From contig JANTFW010000003.1 in the NCBI GenBank assembly GCA_024763245.1, forward strand, positions 1 through 64,000: a stretch of DNA of 64,000 nt, given 5' to 3'. The notes under the pieces were generated by a model. That model was not told the origin of the DNA and did no database searches. It saw only the letters and a program-made list of their open reading frames with translations. Position 1 is the first letter of the stretch. Each line of letters begins with the position of its first letter. A program made the position numbers and the translations under genes. Positions 1-64,000 of the stretch are shown piece by piece. The stretch comes from Flavobacteriaceae bacterium (GTDB taxonomy: Bacteria > Bacteroidota > Bacteroidia > Flavobacteriales > Flavobacteriaceae).

Positions 1-96
1 AATTCACTCAAATTATCCAGATAGTTCTCATAAATTTGGATTGCCTATGGGCTAATTATCTGAAACTGTGAGCAAAGCTTAGATCGAACTCAGGTT
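1..96. repeat. Partial copy (right part, cut by the window edge) of a palindromic intergenic repeat
   Basis: Ungapped match to 57530-57625 with 90/96 identical bases by direct comparison. Confidence 0.9.
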
Positions 97-131
97 ATTA
101 CATTCTCTATGAATGTTAAATTTGAACAAAA

Positions 132-164
132 AAAGGGCGGTTTGTCGTTAACAAACCGCCCTTT
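132..164 (-). terminator. Rho-independent terminator downstream of rpsA
   Basis: Perfect 14-bp inverted repeat aaagggcggtttgt/acaaaccgcccttt followed on the minus strand by a T-rich run. Confidence 0.9.
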
Positions 165-185
165 ATAAAATGTATTATGAAAAAA

Positions 186-2504
186 TTAGTTTCCTTTTTC
201 CATTTTTGCTTTTAAAGCTGCTAAAGTTTCATTTACATCTCCTAAAGTTGTAGGGTCTGCATTTTCAACTTTTTTTGCAGCAGCTTTAACTGCTTTTTCT
301 TCTTCTTCTTTATAAGTAGCAGAGTGAGACACCACAATTCTGCGGTATTCTTTACTAAATTCAAGTACCATGAATTCGGCTTCGTCTCCTTTATTAAGTT
401 TGCTACCATCTTCTTTCGTCATATGTCTACCCGGCATAAAGGCTTCTACGCCGTCGTCAAAAATAACAATAGCACCTTTATCCACTTTTTCTTTGACTGT
501 TCCTTTATGTTTAGAACCAACAGTATAGTTTTCTTGATGTTGATCCCAAGGATTTTCAGTAGTTTGTTTATGACCAAGATTTAGTTTGTGCTCTTCTACA
601 TTAAGTTCTAAAACTTTCACCTTTAGTTCGTCGCCAACACTTACAAAGTCTGAAGGATGTTTAATTTTCTTAGTCCAAGAAAGATCAGAGATATAAACCA
701 ATCCGTCAATACCCTCTTCCAATTCAACAAACACACCAAAGTTAGTATAATTTCTAACTTTACCGGTATGAACCGAACCGACAGGATATTTTTCCGTTAC
801 ATCAGCCCAAGGATCTTTACTAAGTTGCTTCATTCCAAGAGACATTTTACGTGCTTCACGATCTAAAGTAAGAATTTCAACATCAATGACATCCCCTACT
901 TTTACAAAATCAGAGGCTGAACGTAAGTGCGTTGACCAAGACATTTCCGAAACGTGAACTAGTCCTTCGACACCTTCGGCAACTTCTACAAACACACCAT
1001 AATCGGCAATAACGACTACTTTACCTTTAATTCTATCACCTACTTTTAGATTAGAATCCAAGGCTTCCCAAGGATGTTCGCTCAATTGTTTTAGCCCTAA
1101 CTGGATACGTGATTTATCTTCATCAAAATCTAAGATAACAACATTGATAGTTTGGTCGAGCTCTACGACCTCATTAGGATGCGATATACGACTCCAAGAA
1201 AGATCTGTAATATGTATTAATCCATCTACACCTCCTAAATCGACAAAGACACCATACGAAGTAATGTTTTTAACCACACCTTCTAATACTTGTCCTTTCT
1301 CTAATTGACTGATGATCTCTTTCTTTTGTTCTTCAAGATCTGCTTCGATTAAGATTTTATGAGATACTACAACGTTTTTAAATTCGTGGTTAATTTTAAC
1401 CACTTTAAATTCCATATTTTTTTCAACGTATTGGTCGTAATCACGAATTGGTTTAACATCAATCTGAGATCCAGGCAAGAATGCCTCAATGCCAAATACA
1501 TCTACAATCATACCACCACGTGTACGACATTTTACAAAACCGGTAACTACTTCGCCTGATTCATGGGCCGCATTAACACGATCCCAAGCTTTAATTACAC
1601 GGGCTTTACGATGAGATAATACTAATTGTCCGGTGTTATCTTCTCTTTTATCAACAAGAACCTCTACTTTATCTCCAACTTTTAAAGCTGGGTTATAACG
1701 GAACTCGTTTAAAGAAATTACACCTTCTGATTTTGAATTAATATCAATAATTGCCTCTCTGTCAGTCATTCGTATAACAGTACCATCAATAACTTCACGT
1801 TCATTAACAAAACCTACAGTACCTTCTAAAGCGGCTTCAAAATCTTTAAGATGTTCTTCATCAACTTCTTCAATGCCTTCTTCGTATTTATGCCAGTCGA
1901 ATGTATCTAAAAATTCTTGTGGGTCAACCTGAGGTTCTTCTTTCGCTTCTTCTTCGGAGGTTAATTCAGCAACAGGATCTGCAACGTCTTCAACCACTTC
2001 TTCTACCACTTCAGGGCTATGCTCTTTTTGTTTTTCTACAACTTCTTTAGTTGCTTTTGCTTCTACTTTCTCTTCAACAACTTCCTTAACTTCTTCTTTC
2101 TTGTTTTCTACTTCTGATTTTTTAGCAACGGGAGCTTTCGCTTCTTTAGGTTTATCTGCAGCAGCATAAACATCGGCTTTATCAAATTTTACTACTAATA
2201 AGTAATAAAAAATAGCCCGATACTTATTTCGGTTTGATTTGCCCATTTGCTCACATACTTCTGCAATAGCAGTATCTAAGGCTTCGCTATCTTCAAGGCC
2301 TAATTTTTTGATTAAAAAATTCTTTTTAACCGTTGTAAGCTCATCAGCTTGTGAACAAGAAACAACCTCTGCATCTTTCTTATAAATAGATGGGCCTAAA
2401 CCTTTGGTTACTTTTCCAAACAAATCGGCATCTAAAGTAATACCCAACTGGTTTGCTTCTTGTGAATAAAATTCAATCTTTTCTTGTAATTTTGACATAG
2501 TCAA
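186..2504 (-). CDS. rpsA: 30S ribosomal protein S1 with an N-terminal DUF2853-like extension and an E/K/V-rich linker
   Basis: Multiple S1 repeats (GQVLEGVVKNITSYGVFVDLGGVDGLIHITDLSW and similar); N-terminal ~115 aa resembles DUF2853 (KKNFLIKKLGLEDSEALDTAIAEVCEQMGKSNRNKYRAIFYYLL). Confidence 0.95.
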   Translation of the reverse strand: MTMSKLQEKIEFYSQEANQLGITLDADLFGKVTKGLGPSIYKKDAEVVSCSQADELTTVKKNFLIKKLGLEDSEALDTAIAEVCEQMGKSNRNKYRAIFYYLLVVKFDKADVYAAADKPKEAKAPVAKKSEVENKKEEVKEVVEEKVEAKATKEVVEKQKEHSPEVVEEVVEDVADPVAELTSEEEAKEEPQVDPQEFLDTFDWHKYEEGIEEVDEEHLKDFEAALEGTVGFVNEREVIDGTVIRMTDREAIIDINSKSEGVISLNEFRYNPALKVGDKVEVLVDKREDNTGQLVLSHRKARVIKAWDRVNAAHESGEVVTGFVKCRTRGGMIVDVFGIEAFLPGSQIDVKPIRDYDQYVEKNMEFKVVKINHEFKNVVVSHKILIEADLEEQKKEIISQLEKGQVLEGVVKNITSYGVFVDLGGVDGLIHITDLSWSRISHPNEVVELDQTINVVILDFDEDKSRIQLGLKQLSEHPWEALDSNLKVGDRIKGKVVVIADYGVFVEVAEGVEGLVHVSEMSWSTHLRSASDFVKVGDVIDVEILTLDREARKMSLGMKQLSKDPWADVTEKYPVGSVHTGKVRNYTNFGVFVELEEGIDGLVYISDLSWTKKIKHPSDFVSVGDELKVKVLELNVEEHKLNLGHKQTTENPWDQHQENYTVGSKHKGTVKEKVDKGAIVIFDDGVEAFMPGRHMTKEDGSKLNKGDEAEFMVLEFSKEYRRIVVSHSATYKEEEEKAVKAAAKKVENADPTTLGDVNETLAALKAKMEKGN

Positions 2505-2617
2505 ATAATTTGTATCTTGTTGTTTTTCAGATTTTTAAACGATAAAACACCAAGAGATGTTATTTTAAAATTTAGAATTAAATAGTCCTTTTAAATCTGC
2601 CATCGTAAAAAGGAGTG

Positions 2618-2650
2618 CAAATTTAGTAATTTTTTTTTATCTAACTACAA
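2618..2650 (-). promoter_or_regulatory. Candidate Bacteroidota-type promoter for rpsA
   Basis: Minus strand TTG-N22-TAAATTTG, matching the TAnnTTTG -7 consensus, about 115 nt upstream of the start codon. Confidence 0.45.
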
Positions 2651-2685
2651 GTATTTCAGGAAGTTTTGATGAAATTTTATTTTAA

Positions 2686-3444
2686 CTATCGAGCCAACCA
2701 ATTTTTAAAATCTTTGACCCGTTCTCGACTTACAATAATGTCTGCTTGATTATAGGTATTTAACTTTATTTGAAGGCGACTGTTGGTGTACGAAATAATA
2801 TCTCTAATAGCCGAAATATTGATTATAAATTGCCTATTCACTCTAAAAAAAACTTTTGGATTCAGCTCTTTTGTCAAGGCTTCAATACTATTGTCTAACA
2901 AATAGGTTTTGGAACTGGTAAGATAAGCGTAACTAGATTTATTCTCGCTATAAATACATTCTATTTGATGCACTTCAATCATTTTGAGGTGCTGGCCTAT
3001 TTGCACCATAAAGCGTTTTTTATATTCTAAGGCTTTGGGTTGTAAAAGTTTTTTGATTTCGACGATATCAATAGTGGTTTTAACAGAGGATTGAAAATAG
3101 TCTGTAAATTTATGTAAAGCCTCTTTTAGTTCATCAACATCTATAGGCTTAAGTAAATAATCAACACTTTTTAGTTTAAAGGCTTTTAGAGCATATTGAT
3201 CATAGGCAGTTGTAAAAATGATGGCACTAGACAATTTTACTTTCTCAAAAATCTCAAAAGACAGTCCATCGGATAACTGTATGTCCAAAAATATCAAATC
3301 AGGATTAGGGTGGGTGGACAGCCAATCAATTGATTCTACTATACTATGCAGCATCACTTCAACAAAAACTCCCTGTTTTTCAAGCAAACGTTGTAAACGC
3401 CTAGCTGCCGGTTTTTCATCTTCAATAATAACAGTAGTGAACAT
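2686..3444 (-). CDS. LytTR-family response regulator
   Basis: Receiver domain (IIEDEKPAARRLQ, FLDIQLSDGLSFE, TTAYDQYALKAF, LLKPID) plus C-terminal LytTR DNA-binding domain. Confidence 0.93.
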   Translation of the reverse strand: MFTTVIIEDEKPAARRLQRLLEKQGVFVEVMLHSIVESIDWLSTHPNPDLIFLDIQLSDGLSFEIFEKVKLSSAIIFTTAYDQYALKAFKLKSVDYLLKPIDVDELKEALHKFTDYFQSSVKTTIDIVEIKKLLQPKALEYKKRFMVQIGQHLKMIEVHQIECIYSENKSSYAYLTSSKTYLLDNSIEALTKELNPKVFFRVNRQFIINISAIRDIISYTNSRLQIKLNTYNQADIIVSRERVKDFKNWLAR

Positions 3445-3458
3445 CTTTAAGCCAAGTA

Positions 3459-5258
3459 TTAATGATACTGCAAAATAAAGTTTTCTAACGAATCTTTAGC
3501 CTCTAAATTTAATTTTTTTCGAATTCTATACCTTGATTTTCGAATTGCCTCAATACTGACATACTGAACATCTGCAATTTCTTTAGTCGATAGACCAATA
3601 CTGAGGTAAGCCAATATTTTTAATTCTGTTTTACTGAGTTCGGGAAAATCCTTTAGTAATTTATTAAAAAAATCTTTATGGGTATTGACTAATTTGTGTT
3701 GCACATCTTCGGCTTGGTCTAATTCATCAGACTTTAACTTTACAAAATCCTTAATCTGCAATACAGATTCTTTTGAAATAATGCTACGATCTGCCACTTT
3801 TTCAATCTCTTCATAAATTTGCTTCACTTTTTCTTTACGTTTCTTTACAAACAACAAGGAAATGAGTAATTCCCGTTTTTTTGATTTTAATTCCGCTTGT
3901 ATTTGTTGTGTTTCTAATGCCTCCACCTTTCTTTTATTTTCTTCTTCAATTTGATGAATTTTTCTTTTTTGTACCTCAATTTTTAGTCTTTTAAAATGAT
4001 GACGTATTGCAAAATACCATAACATAAAAAGAGTAATAACTAAAATACCTAATAAAACAATAATTAAGAAATATAGTTTTGCTTTCGCCTTTTGATTACT
4101 AATGATTTCTTTTTGAAATTTATTCTTTTGCTGTTGTAAAAGAAATTCATTTTCAATTTCAATATTCTTAAATTTATTTTGATAGATCTTTTCAACTATA
4201 GAATCTTGTAATTGGCTTTGTTTTTTAAACCAATAAGTCGCTTTTTTGTAATGCCCTCTATTTTCTTCAGATTTTGCCAAGGCATTATAATACTCTACTT
4301 GAGTTTCGAAATCTTCCATCTCTACAATGTCTTTTAGTTTCCCGGAAAGTAATTCCATTTCTTTCTCATAATTTCCACGCTTACCTTCAATCTGTGATTT
4401 TAAAAAGGTTAAATCCACAAGAGAAACTCTATCCTCAATTTCTTCAGAAAGAGCAATAGCTTTATCTACATTTACAGTTGCCAAATCTAGACTATCTAAA
4501 TCTGAATAAGCTAATGCAATATTAAAGTAGGCTAAAGAACGGTCGAATTTATCTAAACGATTTTCGTTGAGTAGTTTTTTAAATCTAAATATGGCTGCAG
4601 AATATTCTTTTTTATCATTCGCTAAACTTGCCAAATTAATCCGAGCATCCAATACCCCTTGCTTATCATTATTTTTAAGGCTATATATCAAAGCATCCTT
4701 AAAATATTTTTCTGCTTTTTGATATTCTTCATTCGTCAAAGCAATAGTACCTATATTATACAATACGGTTTGTAACATTTCGTCTTTTGTAAAAGAATAT
4801 GTACTCTTTTTGTTAAAGCTATCGATTTCTATTCTTGACAACTCTTCTATCAAACTTTTGCTCAGTAATAAATTCTTATAGGAACTTAAAAAATCATTAA
4901 AATTATAATAATAATATGCATATCCTTGATAGATTAGTGCTTCTACCGTACGAAAATGGTGTGCTTTAGCTTGTGCTAAAGCCTGATTGAGTAAATCTAA
5001 GGATTCTTTCCGAAAGCCTTTATCTACCAACATTTTAGCTTCACGCCTTAACAGGTGTATTTTTTCAAAGGGTGCTGACAAAGCTCTTGCTTTTTGATAA
5101 TAATTACTTATCGAGTCAACAGGGTATTCTGTTTTCTTAGCATCAATAAGTGACAAATAATATTGCAATGAATCTTTCTCTGTTTGGGCAAGTATACGCT
5201 GTAGACTTCCAAAAATTACAAGTAATATTAGTATAATTTTTTTAGGGTTATTATACAT
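3459..5258 (-). CDS. TPR-repeat membrane protein with C-terminal LuxR-type HTH
   Basis: Signal peptide, TPR repeats, one TM segment, coiled coil, C-terminal HTH (LSKTELKILAYLSIGLSTKEIADVQYVSIEAIRKSRYRIRKKL). Confidence 0.85.
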   Translation of the reverse strand: MYNNPKKIILILLVIFGSLQRILAQTEKDSLQYYLSLIDAKKTEYPVDSISNYYQKARALSAPFEKIHLLRREAKMLVDKGFRKESLDLLNQALAQAKAHHFRTVEALIYQGYAYYYYNFNDFLSSYKNLLLSKSLIEELSRIEIDSFNKKSTYSFTKDEMLQTVLYNIGTIALTNEEYQKAEKYFKDALIYSLKNNDKQGVLDARINLASLANDKKEYSAAIFRFKKLLNENRLDKFDRSLAYFNIALAYSDLDSLDLATVNVDKAIALSEEIEDRVSLVDLTFLKSQIEGKRGNYEKEMELLSGKLKDIVEMEDFETQVEYYNALAKSEENRGHYKKATYWFKKQSQLQDSIVEKIYQNKFKNIEIENEFLLQQQKNKFQKEIISNQKAKAKLYFLIIVLLGILVITLFMLWYFAIRHHFKRLKIEVQKRKIHQIEEENKRKVEALETQQIQAELKSKKRELLISLLFVKKRKEKVKQIYEEIEKVADRSIISKESVLQIKDFVKLKSDELDQAEDVQHKLVNTHKDFFNKLLKDFPELSKTELKILAYLSIGLSTKEIADVQYVSIEAIRKSRYRIRKKLNLEAKDSLENFILQYH

Positions 5259-5842
5259 TTTATATCTGTTATAGGTTACTTTTTTATTAATATAGTTAGT
5301 GGTAATAAAATAGCATTATTATTAATAGCTATTAGATTGTAGTATAAAGGTGTTTTGGTCCTGTATAGAGATATTGGTTCAGGATTAACACTAAGATACT
5401 GGATATTATGTTGCATTAGATTTAGAATAGCTCTAGCTTTATCAAAAAAATGATAATCATTTTTATACATAGCAAGAAAACATTAATTAATAACCAAGTT
5501 TATACAAAAAAGAGTCGTTTATTTTTATCAAAGTAACAATTTGTAAAGAATTTAGCAATTAATCTAGAGACTATTACATATCCTTCGGCATAAGTTTCAA
5601 AAATTATAATAGCCATTTTAATATTACTTATAGCACAGTTAATGCCGTTGTTTTAAAATTAAAAAAAAATCATCTTTGAATTCCAGTTGACAATAATAAA
5701 AAACTAAAAGTGCAATCCTATTTTGGAGCATTAATTTATCCTTTGGTTTAAAAACACTAAAGTACAAAATTTAAACTTTATCTACAACATTCAATAAACA
5801 CAAATATATTTTATAAAAAGATATAAGACCATTTCTATAGCC

Positions 5843-5883
5843 TAAAAAAAGCCTGCCAAGTTAAAAAATAAACTCGACAGACT
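5843..5883 (-). terminator. Terminator-like hairpin T1 of a tandem unit
   Basis: Minus strand AGTCTGTCGAGTT/AACTTGGCAGGCT, 13-bp stem with three G-U pairs, followed by T7. Confidence 0.7.
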
Positions 5884-6085
5884 ACCCCTTTTCCCCATTT
5901 TTTCTGGGTGTTAAAAAATACAAAATAATTATACTATCTAATATTTTTAACACTTCAAAAGTACTAGAACCATATCAAAAAAGAATTAACTACCTATGGA
6001 CAAAATATAGACATTCTATAATTTTAAAATAATAACAAAAACAAATAATACATAAACAAACAGCCTACACTTTAGGATAATAACC

Positions 6086-6123
6086 GAAAAAGCCTACTTA
6101 CTCTATTTAAGATTAAGTAGACT
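6086..6123 (-). terminator. Terminator-like hairpin T2 of a tandem unit
   Basis: Minus strand AGTCTACTTA/TAAGTAGGCT 10-bp stem (one G-U pair) followed by TTTTT. Confidence 0.7.
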
Positions 6124-6291
6124 TTTTACATTTTTTTTGGGAGTGAAGTAAAAATACCATTATAAAGAATAGTAAATCTATTCACAATACAAAAATAATA
6201 CAGCAAAATAAAGAGACTTAACTTTTATTGGGGACAAAGTATAGACATTTAACCCATTTTAAGAATAAGGAGCCATTACTCAAGATGCCTT

Positions 6292-6588
6292 TTAAGAAGT
6301 TTTATCTTTATCCATAATCTCTTGCAATTTTCTTTTTTCCCACTCTTTGCTAAAAAACAAGTTCTTTCCAAATACGCCATACCAATGAAAAAACAAACCA
6401 ATACCCCAAAATATTGCTGTTGAAAAAAGTTCCCAATTAAAGCCATGCCACCCTTCTGAATTAATTCTCAACACTATCAATATGAAATTGATAATTACAT
6501 ACACACTTAAATGGCTGTAAAATCCTTTTATTTGTTTCACTCTTTTTTTAGCTCTTAAATAACGATCTTCTTGTATTAAATCTTTCAT
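6292..6588 (-). CDS. 2TM domain-containing protein
   Basis: RAKKRVKQIKGFYSHLSVYVIINF...GIGLFFHWYGVFGKNLFFSKEWEKRKLQEIM is typical of 2TM proteins. Confidence 0.9.
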   Translation of the reverse strand: MKDLIQEDRYLRAKKRVKQIKGFYSHLSVYVIINFILIVLRINSEGWHGFNWELFSTAIFWGIGLFFHWYGVFGKNLFFSKEWEKRKLQEIMDKDKTS

Positions 6589-6607
6589 TTCTTTAAATTT
6601 TAAATTA

Positions 6608-7945
6608 TTATTTCCACATTTCTTTAGCGTCTTCTTCTAAAATTTCTTCAATTTTTCGTTTTTCCCAATCCTGCCCTAAAAACAAATGTCGATTATAGGC
6701 TTTTAAATAACTAAAAAATAATCCTATACCCCACCCGATTAATGGAAAAATAAACCACTTATATCCCCAATACGTTGAATAATTAATATAAACTAAAATG
6801 GGTATAATTATACAAAAGGAAATTAAATTTGTATAAAACTCCTTAATTCGTTCTACTTGTTCTCTGGCTTCCAGATAGCTGTTTTCTTGATTTGTCTTCA
6901 TATTATATATTTTTGATTTTTGCGTTAACAGGGGAAGTTTCACTATAAAACTATCCGTTGACTTTTTAATAGAAATCTCTTTTTCCGTAAGTAGTGCATA
7001 GCGGTCAATAATGTTATGTAGCCCTATACCTGTGCCTCCTTCATAGCCTTCTTTTTTTGTATAATTATTGGTTATTACTAGTTGCCCGTTTTCTTCCTTA
7101 ATACTTATACGAAGTGGATGGGTTGTACTTAAACTATTGTGCTTAACAGCATTTTCCAACAACATTTGTAAAGCGAGAGGTACAATTTTATAATTAGGCC
7201 TACTAGCTACTTCCGGCATATCGACCAGTAATGAGCCTTCAAAACGCATTTGTAGTAGCTCCATATAATTCTTGGCAAAATCCAGTTCATCATTTAATAA
7301 AACCAAATCTTTATCCTTCTGTTCTAACACATATCTATACACCCTAGATAATTTAGCTGTAAAGGCTTCTGCTTTTTGCGGATTCTCTTCAATTAGGGAT
7401 GTCAATACATTAAGACTATTAAATAAAAAATGAGGATCTAACTGACTTTTTAAGGTCTCGTATTTTGCCGATTCTGTTTTAGCGACTACTTTGTGTTTTG
7501 TTATGGTCTGCTTTGTAATCGTTTTATAAAAATTGATAACATAAAAAACCAGAACAATAACTAAGGTTAATATCAGTGAATAGAAATACATGAGGGCAGA
7601 TTCATGTGTTATAAAATATTGCCACGTATTATTTTCGATTAATAAAACGGTAAATACCCGCAAGGCAATGATACTTATCATAGATACTATAACAGCACCC
7701 AAAGCACCAAAAATGGCACGTTTTTTTGGTATTTCTTTCCATGGGAACATCCTGTCTAATTTCCGTACTAGCAACATATTTGCTGTACCAATAACAAAAC
7801 TATAGATAAAATAAATCCCGAACTTTTGTAACTCCAGAGTAAAGCCTCCCCATTGGCCTCCACTTATCCAAATTCTAGTTTGATCAAAAAGATAAATTCC
7901 GAGTGCTATTACAAAAACAGGTTTAATATACTTACTTACTAACAT
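6608..7945 (-). CDS. LytS-type sensor histidine kinase fused in frame to a C-terminal 2TM domain
   Basis: SQLDPHFLFNSLNVLTSLI and LLENAVKHN kinase motifs; C-terminal EAREQVERIKEFYTNLISF...GIGLFFSYLKAYNRHLFLGQDWEKRKIEEIL 2TM module. Confidence 0.9.
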   Translation of the reverse strand: MLVSKYIKPVFVIALGIYLFDQTRIWISGGQWGGFTLELQKFGIYFIYSFVIGTANMLLVRKLDRMFPWKEIPKKRAIFGALGAVIVSMISIIALRVFTVLLIENNTWQYFITHESALMYFYSLILTLVIVLVFYVINFYKTITKQTITKHKVVAKTESAKYETLKSQLDPHFLFNSLNVLTSLIEENPQKAEAFTAKLSRVYRYVLEQKDKDLVLLNDELDFAKNYMELLQMRFEGSLLVDMPEVASRPNYKIVPLALQMLLENAVKHNSLSTTHPLRISIKEENGQLVITNNYTKKEGYEGGTGIGLHNIIDRYALLTEKEISIKKSTDSFIVKLPLLTQKSKIYNMKTNQENSYLEAREQVERIKEFYTNLISFCIIIPILVYINYSTYWGYKWFIFPLIGWGIGLFFSYLKAYNRHLFLGQDWEKRKIEEILEEDAKEMWK

Positions 7946-8004
7946 TTTTACTTATTTTGTTGGATTAAAAGTACGGTTTTTTAATATATTCGTGTTTTTC
8001 TATT

Positions 8005-8451
8005 TTAAAAGGTAATAATAAGTGATACATCCTCTTTGTCCACAGTAAAGCTTGATAGTCCAAACTGAGGCGGGCCATAAACTACAGGATTATTGGATGC
8101 CCCATAATCTTCTGTAGGCATAAAACCATTAAAATCCAACTGTTTATTATCATTTTCGTCATGATAACAAATAATTGCATAAGTACCTTCGGGGACATTT
8201 GTAAAGCTTACCTGAGTAGTGTTTGCTTGTATAGTTCCAATTGCACTTTGAAAAGGAGTACGCAATTTAAAATGCTCCTCTGTATCATAGAGCGAAAAAT
8301 AAACTTTTCCGTTATTAGAACTAATTTTAGGAATTTTTACAAGAATAGTTACACCTTTTTTTTGCAAACTGTCTTTAGCGATAGTTTCTTGTGCTCGAGT
8401 AATAAAACTGAGTAAACTGATTAATACGGTAATTGAAATTCTTACTAACAT
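8005..8451 (-). CDS. DUF2141-like secreted protein
   Basis: Signal peptide; KVYFSLYDTEEHF...VPEGTYAIICYHDENDNKQLDFNGFMPTEDYGASNN. Confidence 0.85.
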   Translation of the reverse strand: MLVRISITVLISLLSFITRAQETIAKDSLQKKGVTILVKIPKISSNNGKVYFSLYDTEEHFKLRTPFQSAIGTIQANTTQVSFTNVPEGTYAIICYHDENDNKQLDFNGFMPTEDYGASNNPVVYGPPQFGLSSFTVDKEDVSLIITF

Positions 8452-8619
8452 AATGGTATTTTTTATAATTATTATGGGTCAAAAGTCTCATGTTTGGACA
8501 ACTCCAGCAAAAAAAACATACCCAACTGTCAAATAATGTTGCTGAATTGTAAAAAGACTGGTATTATTGTAACAAATTCTCAAAATTGTATACTCATTTA
8601 TTAAATTAACTACGCAAAC

Positions 8620-9114
8620 GTGACGGCTGAACTCGAAAAGAGATTTATCAAAGAGTTAGAGGAAAATCAGAACATCATCCATAAAGTATGTAAAGCATAC
8701 ACTACAAATAGGGATGATCACAATGATTTATTCCAAGAAATTAGCATTCAGTTATGGAAAGCGTATGATAAATTTCGAGGGGATTCAAAATTTAGCACTT
8801 GGATGTATCGTGTGGCGCTTAACACAGCTATTTCGCTTTACAGAAAATCCAAAAGAAGTATAAAAACCGGCGAATTATATGATAATTCAAAAGAATTAAT
8901 CTATGAAGAATACGACGATACAACGGAAGTACAGTTAGCCACGCTGTACAAAATGATTCATCAATTAAATGATATTGAAAAAGCATTAGTACTCTTATAT
9001 TTAGAAGATAAATCGTATAGAGAAATAGCCCTTTGTTTAGGGATTAGTGAAGTAAATGCCCGTGTGAAAATGAATAGGACCAAAACAAAGTTAAAAAAAC
9101 TAGTAAACCCTTAG
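8620..9114 (+). CDS. ECF-type RNA polymerase sigma factor (GTG start)
   Basis: DLFQEISIQLWKAYDKFRGDSKFSTWMYRVALNTAI region 2 and ALVLLYLEDKSYREIALCLGISEVNARVKMNR region 4. Confidence 0.93.
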   Translation: MTAELEKRFIKELEENQNIIHKVCKAYTTNRDDHNDLFQEISIQLWKAYDKFRGDSKFSTWMYRVALNTAISLYRKSKRSIKTGELYDNSKELIYEEYDDTTEVQLATLYKMIHQLNDIEKALVLLYLEDKSYREIALCLGISEVNARVKMNRTKTKLKKLVNP

Positions 9115-9115
9115 A

Positions 9116-9736
9116 ATGGAAGATTTAAAACAATATAAAGACGTTTGGAGACAACAAGAATATAAGGATCTACAAGTAGATGAGAATACCCTTTCCCAAA
9201 TGATTCATCGTAAATCCTCATCAATCGTAAAATGGATATTTTATATCAGTTTGATTGAATTTCTGGTGCTAACACTCATCAATATTTTTGTAAAATTAGA
9301 TGAAAATGAAACCGATCTAAAACAGATGGGACTCGGTCAATTTATGAATTGGATTACTATTATTGTAGGCTATATTATTCCTTTATTTTTTATCTATCTT
9401 TTTTATAAAAATTACAAACAAATTTCAGTAACCTCTACCACTAAAGCACTAATTCATAGTATTCTTAAAACACGAAAAACGGTTATGTATTATATCATAA
9501 CCATTGTGCTTGCCATTACCATTACACTGTTGTATAGCACTTATGCTATTTTACATTCTCCAGAATACGCAGGTCTATTAGCTGATTATAGCACTAATGG
9601 TGAATTACTATTGTGGGGCATTGTTATCTTATTTATCCTAGCAGTAGATGGTTTATTACTCTTATTCTATTTTTTATTATATGGATTATTAGTACGTAAA
9701 TTAATTTTTAATTATAAAGAACTAACTAAACAATAA
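9116..9736 (+). CDS. Membrane protein, possible sigma-factor partner
   Basis: Starts 1 bp after the sigma gene stop; soluble N-terminus followed by about four TM segments. Confidence 0.6.
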   Translation: MEDLKQYKDVWRQQEYKDLQVDENTLSQMIHRKSSSIVKWIFYISLIEFLVLTLINIFVKLDENETDLKQMGLGQFMNWITIIVGYIIPLFFIYLFYKNYKQISVTSTTKALIHSILKTRKTVMYYIITIVLAITITLLYSTYAILHSPEYAGLLADYSTNGELLLWGIVILFILAVDGLLLLFYFLLYGLLVRKLIFNYKELTKQ

Positions 9737-9875
9737 AGGAGTTGAATATAAACAATGGGTTTAAAAGGAAGTTGGACACAAGTAAATAATAAAACTGTCA
9801 AATCTGCAAAAATGAAAGATTAGTTAATTTCTGAATTATAAACTGTCCTATTTTTAGGGAAAGCTATTTTTTTAG

Positions 9876-10013
9876 GGAAGGCTACAGGGAGTAATAACTG
9901 CCGTAATATTAGTGCACTATTTCAGTTCAAACAAACCGGACTTAATTATATGAACTATCATTTTTATTGTGGTAATTCAAGGCGCTTTCCGAATACTAAA
10001 AATAAGTAAATAA
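9876..10013 (+). pseudogene. Possible remnant of a small membrane protein gene
   Basis: Frame reads ...GVITAVILVHYFSSNKPDLII*TIIFIVVIQGAFRILKISK* with one internal TGA at 9951-9953. Confidence 0.3.
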
Positions 10014-10172
10014 TGTAAACAACATAGAAGCCCAGATATAATTAAGAACTTATTCTTGACTATTTACGAAAATTCACGCTCACTTTCTATATGGTTTTTA
10101 TTTACTAGATTTGAAACGTATACATATCACTAATCTTATCAAAAAAACAGCTATTATAGCCCACTACTAGTA

Positions 10173-10982
10173 ATGTCAAAAGAAAAGAATTATATAGAAA
10201 TTAACCGACAATCCTGGAACAACAGGACAGATGCACATATTAAATCTGAATTTTACGATGTAGAAAATTTCATCAAAGGAAAAACTTCATTAAATAGTAT
10301 TGAGCTAGCATTACTTGGTGATCTAACGAATAAAACGATTCTTCATTTACAATGTCATTTTGGGCAAGATACCATTTCTTTAAGCCGACTCGGGGCAGAA
10401 GTTACAGGGGTAGATTTTTCTAATAAAGCTATAGAAAAAGCAAAAAAGATGGCAACAGCTACTAACTCGAAAGCAACATTTATCTGTTGCGATATTTATG
10501 ACTTACCGGAACATTTGGACAATCAATTTGACATTATTTTTACCAGTTATGGAACAATTGGTTGGTTACCGGACATCGACAAGTGGGCAAAAATCGTATC
10601 AAAATACATAAAACCCAACGGACAGTTTGTTTTTGTAGAATTTCATCCAGTTGTTTGGATGTTTGACGAAAATTTTAAGAAAATCACTTATCGATATTTT
10701 AATTCTGGAGCAATTATAGAGCAGGAAACAGGAACCTATGCTGACAAAAATGCAACTATATCGCAAGAATATGTAATGTGGAATCACAGCTTGAGTGAAG
10801 TAATTAACAGCCTAATAAATAACGGACTAGAAATAAAATCTTTTAACGAATACGACTATTCTCCTTATAATTGTTTTAATAACACTATAGAAAGTAAACC
10901 TAAAAAATATAGAATACAACATTTAACAAATAAGATTCCAATGGTGTATTCAATAGTTGCAAAAAAGAAAGACCAGAGCTAA
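10173..10982 (+). CDS. Class I SAM-dependent methyltransferase
   Basis: ILHLQCHFGQDTISLSRLGAEVTGVDFSNKAIEKAK motif I. Confidence 0.9.
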   Translation: MSKEKNYIEINRQSWNNRTDAHIKSEFYDVENFIKGKTSLNSIELALLGDLTNKTILHLQCHFGQDTISLSRLGAEVTGVDFSNKAIEKAKKMATATNSKATFICCDIYDLPEHLDNQFDIIFTSYGTIGWLPDIDKWAKIVSKYIKPNGQFVFVEFHPVVWMFDENFKKITYRYFNSGAIIEQETGTYADKNATISQEYVMWNHSLSEVINSLINNGLEIKSFNEYDYSPYNCFNNTIESKPKKYRIQHLTNKIPMVYSIVAKKKDQS

Positions 10983-11099
10983 AATCACAACAAAGTAAAG
11001 TAATTTAGCTACAATTACGTCAAACGCTTTATTAGAAAGTTTAAACCACCCTATTTTGAATACTATTTACCGTGATACAAAAGCGTAGAGATGCTATTT

Positions 11100-11921
11100 T
11101 TAGGGAAATTTCGGGTATTTCTTAAAATTGGGTTCTCTTTTCTCCAAAAATGCATGTTTACCTTCTTGTGCTTCCTCCATTAAATAAAACATCAAGGTAG
11201 CATCACCGGCTAGTTGCATTAAACCATGTTGGCCATCCAATTCGGCATTTAAGGATCGTTTAATCATTCGCAAGGCCATAGGTGAACGTTTTTGCATCGT
11301 TTTACACCAAGCTACTGTGGTATCTTCTAAATCTTCTAGAGGCACCACTTTATTGACCATACCCATTTTCTCTGCTTCTTCAGCTGTATATTGTTCACAT
11401 AAAAACCAAATCTCTCTGGCTTTCTTTTGTCCGACATGTCGTGCTAAATACGAAGATCCAAAACCTCCATCAAAACTACCAACCTTTGGACCGGTTTGTC
11501 CAAAACGTGCATTATCACTGGCAATAGTCAAATCGCAAACCACATGCAGTACGTGACCACCTCCTATCGCATAGCCATTAACCATGGCAATTACCGGTTT
11601 GGGCAACTCTCGTAAACGTTTGTGAATATCCAGTACGTTTAATCTCGGCACACCATCATCACCAACATAACCGCCAACGCCTTTTACATTTTGATCACCA
11701 CCACTACAAAAAGCCTTATCTCCGGCTCCTGTAAGTACCACAACATCTATGTCATTATCTTCTCTACACACCTCTAGAGCATCTAATATCTCAAAATTAG
11801 TCTTAGGTCTAAAAGCATTGTAAACTTCAGGTCTATTAATTGTAATCTTGGCAATTCCTTCAAAAAATTCAAATAAAATATCCTCATATTCTTTGATGGC
11901 TTTCCATTCTCTTTTTGGCAT
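11100..11921 (-). CDS. menB: 1,4-dihydroxy-2-naphthoyl-CoA synthase
   Basis: Crotonase-family motifs typical of MenB ([10 protein letters not shown]-type [57 protein letters not shown]). Confidence 0.95.
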
Positions 11922-12042
11922 AATATTGGTTTAATAATAGTTTGTGTACGGATAAATATTCGTACGGTATCACTTTAAGTTGTACAAAACTATTCAAAAA
12001 AAATAAAAAAGTGTTATTTTTGGGATTTAATCCTTGCATATT

Positions 12043-13398
12043 ATGAAAAAATTAATTTACCTCACCCTATTACTCCTATCTAGCTCCTTGCTTTTTGGTC
12101 AGAAAGTAATTTATAAAGATTTTAATTCTATTGAACTGAGCACTACGCGCACACTAAAAATATATATTCCGCCCTCATACGAGAAAGACAGTACACGATT
12201 ATATCCGTTAACGGTACTTTTTGACGGTGATTTCTTATTTGATGTATATGTAGGCAACGCTACCCTATTTGCCCAAAGAGATAAAGCCCCTGAACAAATA
12301 ATTGTGGGAATTATTCAAAATGATCACAAAGAACGCTATACCGATTGTTCGTATGATAAGGTAAATGGTTTGCCTACTGAAGATGCTGAACGATTCTACC
12401 GATTTGTAAGAGCAGAATTGCTTGATTATATGGAATCTCATTATCGTTTATCTCCATTTAGAACCTTAGTAGGTACAACACTAACAGCCAATTTTGTCAA
12501 TTATTTTGTCATAGAAGATGAGCCTGCTTTTGATGCATTTATCAATATCAACCCTTATTATGGGCCCGATATGCCCACTTTTTTAGAAAACACCCTAAGT
12601 CTAGGAAGGCGCAGTAAAATGTATTATTACCTGAATTCCGGCCCATATAATAGTAAAGAAAAACATGAGAGGATAGAGCAAGTAGCTCATTTAATCACCG
12701 ATATTAATGACCCCAATATCCTTTTTAAATACGATACCTTTAAATCTACTAAAACAGCCTCTATAGGTCAGGCTATACCTGCTGCCTTGGCGTTTATTTT
12801 CGATATTTATTCGGCTATCTCTAAAGAGGAGTTTGCCCTTAATGTACAACATCTTTCACCCCCTGACGCCATAGATTATGTAAAGAATAAATACGTAGAA
12901 ATTGACTACCTGTTTGGTACCAATATGAAGATTAGAGAACGTGATATTTACGCCATAGAATCTATTGTCATAGACCAAGAAAATGGTGATTATTTGGCTG
13001 AGTTTGGTGATATGATTAACAAATTATACCCCGAATCACCATTAAGTGATTACTATATTGGTATGTTTTATGAAAAAGCCGGAAAATACAAACAAGCGCT
13101 CAAAAACTATAAAAACGGTTATGCCAAAATGGACGAGAATGGAGAAGACGCCGAAGCCTACTATCAAAATATAGAACGGGTTCTCAACAGGCAAGATGAA
13201 ATTATCGAGCAAGAAGAGTTAGAAAAAGCCGAAAAAGAAGCGAACAAAGAAGCTTATAAAGAACAACGTGAGGCCGAAAAAGAAGCCGAAAAGGAAGCCA
13301 AAAAGGCTAAAAAAGAAGAATGGGAAAACACAAAAGAACAACGTAAAGAAGAAGAAAAGAAAATGCGTGAAAAATACCGAAAGAATAACAAAGAATAA
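12043..13398 (+). CDS. Putative-esterase-fold secreted protein, TPR-like segment and K/E-rich C-terminal tail
   Basis: Signal peptide; RTLKIYIPPSYEKDSTRLYPLTVLFDGDFLF esterase-like N-terminus; nucleophile elbow reads LVGTTLTANF; C-terminal tail dominated by K and E. Confidence 0.7.
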   Translation: MKKLIYLTLLLLSSSLLFGQKVIYKDFNSIELSTTRTLKIYIPPSYEKDSTRLYPLTVLFDGDFLFDVYVGNATLFAQRDKAPEQIIVGIIQNDHKERYTDCSYDKVNGLPTEDAERFYRFVRAELLDYMESHYRLSPFRTLVGTTLTANFVNYFVIEDEPAFDAFININPYYGPDMPTFLENTLSLGRRSKMYYYLNSGPYNSKEKHERIEQVAHLITDINDPNILFKYDTFKSTKTASIGQAIPAALAFIFDIYSAISKEEFALNVQHLSPPDAIDYVKNKYVEIDYLFGTNMKIRERDIYAIESIVIDQENGDYLAEFGDMINKLYPESPLSDYYIGMFYEKAGKYKQALKNYKNGYAKMDENGEDAEAYYQNIERVLNRQDEIIEQEELEKAEKEANKEAYKEQREAEKEAEKEAKKAKKEEWENTKEQRKEEEKKMREKYRKNNKE

Positions 13399-13414
13399 TA
13401 CTAAATAAAAAAAT

Positions 13415-14539
13415 ATGATAGCATTTAAAAAAATAATACAACTGATTATTCTGACATTCTCGCTGAGTGTTTTTGCCCAAGAATACCAATTTAAAACGAT
13501 TGTGGATCTAGAAACCAGCAGTGTCAAAAGCCAAGGGCAAACCGGCACGTGTTGGAGTTTTTCTACTACTTCTTTTTTAGAATCTGAGATTTACAGAATA
13601 AATCATCGAGATATTGATATGGCTGAAATGTATCTGGTACGAGCTACTTACGATAAAAAAGCTTGGAACTATGTAATGAGACAAGGAAAAACCCAGCTGA
13701 GTGAAGGAGGATTAGCACACGATGTCATTAATGCCGTTGCTTCAGATGGGTTGGTGCCTCAAAGCGCTTTTACCGATATTTTTGGAAATAACAAAATCTA
13801 CAATCACAGTGATGTGGTACCTGCAATACAAAAAATTCTTGATGCCTATATTAAAAACGATGTACACTCCAAATATCCCCATTGGAAAAGAGTAATTGAT
13901 AGTATCTTAGATGAAAAGATTGGAAAAAAACCACCGTCTTTTTTCTTTGACAATAAAAAATTCACCCCTAAAGAATTTGCTGCATATTTAAAAATTAAAC
14001 CGAAGGATTATATTAGTATTACTTCTTTTACACATCAAAAGCCCTACACAAAATTCATATTAAATATTCCGGATAATTTTTCGAATGGTAGTTTTATTAA
14101 TGTTCCGCTAGATAGTTTGGTTGCAATCACAAAAAAAGCGCTTAAAAAAGGGTATACTGTTGCCTTAGATGTGGATGTCTCCGAAAAAGGTTTTTCAGCT
14201 AAGTATGGACTTGCCGTACTTCCTGACACTGAGAACGAAACCGAGATTTATAAATCATTTACACAGATTTATCCGGAAAAAAAGGTAAATGCGGCACTAC
14301 GCCAAAACGAATTTGAAAATTATAATACCACCGACGATCATCTTATGCATATAACAGGAATTGTAGAAGATCAAAAAGGAAATCAATATTTTAAAGTAAA
14401 AAATTCTTGGGGAAACAATAGTGCCAGAGTGGGTAATAATGGTTTTATTTATATGTCCATACCCTATTTTAGATTAAAAACCATATCGATTTTATTACAT
14501 AAAGAGGCACTAGATTCTAAATTACATCGAATTGAATAA
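13415..14539 (+). CDS. Secreted C1-family (bleomycin hydrolase/aminopeptidase C-like) peptidase
   Basis: Signal peptide; QGQTGTCWSFSTTSFLESE (Cys), DDHLMHITGI (His), VKNSWG (Asn). Confidence 0.92.
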   Translation: MIAFKKIIQLIILTFSLSVFAQEYQFKTIVDLETSSVKSQGQTGTCWSFSTTSFLESEIYRINHRDIDMAEMYLVRATYDKKAWNYVMRQGKTQLSEGGLAHDVINAVASDGLVPQSAFTDIFGNNKIYNHSDVVPAIQKILDAYIKNDVHSKYPHWKRVIDSILDEKIGKKPPSFFFDNKKFTPKEFAAYLKIKPKDYISITSFTHQKPYTKFILNIPDNFSNGSFINVPLDSLVAITKKALKKGYTVALDVDVSEKGFSAKYGLAVLPDTENETEIYKSFTQIYPEKKVNAALRQNEFENYNTTDDHLMHITGIVEDQKGNQYFKVKNSWGNNSARVGNNGFIYMSIPYFRLKTISILLHKEALDSKLHRIE

Positions 14540-15620
14540 TTTATATGCCATTGTCGATCTAGAAACTACCGGCGGTAGTGTAAACGACGAACAAATAACG
14601 GAGATTGCTATTTATCGCTACGATGGTCATAGTATCGTAGATCAATTTGCCAGTTTGGTGAATCCCGAACGCAAAATTCAACCTTTTGTCGTAAAACTAA
14701 CGGGTATTACAGATGCTATGGTAAAGAAAGCTCCAAAATTTCAAGAAGTTGCTAAACGTGTTGTCGAAATTACCGAAAACTGTATTCTGGTAGCCCATAA
14801 TGCCGATTTTGATTATAGGGTACTGAGAAAATCTTTTAAAAATTTGGGATACGATTACAAACGAAACACCTTAGACACCGTACAGCTTAGCAAAAATCTA
14901 ATTCCAGATTTACCGTCTTATAGTCTGGGGCGCTTATGTAAATCTTTGGGAATACCTGTAGCCAACCGACATAGAGCTGATGGTGATGCTTTTGCTACAG
15001 TTAGCCTTTTAGAATTACTTTTACAAAAAGATACAGAAAAAACAATCATTAAAGAAAGTATAAAAGATGCAGCTGTATCACTAAAAAAAGAGAAACTTAC
15101 AACCGTTATTAAAGATGTACCCCCAAGTACCGGTGTGTTCTATATTCATCAGAGTAATGGGCGAATTATGTATATTGGCAAGGGAAAAAATATGCGTAGT
15201 AAGTTAAGCCAACTCTTGTCTAAAAAATCAAAAAAAGCATTGAATATACAAAGCAAGTTAGCCTCTGTAAGTTATGATGAATCCGGTAATTATGTTATGG
15301 CTCGATTAATTTTTAATCAAAAAGTTGCCACCCATAAACCTCGATTTAATAGCAATTATTTCCATTTAGCCCAGCCTGTTACTTTCAATCATCCTGATAT
15401 GCTTCTGATAGGACATGGACGCAAAACAGGAGAAAAATCAGTGATATTGGTAGAACAAAATAATTTATCCGGTTATGCCTTTATCGACTTAGAATACCAA
15501 ATAACTAATATAGAAGTACTTAAAAATTTATTAAGTCCTTTAGACGATAGCTTAGACAATCGTTATATTGTCAAGAGCAGCTTACTAAAAAATAGAATAG
15601 AAAGAATTATTCGTTTATAA
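14532..15620 (+). CDS. DNA polymerase III epsilon-like exonuclease fused to a GIY-YIG domain (TTG start)
   Basis: VDLETTGG, VAHNADFDYRVL, RHRADGDA (DEDDh exonuclease) then GVFYIHQSNGRIMYIGKGKNMRSKL (GIY-YIG); overlaps the previous gene by 8 bp. Confidence 0.9.
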   Translation: MNNLYAIVDLETTGGSVNDEQITEIAIYRYDGHSIVDQFASLVNPERKIQPFVVKLTGITDAMVKKAPKFQEVAKRVVEITENCILVAHNADFDYRVLRKSFKNLGYDYKRNTLDTVQLSKNLIPDLPSYSLGRLCKSLGIPVANRHRADGDAFATVSLLELLLQKDTEKTIIKESIKDAAVSLKKEKLTTVIKDVPPSTGVFYIHQSNGRIMYIGKGKNMRSKLSQLLSKKSKKALNIQSKLASVSYDESGNYVMARLIFNQKVATHKPRFNSNYFHLAQPVTFNHPDMLLIGHGRKTGEKSVILVEQNNLSGYAFIDLEYQITNIEVLKNLLSPLDDSLDNRYIVKSSLLKNRIERIIRL

Positions 15621-15653
15621 ATTATACAAAATCATTTACTCAAAAAAACAACT

Positions 15654-17609
15654 ATGAAAAGAATTATTCTTATACTCTTAGTACTTACCACCAACTTAAG
15701 TTTTGCCCAAAAATCCGATTTTCCTGAATGGGGAAAATTTTCTAATTATGAAAAAAACTTAACCGTTTACGAAAAAGACAACTCGGCACATGCCGTAGTT
15801 CTCGATGAAGTGGGCTATGCCTATGTGGAAAGCGGAGGCGATTACAACATCATCCTTAAAGTATATCGTAAAATAAAAATATTGGATAAAGAAGGCGTAA
15901 ACCAAGCGAATATTCGCAAAAAAATTTACAAAAAAAATGAACTAAAAAAAATTGTTGGGACAACCACTAATTTTGTAAATGGTAAAGCTGTAGTTACAAA
16001 GCTTTCTAAATCTCAAGTGTTTACAGAAAAGGTCTCCGAAGATTACAAAACAGTTACATTTACCTTACCCAATGTTAAAGTGGGTAGTATCATTGAATAT
16101 TCATATAAGATTAGGACGCCCTTTCACCATACATTTGCCGGTGGATGGACTTTTCAAAATAGCATTCCCACGCTAAAAAGCAGTTACTTTGCCAAGATTC
16201 CCGGTTTTTGGAACTATCACATCTCTACGAAAGGCATTTCTAATCCACAGTTTCAACAAAACACACTGATAAAAGACTGTATATCTGTTAATAGTACCGT
16301 GGCGGAATGCCTGTTTCTGGAACTTAGCCTCTATGATATTCCGGCTTTTATTAAAGAAGATTTTGCTACCAGCTCTGATAATTTTTTAAAACAGATTAAA
16401 TTTGAATTAAGAACGTTCACCGATGCCACAGGAACAGTTATTCATTTTAACAAGGAATGGAAAGATACCGACAAACGACTATTTAGAGACCAACAATTCG
16501 GCAGACAATTTAACGACCTTAGATTTATAAAAAAACATTTACCTCCCAAAATTTTTGAAGAACAAGATCCCCTATCCAAAGCAAAAAAAGTATATACATT
16601 CATCCAAAATAATTTTAGGTGGAATCATCAAAACAAGCTTTTCTGGGAGTTCAATACCAAAAAAGCATACGAGACTAAAGAAGGTAGCATGGTAGAGATT
16701 AATCTGTCCTTAATACAAGCCCTAAAGGCTGCTGGAATCTCCACCGATATTGCGCTACTTTCTACCAGAGATAATGGTTTTGTCACCAAAATTCATCCCG
16801 CCATTAGCGATTTTAATTATTTGGTTGCCCATATTAAAATAAAAGGTGTTGATTATTTTTTAGATGCCACCGACAAAAAATTACCTTTCGGTTTTTTACC
16901 TTATAAATGTCTAAATGGAGATATCCGTATTTTTAATACAAATAAAGCCAGTTACTGGTTTCCCTATACACCGAAAAGTAAAAATGAAACCCTAGTCTAT
17001 GCCCTAGGTCAAATCAACGAAGATGGCAGTGTTGAAATGAAAACCCGATATATTTATAACGGTTATACAGCTATTGAAAAAAGAGAGGAAATGCTTGAAG
17101 AATCTGTCGAAACTTATAAAAAAGATTTAATAGATCAATTAGAAGATTTTGAAATTGTTGAGCATACGATTGAACAACTTGATCAAACGGAAAAACCCCT
17201 AATTGAAACTCTTGAGGTAACCTATGATTCCGACTTTTTAAACGATGATAATATTTACTTTAAACCTTTTATCATAAAAAGGTTCAAAACCAATCCTTTT
17301 ACCCTCAAAGAGCGTCAATATCCGGTTGATCTAGGTTATAAAAGAAACTTTATGTATAACCTGACTTTCCATATTCCGGAAGTATATACGGTAAAAAGCC
17401 TTCCCAAGAACAGAAAAATAATCTTACCCGATAATGGTGGAGAATTAGTTTACTTACTGACTGAAACAGAGAATAAAATAATGATTAAATTTTCTTTTTC
17501 TCTTGATAAAACACAGTATCTACCTCAAGAATATAACTATTTAAAAGAAATGTTTTCACAACTCATCCTAGCTCAAAACGAGATGGTCATTTTAGAAAAA
17601 AATAAATAA
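15654..17609 (+). CDS. DUF3857/transglutaminase-like domain protein, secreted
   Basis: Signal peptide; KIKILDKEGVNQANIRKK...VTFTLPNVKVGSIIEYSYKI and transglutaminase-like core. Confidence 0.88.
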   Translation: MKRIILILLVLTTNLSFAQKSDFPEWGKFSNYEKNLTVYEKDNSAHAVVLDEVGYAYVESGGDYNIILKVYRKIKILDKEGVNQANIRKKIYKKNELKKIVGTTTNFVNGKAVVTKLSKSQVFTEKVSEDYKTVTFTLPNVKVGSIIEYSYKIRTPFHHTFAGGWTFQNSIPTLKSSYFAKIPGFWNYHISTKGISNPQFQQNTLIKDCISVNSTVAECLFLELSLYDIPAFIKEDFATSSDNFLKQIKFELRTFTDATGTVIHFNKEWKDTDKRLFRDQQFGRQFNDLRFIKKHLPPKIFEEQDPLSKAKKVYTFIQNNFRWNHQNKLFWEFNTKKAYETKEGSMVEINLSLIQALKAAGISTDIALLSTRDNGFVTKIHPAISDFNYLVAHIKIKGVDYFLDATDKKLPFGFLPYKCLNGDIRIFNTNKASYWFPYTPKSKNETLVYALGQINEDGSVEMKTRYIYNGYTAIEKREEMLEESVETYKKDLIDQLEDFEIVEHTIEQLDQTEKPLIETLEVTYDSDFLNDDNIYFKPFIIKRFKTNPFTLKERQYPVDLGYKRNFMYNLTFHIPEVYTVKSLPKNRKIILPDNGGELVYLLTETENKIMIKFSFSLDKTQYLPQEYNYLKEMFSQLILAQNEMVILEKNK

Positions 17610-18440
17610 TTGAATATAACTAAAACAAATAACGAAAAACATTGGCGCAGCAAACTTCATGACGTCATTTACGAAGCTGACACCAAATCCGGTAAGTGGT
17701 TCGATATTATATTGTTACTATTGATTGTAACAAGTATTATTATTGTAATGCTAGAAACTGTAGATGCCTATCATCAAAAGTATCATCAATTTTTTAATTA
17801 TGCCGAGTGGATTATTACCGGTTTATTTACCTTGGAATATATCGCTCGAATTATTGCTATAAAAAAACCGACTTCGTATATTTTTAGTTTTTATGGAATC
17901 ATAGATTTACTCTCAACTATTCCTAAATATCTCGCTATTTTCTTTGCCGGAGCTAATGCACTTTTGGCCCTGAGATCATTACGCCTTTTACGTGTATTTA
18001 GGGTGTTAAAACTAGCCCGCTTTGTGGGAGAATCTGAGCATTTGATGAAAGCTTTAAAAGCTAGCAGAGCTAAAATATCTGTTTTTCTTTTAGCCGTTCT
18101 CAGCTTATCCGTAATTCTTGGTACGTTGATGTATCTAATAGAAGGTAATCAAGATAGTGGTTTTGACAGCATCCCACATAGTGTCTATTGGGCTATTGTT
18201 ACCCTTACCACTGTTGGTTATGGCGACATTGCGCCGATAACGGCAACCGGACAATTTATAGCCTCACTAATAATGATTTTAGGGTATGGTATTATTGCTA
18301 TCCCCACAGGTATTGTCTCTGCCGAGTACACCCAGCAAAAGAAAGCTCACATCAGTACGCAATCTTGTACAAATTGTAATGCCGAAGATCATCATGACAA
18401 TGCCAAATTCTGTTATGAGTGTGGTGCTGAACTAAATTAA
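17610..18440 (+). CDS. Voltage-gated-type potassium channel with C-terminal zinc ribbon (TTG start)
   Basis: LRSLRLLRVFRVLKLARF S4-like helix, TLTTVGYGDIAP selectivity filter, CTNC...CYEC zinc ribbon. Confidence 0.93.
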   Translation: MNITKTNNEKHWRSKLHDVIYEADTKSGKWFDIILLLLIVTSIIIVMLETVDAYHQKYHQFFNYAEWIITGLFTLEYIARIIAIKKPTSYIFSFYGIIDLLSTIPKYLAIFFAGANALLALRSLRLLRVFRVLKLARFVGESEHLMKALKASRAKISVFLLAVLSLSVILGTLMYLIEGNQDSGFDSIPHSVYWAIVTLTTVGYGDIAPITATGQFIASLIMILGYGIIAIPTGIVSAEYTQQKKAHISTQSCTNCNAEDHHDNAKFCYECGAELN

Positions 18441-18455
18441 TATTGTTGTAATAAC

Positions 18456-19358
18456 ATGAACCATCTCATAAGTATAGCCGGACCTACAGCCATTGGTAAA
18501 ACCTCGTTAAGTATTGCCCTGGCAAAGCTATTTTCTTGTCCAATTATTTCTTGTGATTCCCGTCAATTTTACAAAGAGATGCGTATTGGAACTGCTGTTC
18601 CTAGCAAAGAAGAACTCGCTGCAGTACCCCATCATTTTATTCAACATATTAGTGTTAAAGACCACTATAATGTTGGGCAATTTGAGAAAGATGCCCTTAA
18701 AAAATTGGAGTCGCTTTTTCAAAAAAACAAGGTAGTTGTAATGGTTGGTGGAAGTGGTCTCTATTTTGATGCTGTACTAAAAGGTCTTGATTTTTTTCCT
18801 GATATAGATCCCTCCATACGGAAACAATTAGAATTAGATTTACAAAACGATGGCATAGAAACACTACAAGCCAAACTGGAATATATGGATCCCGAAACCT
18901 ATAAAAGCATTGATATCCAGAATCCACATCGGTTAATTAGAGCCCTTGAGGTTTGTTTGGGCAGTAATCACAGCTATTCTTACTATATAAACAAGCCGAA
19001 AGCACCGAGAAATTTCAAATCGATAAAAATAGGTCTTGATGCTGAACGTCGTGTTATTTACAATCGAATCGAACAACGTGTAGATATAATGATAGAAGAC
19101 GGCTTAGTAGAAGAGGCAAAAAAACTCTATATGCACAAAGATTTAAATGCATTGCAAACAGTAGGTTATCGGGAGCTTTTTAATTATTTTGACAAGCAAT
19201 ATGCTATGGATGTTGCTATTGCAGAAATTAAGAAAAATACACGCCGATTTGCCAAACGTCAAAATACTTGGTTTAAAAAAGACAAAGAAATAAAATGGTT
19301 TGATTACGAAACCAACTATCAAGAAATCATTGAATTTATTAATAGTAAACTACATTAA
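18456..19358 (+). CDS. miaA: tRNA dimethylallyltransferase
   Basis: GPTAIGKTSLSIALA, ISCDSRQFYKEMRIGTAVPS, VVMVGGSGLYFDAVLKGLD. Confidence 0.97.
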   Translation: MNHLISIAGPTAIGKTSLSIALAKLFSCPIISCDSRQFYKEMRIGTAVPSKEELAAVPHHFIQHISVKDHYNVGQFEKDALKKLESLFQKNKVVVMVGGSGLYFDAVLKGLDFFPDIDPSIRKQLELDLQNDGIETLQAKLEYMDPETYKSIDIQNPHRLIRALEVCLGSNHSYSYYINKPKAPRNFKSIKIGLDAERRVIYNRIEQRVDIMIEDGLVEEAKKLYMHKDLNALQTVGYRELFNYFDKQYAMDVAIAEIKKNTRRFAKRQNTWFKKDKEIKWFDYETNYQEIIEFINSKLH

Positions 19359-19360
19359 AT

Positions 19361-20443
19361 TCAGAAAAATTGCCGTAGTATTTTGGCTTTATTTTCTGTT
19401 TCTTCCCACTCTTCAAGAGGATTACTATCTTTGGTAATACCCCCACCCACATATATTTTGGCATAGGAATCAAACAATTGTAAACAGCGTAAATTGACAA
19501 ATAAGTTCGTTTCTGAAGCCATATTTAATTCTCCCAAATAACCGGTATAATACAATCTATCGTAGCCCTCATTTTCTACAATGAAATCCCTAGCTGTATT
19601 TCTTGGAGTACCACAAACAGCTGGTGTTGGATGCAGAACACGTAGTAAATCTTTTATACCAAAAGCGGAAGCTATTTGGGCCTTAATATCTGTTTGGATA
19701 TGGGCTAAATGCCCGGATTGAATGGTTTTGGGTTTAGAAATTGTTAAATCTTCGACCAAAGGTAATAATTGATCAACAATAAAGTCGGTTACCCACTTTT
19801 GCTCTTCAATTTCTTTAGGTCGCCAAGTAATCGAATCCGTAAAGGTTTGTGTGCCTGCCAGAGACATCGTATAAAACTCATCGCCCTTTAAGTATAATAA
19901 TCTTTCCGGAGTAGCCCCAAGCCATAAACCCACTTGAGGATGATACCAAATATTTACAAAAGCATTGGGATAGGACTGAATTAAATTTTCAAAAAGTGCT
20001 CCTACATTTAAGTCATTAAATGGATGTTCTAAAACTCTGGATAACACAATTTTATTAGCCTTACCCACTTGTATATATTCAACTGTTTCACGAACCAATT
20101 CACTATAGGACTGCTCATCATTAGAACTAATAGGCACTGTAGTGTGAGATCTGGCAATCTTTTCTACCCCTGACAGATCATAAACTTGATAATTACATTT
20201 TGATAATGGAAATAACAAATTTTTTCTATGTGAAGTATCAAAAGGAGAAACGATAAAACCGGATTCTAAAAAAGTGTTTGTTGTATAATGTTTAGAATCA
20301 TTTTGAATTAATGAAAATAGCTTGTCAGAATCACTTTTTTTATAAAAAACAAAGGGTCTTTTTGCGTCTAACAGAGGCTTAAGTAAAGCCTCCATATTTT
20401 TTAAGGGATGTATTTGCAAATTATTTGGATTTGGGTAGTACAA
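19361..20443 (-). CDS. menF: Isochorismate synthase
   Basis: Chorismate-binding signature (KIVLSRVLEHP, LWLGATPERLL, LHPTPAVCGTPR, GYLGELN, IYVGGGITKDSNPLEEWEETENK). Confidence 0.9.
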   Translation of the reverse strand: MYYPNPNNLQIHPLKNMEALLKPLLDAKRPFVFYKKSDSDKLFSLIQNDSKHYTTNTFLESGFIVSPFDTSHRKNLLFPLSKCNYQVYDLSGVEKIARSHTTVPISSNDEQSYSELVRETVEYIQVGKANKIVLSRVLEHPFNDLNVGALFENLIQSYPNAFVNIWYHPQVGLWLGATPERLLYLKGDEFYTMSLAGTQTFTDSITWRPKEIEEQKWVTDFIVDQLLPLVEDLTISKPKTIQSGHLAHIQTDIKAQIASAFGIKDLLRVLHPTPAVCGTPRNTARDFIVENEGYDRLYYTGYLGELNMASETNLFVNLRCLQLFDSYAKIYVGGGITKDSNPLEEWEETENKAKILRQFF

Positions 20444-20840
20444 TATTAGTTAATTTACACAAAGTAACCAAATTATTTTGTGCATCAACGATTCGTATTT
20501 CCCATAAATGTGTTGTTCTGCCTTTATGAATGACTCGAGCCGTTGCCGTTACCAAACCACTACGAACACTTTTTAAATGATTCGCAGACATCTCTAAACC
20601 CCTAATTTCATATTGGTCACCATCAATAAGAAAATGAGATGCTGTACTGGCGACACTCTCGGCTAATGCCAAACTGGCTCCGCCATGTAATAAGCCCAAA
20701 GGCTGATGTACTCTTGAATTTACCGGCATGGTGGCTACCAAAAAGCCCTCACCTACCTCTGTATATTTAATATCTAGAGTTTCCATCAGTGTATTGGGTA
20801 TGATACTATTCAGTAATTCTAATTTTTTTTTATCATCCAT
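20421..20840 (-). CDS. PaaI-type hotdog thioesterase, candidate DHNA-CoA thioesterase
   Basis: HQPLGLLHGGASLALAESVAS; directly upstream of the isochorismate synthase gene. Confidence 0.88.
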   Translation of the reverse strand: MDDKKKLELLNSIIPNTLMETLDIKYTEVGEGFLVATMPVNSRVHQPLGLLHGGASLALAESVASTASHFLIDGDQYEIRGLEMSANHLKSVRSGLVTATARVIHKGRTTHLWEIRIVDAQNNLVTLCKLTNIVLPKSK

Positions 20841-20938
20841 ATTTTTATAGAATTTGAAGTAAAAGTAAGTAAATATAATAAAATCGGATACGGTAAAATG
20901 TGTTAACTTTGTCCATCATTTGATAAAATACAGTTTTT

Positions 20939-21448
20939 ATGGTTTATACGCTACGATGTATATTGGATACAGAAGAAGATGTTATTCGGGATATTATCCT
21001 AAAAGAAAGTCTCAGTTTGTACGATTTACACCTTGCAATTGTAAAGTTTTTTCATTTACCACCAGGTGAAATGGCCTCTTTTTACAGAACCAATGATGAT
21101 TGGGAGCAAGGAGAAGAAATTCCACTTATTGATATGAATGATGGAGGCCCTAGTCATGAAATGAAAAATCATAGTCTTTCATCTATTTTTAACAAAGAAC
21201 AAGATAAGTTATTGTACATCTATGATTTTTTTAAAATGTGGACCTTTTTTATTAGCCTAAATAAGGTGAAAGATAATACAATGCCACAGGAAGTTTCCTT
21301 GGGATTTAGCCTAGGTATCTTACCTGAAAAAGCTCCCGCTAAGAATTTTATCAGCGATAATACCTTTACGGACGATTTTGACGATCCGTTTTCTACAGAA
21401 TTTGATGATTCTATCGATAATGACGAAGATTTTGATAATTATTATTAA
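20939..21448 (+). CDS. Plasmid pRiA4b ORF-3-like family protein
   Basis: YTLRCILDTEEDVIRDIILKESLSLYDLHLAIVKFF...LLYIYDFFKMWTFFISL. Confidence 0.75.
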   Translation: MVYTLRCILDTEEDVIRDIILKESLSLYDLHLAIVKFFHLPPGEMASFYRTNDDWEQGEEIPLIDMNDGGPSHEMKNHSLSSIFNKEQDKLLYIYDFFKMWTFFISLNKVKDNTMPQEVSLGFSLGILPEKAPAKNFISDNTFTDDFDDPFSTEFDDSIDNDEDFDNYY

Positions 21449-21487
21449 CTTGCCATTATCAATACACTATAGCTAAAAACCACACTG

Positions 21488-23104
21488 ATGAAATCCTTCT
21501 TTCTACTAATCTTAATCAGTTTATCCAGCCTTATGTTTGGGCAAACTGAAGATGCGTGGGTTTATTTTAACGATAAACCTAATGCTGCTACCTATCTTGC
21601 CAATCCTTTAACTATGCTTTCTCAAAGAGCTATAGATAGACGTATTGCACAAGGAATCCCATTTGATGATAAAGATGTACCACTCTATCCATCTTATGTA
21701 AATCAGATTAGTGATGCTACAGGAATTAGTATTGTTGCCAAATCTAAATGGCTAAATAGTGTACACGTACAAGGAACAGTTGATGCTATAAATGCCTTGA
21801 GTAGTTTTAATTTTGTATCGTCTATTACATTTGCAAATACGGCTTTAAACAACAGATTAGTTGACTCAGAAGCTCTTGAAAATACACATCATAACAAGTT
21901 AGAAATAACAACAGACTTTAATTACGGACAAGCATCCAATCAAATTGAAATGCTTGGTGGTGATTTTTTACATCAAAATAGCTTTACCGGAGAAGGGATG
22001 CAAATTGCCATTATTGATGCCGGTTTTAGCAATGTAAATACCATGGGTGCATTTGATAGAATTCGTACTAATAATCAAATATTAGGCACCTATAATTTTG
22101 TTGACCGTATCGAAGATGTCTATGGCTACCACTATCACGGCACAATGGTTTTAAGCACTATGGCAGGTTATGTAGAAAATGAATTTGTAGGAACAGCTCC
22201 CGATGCCTCTTACTATTTATTCATTTCTGAAGATGTAAATCAGGAGCATCCTATTGAAGAAAGTTTATGGGTTGAAGCAGCAGAACGGGCTGATAGTTTA
22301 GGGGTTGACCTTATTAATACATCTTTAGGATATACCACGTTTGATCGCGCTGAGTATAATCATACCTATTCGCAATTAGATGGAAACACTACCTATATAA
22401 GCCGTGGAGCAAATATTGCTTTTAGTCGTGGAATACTAGTTGTTAATGCAGCCGGAAACTCCGGGAGCAGTAGTTGGCATTATATTGGTGCCCCGGCAGA
22501 TGCTCATGACATACTGAGTATTGGCGCCGTAAATGCTGACGAAACCATAGCCGGATTTAGTTCTTACGGCCCTACAGCAGATGGTATTATAAAACCCGAT
22601 GTGTGTGCACAGGGTGGTAGTGCAGCCGTTATCAATACTTCTAATACTATTATCAATGCTAATGGCACTTCTTTTGCTTCCCCTATTTTATGCGGTTTAG
22701 CCGCTTGCTTTTGGCAAGCTTTTCCGGACAAAACAAACTTTGAAATTGCACAAGCCATTAGAGAGTCGGCTCATTTATACAACTCTCCGGATGATCATTT
22801 TGGTTATGGTATCCCGGACTTTGAATCGGCATATACCGTTTTATCCAATGAAGATCATTTAGTAGATGAGATTGTTTTATATCCAAATCCCATAGGTCAA
22901 GGGGAGAATCTTCTTATTAAAACTCCATCGAACGAATCCATTACACAAGTAATTCTCACGGATCTTCTCGGTAAAACCATAACAAATAGTACTGGTAGTA
23001 CGCTAACTCATATTTTTAGAATCCCTAGGGTTGATAGTGGTATGTACCTTATGCAAATTAGTACAGACAGTACAAAAATTACACAAAAAATACTTATTAA
23101 ATAG
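21488..23104 (+). CDS. S8-family subtilisin-like protease with T9SS C-terminal sorting domain
   Basis: IAIIDAGFSN (Asp), HYHGTMVLSTMAG (His), GTSFASPILCGLAA (Ser); C-terminus IVLYPNPIGQGENL...GMYLMQISTDSTKITQKILIK. Confidence 0.95.
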   Translation: MKSFFLLILISLSSLMFGQTEDAWVYFNDKPNAATYLANPLTMLSQRAIDRRIAQGIPFDDKDVPLYPSYVNQISDATGISIVAKSKWLNSVHVQGTVDAINALSSFNFVSSITFANTALNNRLVDSEALENTHHNKLEITTDFNYGQASNQIEMLGGDFLHQNSFTGEGMQIAIIDAGFSNVNTMGAFDRIRTNNQILGTYNFVDRIEDVYGYHYHGTMVLSTMAGYVENEFVGTAPDASYYLFISEDVNQEHPIEESLWVEAAERADSLGVDLINTSLGYTTFDRAEYNHTYSQLDGNTTYISRGANIAFSRGILVVNAAGNSGSSSWHYIGAPADAHDILSIGAVNADETIAGFSSYGPTADGIIKPDVCAQGGSAAVINTSNTIINANGTSFASPILCGLAACFWQAFPDKTNFEIAQAIRESAHLYNSPDDHFGYGIPDFESAYTVLSNEDHLVDEIVLYPNPIGQGENLLIKTPSNESITQVILTDLLGKTITNSTGSTLTHIFRIPRVDSGMYLMQISTDSTKITQKILIK

Positions 23105-23113
23105 CGGTTATAA

Positions 23114-24046
23114 ATGAAGACTAGCATTACCGAATTATTTGCTATTAAATATCCTATTGTTCAAGGAGGAATGATATGGGTTAGTGGCTATAAACTAGCT
23201 AGCGCTGTAAGTAATGCAGGAGGTTTAGGATTAATAGGCGCCGGTTCTATGTACCCTGACGTATTACGAACTCATATACAAAAAGCAAAAAAAAACACAG
23301 ATAAACCCTTTGGTGTTAATGTACCACTTCTCTACCCTAATGTAGAAGAAATCATACAGATTATTGTAGAAGAAAAAGTTAAGATTGTCTTTACATCTGC
23401 CGGAAACCCCAAAACGTGGACTTCTTATTTAAAAGAGCATAATATTACAGTAGTTCACGTTGTAAGTAGTGTGAAATTTGCACGTAAAGCACAAGAGGCC
23501 GGAGTAGACGCCATAGTTGCCGAAGGTTTTGAGGCTGGAGGACATAATGGTCGCGAAGAAAGCACTACTTTTACGCTAATCCCTATGGTAAAAGAACAAA
23601 TTGATATTCCTTTAATAGCAGCTGGAGGTATTGCATCAGGAAGAGGTATGTTAGCGGCCTTGGTATTGGGAGCCGATGGAATTCAAATGGGTAGTCGTTT
23701 TGTAGCAAGCGATGAAGCTTCGGCTCATCTTAATTTTAAACAAGCGGTAGTTCAAACACAGGATGGTGACACACAAGTTACCCTAAAAGAATTAGCTCCT
23801 GTACGACTCATCAAGAATGAGTTTTATCATAAGCTTCAGGATTATTATCAAACCCATCCAAGCAAAGAGCAATTGAAAACCTTTTTAGGTAGAGCACGTG
23901 CCAAAAAAGGTATGTTCGAAGGCGATTTAAAAGAAGGTGAACTCGAAATTGGTCAAATTGCCGGATTAATTCATACTATTAAACCCGTTAAAGATATAAT
24001 AGAGACCATAATTAAAGAGTATGAACAGATAAAAACAAGTCTGTAA
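23114..24046 (+). CDS. Nitronate monooxygenase-like FMN protein
   Basis: YPIVQGGMIWVSG, GFEAGGHNGREE, AAGGIASGRGMLAALVLGADGIQMGSRF. Confidence 0.9.
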   Translation: MKTSITELFAIKYPIVQGGMIWVSGYKLASAVSNAGGLGLIGAGSMYPDVLRTHIQKAKKNTDKPFGVNVPLLYPNVEEIIQIIVEEKVKIVFTSAGNPKTWTSYLKEHNITVVHVVSSVKFARKAQEAGVDAIVAEGFEAGGHNGREESTTFTLIPMVKEQIDIPLIAAGGIASGRGMLAALVLGADGIQMGSRFVASDEASAHLNFKQAVVQTQDGDTQVTLKELAPVRLIKNEFYHKLQDYYQTHPSKEQLKTFLGRARAKKGMFEGDLKEGELEIGQIAGLIHTIKPVKDIIETIIKEYEQIKTSL

Positions 24047-24052
24047 TTTTTG

Positions 24053-24976
24053 CTAATCTTTAATGGCTATTTTAATAAAATACTCTTTTCGTGTTTTATT
24101 ATTTAATTCTCGTTCCCGTAACCAAGGATTTAAATTTTTTAACTCTTTATAGGTAATATCAAATGATTTTGCAAATCTTGTGATGTTAGTTATGGCCGTA
24201 TCTACACGAACCTGATAGCTATCCACCGGATGGTATAAATCTTCTACTTCAAAGCTAAAGCCATATTTCTTGGGGTGTGTAAGAATTTCTTTTACCACGA
24301 CAATACGGGGTACATAGCGTGCCGTTTCATCATTTAACAATAAATCGTAATAATTAGTAACTTGTTGTTGTTCTAATCGATCTGAAATACGCTTATTTCC
24401 TGCATTATATGCAGCCGCAGCCAAGGTCCAACTGCCAAATTTTTCTTTAGATGCCAAGACATATTGGCAAGCCACTTCTGTTGATTTTTCTAGATTATAG
24501 CGTTCGTCTACATTATCATTAATCTCCAATCCGTATTCCTTTCCGGTTGCCTTCATAATTTGCCAAAACCCTTTTGCACCGGATGGTGAGGTTACATTTT
24601 GTAATCCACTCTCTATTAAGGCCAAATATTTAAAATCGTCAGGAACACCGTTTCGTGCTAGAATAGGCTCTATGATTGGAAAATATTTATAGGCTCTTTT
24701 AAACATCAATAGGCCATTAGATTGCCAATAGGTATTTACCAATAACTCTCTATCAATACGTTCGTAAACTTCCGAATCGTTAAGAGGAACCGTTTCTTTA
24801 CAAAACATCATTTTATCGGGAATAGCTAAGGCTTTTATCTCATAATGCTCAGCGGTACTTTTGGTATTAGGGTCTGTATTGTTTGTTGGCGTGTTGCTAT
24901 TTTCAACCGCATTAATTAACATACCGCTAATACCCAATACTCCAAGGATAATTACAATTCTATAGGCTTTATTCAT
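24053..24976 (-). CDS. Lytic transglycosylase, MltD-like
   Basis: LALIESGLQNVTSPSGAKGFWQIMKATGKEYGL...AAAAYNAGNKRI. Confidence 0.9.
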   Translation of the reverse strand: MNKAYRIVIILGVLGISGMLINAVENSNTPTNNTDPNTKSTAEHYEIKALAIPDKMMFCKETVPLNDSEVYERIDRELLVNTYWQSNGLLMFKRAYKYFPIIEPILARNGVPDDFKYLALIESGLQNVTSPSGAKGFWQIMKATGKEYGLEINDNVDERYNLEKSTEVACQYVLASKEKFGSWTLAAAAYNAGNKRISDRLEQQQVTNYYDLLLNDETARYVPRIVVVKEILTHPKKYGFSFEVEDLYHPVDSYQVRVDTAITNITRFAKSFDITYKELKNLNPWLRERELNNKTRKEYFIKIAIKD

Positions 24977-24994
24977 AACATAAGGTTTTACGGA

Positions 24995-25534
24995 TTAAAA
25001 TGGTGAGTTAAAGGTAGCAAAAAAATTGGCAACAGCATCTTTTTCGGAAAGCAAGGGTTGCGGTATTCCCCAATCAATAGCTAAAGTTTTATCATTCCAC
25101 CGCAAAGAATCTTCTGAATCGGCATGGTAATACTGGGAACATTTATACGATACAACAGTGTTATCTTCTTTACTTAAAAAACCGTGTGCAAATCCTTTTG
25201 GAATAAAAAATTGTAGGGCATTTGTAGCACTAAGCACCAATTTATAATGCTGACCATAAGTAGGTGAGTCTTTTCGTAAATCTATAGCAACGTCCAGAAT
25301 ACTCCCTCTGACTACTCGAACCAATTTATCTTGAGCAAAAGGTGGATTTTGAAAATGTAAACCTCTTAAAGTATCTTTTTTTGAAAGAGACTCATTGTCT
25401 TGAACAAAGTCAACGCCCAAAGCAGCATACCATTGCTTATGTTTATAGGTTTCCATAAAGTAACCTCTATCATCCTGATATACGTGGGGTTGTATAATGA
25501 GTAAACCCTCTAGGGGTGTTTTTTTAATTTGCAT
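24995..25534 (-). CDS. rfbC: dTDP-4-dehydrorhamnose 3,5-epimerase
   Basis: DDRGYFMETYKHKQW, DTLRGLHFQNPP, LDVAIDLRKDSPTYGQ, FIPKGFAHGFL. Confidence 0.95.
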   Translation of the reverse strand: MQIKKTPLEGLLIIQPHVYQDDRGYFMETYKHKQWYAALGVDFVQDNESLSKKDTLRGLHFQNPPFAQDKLVRVVRGSILDVAIDLRKDSPTYGQHYKLVLSATNALQFFIPKGFAHGFLSKEDNTVVSYKCSQYYHADSEDSLRWNDKTLAIDWGIPQPLLSEKDAVANFFATFNSPF

Positions 25535-25543
25535 ATAAATTAT

Positions 25544-26206
25544 TTACAATAAATGTTCCTGCAAGATAGTATTTATTCTCTTAGCTTTATCTAAAATCAT
25601 AATATGAGTTCCTCCTTCAACAAGAATAGCATCCTTAATATTTTCTATAGGAAAAATCAAATCTTTTGTGCCGTGAATATGTAGAATTTCAGGATCCGGA
25701 GTTTCTTGTTTCCAATTAACTATGGCATTGATAGCCCAAGGCAAATACAATTCATCACGCATACTTAAATACTTTTTATACAAGCTTATTCTACGCTTAA
25801 TCATGGCGCTAAAAGCGAACTTTTCATATTTTTCAATATTAGAAAAGGCCTTGGTCGGTAATATTTTATGTAGCTTCGTCTTTTGGGCAAGACGCATACG
25901 CAAAGGCATCTCATGTTTCGTTTTAACACTTGAAATGATAATCGTTTGCAGAGGACTAAGCCACTTTTTCATTTCCTGAACCATTACACCTCCAAAAGAA
26001 ACCCCTATTAATATCACATGAGTATGCTGTACCAAATGGCTCATTCGTTGTGTATAACTCTCTAATGATTCTGACTTAGAAAGAGGAACCAACCATTCTA
26101 AGAAATGAAGTTCAAACCGGTCTTTAGGTAATTGTATATACTCAAAAATGGCAGAACTTGCCGCTAAGCCCGGAACAAAATAAATATGTATTTTTTCTTT
26201 ACTCAT
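25544..26206 (-). CDS. Alpha/beta hydrolase
   Basis: HVILIGVSFGGVMVQEM nucleophile elbow and ILHIHGTKDLIFP. Confidence 0.8.
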   Translation of the reverse strand: MSKEKIHIYFVPGLAASSAIFEYIQLPKDRFELHFLEWLVPLSKSESLESYTQRMSHLVQHTHVILIGVSFGGVMVQEMKKWLSPLQTIIISSVKTKHEMPLRMRLAQKTKLHKILPTKAFSNIEKYEKFAFSAMIKRRISLYKKYLSMRDELYLPWAINAIVNWKQETPDPEILHIHGTKDLIFPIENIKDAILVEGGTHIMILDKAKRINTILQEHLL

Positions 26207-26215
26207 AAAACAAAG

Positions 26216-27535
26216 CTACGTCATCCAATTAAAAAGGACAACTCCATCTTCATCAATTTTTGTTAAAATTACCGTATGTAGTGTATTGATTAAATTTGGA
26301 TTAAAAGGAGTTTTCACTTTGACATAGTTTTCTGTAAACCCATACATAAAACCCTCTTTATTTTCTGACTCGAACAATACGGATTTTTCTTTACCCAGCT
26401 GACTTTCATAAAAAGCTCTTCTTTTTTTTACAGACAACCCACGTAACATTTTACTTCTTTTATGTCGAATAGGCATGGTAACACTATCTTTCATTTTATC
26501 CGCTTCGGTATTGGGTCGTTCCGAATAGGTAAAAACATGCAGGTAGGAAATATCCAAGGTGTTTAGGTAATTGTATGTTTCTAGAAATAATTCATCGGTT
26601 TCTCCAGGATAACCGACAATAACATCTACACCAATACAAGCATCCGGTAAGAGCGTCTTAATTTTAGTTACCCTATCTGTATAGAGTTCTCGAGTATAAC
26701 GCCTTTTCATACTCTTTAGCAATGTATTACTTCCGGATTGAAGTGGAATATGGAAATGCGGCACAAAACGTTTTGAATTTGCCACAAACTCAATGGTATT
26801 ATTTTTTAGTAAATTCGGTTCAATAGAAGATATGCGTACTCGTTCTAGTCCCTCGATATTTTCCAAATTAACCACCAAATCATAAAATGTATGTTGATGA
26901 TTTTTATCACCCAATTCTCCTTTGCCATAGTCCCCTATATTTACTCCGGTTATAACAATCTCTTTAACTCCTCTTGCAACAATCTCTTTTGCATTGGCTA
27001 AAATATTCTCTAAAGTATCACTACGGGAAATACCTCTAGCCATAGGAATGGTACAATATGTACATTTATAATCGCAACCATCTTGCACTTTTAAGAAAGC
27101 CCTTGTTCTATCGCCTATGGAGTAGGCACTATTATACGAATCTACCTCTTCAATTGCACAGGAATGAACAGCAGCTATCTCATTTTTTTGTAAAGAGTGA
27201 ATATAATCTGTGATTTTAAATTTTTCGTTTGCTCCTAAAACCAAATCAACATTATCAACTCGTGCCAATTCTTCGGGTTTTAATTGGGCATAACATCCTA
27301 TGGCAATGATAAAAGCCTTTGGGTTATTTTTATAGGCAGTTCTAACAATATTTTTAAATCGTTTGTCGGCATTATCTGTAACGGAGCAGGTATTAATAAC
27401 ATAAATATCGGCGGCTTCATCAAAGCCTAAGCGTTGAAAACCCTTAGATTCAAAAGTGCGGGCAATGGTAGAAGTTTCTGAAAAATTTAATTTACACCCT
27501 AAGGTATAAAAAGCAACAGTATTAGTAATGCTCAT
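26216..27535 (-). CDS. mtaB: tRNA (t6A37) methylthiotransferase MtaB-like
   Basis: TLGCKLNFSE, VINTCSVTDNADKRFKN, DGCDYKCTYCTIPMARG radical SAM motif. Confidence 0.93.
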   Translation of the reverse strand: MSITNTVAFYTLGCKLNFSETSTIARTFESKGFQRLGFDEAADIYVINTCSVTDNADKRFKNIVRTAYKNNPKAFIIAIGCYAQLKPEELARVDNVDLVLGANEKFKITDYIHSLQKNEIAAVHSCAIEEVDSYNSAYSIGDRTRAFLKVQDGCDYKCTYCTIPMARGISRSDTLENILANAKEIVARGVKEIVITGVNIGDYGKGELGDKNHQHTFYDLVVNLENIEGLERVRISSIEPNLLKNNTIEFVANSKRFVPHFHIPLQSGSNTLLKSMKRRYTRELYTDRVTKIKTLLPDACIGVDVIVGYPGETDELFLETYNYLNTLDISYLHVFTYSERPNTEADKMKDSVTMPIRHKRSKMLRGLSVKKRRAFYESQLGKEKSVLFESENKEGFMYGFTENYVKVKTPFNPNLINTLHTVILTKIDEDGVVLFNWMT

Positions 27536-27617
27536 GGTAGTTTTTAATAAGATGCAAAGATAAGTCTAATTAATAGCAAAAAGCAAATTGTAAATTGTAA
27601 ATCCTGGGTACCGTTAT

Positions 27618-28154
27618 TTATTCAAAAAAACTAAAAATACTCCCACCGTATTTTCTTGCTTGTATAAAGTTTGGGCTATTTGATAAATCCGTTTTAGAAG
27701 AATGTTCTATGATTAACAAGCCCTTATCTTCAGTTAACAGTTTTCTTTCAAAAGACAATTGAATAATTTTTTCGAATTTTTCTTGTGCTAAATCATAAGG
27801 AGGATCGGCAAATATAAGATCAAATTTTTGTGATACGTGTTTTAAATACTGAAACACATCCGACTTCACCACGTTTATATCAAAATCCAGTTCCCGATTC
27901 ATTCTAGAAATATATTTTATACAAGCATAATGTACATCTACTGCCGTAATATGGGGAACCCCACGCGAAGCAAATTCAAACGCAATATTACCTGTTCCGG
28001 AGAACAAGTCTAAAACGGTCAAATGTTCGTAATAGTAGGTATTCGTAAGTATGTTAAACAAGGCTTCTTTTTGCATATCTGCCGTAGGTCTAACCGGCAA
28101 ATTCTTTGGAGCAAGCAAACGTTTGCCTTTATATTTACCTGAAATGATACGCAT
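27618..28154 (-). CDS. rsmD: 16S rRNA (guanine966-N2)-methyltransferase
   Basis: MRIISGKYKGKRL, VRPTADMQKEALFNIL, VLDLFSGTGNIAFE, FADPPYD. Confidence 0.95.
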   Translation of the reverse strand: MRIISGKYKGKRLLAPKNLPVRPTADMQKEALFNILTNTYYYEHLTVLDLFSGTGNIAFEFASRGVPHITAVDVHYACIKYISRMNRELDFDINVVKSDVFQYLKHVSQKFDLIFADPPYDLAQEKFEKIIQLSFERKLLTEDKGLLIIEHSSKTDLSNSPNFIQARKYGGSIFSFFE

Positions 28155-29015
28155 TTAGAATTGGTTCAACAATTCAAAAAAATGGTGTTTTTCAACATGG
28201 GGATTCATTTCATAAAATTCTTCGGAAAGACTAAAATTAGTAACCTTTAAAAAGTTAATATACCGAACATACTTATAGGTTATATCAAACAAGGGTGATT
28301 GTTTATCTATGGCACCTAAGAAAGTAATTTTTTGTGTCTCGGGATCTAAAAAGAGTTGTTCCATTGTAAAAAGAATATAATATAAAAAATCTTCTTTGGT
28401 ATAATACAAGAAACTGTTATGAAATTGTAATTTATTATCTTCGATAAAAACAATCTCAAAACTATGCCTAGCTACATTAATAAAAAACAATTTTCCTGAC
28501 TCTTCTTTATAATACTTTAGCAGACTATTTACCAAGATACTTGACGAATGGAGAAAATCAAACTTGCCATATTTTTCGGTCAAAAAATGGTTGATATTAT
28601 CAAAAGGAATGTACACATTATTTGTTTCGTTCTCTTGTAAGGCATCAATAGCAATAGCATCTGATTCGAGGACTTTTACGGTATATTTTAAAAAATCTTT
28701 ACCGTTTTCTTCATCATAAATTTCTTGAGGAACTATCGTTGATAAATTATTCTTATGTGAAACATTTACAGAATCAAATTTATTTGACAAAACAGGTTCC
28801 GTTTTGTACACCTCTTTTACAGCATCAAGCAATTGCTCTGGGGTTTGTGCTCTATTTGTAAATTGATACTTGGTCAAGAGCACCACATCGACCAAATCCT
28901 TATCAAAAACACAATAAGTAAATCCATCCAATGTTACTTGGATGGACAAATGACTTTTCTCAAAATTTTGTAGATCGGAGAGACTATTCTGTATCTGAAT
29001 CTTCTTTTGTATCAT
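28155..29015 (-). CDS. DUF3822-like protein
   Basis: Position directly upstream of rsmD and overall composition (VYIPFDNINHFL...SFEIVFIEDNKLQFHNSFLYYTKEDFLYYILF); start moved to internal ATG (MIQKKIQ). Confidence 0.7.
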   Translation of the reverse strand: MIQKKIQIQNSLSDLQNFEKSHLSIQVTLDGFTYCVFDKDLVDVVLLTKYQFTNRAQTPEQLLDAVKEVYKTEPVLSNKFDSVNVSHKNNLSTIVPQEIYDEENGKDFLKYTVKVLESDAIAIDALQENETNNVYIPFDNINHFLTEKYGKFDFLHSSSILVNSLLKYYKEESGKLFFINVARHSFEIVFIEDNKLQFHNSFLYYTKEDFLYYILFTMEQLFLDPETQKITFLGAIDKQSPLFDITYKYVRYINFLKVTNFSLSEEFYEMNPHVEKHHFFELLNQF

Positions 29016-29718
29016 AGGTTGGGGGCCAGTTACCACTATCTTTTACATCGTCTAATGTACCAACAGAAATAAATTCACCTCTTACTTGGTCCACAGCATA
29101 TTGATTAACTTCTTGATCAATTAAATCCTTATCCATTCCTTTCAGCACCTCTCTTTTAGGAACTTTAACTTCAAAAACAGGTGTTTTAATTTCGGAAGTC
29201 CCTTTTACCACATAGCCTGTCTCAATATCAAAATTAACATCAGTACCGGGTACTTTAGCCATATCTTTATAGTCTTTATCTTTAAAAGATTCTATAACCT
29301 TAGTAAATCCAATAGTATCTACTACTTTAAATTCCACTTCTTTTTCTACCCCTCTTTCTATCACTTTTTTTGATTTTTCATATGTACGAACAATCGGAAA
29401 ACTATCGGTTTCTATAAAATGAATTAGTGTGTTAAAATCTTTGGTGTAATCTCCTTTTACTTTTTTGTAAGCAATTTCAGATTCACGGATGATCTTTAAT
29501 CTATCTATTACCTTAGCATAGCGTTTTTTCTTTTCCTGATGGAATTTTATGTTACCCATTACCCCATCGTATATTTTGTAAGCTAACAATACGGAAAGCG
29601 CTATCAAAATTAAAGAGATAATCCAATGAAACTTTTTTGGAACATAATCGACAATCAATTTTGCCAAGAATGGGAAAGCAACAATTAAAACAACGACTAT
29701 AAGTATAAATTTGATCAT
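28984..29718 (-). CDS. Membrane-anchored protein of unknown function
   Basis: Long ORF with N-terminal hydrophobic segments; overlaps the start of the next gene. Confidence 0.75.
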   Translation of the reverse strand: MIKFILIVVVLIVAFPFLAKLIVDYVPKKFHWIISLILIALSVLLAYKIYDGVMGNIKFHQEKKKRYAKVIDRLKIIRESEIAYKKVKGDYTKDFNTLIHFIETDSFPIVRTYEKSKKVIERGVEKEVEFKVVDTIGFTKVIESFKDKDYKDMAKVPGTDVNFDIETGYVVKGTSEIKTPVFEVKVPKREVLKGMDKDLIDQEVNQYAVDQVRGEFISVGTLDDVKDSGNWPPTYDTKEDSDTE

Positions 29719-29786
29719 GATATTATAAAATTATATGTATTTGTTATCTCGCAAATTTAATAAAAATATTTACATACAAAAGTAAT

Positions 29787-31307
29787 TTGAGTCTGGAATC
29801 TAATAAATCAATTTTCATTCCAAAAAATAGATTCTTTTTTAAAAAAACGTTTCCTTTGCTTTTTAACGATTATGCTTCTATGATACAGACGGCTAAAGCT
29901 TTCTATTCCCATTTAAAAAAAGTATTTCCTCATACGCCTACTGTGCTTCAAGAAGAACTGCTTAAGCGTTTTTCCATTTTTATTTTTGAAGAAAAACCAA
30001 ATAGCCTTTTTTTACTTAAAGGATATGCCGGAACAGGAAAAACAATGAGTATCAGCAGTATTGTAAACAACCTGTGGCGAACCGGAACAAAAGCCGTTTT
30101 ACTTGCCCCAACAGGTCGTGCCGCTAAAGTAATAGCCAACTATGCTGAACGGGAAGCCTTTACCATTCACAAGAAGATTTATCATCCTAAAAGCACTAAA
30201 GGTGGCGGTGTAGTATTTACACTCAAGAAAAATCGTCATACCAATACCATATTTTTTGTGGACGAATCTTCCATGATTTCCGAAAATATTGACAACCAGA
30301 CTCATTTTAAAGATCTATCATTATTACAAGATCTTATTAACTTTGTCTATAGTGGAAAAAACTGCAAATTGGTATTGATAGGCGATACCGCACAGCTTCC
30401 ACCTGTAAAATTACTAATTAGTCCGGCTCTTGATATTGATAAACTTACCCTAGACTATCAAAGAGCGGTAACCGAAGTGGCATTAACAGAGGTAATGCGG
30501 CAACAAGAGTTCTCCGGTATTTTATCTAATGCTACCAGGCTTAGAAATATCCTGAGTTTTTCTCATGAAGAACAATTTAAGTTTAATGTTTCACAGCCTG
30601 ATGTTAGTAAACTAATAGATGGCTATGACATTGAAGATGCCATATACCAATCGTATAATGAAGGATGTATTGAGGATACCGCTATTATTGTACGATCTAA
30701 TAAACGAGCCAATCAATACAATCAACAAATTAGGCATAAGATTCTTGGCCAAGAAAGTGATATTTCATCCGGCGATTATATCATGGTAGTAAAAAATAAT
30801 TACTATTGGTTAGATAACACTTCTGAGGCCGGTTTTATAGCCAATGGAGACACTTGTGAGGTGTTAGAAATTTTTAATCGTAAATCTTTATACGGATTTC
30901 ATTTTGCCGAAGCCAAAATACGTATGATTGACTATCCTAAACAAAAACCCTTTGAGGTGGTTCTATTATTAGATACACTTGAAGTAAATACCGCATCGCT
31001 TCCTTATGAAGAAAGCAGCAAGTTATATCATGAGATAAAGCAAGATTACAGCCACTTAAAATCAAAATATAAAATATTTCAAAGTATTAAAGAAAACAAA
31101 TATTATAATGCCCTTCAAATAAAGTTTTCGTATGCCATAACCTGCCATAAATCGCAAGGTGGGCAATGGAAAACTGTTTTTATAGAAAAACCTTGGTTAC
31201 CAGAAGGGCAAAATATAGCCTATTGGCGTTGGTTATATACAGCTATTACCCGGGCGCAAGAACAGGTGTATTTAATAGGATTTAATGAGGATGATTTTCT
31301 ATCTTAG
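29787..31307 (+). CDS. RecD-like ATP-dependent helicase (AAA family, TTG start)
   Basis: LLKGYAGTGKTMSISSIVN Walker A, FFVDESSMIS, LIGDTAQLPPV, SYAITCHKSQGGQWKTVFI. Confidence 0.92.
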   Translation: MSLESNKSIFIPKNRFFFKKTFPLLFNDYASMIQTAKAFYSHLKKVFPHTPTVLQEELLKRFSIFIFEEKPNSLFLLKGYAGTGKTMSISSIVNNLWRTGTKAVLLAPTGRAAKVIANYAEREAFTIHKKIYHPKSTKGGGVVFTLKKNRHTNTIFFVDESSMISENIDNQTHFKDLSLLQDLINFVYSGKNCKLVLIGDTAQLPPVKLLISPALDIDKLTLDYQRAVTEVALTEVMRQQEFSGILSNATRLRNILSFSHEEQFKFNVSQPDVSKLIDGYDIEDAIYQSYNEGCIEDTAIIVRSNKRANQYNQQIRHKILGQESDISSGDYIMVVKNNYYWLDNTSEAGFIANGDTCEVLEIFNRKSLYGFHFAEAKIRMIDYPKQKPFEVVLLLDTLEVNTASLPYEESSKLYHEIKQDYSHLKSKYKIFQSIKENKYYNALQIKFSYAITCHKSQGGQWKTVFIEKPWLPEGQNIAYWRWLYTAITRAQEQVYLIGFNEDDFLS

Positions 31308-31362
31308 CCCCTCCATAACAAACAAAAAAATTTACAAAAACAACAACTAAATACCTATTGAA

Positions 31363-31917
31363 ATGAAAGCATTTTTAGGAAAATTAATTTTAAAAATTTT
31401 AGGGTGGAAAAGTGACTATCCTAAAGATTACATGGTCGATAAATTTGTTATGATAGCAGCACCCCATACGTCTAACTGGGATTTAGTATATGCCTTAGCT
31501 GTTTTTTGGAAGTATAAGATTCCTGTAAAATTTTTTATAAAAGACACTTTTACCAAGGGTTTACACGGTGGATTATTTAAAACTATGGGTGCTATAGGAG
31601 TTGACCGAAGTAAAACAGGAAATCTAGTACATCATGCGGCTGCCACTATTCAAAAAATGGATAAAGTGGCCTTAATGGTGCCAGCAGAAGGAACCCGTTC
31701 TAAAGTAAAGAAATGGAAAACCGGTTTTTATCATATTGCGAAAAAAGCAAATGTACCTGTTGCTTTAGGCTATTTAGATTATAAAAACAAAGTGGCCGGT
31801 GTAGGTGATTTACTAACACTCACCTCCGATTTTGATACGGATATGAAAAAAATTGAAGATTTTTACAGTACAATCACTGCAAAATATCCTGAAAAATACA
31901 ATAAGAAAATATACTAA
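31363..31917 (+). CDS. 1-acyl-sn-glycerol-3-phosphate acyltransferase-family protein
   Basis: IAAPHTSNWDLVYALAVFWK and MVPAEGTRSKVKKWKTGFYHIA. Confidence 0.92.
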   Translation: MKAFLGKLILKILGWKSDYPKDYMVDKFVMIAAPHTSNWDLVYALAVFWKYKIPVKFFIKDTFTKGLHGGLFKTMGAIGVDRSKTGNLVHHAAATIQKMDKVALMVPAEGTRSKVKKWKTGFYHIAKKANVPVALGYLDYKNKVAGVGDLLTLTSDFDTDMKKIEDFYSTITAKYPEKYNKKIY

Positions 31918-31918
31918 A

Positions 31919-32065
31919 CTATTGAGCTACGTCAACGACAAGCACCTCTTGTGAAGGAATTGTATTTGCATCAGCTGTTAATCCACAGCCTTTTTTCTTT
32001 GATCCACAGGAAGTTAGACTAGTTAATAAAAAAGCAAATATTAAGAGATAAACAAATTTTTTCAT
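31919..32065 (-). CDS. Small lipoprotein (48 aa), absent from the ORF track
   Basis: Reverse-strand ATG to TAG reads MKKFVYLLIFAFLLTSLTSCGSKKKGCGLTADANTIPSQEVLVVDVAQ with a lipobox (LTSC). Confidence 0.75.
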   Translation of the reverse strand: MKKFVYLLIFAFLLTSLTSCGSKKKGCGLTADANTIPSQEVLVVDVAQ

Positions 32066-32143
32066 CTTTACATAAATTAATTTAGGCTACAAACATAGCA
32101 TTATTATTATAGAACGGCAAAACCTCACTATTATTTTTAAAAA

Positions 32144-33028
32144 TTACTCTACTAATTTATCTAAGGTATATTGTATTAATTCTTCTACTGCCTTATAAGG
32201 GTCTTTACTAAAAGTACCGTTGGCACGATTGGCAATAATACAATTCATAGAACAAGCCTTATGTCCCATTAACTTGGACAAACCATAAATAGCAGAGGTT
32301 TCCATTTCTAAATTTGTCACTCTATGACCATTAAATTCAAAGTTGTCTATTTTACTATTAAGCGTTGGATCCTCTAAATTGAGTCTTAAAATACGACCTT
32401 GAGGACCAAAAAAGCCACCTGCTGTTGCCGTAATCCCACGATGTACTTTAGCTCCTCCGGCCAATTTATTACCTAATTCGGGATTATTTTTTACAAAATA
32501 AGGAACAGCTTTATGACTAGACCAATGGGTATGTTTTACAAAAGCATCTGAAAAATCAGTCTCTACTACAGCATCGCAATCATAAAACCATAGCATTCCA
32601 TCAAATCCTAATCCATAATCAGCTAGCACAAAATTATCTACGGGAATATCTTTTTGCAAGGATCCGGAAGTTCCTATTCTAACAATAGTTAATGATTTTT
32701 TTTCTTTCTTAATCTCTCTTTTCTCTAGATCGATATTGACTAATGCATCTAATTCATTCATTACAATATCAATATTATCCGGTCCAATTCCTGTAGAAAG
32801 CACGCTTAGTCGTTTTCCTCTATACGTACCGGTCATTGTTCTAAACTCCCTTTTTTGAGTTTCAAACTCTATGGTATCAAAATGTTTGGCCACTTTAGGC
32901 ACTCTGTTTTGATCGCCTACAAAAATAACGGTGTCAGCAATGTTTTCGGGTTTTAAATTTAAATGATAAATACTACCATCTGGATTTAATATCAATTCGG
33001 ATTCGGCTATTCTACTCATAATTTTCAT
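32144..33028 (-). CDS. Nucleoside (uridine) phosphorylase
   Basis: VIFVGDQNRVPKVAKHFD, GIGPDNIDIVMNEL, RIGTSGSLQKDI, VTNLEMETSAIYGL. Confidence 0.9.
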   Translation of the reverse strand: MKIMSRIAESELILNPDGSIYHLNLKPENIADTVIFVGDQNRVPKVAKHFDTIEFETQKREFRTMTGTYRGKRLSVLSTGIGPDNIDIVMNELDALVNIDLEKREIKKEKKSLTIVRIGTSGSLQKDIPVDNFVLADYGLGFDGMLWFYDCDAVVETDFSDAFVKHTHWSSHKAVPYFVKNNPELGNKLAGGAKVHRGITATAGGFFGPQGRILRLNLEDPTLNSKIDNFEFNGHRVTNLEMETSAIYGLSKLMGHKACSMNCIIANRANGTFSKDPYKAVEELIQYTLDKLVE

Positions 33029-33144
33029 TTTAGAAAAACAACAAATTTACTTAAAAAAAGTTTTTCTTGAAGCAAAAAAATAAAAAATCTACTTTTTTAC
33101 CTAATTTATAAATATACAGAAACAACTATTGTTTGAAAAGGAAT

Positions 33145-34710
33145 TTATTTAGCAACATTAATAGCACGAGTTTCCCTAATAACAGTCACTCTAACTTGCC
33201 CTGGATAGGTCATATCATTTTGAATTTTTTGAGAGATATTAAATGACAATTCCGAAGCTTGTTCGTCGTTTACTTTATCACTTTCTACTATCACACGCAG
33301 TTCTCTACCTGCTTGAATAGCATAGGCCTTTTGAACTCCTGTAAAAGCAAAAGCGGTATCCTCAAGGTCTTTTAATCGCTGGATATATGAATCTAACACC
33401 TGTCTTCTGGCGCCCGGTCTGGCGCCCGATATAGCATCACAAACCTGTACAATGGGTGCGTACAGTGATTTCATTTCTATCTCATCATGGTGTGCTCCAA
33501 TGGCATTGCAAACATCGGCTTTTTCTCCATATTTTTCAGCCCATTTCATCCCTAGTAAAGCGTGTGGCAATTCACTTTCTTCATGAGGTACTTTACCAAT
33601 ATCATGTAATAATCCCGCTCGTTTAGCTACTTTGGGATTTAAACCGAGTTCTGATGCCATAATTCCACATAAGTTGGCTACCTCACGTGAGTGTTGCAAA
33701 AGGTTTTGTCCGTACGAAGATCTAAATTTCATTCGTCCTACTACTTTTACAAGTTCCGGGTGTAAACCGTGGATTCCCAAATCAATAACCGTACGTTTTC
33801 CTACTTCGGCTATTTCCTGATTAATCTGTTTTTCGGTTTTAGCAACAATCTCTTCTATTCGGGCAGGATGTATCCTACCATCGGTTACCAATTTATGCAT
33901 AGATAATCTCGCTATCTCTCTTCTAACCGGATCAAAACAAGATAAAATTATGGCCTCGGGCGTATCATCTACAATAATCTCTACTCCGGTAGAAGCCTCT
34001 AGAGCCCTGATATTTCTACCTTCTCTACCAATAATTCTTCCTTTTACATCGTCGGAATCCAGATTAAATACCGATACACAATTCTCTACGGTTTGCTCTA
34101 CGCCTACTCTTTGAATGGTATTTAAAACTATTTTGCGCGCTTCCTGTTCTGCAGTCAATTTAGCTTCTTCTAATTGATCTTGAATAAAAGCCATCGCATC
34201 GGTTTTTGCCTCTTCTTTAACCGAAGCTACTAATTCTTTTTTGGCCTCTTCAGCCGATAATCCGGAGAGTACCTCAAGTTGTTCCACTTGCTTTTTATGA
34301 ATTTTATCGGTTTCTTTTTGTTTCTTTTCTAAAAACTCTAACCTGTAGTTATAATCTTTTATTTTTGCTTCCAAATCTTGGCTATCCTTTTTGTTCTTAT
34401 TGAGTAGTTGTGCTACTTGAGATTCTTTATCACGTATGCGTTTCTCAACATCTGCAATTTTTTTATCACGTGCCAAGATTACTTTTTCATGTTCTGCTTT
34501 TAGCTCTATAAACTTTTCTTTAGCTTGTAATATTTTGTCCTTTTTGATAACATCTGCTTGCACGTTAGCTTCTTTGATTATGGTTGCAGCAGTCCTTTTA
34601 GAACGTTTTATTGTTCCTGAAGCACGTTTTTTTTCGATAATTTTTGCTATTGTAAAACCTATTCCCAGGCCTACAATTCCTATGATAATATATAGTATGT
34701 TAGTATCCAT
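33145..34710 (-). CDS. rny: Ribonuclease Y
   Basis: N-terminal TM and coiled coil, KH domain ([29 protein letters not shown]), HD domain ([10 protein letters not shown]); start set to the internal ATG ([11 protein letters not shown]) rather than 34767. Confidence 0.96.
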
Positions 34711-34730
34711 TAGTATGTGTTTAAAGTATA

Positions 34731-34891
34731 TAAAAAAACCTGCATTAAAAGGATTTAAAAACTCCATTCAGACAAGTTTAGGGCTAACGATGTGATCAAG
34801 TATCCGCTCAAAGACGGCTCGCTTTAACACATACGACTTACCCTTTTGAATAGAATCGTGTTGAGTTTCATAATCAAAAGTTAATGCAGGT
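34731..34891 (-). ncRNA. ssrS: 6S RNA-like (6S-Flavo type candidate)
   Basis: Closing stem ACCTGCATTAA/TTAATGCAGGT (34881-34891 with 34738-34748), further inner stems (AAACTC/GAGTTT, GGGTAA/TTAGCCC), T-run after the 3' stem, located between zapA and rny. Confidence 0.75.
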
Positions 34892-34918
34892 AGTAATTGT
34901 ATTTATGTAAAGAACGTT

Positions 34919-35218
34919 TTATTTTAATTTTTCATCCAACAATTCGTGTAATTTTTCTAAGTGTTTAGAGGCAACACGCACATCATCATCCTTATCTATC
35001 CCTTTAATTTCTAGAGCCGAAGCAAACTGCAACGCACACATAGCTAAAACATCTTGCTTATCGCTCACCGCATAATCTTGTTCAAAACGCATAACCAACT
35101 CATTAATTTTTTTCGCAGCTTTACGCATACCTTCTTCTTCGTTGGGTGAACTAATATTAAGCGGATACACTCTATTGGCTATTGTTACTCGTATTTTAAT
35201 TTTATCGGCCATAAACAA
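34919..35218 (-). CDS. zapA: Cell division protein ZapA
   Basis: KIRVTIANRVYPLNISSPNEEEGMRKAAKKINELV...QDVLAMCALQFAS. Confidence 0.92.
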   Translation of the reverse strand: MFMADKIKIRVTIANRVYPLNISSPNEEEGMRKAAKKINELVMRFEQDYAVSDKQDVLAMCALQFASALEIKGIDKDDDVRVASKHLEKLHELLDEKLK

Positions 35219-35224
35219 AAAGAA

Positions 35225-35515
35225 CTAATCACTTAATTGTGCAATACACCAATCAATTTCCTTGATTAATGTATTTATTTTTTGAGAGGTTTCCCTTGTA
35301 TTATTGTTACTACCTTGTATGGTTTTAGCAACTCTCATTGATTCTAACAAGGATTCCTTGTTTTCAATAAGTTGTTCCTTTTTATCTATTTCTTGCTGTA
35401 AACCGACCAAATTGTCTCGCAGAACTTTATTTTCTTCCACTAGAAAATCATACTTTTCTACTAGAACAAGAAGCTTATCTTCCAGCAATTCAACAAGTTC
35501 GGTTATATTTCGCAT
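35225..35515 (-). CDS. Small coiled-coil protein upstream of zapA
   Basis: Heptad-rich sequence LEDKLLVLVEKYDFLVEENKVLRDNLVGLQQEIDKKEQLIENKESLL; 6 bp upstream of zapA. Confidence 0.8.
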   Translation of the reverse strand: MRNITELVELLEDKLLVLVEKYDFLVEENKVLRDNLVGLQQEIDKKEQLIENKESLLESMRVAKTIQGSNNNTRETSQKINTLIKEIDWCIAQLSD

Positions 35516-35664
35516 TTCGTTAGATTAACCATACATTTGTGACAAAGTTAGCTTAGTAAAATGTCTTTTGCAAGATTTTTATTATATATTTTGAAAATTC
35601 TAATTTAACACCTAATATTGTGGCTTATTATTTGCTTTGAAAATCTATAAAAGATATCATTTTT

Positions 35665-37380
35665 ATGTCCCTACACAAATTACTCGTAACACTATTCTTA
35701 TTCATCTCAATTTATTCCTTCAGAGGGCAATCCACACAATACCCGCAAGATTATTTCCAAAAACCCTTGGATATTCCATTAATACTTTCGGGAACATTTG
35801 GCGAATTACGGAGTAATCATTTTCATTCCGGGGTTGATATCAAAACACAACAAAGAGAAGGCCTAAAGGTATTTTCTACGGCAGATGGGTATGTTTCCAG
35901 AATAAAAATAAGTAATTGGGGTTATGGCAAAGCGGTTTATATTACGCATCCCAACGGTTATACAACGGTATATGGGCATTTAAAAAAATTCAATAAAAAA
36001 ATTGAGAACTATCTCAAAAAAAGACAATACGAAAAGGAAAGTTACAGTATTCAACTCTTTCCTAAGCCAGAAGAACTACCGGTTAGTAAGGGTGAAATAA
36101 TCGCTTTTTCAGGAAGCACCGGAGGTTTTGTCGGTGCCCACCTACACTATGAAATTAGAAATACCGCTAATTCCAAACCTATAAATCCTTTATTATTTGG
36201 TTTACCTATTGCGGATCATCAACGACCTGTAATTACAACACTTTTTGCTTATCCCTTAACAGACAGCTCTCAAGTGCACCAATCGGCATTACCTGTTAAA
36301 ATAAACATAACGCCTCAAAAAGATGGCACCTTTTTAGCCGACAAAGTGATGGCAAGTGGTAGCATAGGTTTTGGAATTAACACTTTTGACCGCCAAGATG
36401 GCGCACTTAACAAAAACGGCATCTACAGCTTGGAAATGTTGTTAAATGGGAAGAGAGTCTATAAACATACGGTTGAAAAATTTTCTTTTTCAGAATCAAA
36501 ATACATCAACCTGCACATTGATTATAAGCGGTATAAAGAATACAAACAACGTATTCAAAAATGTTTTATCGATCCTGAAAACAAGCTCAGTATATACCAA
36601 GATACCGTTCACAATGGCACTATTTCGGTTGAAGATGGTAAATTCTATACTATCACTATAATCGCAAGAGACCTAAAAGGGAATCAAACGAAAATTTTAA
36701 TCCCTGTTTTAGGTAAAAAAGCACCCATTACTCTTGCTAAAAAAAATAACAAAACACCTTATCCCATCAATGCCAAAGCATTTAATAAATTTAGTAAAGA
36801 TGGCGTAACTGTTGCTTTTCCAAAAAACACATTTTACCACAATTTATATCTAGACTTTAAGGTTCGAGTTGATGGCAGTGTTCAGATCCATAAGCCTATT
36901 GTCCCCCTTAATAAAAGTTTTACTCTTACATTTGATGTCAGCAATTACAAACCCGAGGATAGAGAGCATCTTTTTATTGCCTACTACAATCATAACAAAT
37001 ACCCACAGTACAGCAGTACGGTAAAAAAAGAACACAGTTTTTACACTAAAACCAAGAAATTAGGAAAATTTGCTTTGTTATCTGATTTTAAAGCCCCAAC
37101 TGTAAGTGCCGCCAATTTTAAAGATAAGCAATGGCTCAGTAAATACCGGTATTTAAAAGTAAAAATAAAAGATGATTTATCGGGAATAAAATCATATCGA
37201 GGCGAAATTGACGGGCAATGGATTTTATTAGAATGGGATTTAAAAAAAGGGCATCTCGTTTATGATTTTAATGATAAAAAATTATCCGGAACCAAACATC
37301 AACTAAAAATAACCGTATCGGATAATGCCAACAATACTAAAATCTATACCGCTACGTTTTATAGAAAACCATTAAACTAA
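35665..37380 (+). CDS. M23-family metallopeptidase
   Basis: GTFGELRSNHFHSGVDIKTQQREG...GYVSRIKISNWGYGKAVYITHPNGYTTVYGHL...GAHLHYEIR. Confidence 0.95.
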   Translation: MSLHKLLVTLFLFISIYSFRGQSTQYPQDYFQKPLDIPLILSGTFGELRSNHFHSGVDIKTQQREGLKVFSTADGYVSRIKISNWGYGKAVYITHPNGYTTVYGHLKKFNKKIENYLKKRQYEKESYSIQLFPKPEELPVSKGEIIAFSGSTGGFVGAHLHYEIRNTANSKPINPLLFGLPIADHQRPVITTLFAYPLTDSSQVHQSALPVKINITPQKDGTFLADKVMASGSIGFGINTFDRQDGALNKNGIYSLEMLLNGKRVYKHTVEKFSFSESKYINLHIDYKRYKEYKQRIQKCFIDPENKLSIYQDTVHNGTISVEDGKFYTITIIARDLKGNQTKILIPVLGKKAPITLAKKNNKTPYPINAKAFNKFSKDGVTVAFPKNTFYHNLYLDFKVRVDGSVQIHKPIVPLNKSFTLTFDVSNYKPEDREHLFIAYYNHNKYPQYSSTVKKEHSFYTKTKKLGKFALLSDFKAPTVSAANFKDKQWLSKYRYLKVKIKDDLSGIKSYRGEIDGQWILLEWDLKKGHLVYDFNDKKLSGTKHQLKITVSDNANNTKIYTATFYRKPLN

Positions 37381-37402
37381 TCTTGTACCTAAATAACTGA
37401 TT

Positions 37403-39847
37403 TTGAAAAAACAACTAAGTATTTCTCTTCTATTATTACTTTTTTCAACAACAATTTGGTCACAAAAAACAACGATAAAAGGTATTGTTTCGGATATATT
37501 TGGAAATCCAATCAGCAATGTATCTGTTTTTTATAATCAACAAGGAAACACCACAGATTCTAAAGGGTTTTATAGTCTAAACGTTCCTGAGAATAAAGAA
37601 ATTACAATCACCTATAAACATTTAAGTTATTTAGTTAAAACTAAAAAAATAAAACTCAATTCCGGAGAAGAAAAAGTAATTAATATTACCCTACAATCTA
37701 ATGTAGAAAGTATTGAAGAGGTAAATATTAAATCGCATAAAAATGAGGCACAAGGCATTACACAGGTCAAAGTAGAAACTATTAAAAACCTATCCAGTAC
37801 CAACCCGGGCATTGAGAGCACCTTAAAAATTATTGGATTAGGAACGAGCTCGGATAATGAGTTAAGTACGCAATATAAAGTTAGAGGTGGTAATTACGAC
37901 GAGAATCTGGTCTATGTAAATGGGATTGAAATATACAGACCTTTTTTAGTGCGTTCCGGTCAACAAGAAGGCCTTAGTTTCGTCAATATAGATATGACAC
38001 AAAATGTCAAATTTTCTTCTGGTGGATTTCAAGCAAAGTATGGCGATAAACTCTCCTCTGTGTTAGATATTAACTATCGAAAACCCGATGCTTTTGGTTT
38101 AAAAACGGAACTCAGTCTTTTAGGTGGTAGTCTTATTGTAGAAGGAATTACAAAGCATAAAAAATCTACGGCAATTTTAGGAGTACGTTACAGAGACAAT
38201 AGATTGTTGGTAAAAAACAAGGATATTGAAACCAATTACAAACCTCGTTTTATCGATATTCAATCGTATCTTACTCATCAATTTACGGAAAAATTTTCCA
38301 TAGATTTTTTAGGTACATTCTCGTTAAACGATTACAATTATATCCCGAGCAGTAGACGTACCAAATTTGGTACTATTCAAGAACCCTTGGAATTAATTGT
38401 CAATTATAACGGTCAAGAAAAAGACAAATATTTTACTTCATTTGGTGCGATAAATACACGTTACCAACTCTCCAAAAATTGGCAATTAAACCTAATTGGT
38501 TCCTTATTTAATACACAAGAAGAGGAATATTTTGATATTGAAGCCCTTTATGCCTTAGGAGCGCCGGATCCGGATGCCGGTGCGGATAATTATGGCGAAA
38601 CAGATTATGCCGAGGGAATCGGCTCTCAGCTAAACCACTCCAGAAATGCCCTAGATGCCTTAATCACTAACATTCAGCTTAAAGCCTCGTTCCAACAAGA
38701 GAAAAATCATTTTGACTTTGGACTAAAATATCAAACAGAAGACATTAAAGACCGTTTGATTGAATGGGAAATTCTGGATTCTGCCGGATTTTCCATACGT
38801 CCGCCAAACCATATCGCTAACGAACAACCCTACGAAGCTTTTGAAGGTCCTATTGTCCCCTATCAAGACATTCGAGCAGCCAATATAACGAATCTACAAC
38901 GCTTTTTTGGTTATGCACAATGGAATCGTAAGACGACCCTTAACAATGATCATAAATTATGGACAAGTATTGGGCTAAGAGCCCAGCATTGGAATATTGC
39001 TAACTCACAACAGACAGTAATCAGTCCCAGATTTCAAATTGCATTAAAACCCAATTGGGAACGTGATATTTTATTTAGAATATCCGGAGGTCGTTATGTT
39101 CAAGCACCCTTTTATAAAGAACTTCGTGATAAAGACGGTGTGGTACAAACGAATGTTAAGGCTCAAAAATCAATTCATCTTGTGTTAGGCAGCGACTACA
39201 GTTTTAAGCTTTGGGATAGACCTTTTAAACTGGTGACCGAAGCCTATTACAAGTACTTAACCGATGTAAATCCATATACCTTAGATAATGTTCGGATACG
39301 TTATGCTGCCACCAATAATGCTGTTGCTTATGCCACTGGATTAGATGTAAGGATTAACGGAGAATTTGTACCCGGAACAGAAAGTTGGTTTAGCTTTAGC
39401 TACCTAAACACGAAAGAAAATATTGACAATCAGGGTTTTATACCTAGGCCTTCCGATCAGCGACTAAAATTCTCTTTGCTCTTTCAGGATTATGTCCCCA
39501 ATATGCCACAGCTTAAGATGTATATGAATCTGGTCTATAATACCGGTGTTCCCGGAGGTTCACCAACCTATGCTGACCCTTATGATTTTCAGCTCCGACT
39601 CAGCGATTATAAACGTGCCGACTTAGGAATCTTTTATGTGCTGAAAGATGCTGAGAAAAAAAGCAATAAGGCTTGGCTTACACCTTTTAAAGAATTCAGT
39701 ATTGGTGGCGAAATTTTCAATATGTTTGATATGCAAAATGCCATTACCAACACTTGGGTTAGAGATGTATATTCTAAACAGATGTACGGAATAAAAAACT
39801 ATATGACCGGACGTATTTTTAACATAAAGCTAAAAATGTCTCTATAA
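37403..39847 (+). CDS. TonB-dependent receptor with CarboxypepD_reg-like domain (TTG start)
   Basis: IKGIVSDIFGNPISNVSVFYNQQGNTTDSKGFYSLNVP, plug-like YKVRGGNYDENLVYVNGIEIYRP, beta-barrel C-terminus. Confidence 0.92.
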   Translation: MKKQLSISLLLLLFSTTIWSQKTTIKGIVSDIFGNPISNVSVFYNQQGNTTDSKGFYSLNVPENKEITITYKHLSYLVKTKKIKLNSGEEKVINITLQSNVESIEEVNIKSHKNEAQGITQVKVETIKNLSSTNPGIESTLKIIGLGTSSDNELSTQYKVRGGNYDENLVYVNGIEIYRPFLVRSGQQEGLSFVNIDMTQNVKFSSGGFQAKYGDKLSSVLDINYRKPDAFGLKTELSLLGGSLIVEGITKHKKSTAILGVRYRDNRLLVKNKDIETNYKPRFIDIQSYLTHQFTEKFSIDFLGTFSLNDYNYIPSSRRTKFGTIQEPLELIVNYNGQEKDKYFTSFGAINTRYQLSKNWQLNLIGSLFNTQEEEYFDIEALYALGAPDPDAGADNYGETDYAEGIGSQLNHSRNALDALITNIQLKASFQQEKNHFDFGLKYQTEDIKDRLIEWEILDSAGFSIRPPNHIANEQPYEAFEGPIVPYQDIRAANITNLQRFFGYAQWNRKTTLNNDHKLWTSIGLRAQHWNIANSQQTVISPRFQIALKPNWERDILFRISGGRYVQAPFYKELRDKDGVVQTNVKAQKSIHLVLGSDYSFKLWDRPFKLVTEAYYKYLTDVNPYTLDNVRIRYAATNNAVAYATGLDVRINGEFVPGTESWFSFSYLNTKENIDNQGFIPRPSDQRLKFSLLFQDYVPNMPQLKMYMNLVYNTGVPGGSPTYADPYDFQLRLSDYKRADLGIFYVLKDAEKKSNKAWLTPFKEFSIGGEIFNMFDMQNAITNTWVRDVYSKQMYGIKNYMTGRIFNIKLKMSL

Positions 39848-39862
39848 AGAAGGCATATATCG

Positions 39863-40318
39863 TCAATCATCTAAGATTTGAGCGGTATGATCTTTAGTTT
39901 TTACCTTTTCGATTATCTTTTCTATTAACCCATGCTCATCAATAATAAAGGTTGTTCTATGAATGCCATCATATTCACGCCCCATAAATTTTTTAAGTCC
40001 CCAAACTCCATAATCTTGTATTACTTTTTTATCTTCATCGGCTAATAAAGGAAAAGGTAAATCATTCTTGACACAAAAATTTTTTTGACGTTTTGCAGAA
40101 TCTGCACTTACTCCTAAGACTTCATATCCTTTGTTAAGTAACTCTTGGTAATGATCACGTAAATTCTTTGCCTCCATTGTACAACCCGGTGTACTAGCCT
40201 TTGGATAGAAGAAAAGAACTAATTTTTTTCCTTTATAATCTTCTAAAGAAATGCTGTTACCATCTTGATCCAAAGCCGAAAACTTCGGTGCTTTATCACC
40301 TATTTTTAAATGTTTCAT
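39863..40318 (-). CDS. bcp: Thioredoxin-dependent thiol peroxidase (Bcp/PrxQ)
   Basis: GDKAPKFSALDQDGNSISLEDYKGKKLVLFFYPKASTPGCTMEAKNLRD. Confidence 0.95.
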   Translation of the reverse strand: MKHLKIGDKAPKFSALDQDGNSISLEDYKGKKLVLFFYPKASTPGCTMEAKNLRDHYQELLNKGYEVLGVSADSAKRQKNFCVKNDLPFPLLADEDKKVIQDYGVWGLKKFMGREYDGIHRTTFIIDEHGLIEKIIEKVKTKDHTAQILDD

Positions 40319-40447
40319 TTGTACCTACTTTTATAGATTCCAAATATAGTAAGATTTGTAACATGTATATAATAAAACTGTCATATAGTCAACTAACAAA
40401 AGTTGCACGATATTTGTATATCTTTATACCTAATTAATTACAACTTA

Positions 40448-40966
40448 ATGGATACTTTTTTACTTATTACCGGATTCTTACTCACCTTAGCAGGCATTAT
40501 CGGCTCTTTAATTCCCGTCTTACCCGGGCCACCTACAAGTTGGGTAGGACTTTTGCTTTTATATCTTACTACAATAGTTCCTTTGGACTGGTGGGTACTT
40601 GGCATTAGTCTTGGAATAGCCGTTATTATTACCATTTTAGATTATGTAATACCTGCTATGGGGACTAAAAAGTCCGGAGGATCACGCTATGGCATGTGGG
40701 GTACCACACTGGGTTTATTTATCGGTCTATTTTTTATTCCGCTTCCTTTAGGTTTCCTTATAGGAGCTTTTGCTGGTGCTTTTGTCGGAGAATTACTATT
40801 TGATTCCAAGGATTCTAAACGAGCCTTAAAAGCAGCATTTGGTTCCTTTCTTGGTTTTCTTACTTCCACATTTATAAAGTTGGTCGTTTCTTTCTCTTTT
40901 ATGATTTTCTACATCTTTAAATTTTGGGAATATAAAGATCTATTTTTAGCCATTTATTCAAAATAA
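40448..40966 (+). CDS. DUF456-like membrane protein
   Basis: Start at in-frame ATG (MDTFLLITGFLLTLAGIIGSLIPVLPGPPTSWVGLLLLYL); glycine-rich helices. Confidence 0.85.
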   Translation: MDTFLLITGFLLTLAGIIGSLIPVLPGPPTSWVGLLLLYLTTIVPLDWWVLGISLGIAVIITILDYVIPAMGTKKSGGSRYGMWGTTLGLFIGLFFIPLPLGFLIGAFAGAFVGELLFDSKDSKRALKAAFGSFLGFLTSTFIKLVVSFSFMIFYIFKFWEYKDLFLAIYSK

Positions 40967-41072
40967 TAGATTTTGACTGTGGTGAGAAAAAATTACATCA
41001 AAATCCAGTTAATATATTAAACCTTTTTTTTAAACAAGTGTCATAGAAAAGTAACTTTTAAAACCTATTTTT

Positions 41073-41519
41073 ATGAAATCATTAGTTTATATCACTGTAT
41101 TATTCTTTAGCTTGAGTACATTCGCTCAAAAACCAATGGCTAAAAAACAAAAATTCGACTTTACTCCGGAGCAACAAGCCGACATACAAAGCAAGCGATT
41201 AAGCTTACTTTTAGATTTGAGTCCGAAGCAAACTCAGCAAGTTAAAGAGATTCAATTGGAACGTGCTATCCAAAGAAAAAGTATGAAAGAAGCTCACAAA
41301 AAAGGTAAAGTAAACGGAGAAAAACCTTCTACAGAAGAAGCCTTTAAATTAAAAAGTGCTCATTTAGATGACCTTATTGCCTTTCAAGGTAAAATGAAAA
41401 ATATCTTAAATGAGGAACAGTACAAACTATGGAAAGAAACACGCAAAAATAATATTGAAAGAAAACAAAAACATAAAGCATTTAAACAAATGCATCAAAA
41501 AGGAAAGAAACAACAATAG
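41073..41519 (+). CDS. Small secreted basic helical protein, DUF4890/Spy-like
   Basis: Signal peptide; FTPEQQADIQSKRLSLLLDLSPKQTQQVKEIQLER. Confidence 0.7.
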   Translation: MKSLVYITVLFFSLSTFAQKPMAKKQKFDFTPEQQADIQSKRLSLLLDLSPKQTQQVKEIQLERAIQRKSMKEAHKKGKVNGEKPSTEEAFKLKSAHLDDLIAFQGKMKNILNEEQYKLWKETRKNNIERKQKHKAFKQMHQKGKKQQ

Positions 41520-41540
41520 ATTCTTTGGGCCTAAATCAAA

Positions 41541-41576
41541 CAGCCTAAAACACATTAAAGTTTTAGGCTGTTTTTT
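41541..41576 (+). terminator. Rho-independent terminator
   Basis: cagcctaaaac/gttttaggctg perfect 11-bp stem followed by TTTTTT. Confidence 0.92.
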
Positions 41577-41613
41577 ACACTGTAAAATATAGGAGTTAAT
41601 ACCCCAAAATAGT

Positions 41614-42882
41614 TTATTTAATTAGTAATACTTGCCCAATAAAGATAGTATTATTATCCATTTTGTTTAAGGCTTTTAAACGTGCTACGGTTAAATGGTA
41701 CTTTGTAGAAATAGAATACAATGTATCTCCTTTAGCCACAATATGCGTACTTGCTTCTATAGCTTTTTTAGAAAGCTTATTGGGATCTTTTAACAAAAGT
41801 TTTTGCTCAATATTAATTTCATTTTTTTTAATCCCATTCCACTTTCTAAGATCCGGGACTTCTAAATTGTATTTATACGCAATAGCATATAAGGTTTCTC
41901 CTTGTTTTACAATATGAAAATCCGGAACTTCGACTTGCTTATCTCTTATTACAGAAGTAGTATCAATAACAACCAATACTTTTTTTATTGAATCTTTGGG
42001 TAGGGTCGGTTTTTTAACTGTTTCTTTATGTGGTGGTATCGTATCAATACTTGTTGTAACTGTTGTTTTTTCTTTTTTCTTTTGCTTTAAGAGGTATAAC
42101 TTTTGTCCAACAGCTATTGTATCCGAACGTAAATTATTAATCGATTTTAAATCTGAAACACGCATGTTATAGCGCTTCGCAATACCATATAAGCCCTCGC
42201 CCTTTTTGACAACATAAAAACTAGGCTTCTTCTCTTTTTTTTCTTTTTTTCTCTTACCCAGCACTTGTTCATCATATTTATAGAGTTTATATCTTTCGAT
42301 AATGCTAATGAGTTTTTGTGGGTATTTTTTATCGGTTGCATATCCGGCGGCACGAAGTCCTTTTGCCCAAGCCTTATAATCCCTTGGGTCTAATTTAAAC
42401 AAGGATGCATAGCGTGTTCTATTGGCTAAGAAAGCAGAATGATCATCAAAGGATTGAGAAGGATCCGGATATACTCTAAAACATTCGCCTTTTTTATCAT
42501 CATCGTAATAGGTTTTAGAACCTTGCCAACTCTTATGACATTTTATACCAAAATGATTGTTAGACACACGGGTAAGGCTACTATTTCCACTATTTGACTC
42601 TAAAATACCCTGAGCCAAAGTAATACTAGCCGGAATCTTATGGTCACGCATCTCTTTTATAGCCACATCGGCATATTGCTCTATATACTGTTCTGTCAAA
42701 AGCTTTGTCTTAGAAGAAACTGCTTTTACAATAGGCTTATCTGTTTTATCCGCTACTATCACCTCTTTCTTCTTTTCCACTACCGTTTTTTTTGTAGTAT
42801 GTCTTTTGTTCTTTTTAGCACCACAACTAGTGAGTAAAAGTAAAATACTAAAAACACTTCCGATGTAACTTATTTTACGCAT
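41614..42882 (-). CDS. Glucosaminidase-domain lipoprotein with three LysM repeats
   Basis: Lipobox LTSC; ASITLAQGILESNSGNSSLTRVSNNHFGIKC; three LysM repeats (YVVKKGEGLYGIAKRY, HIVKQGETLYAIAYKY, HIVAKGDTLYSISTKY). Confidence 0.93.
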   Translation of the reverse strand: MRKISYIGSVFSILLLLTSCGAKKNKRHTTKKTVVEKKKEVIVADKTDKPIVKAVSSKTKLLTEQYIEQYADVAIKEMRDHKIPASITLAQGILESNSGNSSLTRVSNNHFGIKCHKSWQGSKTYYDDDKKGECFRVYPDPSQSFDDHSAFLANRTRYASLFKLDPRDYKAWAKGLRAAGYATDKKYPQKLISIIERYKLYKYDEQVLGKRKKEKKEKKPSFYVVKKGEGLYGIAKRYNMRVSDLKSINNLRSDTIAVGQKLYLLKQKKKEKTTVTTSIDTIPPHKETVKKPTLPKDSIKKVLVVIDTTSVIRDKQVEVPDFHIVKQGETLYAIAYKYNLEVPDLRKWNGIKKNEINIEQKLLLKDPNKLSKKAIEASTHIVAKGDTLYSISTKYHLTVARLKALNKMDNNTIFIGQVLLIK

Positions 42883-43825
42883 TGTTATACTTTATTGTAG
42901 GTAAATTTTTTCTTATTAATCGTACATTCATTCCATCTATTCCTTGTAAACCTCCACTGTGAATCACACACAATTTATCACTTTTTGTAAAATATCCTTC
43001 CTTATACAAATCTAAGATACCAAAAAGCATTTTTCCGGTATAAATAGGATCTAATTGAATTCCGGTCTGTGTCTTAAAATCATTAATAAAATGGACAAGA
43101 TCTGCATTAATCTTAGCAAAACCGCCAAAATGATAATCGGTTATTAGTTTCCAACTCTTACTGGATTTACTATATCGCTTAATTTCATCTGCCAAAAAAT
43201 CACCCTTTAAAGCCGGAAATCCTAACACCTGCTGGGAGGGTTTTGAGGAATTAATAATTCCTGAAATTGTTCCTCCCGTTCCAATTGCACAACAAATATA
43301 GTTAAATTTTGTGTCATTTTCCGTCAAAATCTCTTCACAACCTCTTACGGCTAATTCATTAGTTCCACCCTCTGGAACCAAATAAAAAGAGCCAAACTCC
43401 TTTTTTAAAGCAGCTATAAATTGCGGGGTATGCTTTTCTCTATACGATTTTCGGTCAACAAACTTAAATTGCATACCATGTTTGGCAGCAAAACCTAAAG
43501 TGGGATTTTCTTTAAGTACTTTTTCTACATCTTGACCTAACTCATCACCTCGTATGACTCCAATGGTTTTAAATCCAAACTCATCACCTGCAGCAGCTGT
43601 AGCAGCAATATGATTGGAATATGCTCCTCCAAAAGTCAATAATGTTTTTTTACCTAATGCACGAGCTTCCTCAAGGTTATAACGCAGTTTACGGTACTTA
43701 TTACCTGAAATATAGGGATGCAACAAATCTTCTCGTTTTATCCATAGCCTTATGGGGTGCCCTTCTTTAGGGCTGTAGGTTACCTTTTGGGTCGTACTAT
43801 TTTGTAATTCCAATAACATAATCAC
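42875..43825 (-). CDS. PLP-dependent ACC deaminase/D-cysteine desulfhydrase-like protein
   Basis: IKREDLLHPYISGNKYRKLRYNLEEA, FGGAYSNHIAATAAAG, CAIGTGGTISG. Confidence 0.9.
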   Translation of the reverse strand: MIMLLELQNSTTQKVTYSPKEGHPIRLWIKREDLLHPYISGNKYRKLRYNLEEARALGKKTLLTFGGAYSNHIAATAAAGDEFGFKTIGVIRGDELGQDVEKVLKENPTLGFAAKHGMQFKFVDRKSYREKHTPQFIAALKKEFGSFYLVPEGGTNELAVRGCEEILTENDTKFNYICCAIGTGGTISGIINSSKPSQQVLGFPALKGDFLADEIKRYSKSSKSWKLITDYHFGGFAKINADLVHFINDFKTQTGIQLDPIYTGKMLFGILDLYKEGYFTKSDKLCVIHSGGLQGIDGMNVRLIRKNLPTIKYNNA

Positions 43826-43865
43826 AAAACTACAATTTCTATGATAAAAAGAGTGATTTCAATAA

Positions 43866-43902
43866 AAGAGAAATGCAACTACCTAAAAAGATAATTGCAT
43901 TT
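43866..43902 (-). terminator. Terminator downstream of tRNA-Lys
   Basis: Minus strand AAATGCAATTATCT-TTTT-AGGTAGTTGCATTT, 14-bp stem with two G-U pairs, followed by CTCTTTTATT. Confidence 0.75.
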
Positions 43903-43909
43903 GTTAAAG

Positions 43910-43982
43910 TGACCTGGCTGGGGCTCGAACCCAGGACCACCTCCTTAAAAGGGAGGTGCTCTACCAACTGAGCTACCAGGTC
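43910..43982 (-). tRNA. tRNA-Lys (TTT anticodon)
   Basis: Cloverleaf on minus strand: GACCTGG/CCAGGTC acceptor, anticodon loop CTTTTAA, TGGTTCGAGCC-like T-arm; CCA not encoded. Confidence 0.96.
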
Positions 43983-44050
43983 TCGCATTAAGCGGGTGCA
44001 AATATAAGATGATATTTTAAAATATCAAACAAAGAATTAATTATTTTTTA

Positions 44051-44815
44051 TTATTTGTCATTAAGATAGGCTTCCCTAACTTTTTTGTACAATTTTGACG
44101 AATACACAAAGTTTACAACCGCCTCATTATCAGTTCTAAATATGTCTTCTTTTGTACCTTCCCATGCTTTAACACCGTCTTTAAGAAAGACAATTTTATC
44201 ACCTATTTCCATTACCGAATTCATATCGTGTGTGTTAATTACGGTAATTATATCGTATTCACGTGTTATTTCACGAATTAAGTTATCAATTAAGATGGCG
44301 GTTTGTGGATCTAAACCAGAGTTAGGTTCATCACAGAAAAGATATTTTGGGTTTAACACAATGGCTCTGGCAATAGCCACACGTTTTTTCATTCCACCAG
44401 AAAGTTCCGAGGGGTATTTAGCATTAGCGTGAGTTAAATTTACACGCTCTAAAACACTATTAACACGTTGCAACATTTGCACTTTATTGTCTTCTGTAAA
44501 CATTTTTAAGGGAAACATCACATTTTCTTCAACCGTCATAGAATCATATAAGGCACTTCCTTGAAACACCATACCTATTTCTTTACGTATTTGACGTTTT
44601 TCATGTTGATTAAGTTTTGAAAAAACGCGACCATCAAAAGAAATCTCTCCCTCTTCCGGTGTATGTAAGCCCAATAATGATTTTAAGAATACTGTTTTTC
44701 CGGATCCACTTTGCCCAATTACCAAACTGGTTTTACCTTTTTCGAAACTCGTTGAAATACCTTTTAGCACATGTGCTTCACCAAACGATTTATGTAAATT
44801 TTTTACCTCTAACAT
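44051..44815 (-). CDS. mlaF: ABC transporter ATP-binding protein, MlaF-type
   Basis: SLVIGQSGSGKTVFLKSLLG Walker A, ELSGGMKKRVAIARAI signature, FCDEPNSGLDPQTA. Confidence 0.9.
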   Translation of the reverse strand: MLEVKNLHKSFGEAHVLKGISTSFEKGKTSLVIGQSGSGKTVFLKSLLGLHTPEEGEISFDGRVFSKLNQHEKRQIRKEIGMVFQGSALYDSMTVEENVMFPLKMFTEDNKVQMLQRVNSVLERVNLTHANAKYPSELSGGMKKRVAIARAIVLNPKYLFCDEPNSGLDPQTAILIDNLIREITREYDIITVINTHDMNSVMEIGDKIVFLKDGVKAWEGTKEDIFRTDNEAVVNFVYSSKLYKKVREAYLNDK

Positions 44816-45556
44816 CTATCCTAATAACATTTGTGTTAAAAAATAATTCAAAAGAATAATCACCACACTAGTCCACACAACTGCTTTTGTACTGGCTCTA
44901 CCCACTTCTAAAGCCCCTCCTTGTACTTTATGTCCATGATACGCAGAGACCGTAACGATTACAAAGGCAAACACCAGTGTTTTAATAATAGCATATTTTA
45001 CAAAATAAGGGTTAAATTCTAACTGAATACCTGTAATATAATCTTCTGTAAAGAACAAATCGGTTAAAATTCCTGCTACCCAACCACCTAGTATTCCTAA
45101 AAACATAGCCAAGATTACCAATATAGGATAGAAAAAAAGTACAGCAACTACTTTTGGCAGCACGAGATAATTTAAAGAATTGATTCCCATTATTTCAAGC
45201 GCATCAATCTGTTCGGTAACACGCATCGTTCCGATACTAGAAGTTATATATGAACCCACTTTACCGGCCAAAATAACCGAAATAAAGGTCGGAGCAAACT
45301 CCAAAATCATCGAACGCTTAGTTGCAAAACCAATTAAATATTTGGGAATAAAAGGACTATCTACATTTAAAGCGGTTTGAATAGCAACTACACCCCCTAC
45401 AAAAAAGCCAATAAAGGCTACAATTCCTAAGGATTTAAGCCCTAGATCATCAATCTCCCTAGAGAGTAACTCCCAAAAAACCTTCCATTTCTGCGGTTTT
45501 TTGAAGACCTCTTTAAGCATTAAAAAATAAGCACCTATGTGTTCTAAATTTGTCAT
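44816..45556 (-). CDS. mlaE: ABC transporter permease, MlaE-type
   Basis: GGVVAIQTAL, GKVGSYITSSIGTMRVTEQIDALEIMGINSLNYLVLPKV. Confidence 0.93.
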   Translation of the reverse strand: MTNLEHIGAYFLMLKEVFKKPQKWKVFWELLSREIDDLGLKSLGIVAFIGFFVGGVVAIQTALNVDSPFIPKYLIGFATKRSMILEFAPTFISVILAGKVGSYITSSIGTMRVTEQIDALEIMGINSLNYLVLPKVVAVLFFYPILVILAMFLGILGGWVAGILTDLFFTEDYITGIQLEFNPYFVKYAIIKTLVFAFVIVTVSAYHGHKVQGGALEVGRASTKAVVWTSVVIILLNYFLTQMLLG

Positions 45557-45655
45557 AAACAGATTGCTAAAATATAAATTTCTGAGCCTATTTTGTGAAT
45601 TACAACGTTAAATTTATTTTTATATCAATAAACGATTCTTAAAGATAGAGGAAAC

Positions 45656-47554
45656 TCAATTATCCAGCTCTTCTTGCAAACCGGACCATTGTTCCATCAA
45701 ATCATCTAAGGTATCTTTTTTGGCCTGATAGGTTTCGAAAAAATCTGATTTTCCTATTATCGATTGATCATTTTCAAAAATAGCTGCGTCTAAATTAAGC
45801 ACCTCTTTTTCCAGATCGGAGATACGATTTTCAAGCTTACTGATTTTATTTTTTACCCGTTTTTTTTCTTTTTCTTCTTCTCTGCTGCTCTTTTTCGTAT
45901 TAGTAGTATAGGAAACCTCTTGTGATCTTTTCTCTACCTCTCTAAAATTTTCAAACTTTCTTTGTTCTAAATAGTAGTCAATATCTCCTAAATACTCTTT
46001 AATACGGTGATCTCTAAATTCGTAGACTTTCTCTACCAAACCTTGTAAAAAATCTCTATCATGCGATACTACAATAAGGCTTCCATCGAAATCTTGTAGC
46101 GCTTTTTTAAGCACCATTTTAGAAAGCATATCTAAATGATTGGTAGGCTCATCCATTATAAGTACATTAAAGGGCGTAAGCAACATCTTACACAAAGCCA
46201 ACCGATTTCGTTCACCTCCTGATAAAACTTTAACTTTTTTATCCACAGCGTCACCACCAAACAGAAAACTCCCCAACATGGAACGTATCTTTATTCTATT
46301 GGTATCCGTCGCTACCAATTCCATCTCTTGCAATAAGGTGTTTTCTCCATTCAAATAATCGGATTGATTTTGAGCAAAATAACCAATTTTCACATTATGA
46401 CCCACTTCTACAACTCCGTGATATGGAATTTCCTCGACAAGAATTTTAGCCAAAGTTGTTTTTCCCATACCGTTTTGACCTACAAAAGCCACTTTTTTCC
46501 CTCTTTCCAAAAGCAAATCTACACCTTCAAAAACCAGTTTATCACCATACATTTTGCCTACTTGCTCCAGTGTGAAAATGACCTTTCCAGGAGGTTCTGC
46601 TGATGGGAATTTAACATGCATTACTGTATTTTCTGTGGCATCAACTTCTATTCTTTCCAGCTTGTCTAATTTTTTTATTAGCGATTGTGCAAAGGCAGCT
46701 TTACTGGCCTTATACCTAAATTTTTCAATGAGTTGCTCTGTTTGTTTAATTTGCTTTTCTTGATTTTTTTGCGCTTGTAATTGTTTTGTAATTAATTCTT
46801 CTCGAATGGCAATATATTGAGAGTATGGTTTTTTAAAGTCATAAATACCTCCTAAAGAAATTTCAATAGTACGATTGGTTACGGTATCTAAAAACATCCT
46901 GTCATGAGACACGACCAACACAATACCTTGATAGGATTTTAAAAAATTTTCAAACCAAATTATCGAATCAATATCTAAGTGATTGGTTGGCTCATCCAGA
47001 AGTAGGATGTCATTTTTTTGTAACAGTAATTTTGCCAATTCGATTCGCATGCGCCATCCACCGGAAAACGTATCGGTATACTTATCAAAATCGGATCTTT
47101 TGAACCCCAATCCTTGTAAAATTCGCTCTGTTTCTCCTTTGTAATTATACCCGCCTATTAGCTCAAATCTGTGGTTTAAATCATCTAATTCGTGTAATAG
47201 CTGATGATAGGAATCGCTTTCGTAATCGCTTCTTGTATCTAATTCTTTATGAATATGCTCTAATTTAGCCTCTATGGATTTAATTTCTGCAAATGCAAGA
47301 TACGTTTCATCTAATATGGTGTTTCCTTTATTAAAATCAATATCTTGCTTTAGAAAACCTATTTTAGTATGTTTATCTATTGCTAAAATACCATCATATT
47401 CTTGATCTCCGGATATAACCCGTAATAAGGTTGATTTGCCGGCTCCATTTTTACCGATTAAACCCACTCGGTTACCGGGTGTTAATTTAAAACTAATACT
47501 AGAAAATATGGGAGTTCCCGCAAAGGATACCGATACGTTAGAAATATCTATCAT
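45656..47554 (-). CDS. ABC-F family ATPase
   Basis: Two ABC cassettes (GLIGKNGAGKSTLLRVISG, AFVGQNGMGKTTLAKIL), two LLDEPTNHLD/IMDEPTNHLD motifs, C-terminal coiled coil. Confidence 0.94.
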   Translation of the reverse strand: MIDISNVSVSFAGTPIFSSISFKLTPGNRVGLIGKNGAGKSTLLRVISGDQEYDGILAIDKHTKIGFLKQDIDFNKGNTILDETYLAFAEIKSIEAKLEHIHKELDTRSDYESDSYHQLLHELDDLNHRFELIGGYNYKGETERILQGLGFKRSDFDKYTDTFSGGWRMRIELAKLLLQKNDILLLDEPTNHLDIDSIIWFENFLKSYQGIVLVVSHDRMFLDTVTNRTIEISLGGIYDFKKPYSQYIAIREELITKQLQAQKNQEKQIKQTEQLIEKFRYKASKAAFAQSLIKKLDKLERIEVDATENTVMHVKFPSAEPPGKVIFTLEQVGKMYGDKLVFEGVDLLLERGKKVAFVGQNGMGKTTLAKILVEEIPYHGVVEVGHNVKIGYFAQNQSDYLNGENTLLQEMELVATDTNRIKIRSMLGSFLFGGDAVDKKVKVLSGGERNRLALCKMLLTPFNVLIMDEPTNHLDMLSKMVLKKALQDFDGSLIVVSHDRDFLQGLVEKVYEFRDHRIKEYLGDIDYYLEQRKFENFREVEKRSQEVSYTTNTKKSSREEEKEKKRVKNKISKLENRISDLEKEVLNLDAAIFENDQSIIGKSDFFETYQAKKDTLDDLMEQWSGLQEELDN

Positions 47555-47584
47555 GCTTGCGTTTTAAAAACGTTTAATTAATTA

Positions 47585-48631
47585 TCATTTGACAAATCGC
47601 GTAGTGTTCATTTCTAAAGGAATATTTTTTCCTTCTTCTATATGATCTACCAAAATCTTAGCTAATCCCGGAGCTAAAATAACACCTCGTGTTCCCAAGC
47701 CATTTAGGATAACTAAATTATGAAAATCGGGGTGCCGGCCTAATAAGGGACGTCTGTCTTTTATGGTTGGTCTTACCCCTACCTTAGAACCTATAACTTC
47801 GTAGGGTAAATCTAAGAATTTATTTAATTTTTGCACAATTTCTTCTTTGGCAGAAACCGTAGCATCAAAGCTTTTATCCGTCCAATTATAGGTAGCACCC
47901 ACCACGTATCTATCCTTACCAAATGGCACCATAAAAACACCTGATTTAATAATGTAATCTACTTTTAATCCAGGAACATCAATGAGTAGGAGTTCTCCTT
48001 TTGCAGCGCGCATAGGTAAATCATTAAAATACGGATTATTCGGTAAATAGCTCCCCTCTGAAAACACAATATGCCCAGCCTTAAATTCCTTATATTGTAC
48101 CGTATCAGTATCTATTTGAATAGCCTTATAGCTAAACTCTTCCTGAATAAATTGCTCTTGTGTCATTAGGTATTTTTTATAGTCCTGAAGCATTTGTTCT
48201 CCATCTACCCTACCTACATTTTTTAAAACACCAAATCCATAGGGTGCTTTAATACCGCACACTGTCTCTTTTAGTATAGACGGTACCATATAGTTAGACA
48301 TTAGCATTCTATCAGAAGCTACCATCCAGTTATTCTGTTCTTCTATTGAATGTAAAATTCTTCTTATTTTACCTTCGTAGATATACTTTTTATTAAACTT
48401 ACGTTCAATCTCTCTGTAAAAAGGTAAAGCTATTTGCAATAATTCATGGGCTTTCCAAGCTGGTGTAAAACGCTTTAGAATAATAGGATTGTACATACCC
48501 CCAATTATCCTAGATGACCTATCCGGGTTATGGTCGTAAATAACAAACGACTTGCCTCTTTTCTCCAATTCGTGAGCTAAGGCCATACCCGCTAAACCAA
48601 AACCAACAATAATATAATCTACACGTTTCAT
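47585..48631 (-). CDS. FAD-dependent oxidoreductase (DAO-like)
   Basis: DYIIVGFGLAGMALAHELEKRGKSFVIYD Rossmann motif; GVRPTIKDRRPLLGRHPDFHNLVILNGLGTRG. Confidence 0.9.
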   Translation of the reverse strand: MKRVDYIIVGFGLAGMALAHELEKRGKSFVIYDHNPDRSSRIIGGMYNPIILKRFTPAWKAHELLQIALPFYREIERKFNKKYIYEGKIRRILHSIEEQNNWMVASDRMLMSNYMVPSILKETVCGIKAPYGFGVLKNVGRVDGEQMLQDYKKYLMTQEQFIQEEFSYKAIQIDTDTVQYKEFKAGHIVFSEGSYLPNNPYFNDLPMRAAKGELLLIDVPGLKVDYIIKSGVFMVPFGKDRYVVGATYNWTDKSFDATVSAKEEIVQKLNKFLDLPYEVIGSKVGVRPTIKDRRPLLGRHPDFHNLVILNGLGTRGVILAPGLAKILVDHIEEGKNIPLEMNTTRFVK

Positions 48632-48660
48632 AAATAGGTTTATTAGCGGATACTAAAATA

Positions 48661-48690
48661 AAAAAAGACCCTCAAATGAGGGCCTTTTTT
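48661..48690 (-). terminator. Terminator downstream of gldN (may act in both directions)
   Basis: AAAAAG-a-CCCTCA-aa-TGAGGG-c-CTTTTT hairpin. Confidence 0.8.
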
Positions 48691-48705
48691 GGTATAAATT
48701 ATGGC

Positions 48706-49611
48706 TTAGTAATTCCAAAGATCCAATTCTTTATTTCGAATATCATCTTTGAGTTTCTCGGATTCAAGGACTTGGAAAAGAGAGTTTCCTTTTACGTAAC
48801 TCTTTACTTCTCTATCTCCGTGAATATTTTCTTCTTTATAGATTAATGAACTAAAGCGATGTGCATTGAGTAGATGATCAAAAGATATTGGAAAAGCGGC
48901 ATTCTTTGGGTTAAATACTTTCATATCGTGCATAACCTCTCTGGCATCCGGATAGAAAACCCAAAATAAAGGCAATTTTTCATTTATATCACCAATATCA
49001 TCACGTCCCAGGGTTTGTACATCGGGTGCGATGGGAGCAATACCCAGCAATCTATACTTCATCTCACCTTGACGTTTATCAATATACCAAACTCCTTTAA
49101 TTTTATACCCTTCGATATGTTGAGAATCGATATTATATTTATCAATATACTCAGAAATATCAGCATTAGGATCTGAATTTAATATATCATACGCTTCAGG
49201 TAGGGTATCTAAACGATAGGTCTTTTCTTGAATCTCTTGATAGGATAATTTCGCAGTAAAATAAGAATCGTCATAGATTTCTGTAATTTTTCCTTGCTTT
49301 ATTCCTCTTAAAAGGGTATCATAAAGCGAGCGTCTATTATTAGAAATACGCATGGTGTCTATAGGATAATAGTAGGGTAAATTTAGTCGTTCATTCAAAT
49401 CTACATATTCCCAAACTATTTTAGACCAATACAAATCACGATCATCAATATAACCATAGGGTAATGGTTTATCATTATCTGCCGCAAGTTGCTGTTCCGT
49501 CTTTTTACCTATTTGTTGTGGCTTTTTAGCATTCAACAAATTAGTTTGTGCTTGCACAAGGCTAGTCACAAAAAAAACGATACTTACTATTACTAATTTA
49601 CTTCGATTCAT
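48706..49611 (-). CDS. gldN: Gliding motility/T9SS protein GldN
   Basis: DDRDLYWSKIVWEYVDLNERLNLPYYYP and gldKLMN gene order. Confidence 0.93.
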   Translation of the reverse strand: MNRSKLVIVSIVFFVTSLVQAQTNLLNAKKPQQIGKKTEQQLAADNDKPLPYGYIDDRDLYWSKIVWEYVDLNERLNLPYYYPIDTMRISNNRRSLYDTLLRGIKQGKITEIYDDSYFTAKLSYQEIQEKTYRLDTLPEAYDILNSDPNADISEYIDKYNIDSQHIEGYKIKGVWYIDKRQGEMKYRLLGIAPIAPDVQTLGRDDIGDINEKLPLFWVFYPDAREVMHDMKVFNPKNAAFPISFDHLLNAHRFSSLIYKEENIHGDREVKSYVKGNSLFQVLESEKLKDDIRNKELDLWNY

Positions 49612-49622
49612 TTTATTACGTA

Positions 49623-51167
49623 TTATTTAATCTCAACCAAAACAGGTGAGGCGGGTTTTATTCTATAGCCGGCACCGGCACCAACAAGAGTAGATTTAAT
49701 ATCAAAGATAGAAACGACATCTCCTCTTTTAGCTCTTGATATAGCGCTTTGGGCTTTGGCATTCATTCTGGATCCATTTACCTTAACAGTAGCTTGACCC
49801 GGTACTTTAAGACTAAAAGATGTTGTTCTTAAAGTTAAATCAAACACAAAATCGGGTAATACAACACCTACCGAAGCTTTAGCTAAACTGGCTTTAGGCA
49901 TACCCACTTGACCGGTTTGTTTACGTATGGCACCTCTAGGAGCCGGAATATCCATCACACGGAAAGTTTTAGACGAACTAACGGTCTTACCATCCGACAT
50001 TTTTGCCGATGCTGTAATAGAAACTTCTTTACCTTTTCCCGGTGTCATCACATACTTACCTCCATTTCCTGTTAAATTTCCTGATGAGGCTCTAACAGAA
50101 ATTTTATTCGTAGAGATTCCCGGAATAGAAACCGTCATAGGATTGGCTAAACCTCTGTAAACTACATTCATTTTATCTGCAGATATTACGGCCTCATTAG
50201 GTCTTGGAATTACAGAATATTTACCACCAACAATATCAATTTCTACAGGTTTACCCTTTTCCATAAAGACAAACTTTCCTTTTAGTTCATGGTCTCCTAC
50301 ATTACCGGCAGATCGATCAATAATTACTTGACCTGCTTGTATGCTGGATTCAGGCACTTCGGAACCGTTAATAATAACTTTACTCGCTTTTAGTGTCGGG
50401 TCATTTTTACCTAATACAATTTTGGCTTTGAGACGCTCATTAGAATAATAAGCACTCTTTTCGAACACCACCATAGCATCGTAATTGGTCATAGAAACAT
50501 CACTTTCTAACTGACCACCAAGCAATGTATTGTAAACATCGGTTTCTGTAGTTCGGATATCTGCTTGAATTTGTTCTATGTTAGTTACTGTAGTGATTAG
50601 AGGAAAACCTTCAAAATGGCTTTCTAACCAATCGTGATGTTGTAATTTATTTTTCACCTCATCTTCTGTAGAAAAACGTTTTTCGACTTGAGCTCTTAAC
50701 TCGGCATTATTACCAATAACCTCTAAAGCCTTTTCTCTATAATTATTGATACTTTCTACAAATTTATCACCGTTTTTAGTGTGTTTTCCTTTTAAGAAAA
50801 AATAGGCATCACCGGCACCCGAATTATCCATTTTTTCATAATCTTTAGGATCTTCCACTTTTTTGGTAAGTTCTTTTTTTACTTCTTCTAGATACGCATT
50901 AAACGCATTGGAAGCATTGCTCAATGTTTGTGCTTTTGCATTTAAAGTTAAATACTTGTCCGGCTGCTCTGTTGCTTTCATTGCCAGATTGGTAAGAATC
51001 TTTTTATTAGCAGCATCCACTTTTATATTAGATGCTTCTAATTTTTCTTTCATAAATCCAAAAGACGATAATACTTTCTTACTCATATTTAATGCGAGCA
51101 TCGCAATAAATACCAGATACATCAAGTTAATCATCTTCTGCCTTGCTGATAATTTTCCTCCTGCCAT
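49623..51167 (-). CDS. gldM: Gliding motility/T9SS protein GldM
   Basis: MAGGKLSARQKMINLMYLVFIAMLALNMSKKVLSSFG and gene order. Confidence 0.96.
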   Translation of the reverse strand: MAGGKLSARQKMINLMYLVFIAMLALNMSKKVLSSFGFMKEKLEASNIKVDAANKKILTNLAMKATEQPDKYLTLNAKAQTLSNASNAFNAYLEEVKKELTKKVEDPKDYEKMDNSGAGDAYFFLKGKHTKNGDKFVESINNYREKALEVIGNNAELRAQVEKRFSTEDEVKNKLQHHDWLESHFEGFPLITTVTNIEQIQADIRTTETDVYNTLLGGQLESDVSMTNYDAMVVFEKSAYYSNERLKAKIVLGKNDPTLKASKVIINGSEVPESSIQAGQVIIDRSAGNVGDHELKGKFVFMEKGKPVEIDIVGGKYSVIPRPNEAVISADKMNVVYRGLANPMTVSIPGISTNKISVRASSGNLTGNGGKYVMTPGKGKEVSITASAKMSDGKTVSSSKTFRVMDIPAPRGAIRKQTGQVGMPKASLAKASVGVVLPDFVFDLTLRTTSFSLKVPGQATVKVNGSRMNAKAQSAISRAKRGDVVSIFDIKSTLVGAGAGYRIKPASPVLVEIK

Positions 51168-51210
51168 TTGTTAGTTACTTTTTAAGGTTAATAATAGTTG
51201 GTTCGGAAAA

Positions 51211-51861
51211 TTATCCTTTATTCATAGCACTAAGCATACCACCATAAACACCGTTTAAGTTTTTAAGGTTAGATGCCATAGACTCCATCTGTTCTTTTAA
51301 TGCAGCAGCATTATTAGCTACTTCTTCATTAATAGTTGCTTGACGACTAGCACTCTCTAGTTGCACTTTGTACAAGCTGTTTAAAGATTCCATTTGCGAA
51401 GCGGCCATAGCCAATTGCTCGCTATATTTATTAGTAGCCGAAATAGAATCTGCAGCGGGTTTAATTTGTTCCGCAGCTCCCTTAAAGTTTTCGATGCTTT
51501 CACCTAAACTTGCCATTAAATTGGCATCTAATTTAGCATCTTTAAGCATAGCGTCTAACTTTTGAGAAAGCATGCTTTGTGCTTCCGAGGCTTGTAATTT
51601 ATCTTTTCTTTTATCTTGACTCTTGCCATCCGCTAATTCAGGATATACTTTAGACCAGTCCAGATCTTCCTCTACGGGTTCGAAAGCTGAAATAGCAAAA
51701 ATTACTGCTTCAGTTCCAAGACCTATCATTAAAAGAATATCTCCGGTTAAAGGACCTATTCCCATGTGAAGGATTTTAAACAATGCTCCGATGATTACTA
51801 CAGATGCACCTAAACCGTAGGCCATGTTAAAAAATTTCTTTACTGCTTTTGATTGTGCCAT
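51211..51861 (-). CDS. gldL: Gliding motility/T9SS protein GldL
   Basis: FFNMAYGLGASVVIIGALFKILHMGIGPLTGDILLMIGLGTEAVIFAISAFEP and gene order. Confidence 0.96.
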   Translation of the reverse strand: MAQSKAVKKFFNMAYGLGASVVIIGALFKILHMGIGPLTGDILLMIGLGTEAVIFAISAFEPVEEDLDWSKVYPELADGKSQDKRKDKLQASEAQSMLSQKLDAMLKDAKLDANLMASLGESIENFKGAAEQIKPAADSISATNKYSEQLAMAASQMESLNSLYKVQLESASRQATINEEVANNAAALKEQMESMASNLKNLNGVYGGMLSAMNKG

Positions 51862-51905
51862 AATTAAAAATGTTTGGGTTATTAATTGGTTGTATTATTA
51901 TTAAA

Positions 51906-53270
51906 TTATTTTCCTGATAAACTGGTTCCTAAATAGTCTTGTACTGTTCTAAATCCAATGTAACTACGTGCGGTATCGGCATACTCATAATCCCTAGAGC
52001 TCACCTCTAAGAAATAGGCCATGTCTTTCCAAGATCCACCGCGAATAACTTTTCTGTGATTTAATCGATCTTCTACATTAGGATTCATTGTAGAACCTAA
52101 GTAATATGAATTCTCATTATAAGCCGTTCCTGTCCATTCCGAAACATTACCGGCCATATTATACAATCCATAGCCGTTTTTGTTATAGGATTTTGCTTCC
52201 ATAGTGTACAATGCTCCATCCACAGCATAATCTCCTCGTGCCGGTTTAAAATTGGCTAAGAAACAACCTCTATCACTTGTAGTATAAGGATTTCCCCAAG
52301 GGTATTTAGCATATTCCAGCCCACCACGTGCAGCATATTCCCACTCTGCTTCCGATGGTAAGCGAAAATGAGGCACTCTACTGGCATGTTTTCTAGAACG
52401 AAGATAATCATTTTTCTTTTTAGTTCTCCAACTGGCAAAGGCCCTCGCTTGATTCCAAGTAACACCAACAACCGGGTAATCGGCATAGGCTTGATGCCAG
52501 AAATAATCTTGATGCATAGGATCATTGTAGGAATAGGCGAAGTCTTTTACCCAAACAGTTGTATCCGGATATACGGGTACTGTTTCATGAATAATTTGTT
52601 CTTTACGTGTAGTTCCTTTACGAGCAGCTGCTTCTCTATCTAACCAAGAGAATTTATATTTTAATTTTGTAACATCAATCATACGTCTACCATCAAAACT
52701 CTCGTCTAAAGGTACATACATCGTATCCATTACTTCTGCATATTCCATACTTGGAAAATCTCCGGTGTTCCAAATCAAATCATTTTCCCAATTGAGAAAA
52801 CGTCCTTGTGTTGGAGAATTCACATCACCTAAACTGCCATAATTTTCCATCATATATCGGATGTAAATACTACCATTATCGGTCGTATCTTTAAATCTAT
52901 AGTCGGCTAAAGGGCCATCAGTAGCCCCATCACCTCCGGAAAGCTCATCAGCAAGAATAGCTAATTTTGTTCTAACAATAGAATCACGTACCCAAAAAAC
53001 GAACTCTTTATATTCGCTATTGGTAATTTCTGTTTCATCCATATAAAACGGGCGAACGGTTGCTGTACGTGCAGGGGTGTTTAGTGCTCCTATATCATCT
53101 TCATCTTGTTTACCCATGGTAAATGTCCCACCGGGAACAATAACCATTCCTGTTGGAGTTTCAGCGTGCCAAGTACTCTTGGTACTAACCCCTACTAAAT
53201 CACCTTTGTCGTTGGATCCGCAGCTATAAGCTAACGAAATAAGCAAAATTAAAATTGCTGTTTTTCTCAT
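51906..53270 (-). CDS. gldK: Gliding motility/T9SS lipoprotein GldK
   Basis: Lipobox AYSC; formylglycine-generating-enzyme-like fold (PGGTFTMGKQDEDD, LPSEAEWEYAARGG, NVSEWTGTAYNE); gene order. Confidence 0.95.
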   Translation of the reverse strand: MRKTAILILLISLAYSCGSNDKGDLVGVSTKSTWHAETPTGMVIVPGGTFTMGKQDEDDIGALNTPARTATVRPFYMDETEITNSEYKEFVFWVRDSIVRTKLAILADELSGGDGATDGPLADYRFKDTTDNGSIYIRYMMENYGSLGDVNSPTQGRFLNWENDLIWNTGDFPSMEYAEVMDTMYVPLDESFDGRRMIDVTKLKYKFSWLDREAAARKGTTRKEQIIHETVPVYPDTTVWVKDFAYSYNDPMHQDYFWHQAYADYPVVGVTWNQARAFASWRTKKKNDYLRSRKHASRVPHFRLPSEAEWEYAARGGLEYAKYPWGNPYTTSDRGCFLANFKPARGDYAVDGALYTMEAKSYNKNGYGLYNMAGNVSEWTGTAYNENSYYLGSTMNPNVEDRLNHRKVIRGGSWKDMAYFLEVSSRDYEYADTARSYIGFRTVQDYLGTSLSGK

Positions 53271-53296
53271 AATATATTACTATTTCTAAAAGCGTG

Positions 53297-53329
53297 TAAA
53301 CCTATAATTATTTTTTGAATTACACAAAA
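53297..53329 (-). promoter_or_regulatory. Candidate promoter for gldKLMN
   Basis: Minus strand TTTTG-N20-TAGGTTTA, one mismatch to TAnnTTTG, just upstream of gldK. Confidence 0.4.
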
Positions 53330-53361
53330 CGAATATTTAATTATTTCTTGTTTCTCTTTTC

Positions 53362-54564
53362 TCAACTTAATTTTCTTCTATTTAGATACCATCTTTCGGG
53401 TATTTCTTGACGACTTGCACTTAAATAATCATTATAAGTACAGGGTATTAACGTACGTCTTTTCGTTTTATTATTTTCTTTTACTTTAATTTCCATCCAC
53501 CATCGAGCACTTTTGTCACTTTTATAGAATTGAAAAGTTTCGTCATCAATTAAAACCATATATTTTTTAAAACCTTGTAAATCTACTGAGGGAAACTCAT
53601 AAGAACGATAATTAAACCCTTCTATAAAATACCAAATCATTTGAGCGATTAGTTCTGCTGTTTGTTTTCCGTTATCTTGTGAAGCATTATATTCAAAAAT
53701 TCCAAAAACGCTTAACTTATCACTCAATCCGGCGTAACGTGATATTTTACAAATGGTATCTGCATCAAAACCACTGATTAATGCATTATTATTACCGGGA
53801 GCATCTGTCTTTCGAACAGCTCCTAGATCAATACTCAGCAAATCAGTATCTCTTAACACCGGTTCTACGAGCTCAATCTCATTTTTTACAGTACCTAACC
53901 TATAGGAATCAAATAATAAAGTATCTAATAAATTAATTTCATCCTGTGGATTGAGAAAAGTTTGATAGCCTATATTCGTAAAGTTGAAAAGATTATTGGG
54001 CTTTTCCATTACTATTTTTGTCAAGTACGATCGTGAATCTATTTGATTCGCTATCATCCCTAAATCAAATCGCGCATCTACAACACTAAGATTCACTTTT
54101 TGCTCTAATGAATCAAAGGCTCTGTAAGCAGCATAAGTTAAAGCTTGACTTCCACCAATAAGTATGGGTGTGTGTTTGCGTATAAGCAAATAGGTAATCA
54201 CTTCGGTAACTGCCGTTTCGGTATCGCCAATACTTGCTCCTGTTTTAAGATCCCCTAAATCAATAATTTTAGTATTCCAATTTCCCGCATAAAGTTGGTA
54301 AAACTCTTTCCTCATAACAGAAAGGTCGTTCCCTGTCCCTTGGTTATGTACAGCATTTCTACTTTCAGGAACACCAAAAATTACGAGTGTATTTTGTATT
54401 TCTTCTAAGTCATTTTCTGTAGCTGTCATCAAAATAGATTGCCCGATAGTCCCCTTAGGAAGGCCATAGGCAAAGGTTTCTAATGCATTGGAAACAGGAC
54501 TAAAAAAATCACTTAAATTATTCATATTTGGGGAGCAAACTTCAGGGGTAATAAAAGTATGCAT
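53362..54564 (-). CDS. Arginase/formimidoylglutamase-fold protein with altered metal-binding motifs
   Basis: LIGGSQALTYAAYRAF, LSVVDARFDLG and LLSIDLGAVRKTDAPG align with GGDHS, DAHxD and SxDxDxxDP. Confidence 0.8.
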   Translation of the reverse strand: MHTFITPEVCSPNMNNLSDFFSPVSNALETFAYGLPKGTIGQSILMTATENDLEEIQNTLVIFGVPESRNAVHNQGTGNDLSVMRKEFYQLYAGNWNTKIIDLGDLKTGASIGDTETAVTEVITYLLIRKHTPILIGGSQALTYAAYRAFDSLEQKVNLSVVDARFDLGMIANQIDSRSYLTKIVMEKPNNLFNFTNIGYQTFLNPQDEINLLDTLLFDSYRLGTVKNEIELVEPVLRDTDLLSIDLGAVRKTDAPGNNNALISGFDADTICKISRYAGLSDKLSVFGIFEYNASQDNGKQTAELIAQMIWYFIEGFNYRSYEFPSVDLQGFKKYMVLIDDETFQFYKSDKSARWWMEIKVKENNKTKRRTLIPCTYNDYLSASRQEIPERWYLNRRKLS

Positions 54565-54611
54565 TATAAATTCAGTACAAATTTAACTAAAAATAGAGTT
54601 AAAAAAAAATC

Positions 54612-57101
54612 TTATTTCTTTTTTATACTACTTCGCTTTGTTTTTTTCTTTTTGGGTGTTTTTTTTGCTATTATTTCTTTCACTTTTTCAAGTGTTAATT
54701 TTTCAACCTTTGTTGTTTTAGGTAATTCAATTTTAAGTTTACCTTTACAGATATTATAACGACCCCATCTTGCCTTTTCGACTCTAATTCCTTCTTCTTC
54801 CCAATTCAAGAGTATCTTATCAATATCTTTCTGTTTTTTGATTTCAATGAGCTCCACAATATCTTCTTGTCTCAAATTATCAAAATCGTATTTCTTATTC
54901 ACATTGATAAACTGATTGTTCCATTTAATAAAGGGGCCAAATCTACCCACACCTTTCTGTACCGGTAATCCTTCGTATTCGGCTATAGGCGCATCCGCTT
55001 TTTGTTTAGCGACAATAAGATCTATTGCCTCTTCTAAAGTTAGTTGCATCGGATCCGTACCTTTTGGTAAGGACACAAACATTCCGTCATACTTAATATA
55101 AGGTCCAAAACGTCCGTTAGAAACAATTACTTCGGCATCTTTATAGCTTCCTAACTCTTTTGGAAGCTGAAACAAGTCTAGTGCTTGTTCAAAAGTAATA
55201 TTACTAATAGTTTGGGATCCCTGAAGACTAGCGAATCTAGGTTTTTCTTCATCTGTAACTTCTCCTATTTGCACCATAGCACCGTAACGGCCTAGGCGAG
55301 CATACACATTTTTACCACTGATAGGATCAACACCTAATAGTCTCTCTCCTTTGGCTCTCTCGGCATGTTCTGATACGTGCAACACATTGGGATGAAAATC
55401 ATCATAAAATTCTTTAATGATTCCGGTCCACTCTTCTTTACCTTCAGCAATTTTATCAAAATCTGACTCCACCTTGGCCGTAAAGCCAAAATCCATTACG
55501 TGTTGAAAATTTTGAACCAAGAAATCATTTACTACTTTGCCAATATCGGTTGGAATTAGTTTTCCTTTATCCGCACCTACTACTTCCATCCCTTTCTTTT
55601 CTGATAGGGTGTCATCTTGAAGTTTAATGGTAACAAAGGCTCTTTTCTTACCTTCTAAGAGCGGTTTTTCAACATATCCACGCTTTTGAATGGTTGAAAT
55701 GGTTGGCGCATAAGTCGATGGACGACCAATACCCAGTTCTTCTAATTTTTTAACTAATGCAGCTTCAGAAAAACGATAGGGTGGTTTGGTAAAACGTTCA
55801 GTAGCCGTAATAAAATGGTTGGTCAGTATCTCATTACGATGCATTTTTGGTAACATACCGGATTGCTCCTTATCATCACCATTATCAGTACCTTCAATAT
55901 AAACTTTTAAAAATCCATCAAATTTAATTACCTCTCCATTCGCCGTAAAAACTTCCTTATTATTCGTGTTGGCAATTTTTACATTAGTTCGTTCTAATTG
56001 TGCATCACTCATTTGTGAAGCTATGGTACGTTTCCAAATTAAACTATAAAGTCTATCCTGATCATAATCGACAGATATACTACTATTTTTCATATTGGTT
56101 GGTCGAATAGCCTCGTGCGCCTCTTGAGCTCCTTTAGATTTTGTCGTGTAATTTCTCGGTTTACTATAGGCTTCTCCATAGGTTTCAACAATTGTGGCCT
56201 TTGCGGCAGATTTGGCATCATTAGAAAGCGTTACACTATCCGTTCTCATATAAGTAATTAAACCGGACTCATACAAACGTTGTGCTGTTCGCATTGTTTT
56301 GGCAACAGGAAAATACAATTTTCTTGAAGCCTCTTGTTGTAAGGTAGAAGTAGTAAAAGGAGGTGCCGGTGATTTTTTAGCCGGTTTTACCTGTAAATCA
56401 TCAACCTTAAAGGTGGCCCGAATACACGATTCTAAAAATGCTTCTGCTTCTTTACGCGTTTTATAATTTTTGGGTAGTTTTGCTTTAAACTTTTTACCTT
56501 CTTCATTGCTAAACTCAGCATCAATTCTATAAGAAGCTACGGGTATAAAATTTTCAATTTCTCGTTCTCGCTCTACTATAAGCCGTACTGCTACAGATTG
56601 TACACGACCCGCAGATAAACCAGTTTTAACTTTTTTCCAAAGTACCGGTGATAACTCGTAACCCACTAAACGATCTAAAACTCTTCTGGCTTGTTGTGCA
56701 TTGACCAAGTTGTAATTTAAATCCCTTGGATTAGCAACAGCATCTAATATAGCTTTCTTTGTAATTTCATGAAATACAATACGTTTTGTATTGGCAGACT
56801 TTAGTTTAAGTTGTTCGTACAAATGCCAAGCAATGGCTTCTCCCTCTCGGTCTTCATCACTAGCCAACCAGACTGTTTCAGCCTTTTTCGATAGCATTTT
56901 GAGTTTTTTTATAACATCCTTTTTATCTTCTGTTACAATATATTTAGGTTTAAAGTTTCCTTCAACATTTACACCCAACTCCTTAGATGGTAAATCGGCG
57001 ATATGTCCAAAGCTTGAGGCTACTACAAAGTCCTTTCCTAAAAACTTTTCGATGGTTTTTGCTTTTGCTGGGGACTCAACTATTACTAAATTTTTGGACA
57101 T
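54612..57101 (-). CDS. topA: DNA topoisomerase I
   Basis: MSKNLVIVESPAKAKTIEKFLGKDFVVASSFGHIADLP, SGLITYMRTDSVTLS catalytic Tyr, C-terminal repeats. Confidence 0.97.
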   Translation of the reverse strand: MSKNLVIVESPAKAKTIEKFLGKDFVVASSFGHIADLPSKELGVNVEGNFKPKYIVTEDKKDVIKKLKMLSKKAETVWLASDEDREGEAIAWHLYEQLKLKSANTKRIVFHEITKKAILDAVANPRDLNYNLVNAQQARRVLDRLVGYELSPVLWKKVKTGLSAGRVQSVAVRLIVEREREIENFIPVASYRIDAEFSNEEGKKFKAKLPKNYKTRKEAEAFLESCIRATFKVDDLQVKPAKKSPAPPFTTSTLQQEASRKLYFPVAKTMRTAQRLYESGLITYMRTDSVTLSNDAKSAAKATIVETYGEAYSKPRNYTTKSKGAQEAHEAIRPTNMKNSSISVDYDQDRLYSLIWKRTIASQMSDAQLERTNVKIANTNNKEVFTANGEVIKFDGFLKVYIEGTDNGDDKEQSGMLPKMHRNEILTNHFITATERFTKPPYRFSEAALVKKLEELGIGRPSTYAPTISTIQKRGYVEKPLLEGKKRAFVTIKLQDDTLSEKKGMEVVGADKGKLIPTDIGKVVNDFLVQNFQHVMDFGFTAKVESDFDKIAEGKEEWTGIIKEFYDDFHPNVLHVSEHAERAKGERLLGVDPISGKNVYARLGRYGAMVQIGEVTDEEKPRFASLQGSQTISNITFEQALDLFQLPKELGSYKDAEVIVSNGRFGPYIKYDGMFVSLPKGTDPMQLTLEEAIDLIVAKQKADAPIAEYEGLPVQKGVGRFGPFIKWNNQFINVNKKYDFDNLRQEDIVELIEIKKQKDIDKILLNWEEEGIRVEKARWGRYNICKGKLKIELPKTTKVEKLTLEKVKEIIAKKTPKKKKTKRSSIKKK

Positions 57102-57466
57102 ACACAGAATTATTTTTGAGCGTACAAAAGTAGATAGTTTTTTTAAAAAACAAATTTTTTATTAAATTTTATAAAAAAAATATCCGTTACACCGAATTAT
57201 TTATGGGGCGCTTGGCATCTTGTTATACTTCTTTTTCATACCGTAACTAATTTTAGCCTTGGTAAAATAATCATTTCAGTAGTATCTGCCAAATGCACTA
57301 TATTTTTTGTTGGTAGCCGTTTTTATACCTCTAATTTATGTTAGGTTATATTTTTTTAACGCAAAAGAAATTAAGTTTATGTAGCTTGCATAACTATTTA
57401 ACTTTAGCCAGAATCAAAAAATGGGTCTATATATTTAAGTATAGGTTCAAATTGAAACTTACTTTG

Positions 57467-57625
57467 AACCTGAGTTCGACCTAAGATTTATCTCACAGAA
57501 AGTCAATAATTAGCCCATATACTTTCCCAAATTCACTCAAATTATCCAGATAGTTCTCTTAAATCTGGATTGCCTATAAGCTAATTATCTGAAACTCTGA
57601 GCAAAGCTTAGGTCGAACTCAGGTT
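57467..57625. repeat. Palindromic structured intergenic repeat (MITE/REP-like), about 159 bp
   Basis: Perfect 19-bp terminal inverted repeat AACCTGAGTTCGACCTAAG/CTTAGGTCGAACTCAGGTT, inner ATAATTAGC/GCTAATTAT and ATCCAGAT/ATCTGGAT pairs; second partial copy at 1-96. Confidence 0.88.
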
Positions 57626-57693
57626 TTGAAGTTAAAATGATAAATTTCTGCACATATTACTATATAGAGATTTTCTAAATACAATATGTTTTT

Positions 57694-59271
57694 TTAGTTC
57701 AATTCGCTATCAAACACTTTTAATATTCGTCCTTCAAAAGGAGCTAGAAAATTATTATTTATTTTATTGTGGGTTGAAAAAATCATTGATGAAAATTGAA
57801 CTTGAATCTTCTGTTTTCTTCTTGAGAAATTTAAGAGTGTAATTAATTCATTATCATTATAGCTGCGTTTATATGCTAGAATCTTTTTATTTTCGCAATT
57901 AAATAATTTCCAAGACCCTTTTTGAAAAATTTCGTTATTTTTTCTGATCGTAATTAATTCTTTAAAAAGATTGTAAATGGAGTTTTTATCTTCAGATTGT
58001 TTAGCCACATTTACTTTCGATGTTTTTTTATTAATGGGTAACCAAGGAGTCGCTTTAGAAAAACCGGCATTATAACCTTGATTCCACTGCATAGGTTTTC
58101 TGAGTTTATCTCTTCCGGTATAAAATGGCCAATATTTTCTACCAATTTTATCTCGTATTTCCTTTCGTTTTACGTTTTCGGAAGTCATTCCTATCTCTTC
58201 ACCATAGAATATTATGGGTGTACCAAATGAAGTTAATAGTATTAGATTCATTAATTTCGCTTTTTCCTCACGATAAAAAGCATGCTTTGAAAAACTACGT
58301 AAAATATCATGATTTGACATATTTATTACCTGCCAGCCTCCATTTGGAGTATTTTTATGGGATTTTTGCAATGTTCTTGCATATTTTTTAGGATTCCAAG
58401 GTGTGTACATCAAAGAAAAATCCAAAACTAAATGTAACCTATCTTGTCCATTTCCCGAATAGCTTTTTACAAGATGAGGCTCTCCCGGTGGTAGGGTGTA
58501 AATTTCACCGATAATAACTCTCTCTTTGTATTGATCTATTAGAGAACGTAATTCAGACAGGATAGCTAAAGAAGTTTTTCTATTTCTACTATAGATCTTT
58601 TTTCTGCGAAAAACCTGAGCTATAAAATTTGGATTATTCCTGAATTTTTTGTCTTTTACAATGAAATTTATAACATCCAATCGAAACCCATCTACACCAA
58701 TATCTAACCAATATTTCATATAGTTAAACATCGCACTTTTTACTTCTCTATTTCTCCAATTTAAATCGGGTTGTTCTTTTAGGAAGGAATGCAAATAATA
58801 TTCTTGCGTTTTTTTATCTCGAGTCCAAGCTTTTTCTCCAATAAAATTTCTCCAATTATTTATCTTTTTTTGCCAAATGTACCAATCTCGTTTCGGATTA
58901 TTTAAGGAAGATTTTGATTCCAGAAACCAAGGATGTTTATTTGACGTATGGTTTAGCACCATATCTAAAATAATTTTAATGCCTTTTTCATGTCCTTTTT
59001 CCAATAATTCAAGAAAATCAGCATTAGTGCCGTAATCCTTATCAATTTTGAGGTAATCCTCAATATCGTATCCCCAATCACAATGAGGAGACTTAAAAAT
59101 AGGAGACAACCAAATGGCATCAACGCCAAGAGATGATAGGTAATCTAATTTTTGAATAATGCCTTGCAGATCACCTATACCATCATCATTAGAATCAAAA
59201 AAACTTCGAACATAAATGTGATAAATTATGCCATTTTTCCACCATACAAATTTTGTATTTGTTGCTTCCAT
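57694..59271 (-). CDS. GH13-family alpha-glucosidase/amylase-like enzyme
   Basis: GVDAIWLSPIFKSPHCDWGYDIEDY, LDMVLNHTSNKHPWF, GVDGFRLDVINFI, IGEIYTLP, MSNHDILR. Confidence 0.94.
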   Translation of the reverse strand: MEATNTKFVWWKNGIIYHIYVRSFFDSNDDGIGDLQGIIQKLDYLSSLGVDAIWLSPIFKSPHCDWGYDIEDYLKIDKDYGTNADFLELLEKGHEKGIKIILDMVLNHTSNKHPWFLESKSSLNNPKRDWYIWQKKINNWRNFIGEKAWTRDKKTQEYYLHSFLKEQPDLNWRNREVKSAMFNYMKYWLDIGVDGFRLDVINFIVKDKKFRNNPNFIAQVFRRKKIYSRNRKTSLAILSELRSLIDQYKERVIIGEIYTLPPGEPHLVKSYSGNGQDRLHLVLDFSLMYTPWNPKKYARTLQKSHKNTPNGGWQVINMSNHDILRSFSKHAFYREEKAKLMNLILLTSFGTPIIFYGEEIGMTSENVKRKEIRDKIGRKYWPFYTGRDKLRKPMQWNQGYNAGFSKATPWLPINKKTSKVNVAKQSEDKNSIYNLFKELITIRKNNEIFQKGSWKLFNCENKKILAYKRSYNDNELITLLNFSRRKQKIQVQFSSMIFSTHNKINNNFLAPFEGRILKVFDSELN

Positions 59272-59289
59272 TATTTAAAACTCTAAATT

Positions 59290-61914
59290 CTAAAGATTTA
59301 GATCTTTTATCAATTGGCCCATAATCTCATCTTTGGAATACTCCGAAGCTCGCTTTAAAGCATTTCGTTTGAAGCTATCCTTTAAACTTGGATTTTCAAA
59401 GTATTGAATGATAAACTTTGATAAGCCATTGGCGTTGGAAGCTACATAGCCACATTTTTTATGTTCAATGATATCTTTTGGACCTTTAGCTTTGTAGGCT
59501 CCTACGGGCAGTCCACAACTTAATGCTTCTAAAACCACCAATCCAAAAGTATCAAAATTAGACGGCAGTACTAACATATCAGAAGCTGAATATATAGCCG
59601 GTAGCTCAGTACTGTCCACCCAACCTAAAAAGAGTGCTTCCGACAGCTCTTGTTTTAGTTGACCTTCAGCAGGTCCTGTTCCTACAAACACCACCTGGAC
59701 TTTATCAACCTCTTTCGCCACCTTATGATAAATTGAGACAATATCCATAACTCCTTTTTCTTTACTCAATCGGCCAACATACAATAAAACTTTTTGATTA
59801 CTACTAATATTAAAAACGGCTTCTTTATCTGTTTTGACAGGGGTGAAATTTTTGCTAACCCAATGACCTGTTTTGTATATTTTAGCATTATCATATTCCA
59901 TTTCATTACTGGCCAACCATTTTTTATGATCGTTGTTCAGTACAAAGAGCTTATCAAAATTCTTATAAAATACTCTTAGTAATCGTCTTACTTTATCTGC
60001 TTGGTGTTGATCCATTCCAATATTTTTGCGAGCAAACATTATCCAATCGGTATGGATATAGAAGTACGCAGGAACTGTAAAAGCATTTTTTAAAATAATA
60101 GAAATAAAACCCATAACACCTTCTGTAGAGCTCATAATTCTATCATAGTTGTTTTGCAGAAATAATTTATGAATTTTATTAATATTTGGAATACGTAAAG
60201 ACTGTCCTTTATAGTTTGGGATTTCTATTTCTAATTCTGGTTTAATTACTATAAGATGTTCATCTGCTTTTAAAGTGTCACTACAGACCAAAAGGTCAAT
60301 AGGTAAGTTTAGTCGCTTTATCTCTGTATGCATCTCTTGCAGTGCTTTAGAAACCCCATTTTTGTCTTCGAAAGTATCGGTTAACCACAGCATTCGTTTG
60401 GGATGCTTCAAAACACCTAATTCATCAGAAAACTCATTGAGTAATTCTCTGTTGTTGTAGAGCACTTTTGAACTCAAGAAATTCGTTCCAAATATCAATG
60501 TAGAACTTAAAAAGGGGAATGATAAACCGTCCAAGAAAGTACTTACTTTTTTCTTTTGTTTTTTTTCAATATGGTCACGAAGGTTAGGTGAAAATTCTAA
60601 ACGCTCAATCATATTTTCAAAATTGAAATTTTCTATTGTTATCTCATTTGAAGTCTTATCTATCTTTTTTTGAAGTCTTTTAAAAAATATACCATTAAGT
60701 TTATCATTTATATCATTGATGCTTCTATAGAAATTCGATGTCATCTCTGCTGGCTCGATATGATGCGCTTTAACAATGTTTAAGGCTTCGTTAAAAATAG
60801 GTTTAAAGGTTTTCTTTACCGCTAGTTTAGTGAGCTTATTTGGGCTTTTCCCAACAAAAACCTTATGAAATAATTTGATAAATTTCATTGTTGTTTTATG
60901 ATGTTTTAACTCTGTAAAGAGATTAGAAAGTAAAACAGCAATTAATTTATCTTGCGTATTGCCTTTGTGAAGTACCATACGTATTAAATCGGGCTTCTCA
61001 AAATTAATAGCTACCTGAAAAATATAGTCTAGAAAGGCAATGGTAAGTTTTTCTATATTTTGATGTCCGCCATAAGGAATTATTCTATGTTCACGAATGG
61101 CTTCTAAAGCTAAATACGATTTAGAGGAAGTTTTTAACCTTTCCTGTAAATTAGGAACATAAAGATAAGAACCGGTATGACCGGCAAATATTCCCATATG
61201 ATCATCGGAACCTCCTGTTAAGGTTTTTTTGAATGGGTTTTGCGTATATAAGTTTACATCTATATCAAATCTTTCGGCATCTTTTTTTAATTGTTCAGGA
61301 GTTAAATTAGTAATCCATTCTTTTACCAACATATTTTGCCAAGTATCGCGTTGCCCATTCAAAACCTCAAAACGTTCAAATATTAGCGCCATCTTGGAGA
61401 AGAAATCAAAAGAGGGTTGTTTGCCTACTGCATAATGATATAGCGGATGTGCCCATACTGTAGGAATATTTTTCTGGTGTGTGTACTTTAAAAATTCATA
61501 TACATTGTATCGTAACTTGTTTAGTTTTACTTCGTCTTCTTTTGTAAAACCATAGGTTAAAATATGTATGCCCACTTTAAAATCGGGAACAGTGACACTA
61601 AATTCCGTTCCAGTTAGAATATCGAAACCTTCTTCTTGTAATTGCCAACACGATGTTGCATTATTATGATTTGTAATGGTAAAAGTATCACATCCACTTT
61701 TTTCTAATCTCTGTATTAAATCTTTTGACTGCAACCAAGTCTCCGGAACACCTAAAATCCGCCCCAAAGTTTCATCAGGAATTTTACTATTATAATCATG
61801 GCAATGAAGGTCAATTTTTAATAAATCATCTTGATTATATCCTTTTAGTTGCGTTTCTAAAAATAATTCAAGATTACTTTTTAATTGCTCTTGAAAAGAG
61901 TTTGTTTTTGACAT
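59290..61914 (-). CDS. PHP-domain phosphoesterase-like / GT4 glycosyltransferase fusion
   Basis: PHP motifs IDLHCHDYNSKIP, TITNHNN, GTEFSV, WAHPLYH, GGSDDHMG; GT4 motifs LWLTDTFEDKNGVSKAL, LLYVGRLSKEKGV, FDTFGLVVLEALSCGLPV; start set to MSKTNSF. Confidence 0.9.
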   Translation of the reverse strand: MSKTNSFQEQLKSNLELFLETQLKGYNQDDLLKIDLHCHDYNSKIPDETLGRILGVPETWLQSKDLIQRLEKSGCDTFTITNHNNATSCWQLQEEGFDILTGTEFSVTVPDFKVGIHILTYGFTKEDEVKLNKLRYNVYEFLKYTHQKNIPTVWAHPLYHYAVGKQPSFDFFSKMALIFERFEVLNGQRDTWQNMLVKEWITNLTPEQLKKDAERFDIDVNLYTQNPFKKTLTGGSDDHMGIFAGHTGSYLYVPNLQERLKTSSKSYLALEAIREHRIIPYGGHQNIEKLTIAFLDYIFQVAINFEKPDLIRMVLHKGNTQDKLIAVLLSNLFTELKHHKTTMKFIKLFHKVFVGKSPNKLTKLAVKKTFKPIFNEALNIVKAHHIEPAEMTSNFYRSINDINDKLNGIFFKRLQKKIDKTSNEITIENFNFENMIERLEFSPNLRDHIEKKQKKKVSTFLDGLSFPFLSSTLIFGTNFLSSKVLYNNRELLNEFSDELGVLKHPKRMLWLTDTFEDKNGVSKALQEMHTEIKRLNLPIDLLVCSDTLKADEHLIVIKPELEIEIPNYKGQSLRIPNINKIHKLFLQNNYDRIMSSTEGVMGFISIILKNAFTVPAYFYIHTDWIMFARKNIGMDQHQADKVRRLLRVFYKNFDKLFVLNNDHKKWLASNEMEYDNAKIYKTGHWVSKNFTPVKTDKEAVFNISSNQKVLLYVGRLSKEKGVMDIVSIYHKVAKEVDKVQVVFVGTGPAEGQLKQELSEALFLGWVDSTELPAIYSASDMLVLPSNFDTFGLVVLEALSCGLPVGAYKAKGPKDIIEHKKCGYVASNANGLSKFIIQYFENPSLKDSFKRNALKRASEYSKDEIMGQLIKDLNL

Positions 61915-62077
61915 ATATACTTTTTGCAAAAAAAAGATTAACAAGTTAAAAGAGCGTTAACATATAATTGTTTTATTATTAATTTATCGCTATGAGTTTG
62001 TTAATGTCACCTTTCTTTAAATGGCTACCAACTAATTGCTATAGACAATAGTATTAACAAAAATTTACCGCTGACAA

Positions 62078-62110
62078 TTTGTCATATTCATAGATTTGGT
62101 CGTATCTTTG
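62078..62110 (+). promoter_or_regulatory. Candidate Bacteroidota-type promoter for miaB
   Basis: TTTG-N21-TATCTTTG, exact TAnnTTTG match, 40 bp upstream of the start codon. Confidence 0.55.
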
Positions 62111-62149
62111 AACCCTAAATCACTAATAAAAAATCCAGACTAAAAACAA

Positions 62150-63586
62150 ATGGCGGGAGAACAAATAATAGAAGAAAAGAAACAAGGACAAGCCCTACTA
62201 ACCGATGCAAAAAAAGAGAATTCTAAAAAAGTTTTTATAGAAAGTTACGGTTGCCAAATGAATCTCAATGACAGCGAGATTGTGGCCTCTATTCTTTCTG
62301 ACGAAGGCTATAACACCACTATACTATTGGAAGAAGCCGATTTAGTGCTGGTTAATACCTGCTCTATACGTGAAAAAGCAGAGCAAACGATACGAAAGCG
62401 CTTAGAAAAATATCAGGCTGTAAAAAAAATCAATCCAAAGATGAAAGTTGGTGTTATGGGTTGTATGGCGGAACGTTTAAAAGAAAAATTCTTAGAAGAA
62501 GAACAAATCGTCGATCTTGTTGTGGGACCCGATGCCTATCGGGATTTACCCAACCTAATAGAAGAAGTAGTTTCCGGTAGAGAAGCCGTTAATGTATTGC
62601 TATCTAAAGAGGAAACCTACGCAGATATCTCACCGGTAAGACTAAATAGTAATGGTGTATCCGCCTTTGTTTCCATTACACGAGGATGCGATAATATGTG
62701 TACGTTCTGTGTAGTTCCTTTTACCCGAGGAAGAGAACGTAGTAGAGACCCAAAAAGTATACTGCGTGAAATTCAAGAATTAAAAGATAAAAATTATAAA
62801 GAGATAACCCTTCTCGGTCAAAATGTAGATAGCTACCTTTGGTATGGGGGTGGCTTAAAAAAAGATTTTGACAAAGCTACAGCAGAAGCACAAAAAAATG
62901 CAGTTGATTTTGCTAAACTTCTCGATCAATGTGCGACAGCTTTCCCCAATATGCGTTTTCGTTTTTCTACTTCTAATCCTCAAGATATGAGTTTGGACGT
63001 AATTAATAGTATGGCAAAGCACAAAAATATTTGCAAATATATACACTTACCGGTTCAAAGTGGTAGCAGTAGTGTTCTAGAACGTATGAATCGTAAACAC
63101 ACACGTGAAGAATACCTTGAGTTAATTTCAAATATTAGAAAACTAATTCCGGAGTGTTCTATTTCGCAAGATATGATTGCCGGATTTTGTGGTGAAACTG
63201 AAGAAGAACATCAAGAAACACTTTCGTTAATGGAAGAGGTAAAATATGATTTTGGATTTATGTTTGCCTATTCTGAACGACCCGGAACGCCTGCACATAA
63301 ACGTATGAAAGACGATGTCCCACAAGAAATTAAGAAAAGGCGCCTTACCGAGATTATACAACTGCAGCAAAAACACGGTTTGTATCGTATGCAACAATTT
63401 GTTGGAAAAACAGTAGAAGTTCTTATTGAGGGAAATTCTAAAAAATCCGATCAACACTGGATGGGACGGAACTCTCAAAATGCCGTCGTTGTTTTTCCAA
63501 AAACAGGAACTGAAAAAATCGGTGATTTTGTGAATACCAAAATAAATAATTGCACCTCTGCTACACTAATAGGAGAACGAATTTAA
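62150..63586 (+). CDS. miaB: tRNA-2-methylthio-N6-dimethylallyladenosine synthase
   Basis: FIESYGCQMNLNDSEIV, LVNTCSIREKAEQT, TRGCDNMCTFCVVPFTRGRERSR. Confidence 0.97.
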   Translation: MAGEQIIEEKKQGQALLTDAKKENSKKVFIESYGCQMNLNDSEIVASILSDEGYNTTILLEEADLVLVNTCSIREKAEQTIRKRLEKYQAVKKINPKMKVGVMGCMAERLKEKFLEEEQIVDLVVGPDAYRDLPNLIEEVVSGREAVNVLLSKEETYADISPVRLNSNGVSAFVSITRGCDNMCTFCVVPFTRGRERSRDPKSILREIQELKDKNYKEITLLGQNVDSYLWYGGGLKKDFDKATAEAQKNAVDFAKLLDQCATAFPNMRFRFSTSNPQDMSLDVINSMAKHKNICKYIHLPVQSGSSSVLERMNRKHTREEYLELISNIRKLIPECSISQDMIAGFCGETEEEHQETLSLMEEVKYDFGFMFAYSERPGTPAHKRMKDDVPQEIKKRRLTEIIQLQQKHGLYRMQQFVGKTVEVLIEGNSKKSDQHWMGRNSQNAVVVFPKTGTEKIGDFVNTKINNCTSATLIGERI

Positions 63587-63598
63587 AGTAGTAAGCTT

Positions 63599-64000
63599 AT
63601 GGAATTACAAGGAATAAAACAACGATTTGGAATAATAGGTAACGATCCTGCCCTTAATAGAGCACTTGAAAAAGCAATTCGAGTTGCCCCAACAGATATC
63701 TCTGTATTGGTTACCGGAGAAAGTGGTGTGGGCAAGGAAAGTATTCCAAAGATTATCCATGCTCTTTCGCATAGGAAACACGCCAAATACATTGCTGTAA
63801 ACTGTGGTGCTATTCCAGAAGGAACCATAGATAGTGAACTATTTGGCCATGAAAAAGGTTCTTTTACCGGTGCTACAGCCACACGGCAAGGTTATTTTGA
63901 AGTTGCCGATGGCGGTACTATTTTTTTGGATGAGGTAGGTGAATTACCTCTCACTACCCAAGTTCGTTTGTTGAGAGTATTGGAAAATGGCGAATTTATG
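63599..64000 (+). CDS. Sigma-54-dependent transcriptional regulator (truncated by window end)
   Basis: Open frame from ATG at 63599: [23 protein letters not shown]...[69 protein letters not shown]. Confidence 0.93.

Follow-up and report, generated by a model that had tools for sequence, protein, structure and literature searches.

An arginase-fold protein encoded beside gldK that has lost metal-ligand residues: a candidate pseudoenzyme family of the Bacteroidia

Metal-less ureohydrolases and the place of ARG among them

In arginase, the MnA ion is held by the first His and three Asp, and the MnB ion by the middle His together with D124, D232 and D234. Proteins of this fold that have departed from such an arrangement are already on record. 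The arginase-like protein of Trypanosoma brucei is reported to have evolved its arginase fold with no binuclear manganese cluster (Hai et al. 2015, doi 10.1021/bi501366a). Within metformin hydrolase, the MetCb (or MefH-beta) subunit is inactive and metal-less, and it binds and enables the active partner MetCa (PMC11271267, PMC11399263). The existence of further arginase-like proteins without metal and with no function assigned has also been reported, and the same work cites a loss of function in the arginase domain of the Fusobacteriaceae ornithine decarboxylase/arginase (PMC11271267).

The protein described here, for which the name ARG is used, is encoded at 53362..54564 on the minus strand of a 64,000-nucleotide stretch of a Flavobacteriaceae genome (the window), as an open reading frame of 400 amino acids as called. 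Metal-less ureohydrolases being already known from the T. brucei protein and MetCb, ARG adds to them a class-wide family with a new C-terminal domain. This family has lost metal ligands, forms a single clade, is conserved throughout the class under purifying selection, keeps a fixed neighborhood and carries an exclusive C-terminal module. Formimidoylglutamase, HutG (TIGR01227; PDB 3m1r, 1xfk, 4mxr), shares the fold and provides both the best structural and profile matches and the closest curated model, whereas ARG lies far below the equivalog cut-off, has lost the MnB ligands, possesses an extra C-terminal module of 80 residues and lacks histidine degradation genes beside it in the loci examined. 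The T. brucei protein, as reported, also has an arginase fold without the binuclear cluster, but it is eukaryotic and does not constitute a class-wide bacterial family in a conserved gene block; we know of no C-terminal module of the ARG type in it. MetCb resembles ARG as a metal-less ureohydrolase, in its case kept as a protein binder, but it is encoded beside the active MetCa, whereas the ARG host genome (91% complete) holds no active paralogue. The Fusobacteriaceae domain, bacterial too, is cited as having lost its function, but it is fused to a decarboxylase and belongs to another phylum. No functional study of ARG and no work linking gldK with a ureohydrolase or formimidoylglutamase was found in the literature searched, where the sole match for gldK and arginase was an apparently unrelated pathogen paper.

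Metal ligands, fold and C-terminal module

Although the reading frame was called from 54564, the true start of ARG is probably M14 (54525), since this residue is nearly invariant and the homologues begin there. The sole Pfam family found in the protein is Arginase (PF00491, 56.5 bits against a cut-off of 22), which places it in the superfamily by sequence profile. The best NCBIfam model is hutG (TIGR01227), with 75.4 bits against an equivalog cut-off of 229, so that a formimidoylglutamase label is unearned, as the preliminary description had anticipated. No signal peptide could be seen by eye, an absence from which a cytoplasmic location would follow.

Three motifs define the state of the metal site, all of them read from the minus strand: GGSQ (residues 137-140, G137-G138-S139-Q140; 54145..54156), in which the His ligand has become Gln; DARFD (residues 163-167; 54064..54078), in which the middle His has become Arg (R165) between the retained D163 and D167; and SIDLG (residues 244-248, including S244; 53821..53835), in which D246 is kept and the last Asp has become Gly (G248). 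The phmmer alignment with the solved agmatinase 3pzl pairs them with GGEH, DAHSD and SVDMD, and a profile alignment sets the same positions of the family against GGDN, DAHHD and SVDMD of the Bacillus subtilis formimidoylglutamase; the change of three of six ligands, noted when the locus was first read, thus holds against both references. In rat arginase numbering, as we assign it, the equivalents of H101, H126 and D234 are Q, R and G. Of the two His and four Asp expected of a catalytic ureohydrolase in GGDHS, DAHxD and SxDxD, ARG has kept three, and E291 is retained alongside D163, D167 and D246. Judged from the aligned residues, the MnB position is destroyed and the three Asp of MnA survive. 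The exchange of His for Gln is by itself weak evidence of metal loss, because the annotated formimidoylglutamase 3m1r has Asn at this first ligand (GGDN); on the same alignments, the telling changes are those of the middle His and the last Asp.

Members throughout the class lack the ligands at these positions, which argues against chance or sequencing error. Among 160 aligned rows of the family, two canonical paralogues included, Q occupies the first ligand position in 141, the middle position carries K in 64 and R in 47, and the last carries G in 53, S in 52 and N in 26 (together 131), the E291 position being Asn in 40. For 154 members every one of the six ligands was scored, and in no case do the middle His and the last Asp occur together; three ligands are kept in 131 of them, four in five and more than four in none. 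Most of 17 canonical homologues from the same phylum, some of them from the same genomes as ARG members, keep the metal motifs. The middle Lys or Arg may fill the hole left by the metal with a positive charge. Since D163, D167 and D246 survive in most members, one metal ion at the MnA remnant, bound by three Asp and the Gln, is conceivable, as is a different chemistry. Outside the ARG family, a ureohydrolase of a different class in the phylum (L207, G491:C62:71500-73500, ORF 261-1208, plus strand) reads DAHTN and TMDMG, a separate loss of ligand residues.

The AlphaFold2 model of ARG, built with 70 family sequences, is a confident arginase fold (pLDDT 90, pTM 0.91), a structural check that had been proposed with the initial reading. 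The fold domain spans approximately residues 57-320 (53605..54396, minus strand; Pfam stretch 60-313), and its best Foldseek match in the PDB is the formimidoylglutamase 3m1r (E 1e-16, probability 1.00), with metformin hydrolase and the Trypanosoma cruzi formiminoglutamase among the further top matches. It is followed by the C-terminal module, about 80 residues (318-400; 53365..53613, minus strand) with invariant RWW, PC and Y, which is modeled between residues 332 and 399 as four strands and two helices. This tail matched no Pfam family, nothing below E 0.08 among PDB sequences and, searched alone, nothing below E 0.9 among PDB folds; weak matches such as those to PARP WGR domains, with E above 2, were treated as noise. 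A tail profile found no stand-alone copies in 25 genomes and no tail in four genomes tested outside the class, so that among the genomes tested the module occurs only inside ARG.

Conservation within the family has moved away from the metal center. This emerged when a core set of 29 members was compared with 13 very divergent ones and with 17 canonical enzymes. The old pocket residues Q140, D163, D167 and D246 are kept in only 38-54% of the divergent members, whereas 77-100% of these members retain R222, E234, P235, R238, A278, G279, W311 and G316, as well as the tail residues F346, W355, W356, C375, D379 and Y380. The canonical enzymes rarely or never have R222, E234, P235, R238 and W311; three of these residues make up the family-specific EPxxR motif (E234, P235, R238; 53851..53865, minus strand), which is kept where the active site has dissolved. 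Because these helix motifs and the tail outlast the pocket, the selected function seems to reside in them and not in the old pocket, and R222, E234-P235-R238, A278-G279, W311, F346, W355-W356, C375 and D379-Y380 probably form a new putative binding site between fold and tail. A very divergent remnant in another family (L170, 8202-9149, minus strand; f66) retains an RWW/DY/PERW tail and adjoins a DUF4837 gene.

Distribution, selection and gene neighborhood

In a survey of genomes drawn evenly from the class, the ARG family is present in 276 of 295 Bacteroidia genomes, a count that takes in a few weak or fragmentary matches. Full-length relatives within the order are 29-68% identical. A search of the phylum outside the Bacteroidia yielded matches of partial length, most of them covering the arginase part; those that were read are ureohydrolases without the tail. 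In a maximum-likelihood tree of the fold, obtained by a quick search and containing long branches, one branch with an SH-aLRT of 99 splits 40 ARG-family members from 16 canonical ones; the family being one clade apart from the canonical enzymes, a single event suffices for the loss of the metal site. Nearly all relatives within the class share the ancestral ligand loss and the conserved extra tail. ARG is under purifying selection, with a median dN/dS of 0.049 in 14 close pairs against 0.035 for GldK, 0.092 for GldL and 0.030 for TopA, all of them rough values as dS is often near or above 1, close to saturation. It diverges faster than its neighbors, with about 44% identity where GldK and TopA keep about 60%. 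One family member (G115:C1:921214-922323, seen in loci L146, L159 and L162) has several in-frame stops and is either a pseudogene or the product of assembly errors.

In the window, ARG stands between topA, encoding DNA topoisomerase I (54612..57101), an upstream neighbor assigned by curated families and conserved class-wide, and gldK/porK (51906..53270; TIGR03525, 579 bits), which is followed by gldL/porL (51211..51861; TIGR03513), gldM/porM (49623..51167; TIGR03517) and gldN/porN (48706..49611; TIGR03523), all of them on the minus strand; the position directly upstream of gldKLMN, described from the outset, is borne out, with a gap of 91 bp to gldK. A FAD-dependent oxidoreductase (PF01266, 47585-48631) lies downstream of gldN in the window, as it does in most Flavobacteriaceae loci and in a few other families. 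Further away, an 884-residue reading frame (59290-61944) carries a C-terminal glycosyltransferase (PF00534), its N-terminal half of about 500 residues being PHP-like by eye with no Pfam match.

The complete order topA-ARG-gldKLMN, then a flavoprotein, is found in 62 of 80 named loci, nearly all of them from Flavobacteriaceae and many of the remainder cut by contig ends. With one genome per family, gldK is in place beside ARG in 38 of 55 families, inverted matches in two families left aside, mostly as topA-ARG-porP-gldKLMN; porP is absent from the block in the family of the window. Nevertheless, topA is near ARG in 42 of 62 loci and gldK in 42 of 62 as well, so that the gene order links ARG to topA no less than to the type IX secretion system (T9SS), and several families hold ARG away from both genes. 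Where it lies outside the gldK block (L230, L282, L261, L257), an SDR-type epimerase divergently adjoins ARG in three families (f55, f74, f49), and an S13 peptidase adjoins it in two genomes of one family; these recurrent neighbors have no common theme.

The gap between ARG and gldK (53271..53361, minus strand) contains a promoter-like sequence, TAGGTTTA. A TAGGTTT[AG] element, a pattern chosen after inspecting the data, precedes gldK by 34-53 bp in 47 of 74 named loci, compared with 0.7 expected in shuffles, and we take it to be close to the Bacteroidota -7 consensus. The strict promoter pattern TTG-N17-23-TANNTT[TC]G was discarded, being found in only 9 of the 74 loci. The element is likely the gldKLMN promoter, and its conservation suggests that gldK probably starts its own transcript.

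Whether ARG follows the T9SS was addressed by its phyletic pattern. In 253 near-complete genomes of the class, ARG and GldM are both present in 238, ARG only in 2, GldM only in 7 and neither in 6, an association with a Fisher p of 1.3e-7 when ancestry is ignored; among the genomes with neither, two are reduced and three belong to a single family. The two genomes with ARG only, G314 (99% complete) and G117 (95%), encode intact proteins scoring 473 and 601 bits, and GldM, GldL, GldB and SprA_N are all absent from them. Conversely, seven near-complete genomes (G165, G228, G257, G284, G300, G348 and G076) have GldM and no ARG homologue. In T9SS loci without ARG (L163 and L166, by Pfam), porP-gldK stands on its own, and an older form of ARG upstream of gldK was searched for in such genomes and discarded, as no homologue turned up at those loci, which contain porP and various other genes, with DprA at one of them. 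GldB has no value as a gliding marker, since almost every genome gives a match, even a Bacteroides control. A complete one-contig genome of the same genus as G314 (G098) has GldL and GldM with no SprA_N match, possibly a T9SS in decay. ARG is neither lost with the T9SS nor present wherever it is found: it outlives the system in two genomes, which rules out strict membership, and a T9SS-specific role, though possible, cannot account for everything. A part in this system can be hypothesized from the neighborhood.

Explanations weighed and significance

The explanation that we consider probable, with reasonable though not high confidence, is that ARG is a catalytically dead ureohydrolase whose site was lost once, which gained a module and which has been kept as a non-catalytic binding or scaffold protein of the cytoplasm. 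A single loss of the dinuclear metal site, in a HutG-like ancestor, would date back to the base of the Bacteroidia or earlier; the lineage would have gained its C-terminal module of 80 residues; selection would then have kept the protein for binding or scaffolding in the cytoplasm; and the conserved site would have moved from the metal center to the new helix motifs and the RWW/PC/DY tail. ARG would thus dispense with catalysis and act by binding a protein or a small ligand. The fold, the incomplete binuclear site and the evidence of selection, taken from sequence and model, agree with a metal-less ureohydrolase pseudoenzyme, and the pseudoenzyme proposal of the preliminary description is upheld by the lack of a complete ligand set in any member, the separate clade, the new module and the purifying selection. 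The conservation of the substitutions and of gldK synteny in relatives, which it had put forward as checks, hold across the class. Its suggestion of a role in T9SS or gliding fares in two ways, since class-wide synteny with gldK speaks for it, whereas the genomes with ARG and no T9SS, and those with GldM and no ARG, speak against it.

A stronger form of that suggestion has ARG regulate or couple the T9SS/gliding motor from the cytoplasm, acting at the cytoplasmic side of GldL/GldM or on the expression of porP-gldKLMN. We regard it as unlikely: the place of gldK in 38 families and the correlation with GldM are countered by those same exceptional genomes, by families in which ARG and gldK are unlinked, by the promoter-like element that gldK has of its own and by a proximity to topA as frequent as that to gldK. 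To be held just as tentatively is a broader version, in which ARG is an overlooked cytoplasmic regulator whose new RWW/PC/DY domain and relocated site sense a metabolite and adjust the adjoining T9SS/gliding machinery, lineages devoid of T9SS keeping another, older partner. It is distinctly improbable that ARG has remained an enzyme and works, with altered chemistry, as a mononuclear or metal-free hydrolase through the kept Asp, Q140 and E291; most core members retain D163, D167, D246 and E291, with Q140 close to fixation, which means that the pocket is not random, but no member has a full MnB site, E291 is replaced by Asn in 40 of the 160 rows and several divergent families retain the tail and EPxxR after losing the entire pocket.

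An inactive partner of an active ureohydrolase, as MetCb is for MetCa in metformin hydrolase, finds its precedent in that metal-less subunit (PMC11271267) and in the presence of metformin hydrolase among the best fold matches. Given that the host genome, 91% complete, contains no second PF00491 gene, ARG has no active paralogue there to which it could be the silent partner; no active ureohydrolase adjoins ARG in the loci examined either, and this account is very improbable. Scarcely credible, finally, is a decaying pseudogene carried between topA and gldK: the fast divergence of ARG relative to GldK and TopA would suit it, but it is already contradicted by the selection and conservation data: the frame is open in almost every genome, the gene is present throughout the class, dN/dS is low, some residues are invariant and ARG survives outside the block.

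The dead, binding ureohydrolase favored here has consequences for the reading of these genomes. ARG occurs in more than 90% of the sampled Bacteroidia genomes, and its best curated-model scores are to enzyme families whose chemistry it probably cannot perform, so it would mislead annotation pipelines that use it to predict the degradation of histidine or arginine. Its function is readily testable in Flavobacterium johnsoniae, where the neighboring genes are standard gliding and secretion genes. ARG would be among the most widely conserved dead ureohydrolases, with a tail domain that corresponds to no known family or solved fold.

Follow-up and report, generated by a model that had tools for sequence, protein, structure and literature searches.

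What is the 159-bp palindromic element that lies between the GH13 gene and topA, what moves it, and why is its fold kept? The window analyzed here, a stretch of 64,000 nucleotides, comprises bases 1-64000 of contig C3 from a 2.28-Mb genome in 142 contigs, taken as Lutibacter. The element occupies positions 57467-57625 on the plus strand, with GH13 upstream and topA downstream on the minus strand. The analysis below leads us to conclude, with high confidence, that it is a non-autonomous MITE, probably moved in trans by an IS982-family transposase, that the element is about 264 bp long with a Y-shaped fold, and that the window copy is a form that has lost one arm, arm A.

Repeat searches reveal a perfect 19-bp inverted repeat at the element's boundaries, as the earlier note had claimed, with the left copy, AACCTGAGTTCGACCTAAG, at 57467-57485 (plus strand) and its perfect complement at 57607-57625 (minus strand). 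Allowing up to three mismatches, this repeat occurs three times in the window, where 0.02 occurrences are expected. The second paired block described before, ATAATTAGC/GCTAATTAT, is also present, as is the internal hairpin, ATCCAGAT/ATCTGGAT. By sequence and fold, the former make up the 5' side (57506-57514) and the 3' side (57580-57588) of the base of the second arm, arm B, and the latter its inner hairpin, ATCCAGAT...ATCTGGAT (57544-57570), all on the plus strand. The whole window element, which carries no ORF of note, folds at -54.3 kcal/mol (z = -8.7), and none of 200 shuffles equals this value. An 8-bp repeat at its left edge, GGTTCAAA/TTTGAACC, had been thought capable of an alternative fold; its letters are indeed there, but an alternative fold with the element is unsupported. 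We rejected this repeat as part of the element, as its left half and the TTTG of its right half are flanking DNA, the latter taking in the TTG target duplication described below. Other copies carry different flanks, and the repeat is therefore incidental.

A search of the genome with the element returned 53 matching pieces. Five complete copies of 260-267 bp each lie inside contigs, as do three truncated copies and the 159-bp window copy, and a further 19 contig ends are located within the element. Since one insertion may supply two contig ends, we give the number of insertions as a range, about 18-28; the assemblies are fragmented and break at these repeats, and all copy numbers are to be read as ranges. 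Both ends of contig C3 fall in MITE copies. One of these is the partial copy already noticed at positions 1-96 (plus strand; C3:1-96, 94% identity in the own-genome search), which is real: it is the right-hand part of a second copy, cut because the window starts at base 1 of the contig. The count is thus far above two, and the possibility of only two copies in an ancestral duplication falls away. In a congener (G004) we observed 142 matches to the terminal inverted repeat (TIR), most at contig ends; so many copies, mostly at contig ends, suggest a recent burst.

Alignment to the five full within-contig copies reveals that a 102-bp segment flanked by two ATAAT repeats (GTCAATAAT...TTTCGATAAT-TAGCCC) is absent from the window copy, and that this segment is arm A. 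The deletion junction lies at the ATAAT direct repeat, at 57506-57511. Similarly, a copy on contig C98 is without part of arm A, gone between AGTAGATTT repeats, a 160-bp form (L241) has lost arm B, and the congener G004 holds a 50-bp form without either arm. The simplest reading of these arm losses is slippage across hairpins; the window copy would descend from a full copy whose arm A was lost between the ATAAT repeats, most likely through replication slippage across the hairpin.

The flanks are different at every MITE copy. In a first set of 32 homologous loci (36 rows, from which 4 spurious pairings were left out), 27 carry an exact 3-bp target duplication, against a chance of about 2% per locus. 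The base before the exact duplication is T in all 27 and the base after it is A in 25, which gives the target TNNNA. Duplication comparison places the two copies at the window element at 57464-57466 and 57626-57628, each reading TTG, or TTTGA if the start is set at ACC by the IS982 convention. With eight out-of-sample members added, the duplication is exact at 3 bp in 32 of 40 loci and at 5 bp in 29 of 40, the 5-bp reckoning following the usual IS982 practice of placing the element's start at ACC. Empty sites were sought for the insertion on contig C23 and not at the topA-GH13 locus, because GH13 does not lie beside topA in relatives. The C23 site is empty in three congeners (G005, G006, and G001), in which the flanking genes are adjacent with 64, 47, and 86 bp, respectively, between the aligned parts. 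None of 26 copies examined splits an ORF, and one overlaps an ORF end.

We therefore find the dispersed MITE family that the earlier note had proposed: short non-coding elements (159-267 bp) with 19-bp terminal inverted repeats, present in many intergenic copies with target-site duplications and with empty sites in relatives. The many copies at contig ends could also be read as a segmental duplication or an assembly artefact, which we regard as scarcely credible given the distinct flanks of each copy, the mostly exact duplications, and the empty sites in congeners; copies sit at contig ends because assemblies fail within the repeat. In a further reading, the element would be a regulatory RNA, or a terminator, domesticated to serve its neighbors, in keeping with its position 69 bp beyond the stop codon of GH13 and about 365 bp ahead of the start of topA, its strong RNA fold, and the covariation in its family. 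This we judge very improbable, as copies adjoin unrelated genes in all orientations, and in relatives GH13 does not adjoin topA, the match stopping shortly past the topA start without the element. Moreover, the element has no ORF of note and no Rfam family scores above the gathering threshold; the weak sub-threshold miRNA matches that Rfam returns simply reflect the long hairpin. Plasmid and phage collections gave no match to the element. Elsewhere in the window, a 6S-Flavo RNA at 34759-34866 on the minus strand scores above its Rfam gathering score.

The earlier note could not name what mobilizes the MITE, and here its ends are informative. Intact 1-kb IS982 elements, found in Flavobacteriaceae and, through a scan for the TIR, in other Bacteroidota, begin at both ends with AACCTGAGTTCGA or AACGTGAGTTCGA, and their first 13 bases are identical to those of the MITE. 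In all eight IS982 elements with an exact 3-bp duplication the target is T-NNN-A, and the two IS982 transposases scanned both lie above the NF033520 cut-off (E 2e-78 and 7e-83). The congener G004 carries IS982 remains: a 285-bp element with MITE-type ends encloses disrupted IS982 transposase sequence, and a decayed IS982 gene follows another copy. The MITE thus shares its ends with an autonomous transposon that is intact in other Bacteroidota and found only decayed in the genus. Since both ends and target are common to the MITE and IS982, an IS982-family transposase is probably the mobilizer. In the reaction that we infer from the observed ends, duplications, and empty sites, an IS982-family DDE transposase would recognize the AACCTGAGTTCGA ends of the MITE in trans and insert it at intergenic TNNNA sites, duplicating the site.

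The seven genomes of the genus yielded no intact IS982. Strong IS982 matches occur in 39 of 400 Flavobacteriaceae genomes overall and in only 2 of the 15 that bear the MITE, with no clear enrichment; the mobilizer may have disappeared from these genomes, or the fragmented assemblies may omit it or have collapsed it. The IS982 transposase gene sits in separate 1-kb elements and not inside the MITE. We also considered the MITE interior as an internal deletion derivative of IS982, which is unsupported: only the ends are common, and comparison of the two interiors yields nothing beyond short AT-rich matches at about the level expected by chance. We therefore file the element as IS982-mobilized and not as a deletion derivative of IS982. 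The same genome also holds a C-terminal fragment that weakly resembles IS982 and lacks these ends (G000:C60:2035-2154, L129).

Similar ends were also observed on other elements. A second, unrelated MITE family of about 200 bp in the same genome (L088:1790-1997 on G000:C44 and L094:1328-1524 on G000:C101) has ends that resemble those of the first, GATGTGAG/AACCTGAG and AACGTGAG. The same ends enclose other interiors in Aquimarina and other records (L206, L276, L286, and L293) and in cyanobacteria (L201 and L202), and flank 59-bp palindromes (L239, L264, and L267). Many non-autonomous families appear to make use of these ends.

In all, 31-32 homologous elements make up the family to which the window copy belongs. 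Complete members measure close to 264 bp, and the elements derive from Lutibacter, other Flavobacteriaceae, Cyclobacteriaceae, and Bacteroidales. Beyond this genome, congeners carry related MITEs, whose distribution over other Bacteroidota is patchy. A model of arm A only, short-calibrated and with rough E-values, matches 15 of 400 Flavobacteriaceae genomes (11 of 238 genera); in a sample drawn across the phylum it matches 3 of 398, our own genome among them. Eight new loci fetched with this model lie between same-type ends 258-268 bp apart; six of these have the two-arm fold, one a partly different fold, and one a single long hairpin. Several other fetched matches have no recognizable end pair, and we therefore regard the family as patchy and some matches as weak or decayed.

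Structurally, the single strand of the intact element, about 264 bp, is predicted to fold into a Y made of the terminal-repeat stem, arm A, and arm B. The minimum-energy folds of all 23 full-length members folded, which come from several Bacteroidota families, share one layout, two long arms on a terminal stem, to which some add a small central hairpin; the fold z-scores of three full members range from -9.7 to -13.5. In the alignment, 96.1% of cells are paired, compared with 34-51% when the partners are slid. Two-sided changes number 207 against 72 in shuffled alignments and occur in 32 of 66 pairs, a count that comes mainly from the terminal stem, arm A, and the arm-B tip, as the alignment of arm B is gap-shifted. 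None of 500 covariation shuffles reaches any observed value; relatedness inflates such shuffles, and the slid control and the out-of-sample loci weigh more. The fold is conserved, as covariation shows. An ACAG/CTGT block beside the ends is also strongly conserved. We note that both arm tips carry similar short palindromes, e.g., AATATCTAGATATT and TTAACCAGTTAG (alignment A1, columns 78-89 and 187-200), and that an old inverted duplication may have given rise to the two arms.

Why the fold is conserved can be explained in two ways: the folded strand may aid the element's movement or survival, or palindrome-templated repair may match the arms. In the first case, the Y-shaped strand, as DNA or RNA, would itself be functional, helping the IS982 transposase or the host replication machinery to choose the MITE, a proposal that we put forward tentatively and with some doubt. 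In the second, the matching of arms and ends would be unselected, produced by template switching in the hairpin (quasipalindrome correction), and the covariation of a neutral MITE would be a by-product of mutation; this we take seriously, at somewhat less than an even chance. The two ends of the element bear on this question. The MITEs use all four bases at TIR position 15, yet the two ends of one MITE agree there in 37 of 37 elements, where shuffling the ends gives at most 62% agreement; the ends of the 1-kb IS982 elements, in contrast, agree in 8 of 14 (Fisher p = 0.00017 versus the MITEs, relatedness ignored). Because MITE ends always match and IS982 ends often do not, the matching points to the hairpin as its cause rather than the transposase. 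Such a contrast is expected if proximity drives matching, as templated correction would have it, and the arm-loss deletions between direct repeats likewise suggest replication stumbling on hairpins. However, the position-15 contrast does not separate templated correction from selection on the fold. Templated correction alone would not keep the two-arm layout and a length of about 264 bp across several Bacteroidota families, and does not account for the strongly conserved ACAG/CTGT block. Either way, quasipalindrome correction concerns the cause of the fold only and not the identity of the element as a MITE.

IS982-linked MITEs are a known kind. MITECca01 of Cardinium, about 240 bp and derived from ISCca4 (IS982), is described as lineage-specific, with parent remnants beside its left end (PMC9769881). 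The present element is likewise short, non-coding, and multi-copy, with IS982-type ends and a Bacteroidota host; in contrast, members of its family occur in several Bacteroidota families, and no similarity to the IS is seen in its interior. Members of the IS982 family have terminal repeats that start with AC and duplications of 2-10 bp (PMC7335449). The repeats of the MITE begin with AC after an outer A and its duplication length falls inside this range, and the Bacteroidota IS982 elements found here share its first 13 bases and target. Unlike them, the MITE has no transposase gene, measures 264 bp against about 1 kb, and has ends that always match at position 15.

MITEs of the ERIC, NEMIS/Correia, RUP, and BOX types are, like the present one, intergenic, palindromic, structured, and common to related species. 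By description they are set apart from it by their ends, mobilizers, and hosts. The earlier note had allowed that the element might belong to an already named repeat family, and our literature search found no publication with this TIR sequence or naming the element, and no matching MITE for Flavobacteria or Lutibacter. The family itself, its spread over Bacteroidota families, and its covarying branched interior therefore appear to be undescribed in the searchable literature.

For Lutibacter, these results name a likely mobilizer for an unannotated repeat that breaks assemblies, at 19 contig ends in this genome. The MITE also provides a small system in which to ask why the interior of some bacterial MITEs stays folded across great evolutionary distances, and the contrast between MITE and IS ends at position 15 separates the transposase's apparent need from the need, or the effect, of the hairpin. 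If the fold is functional, the MITE would spread as a structured parasite of IS982 and not as a degenerate copy of it.
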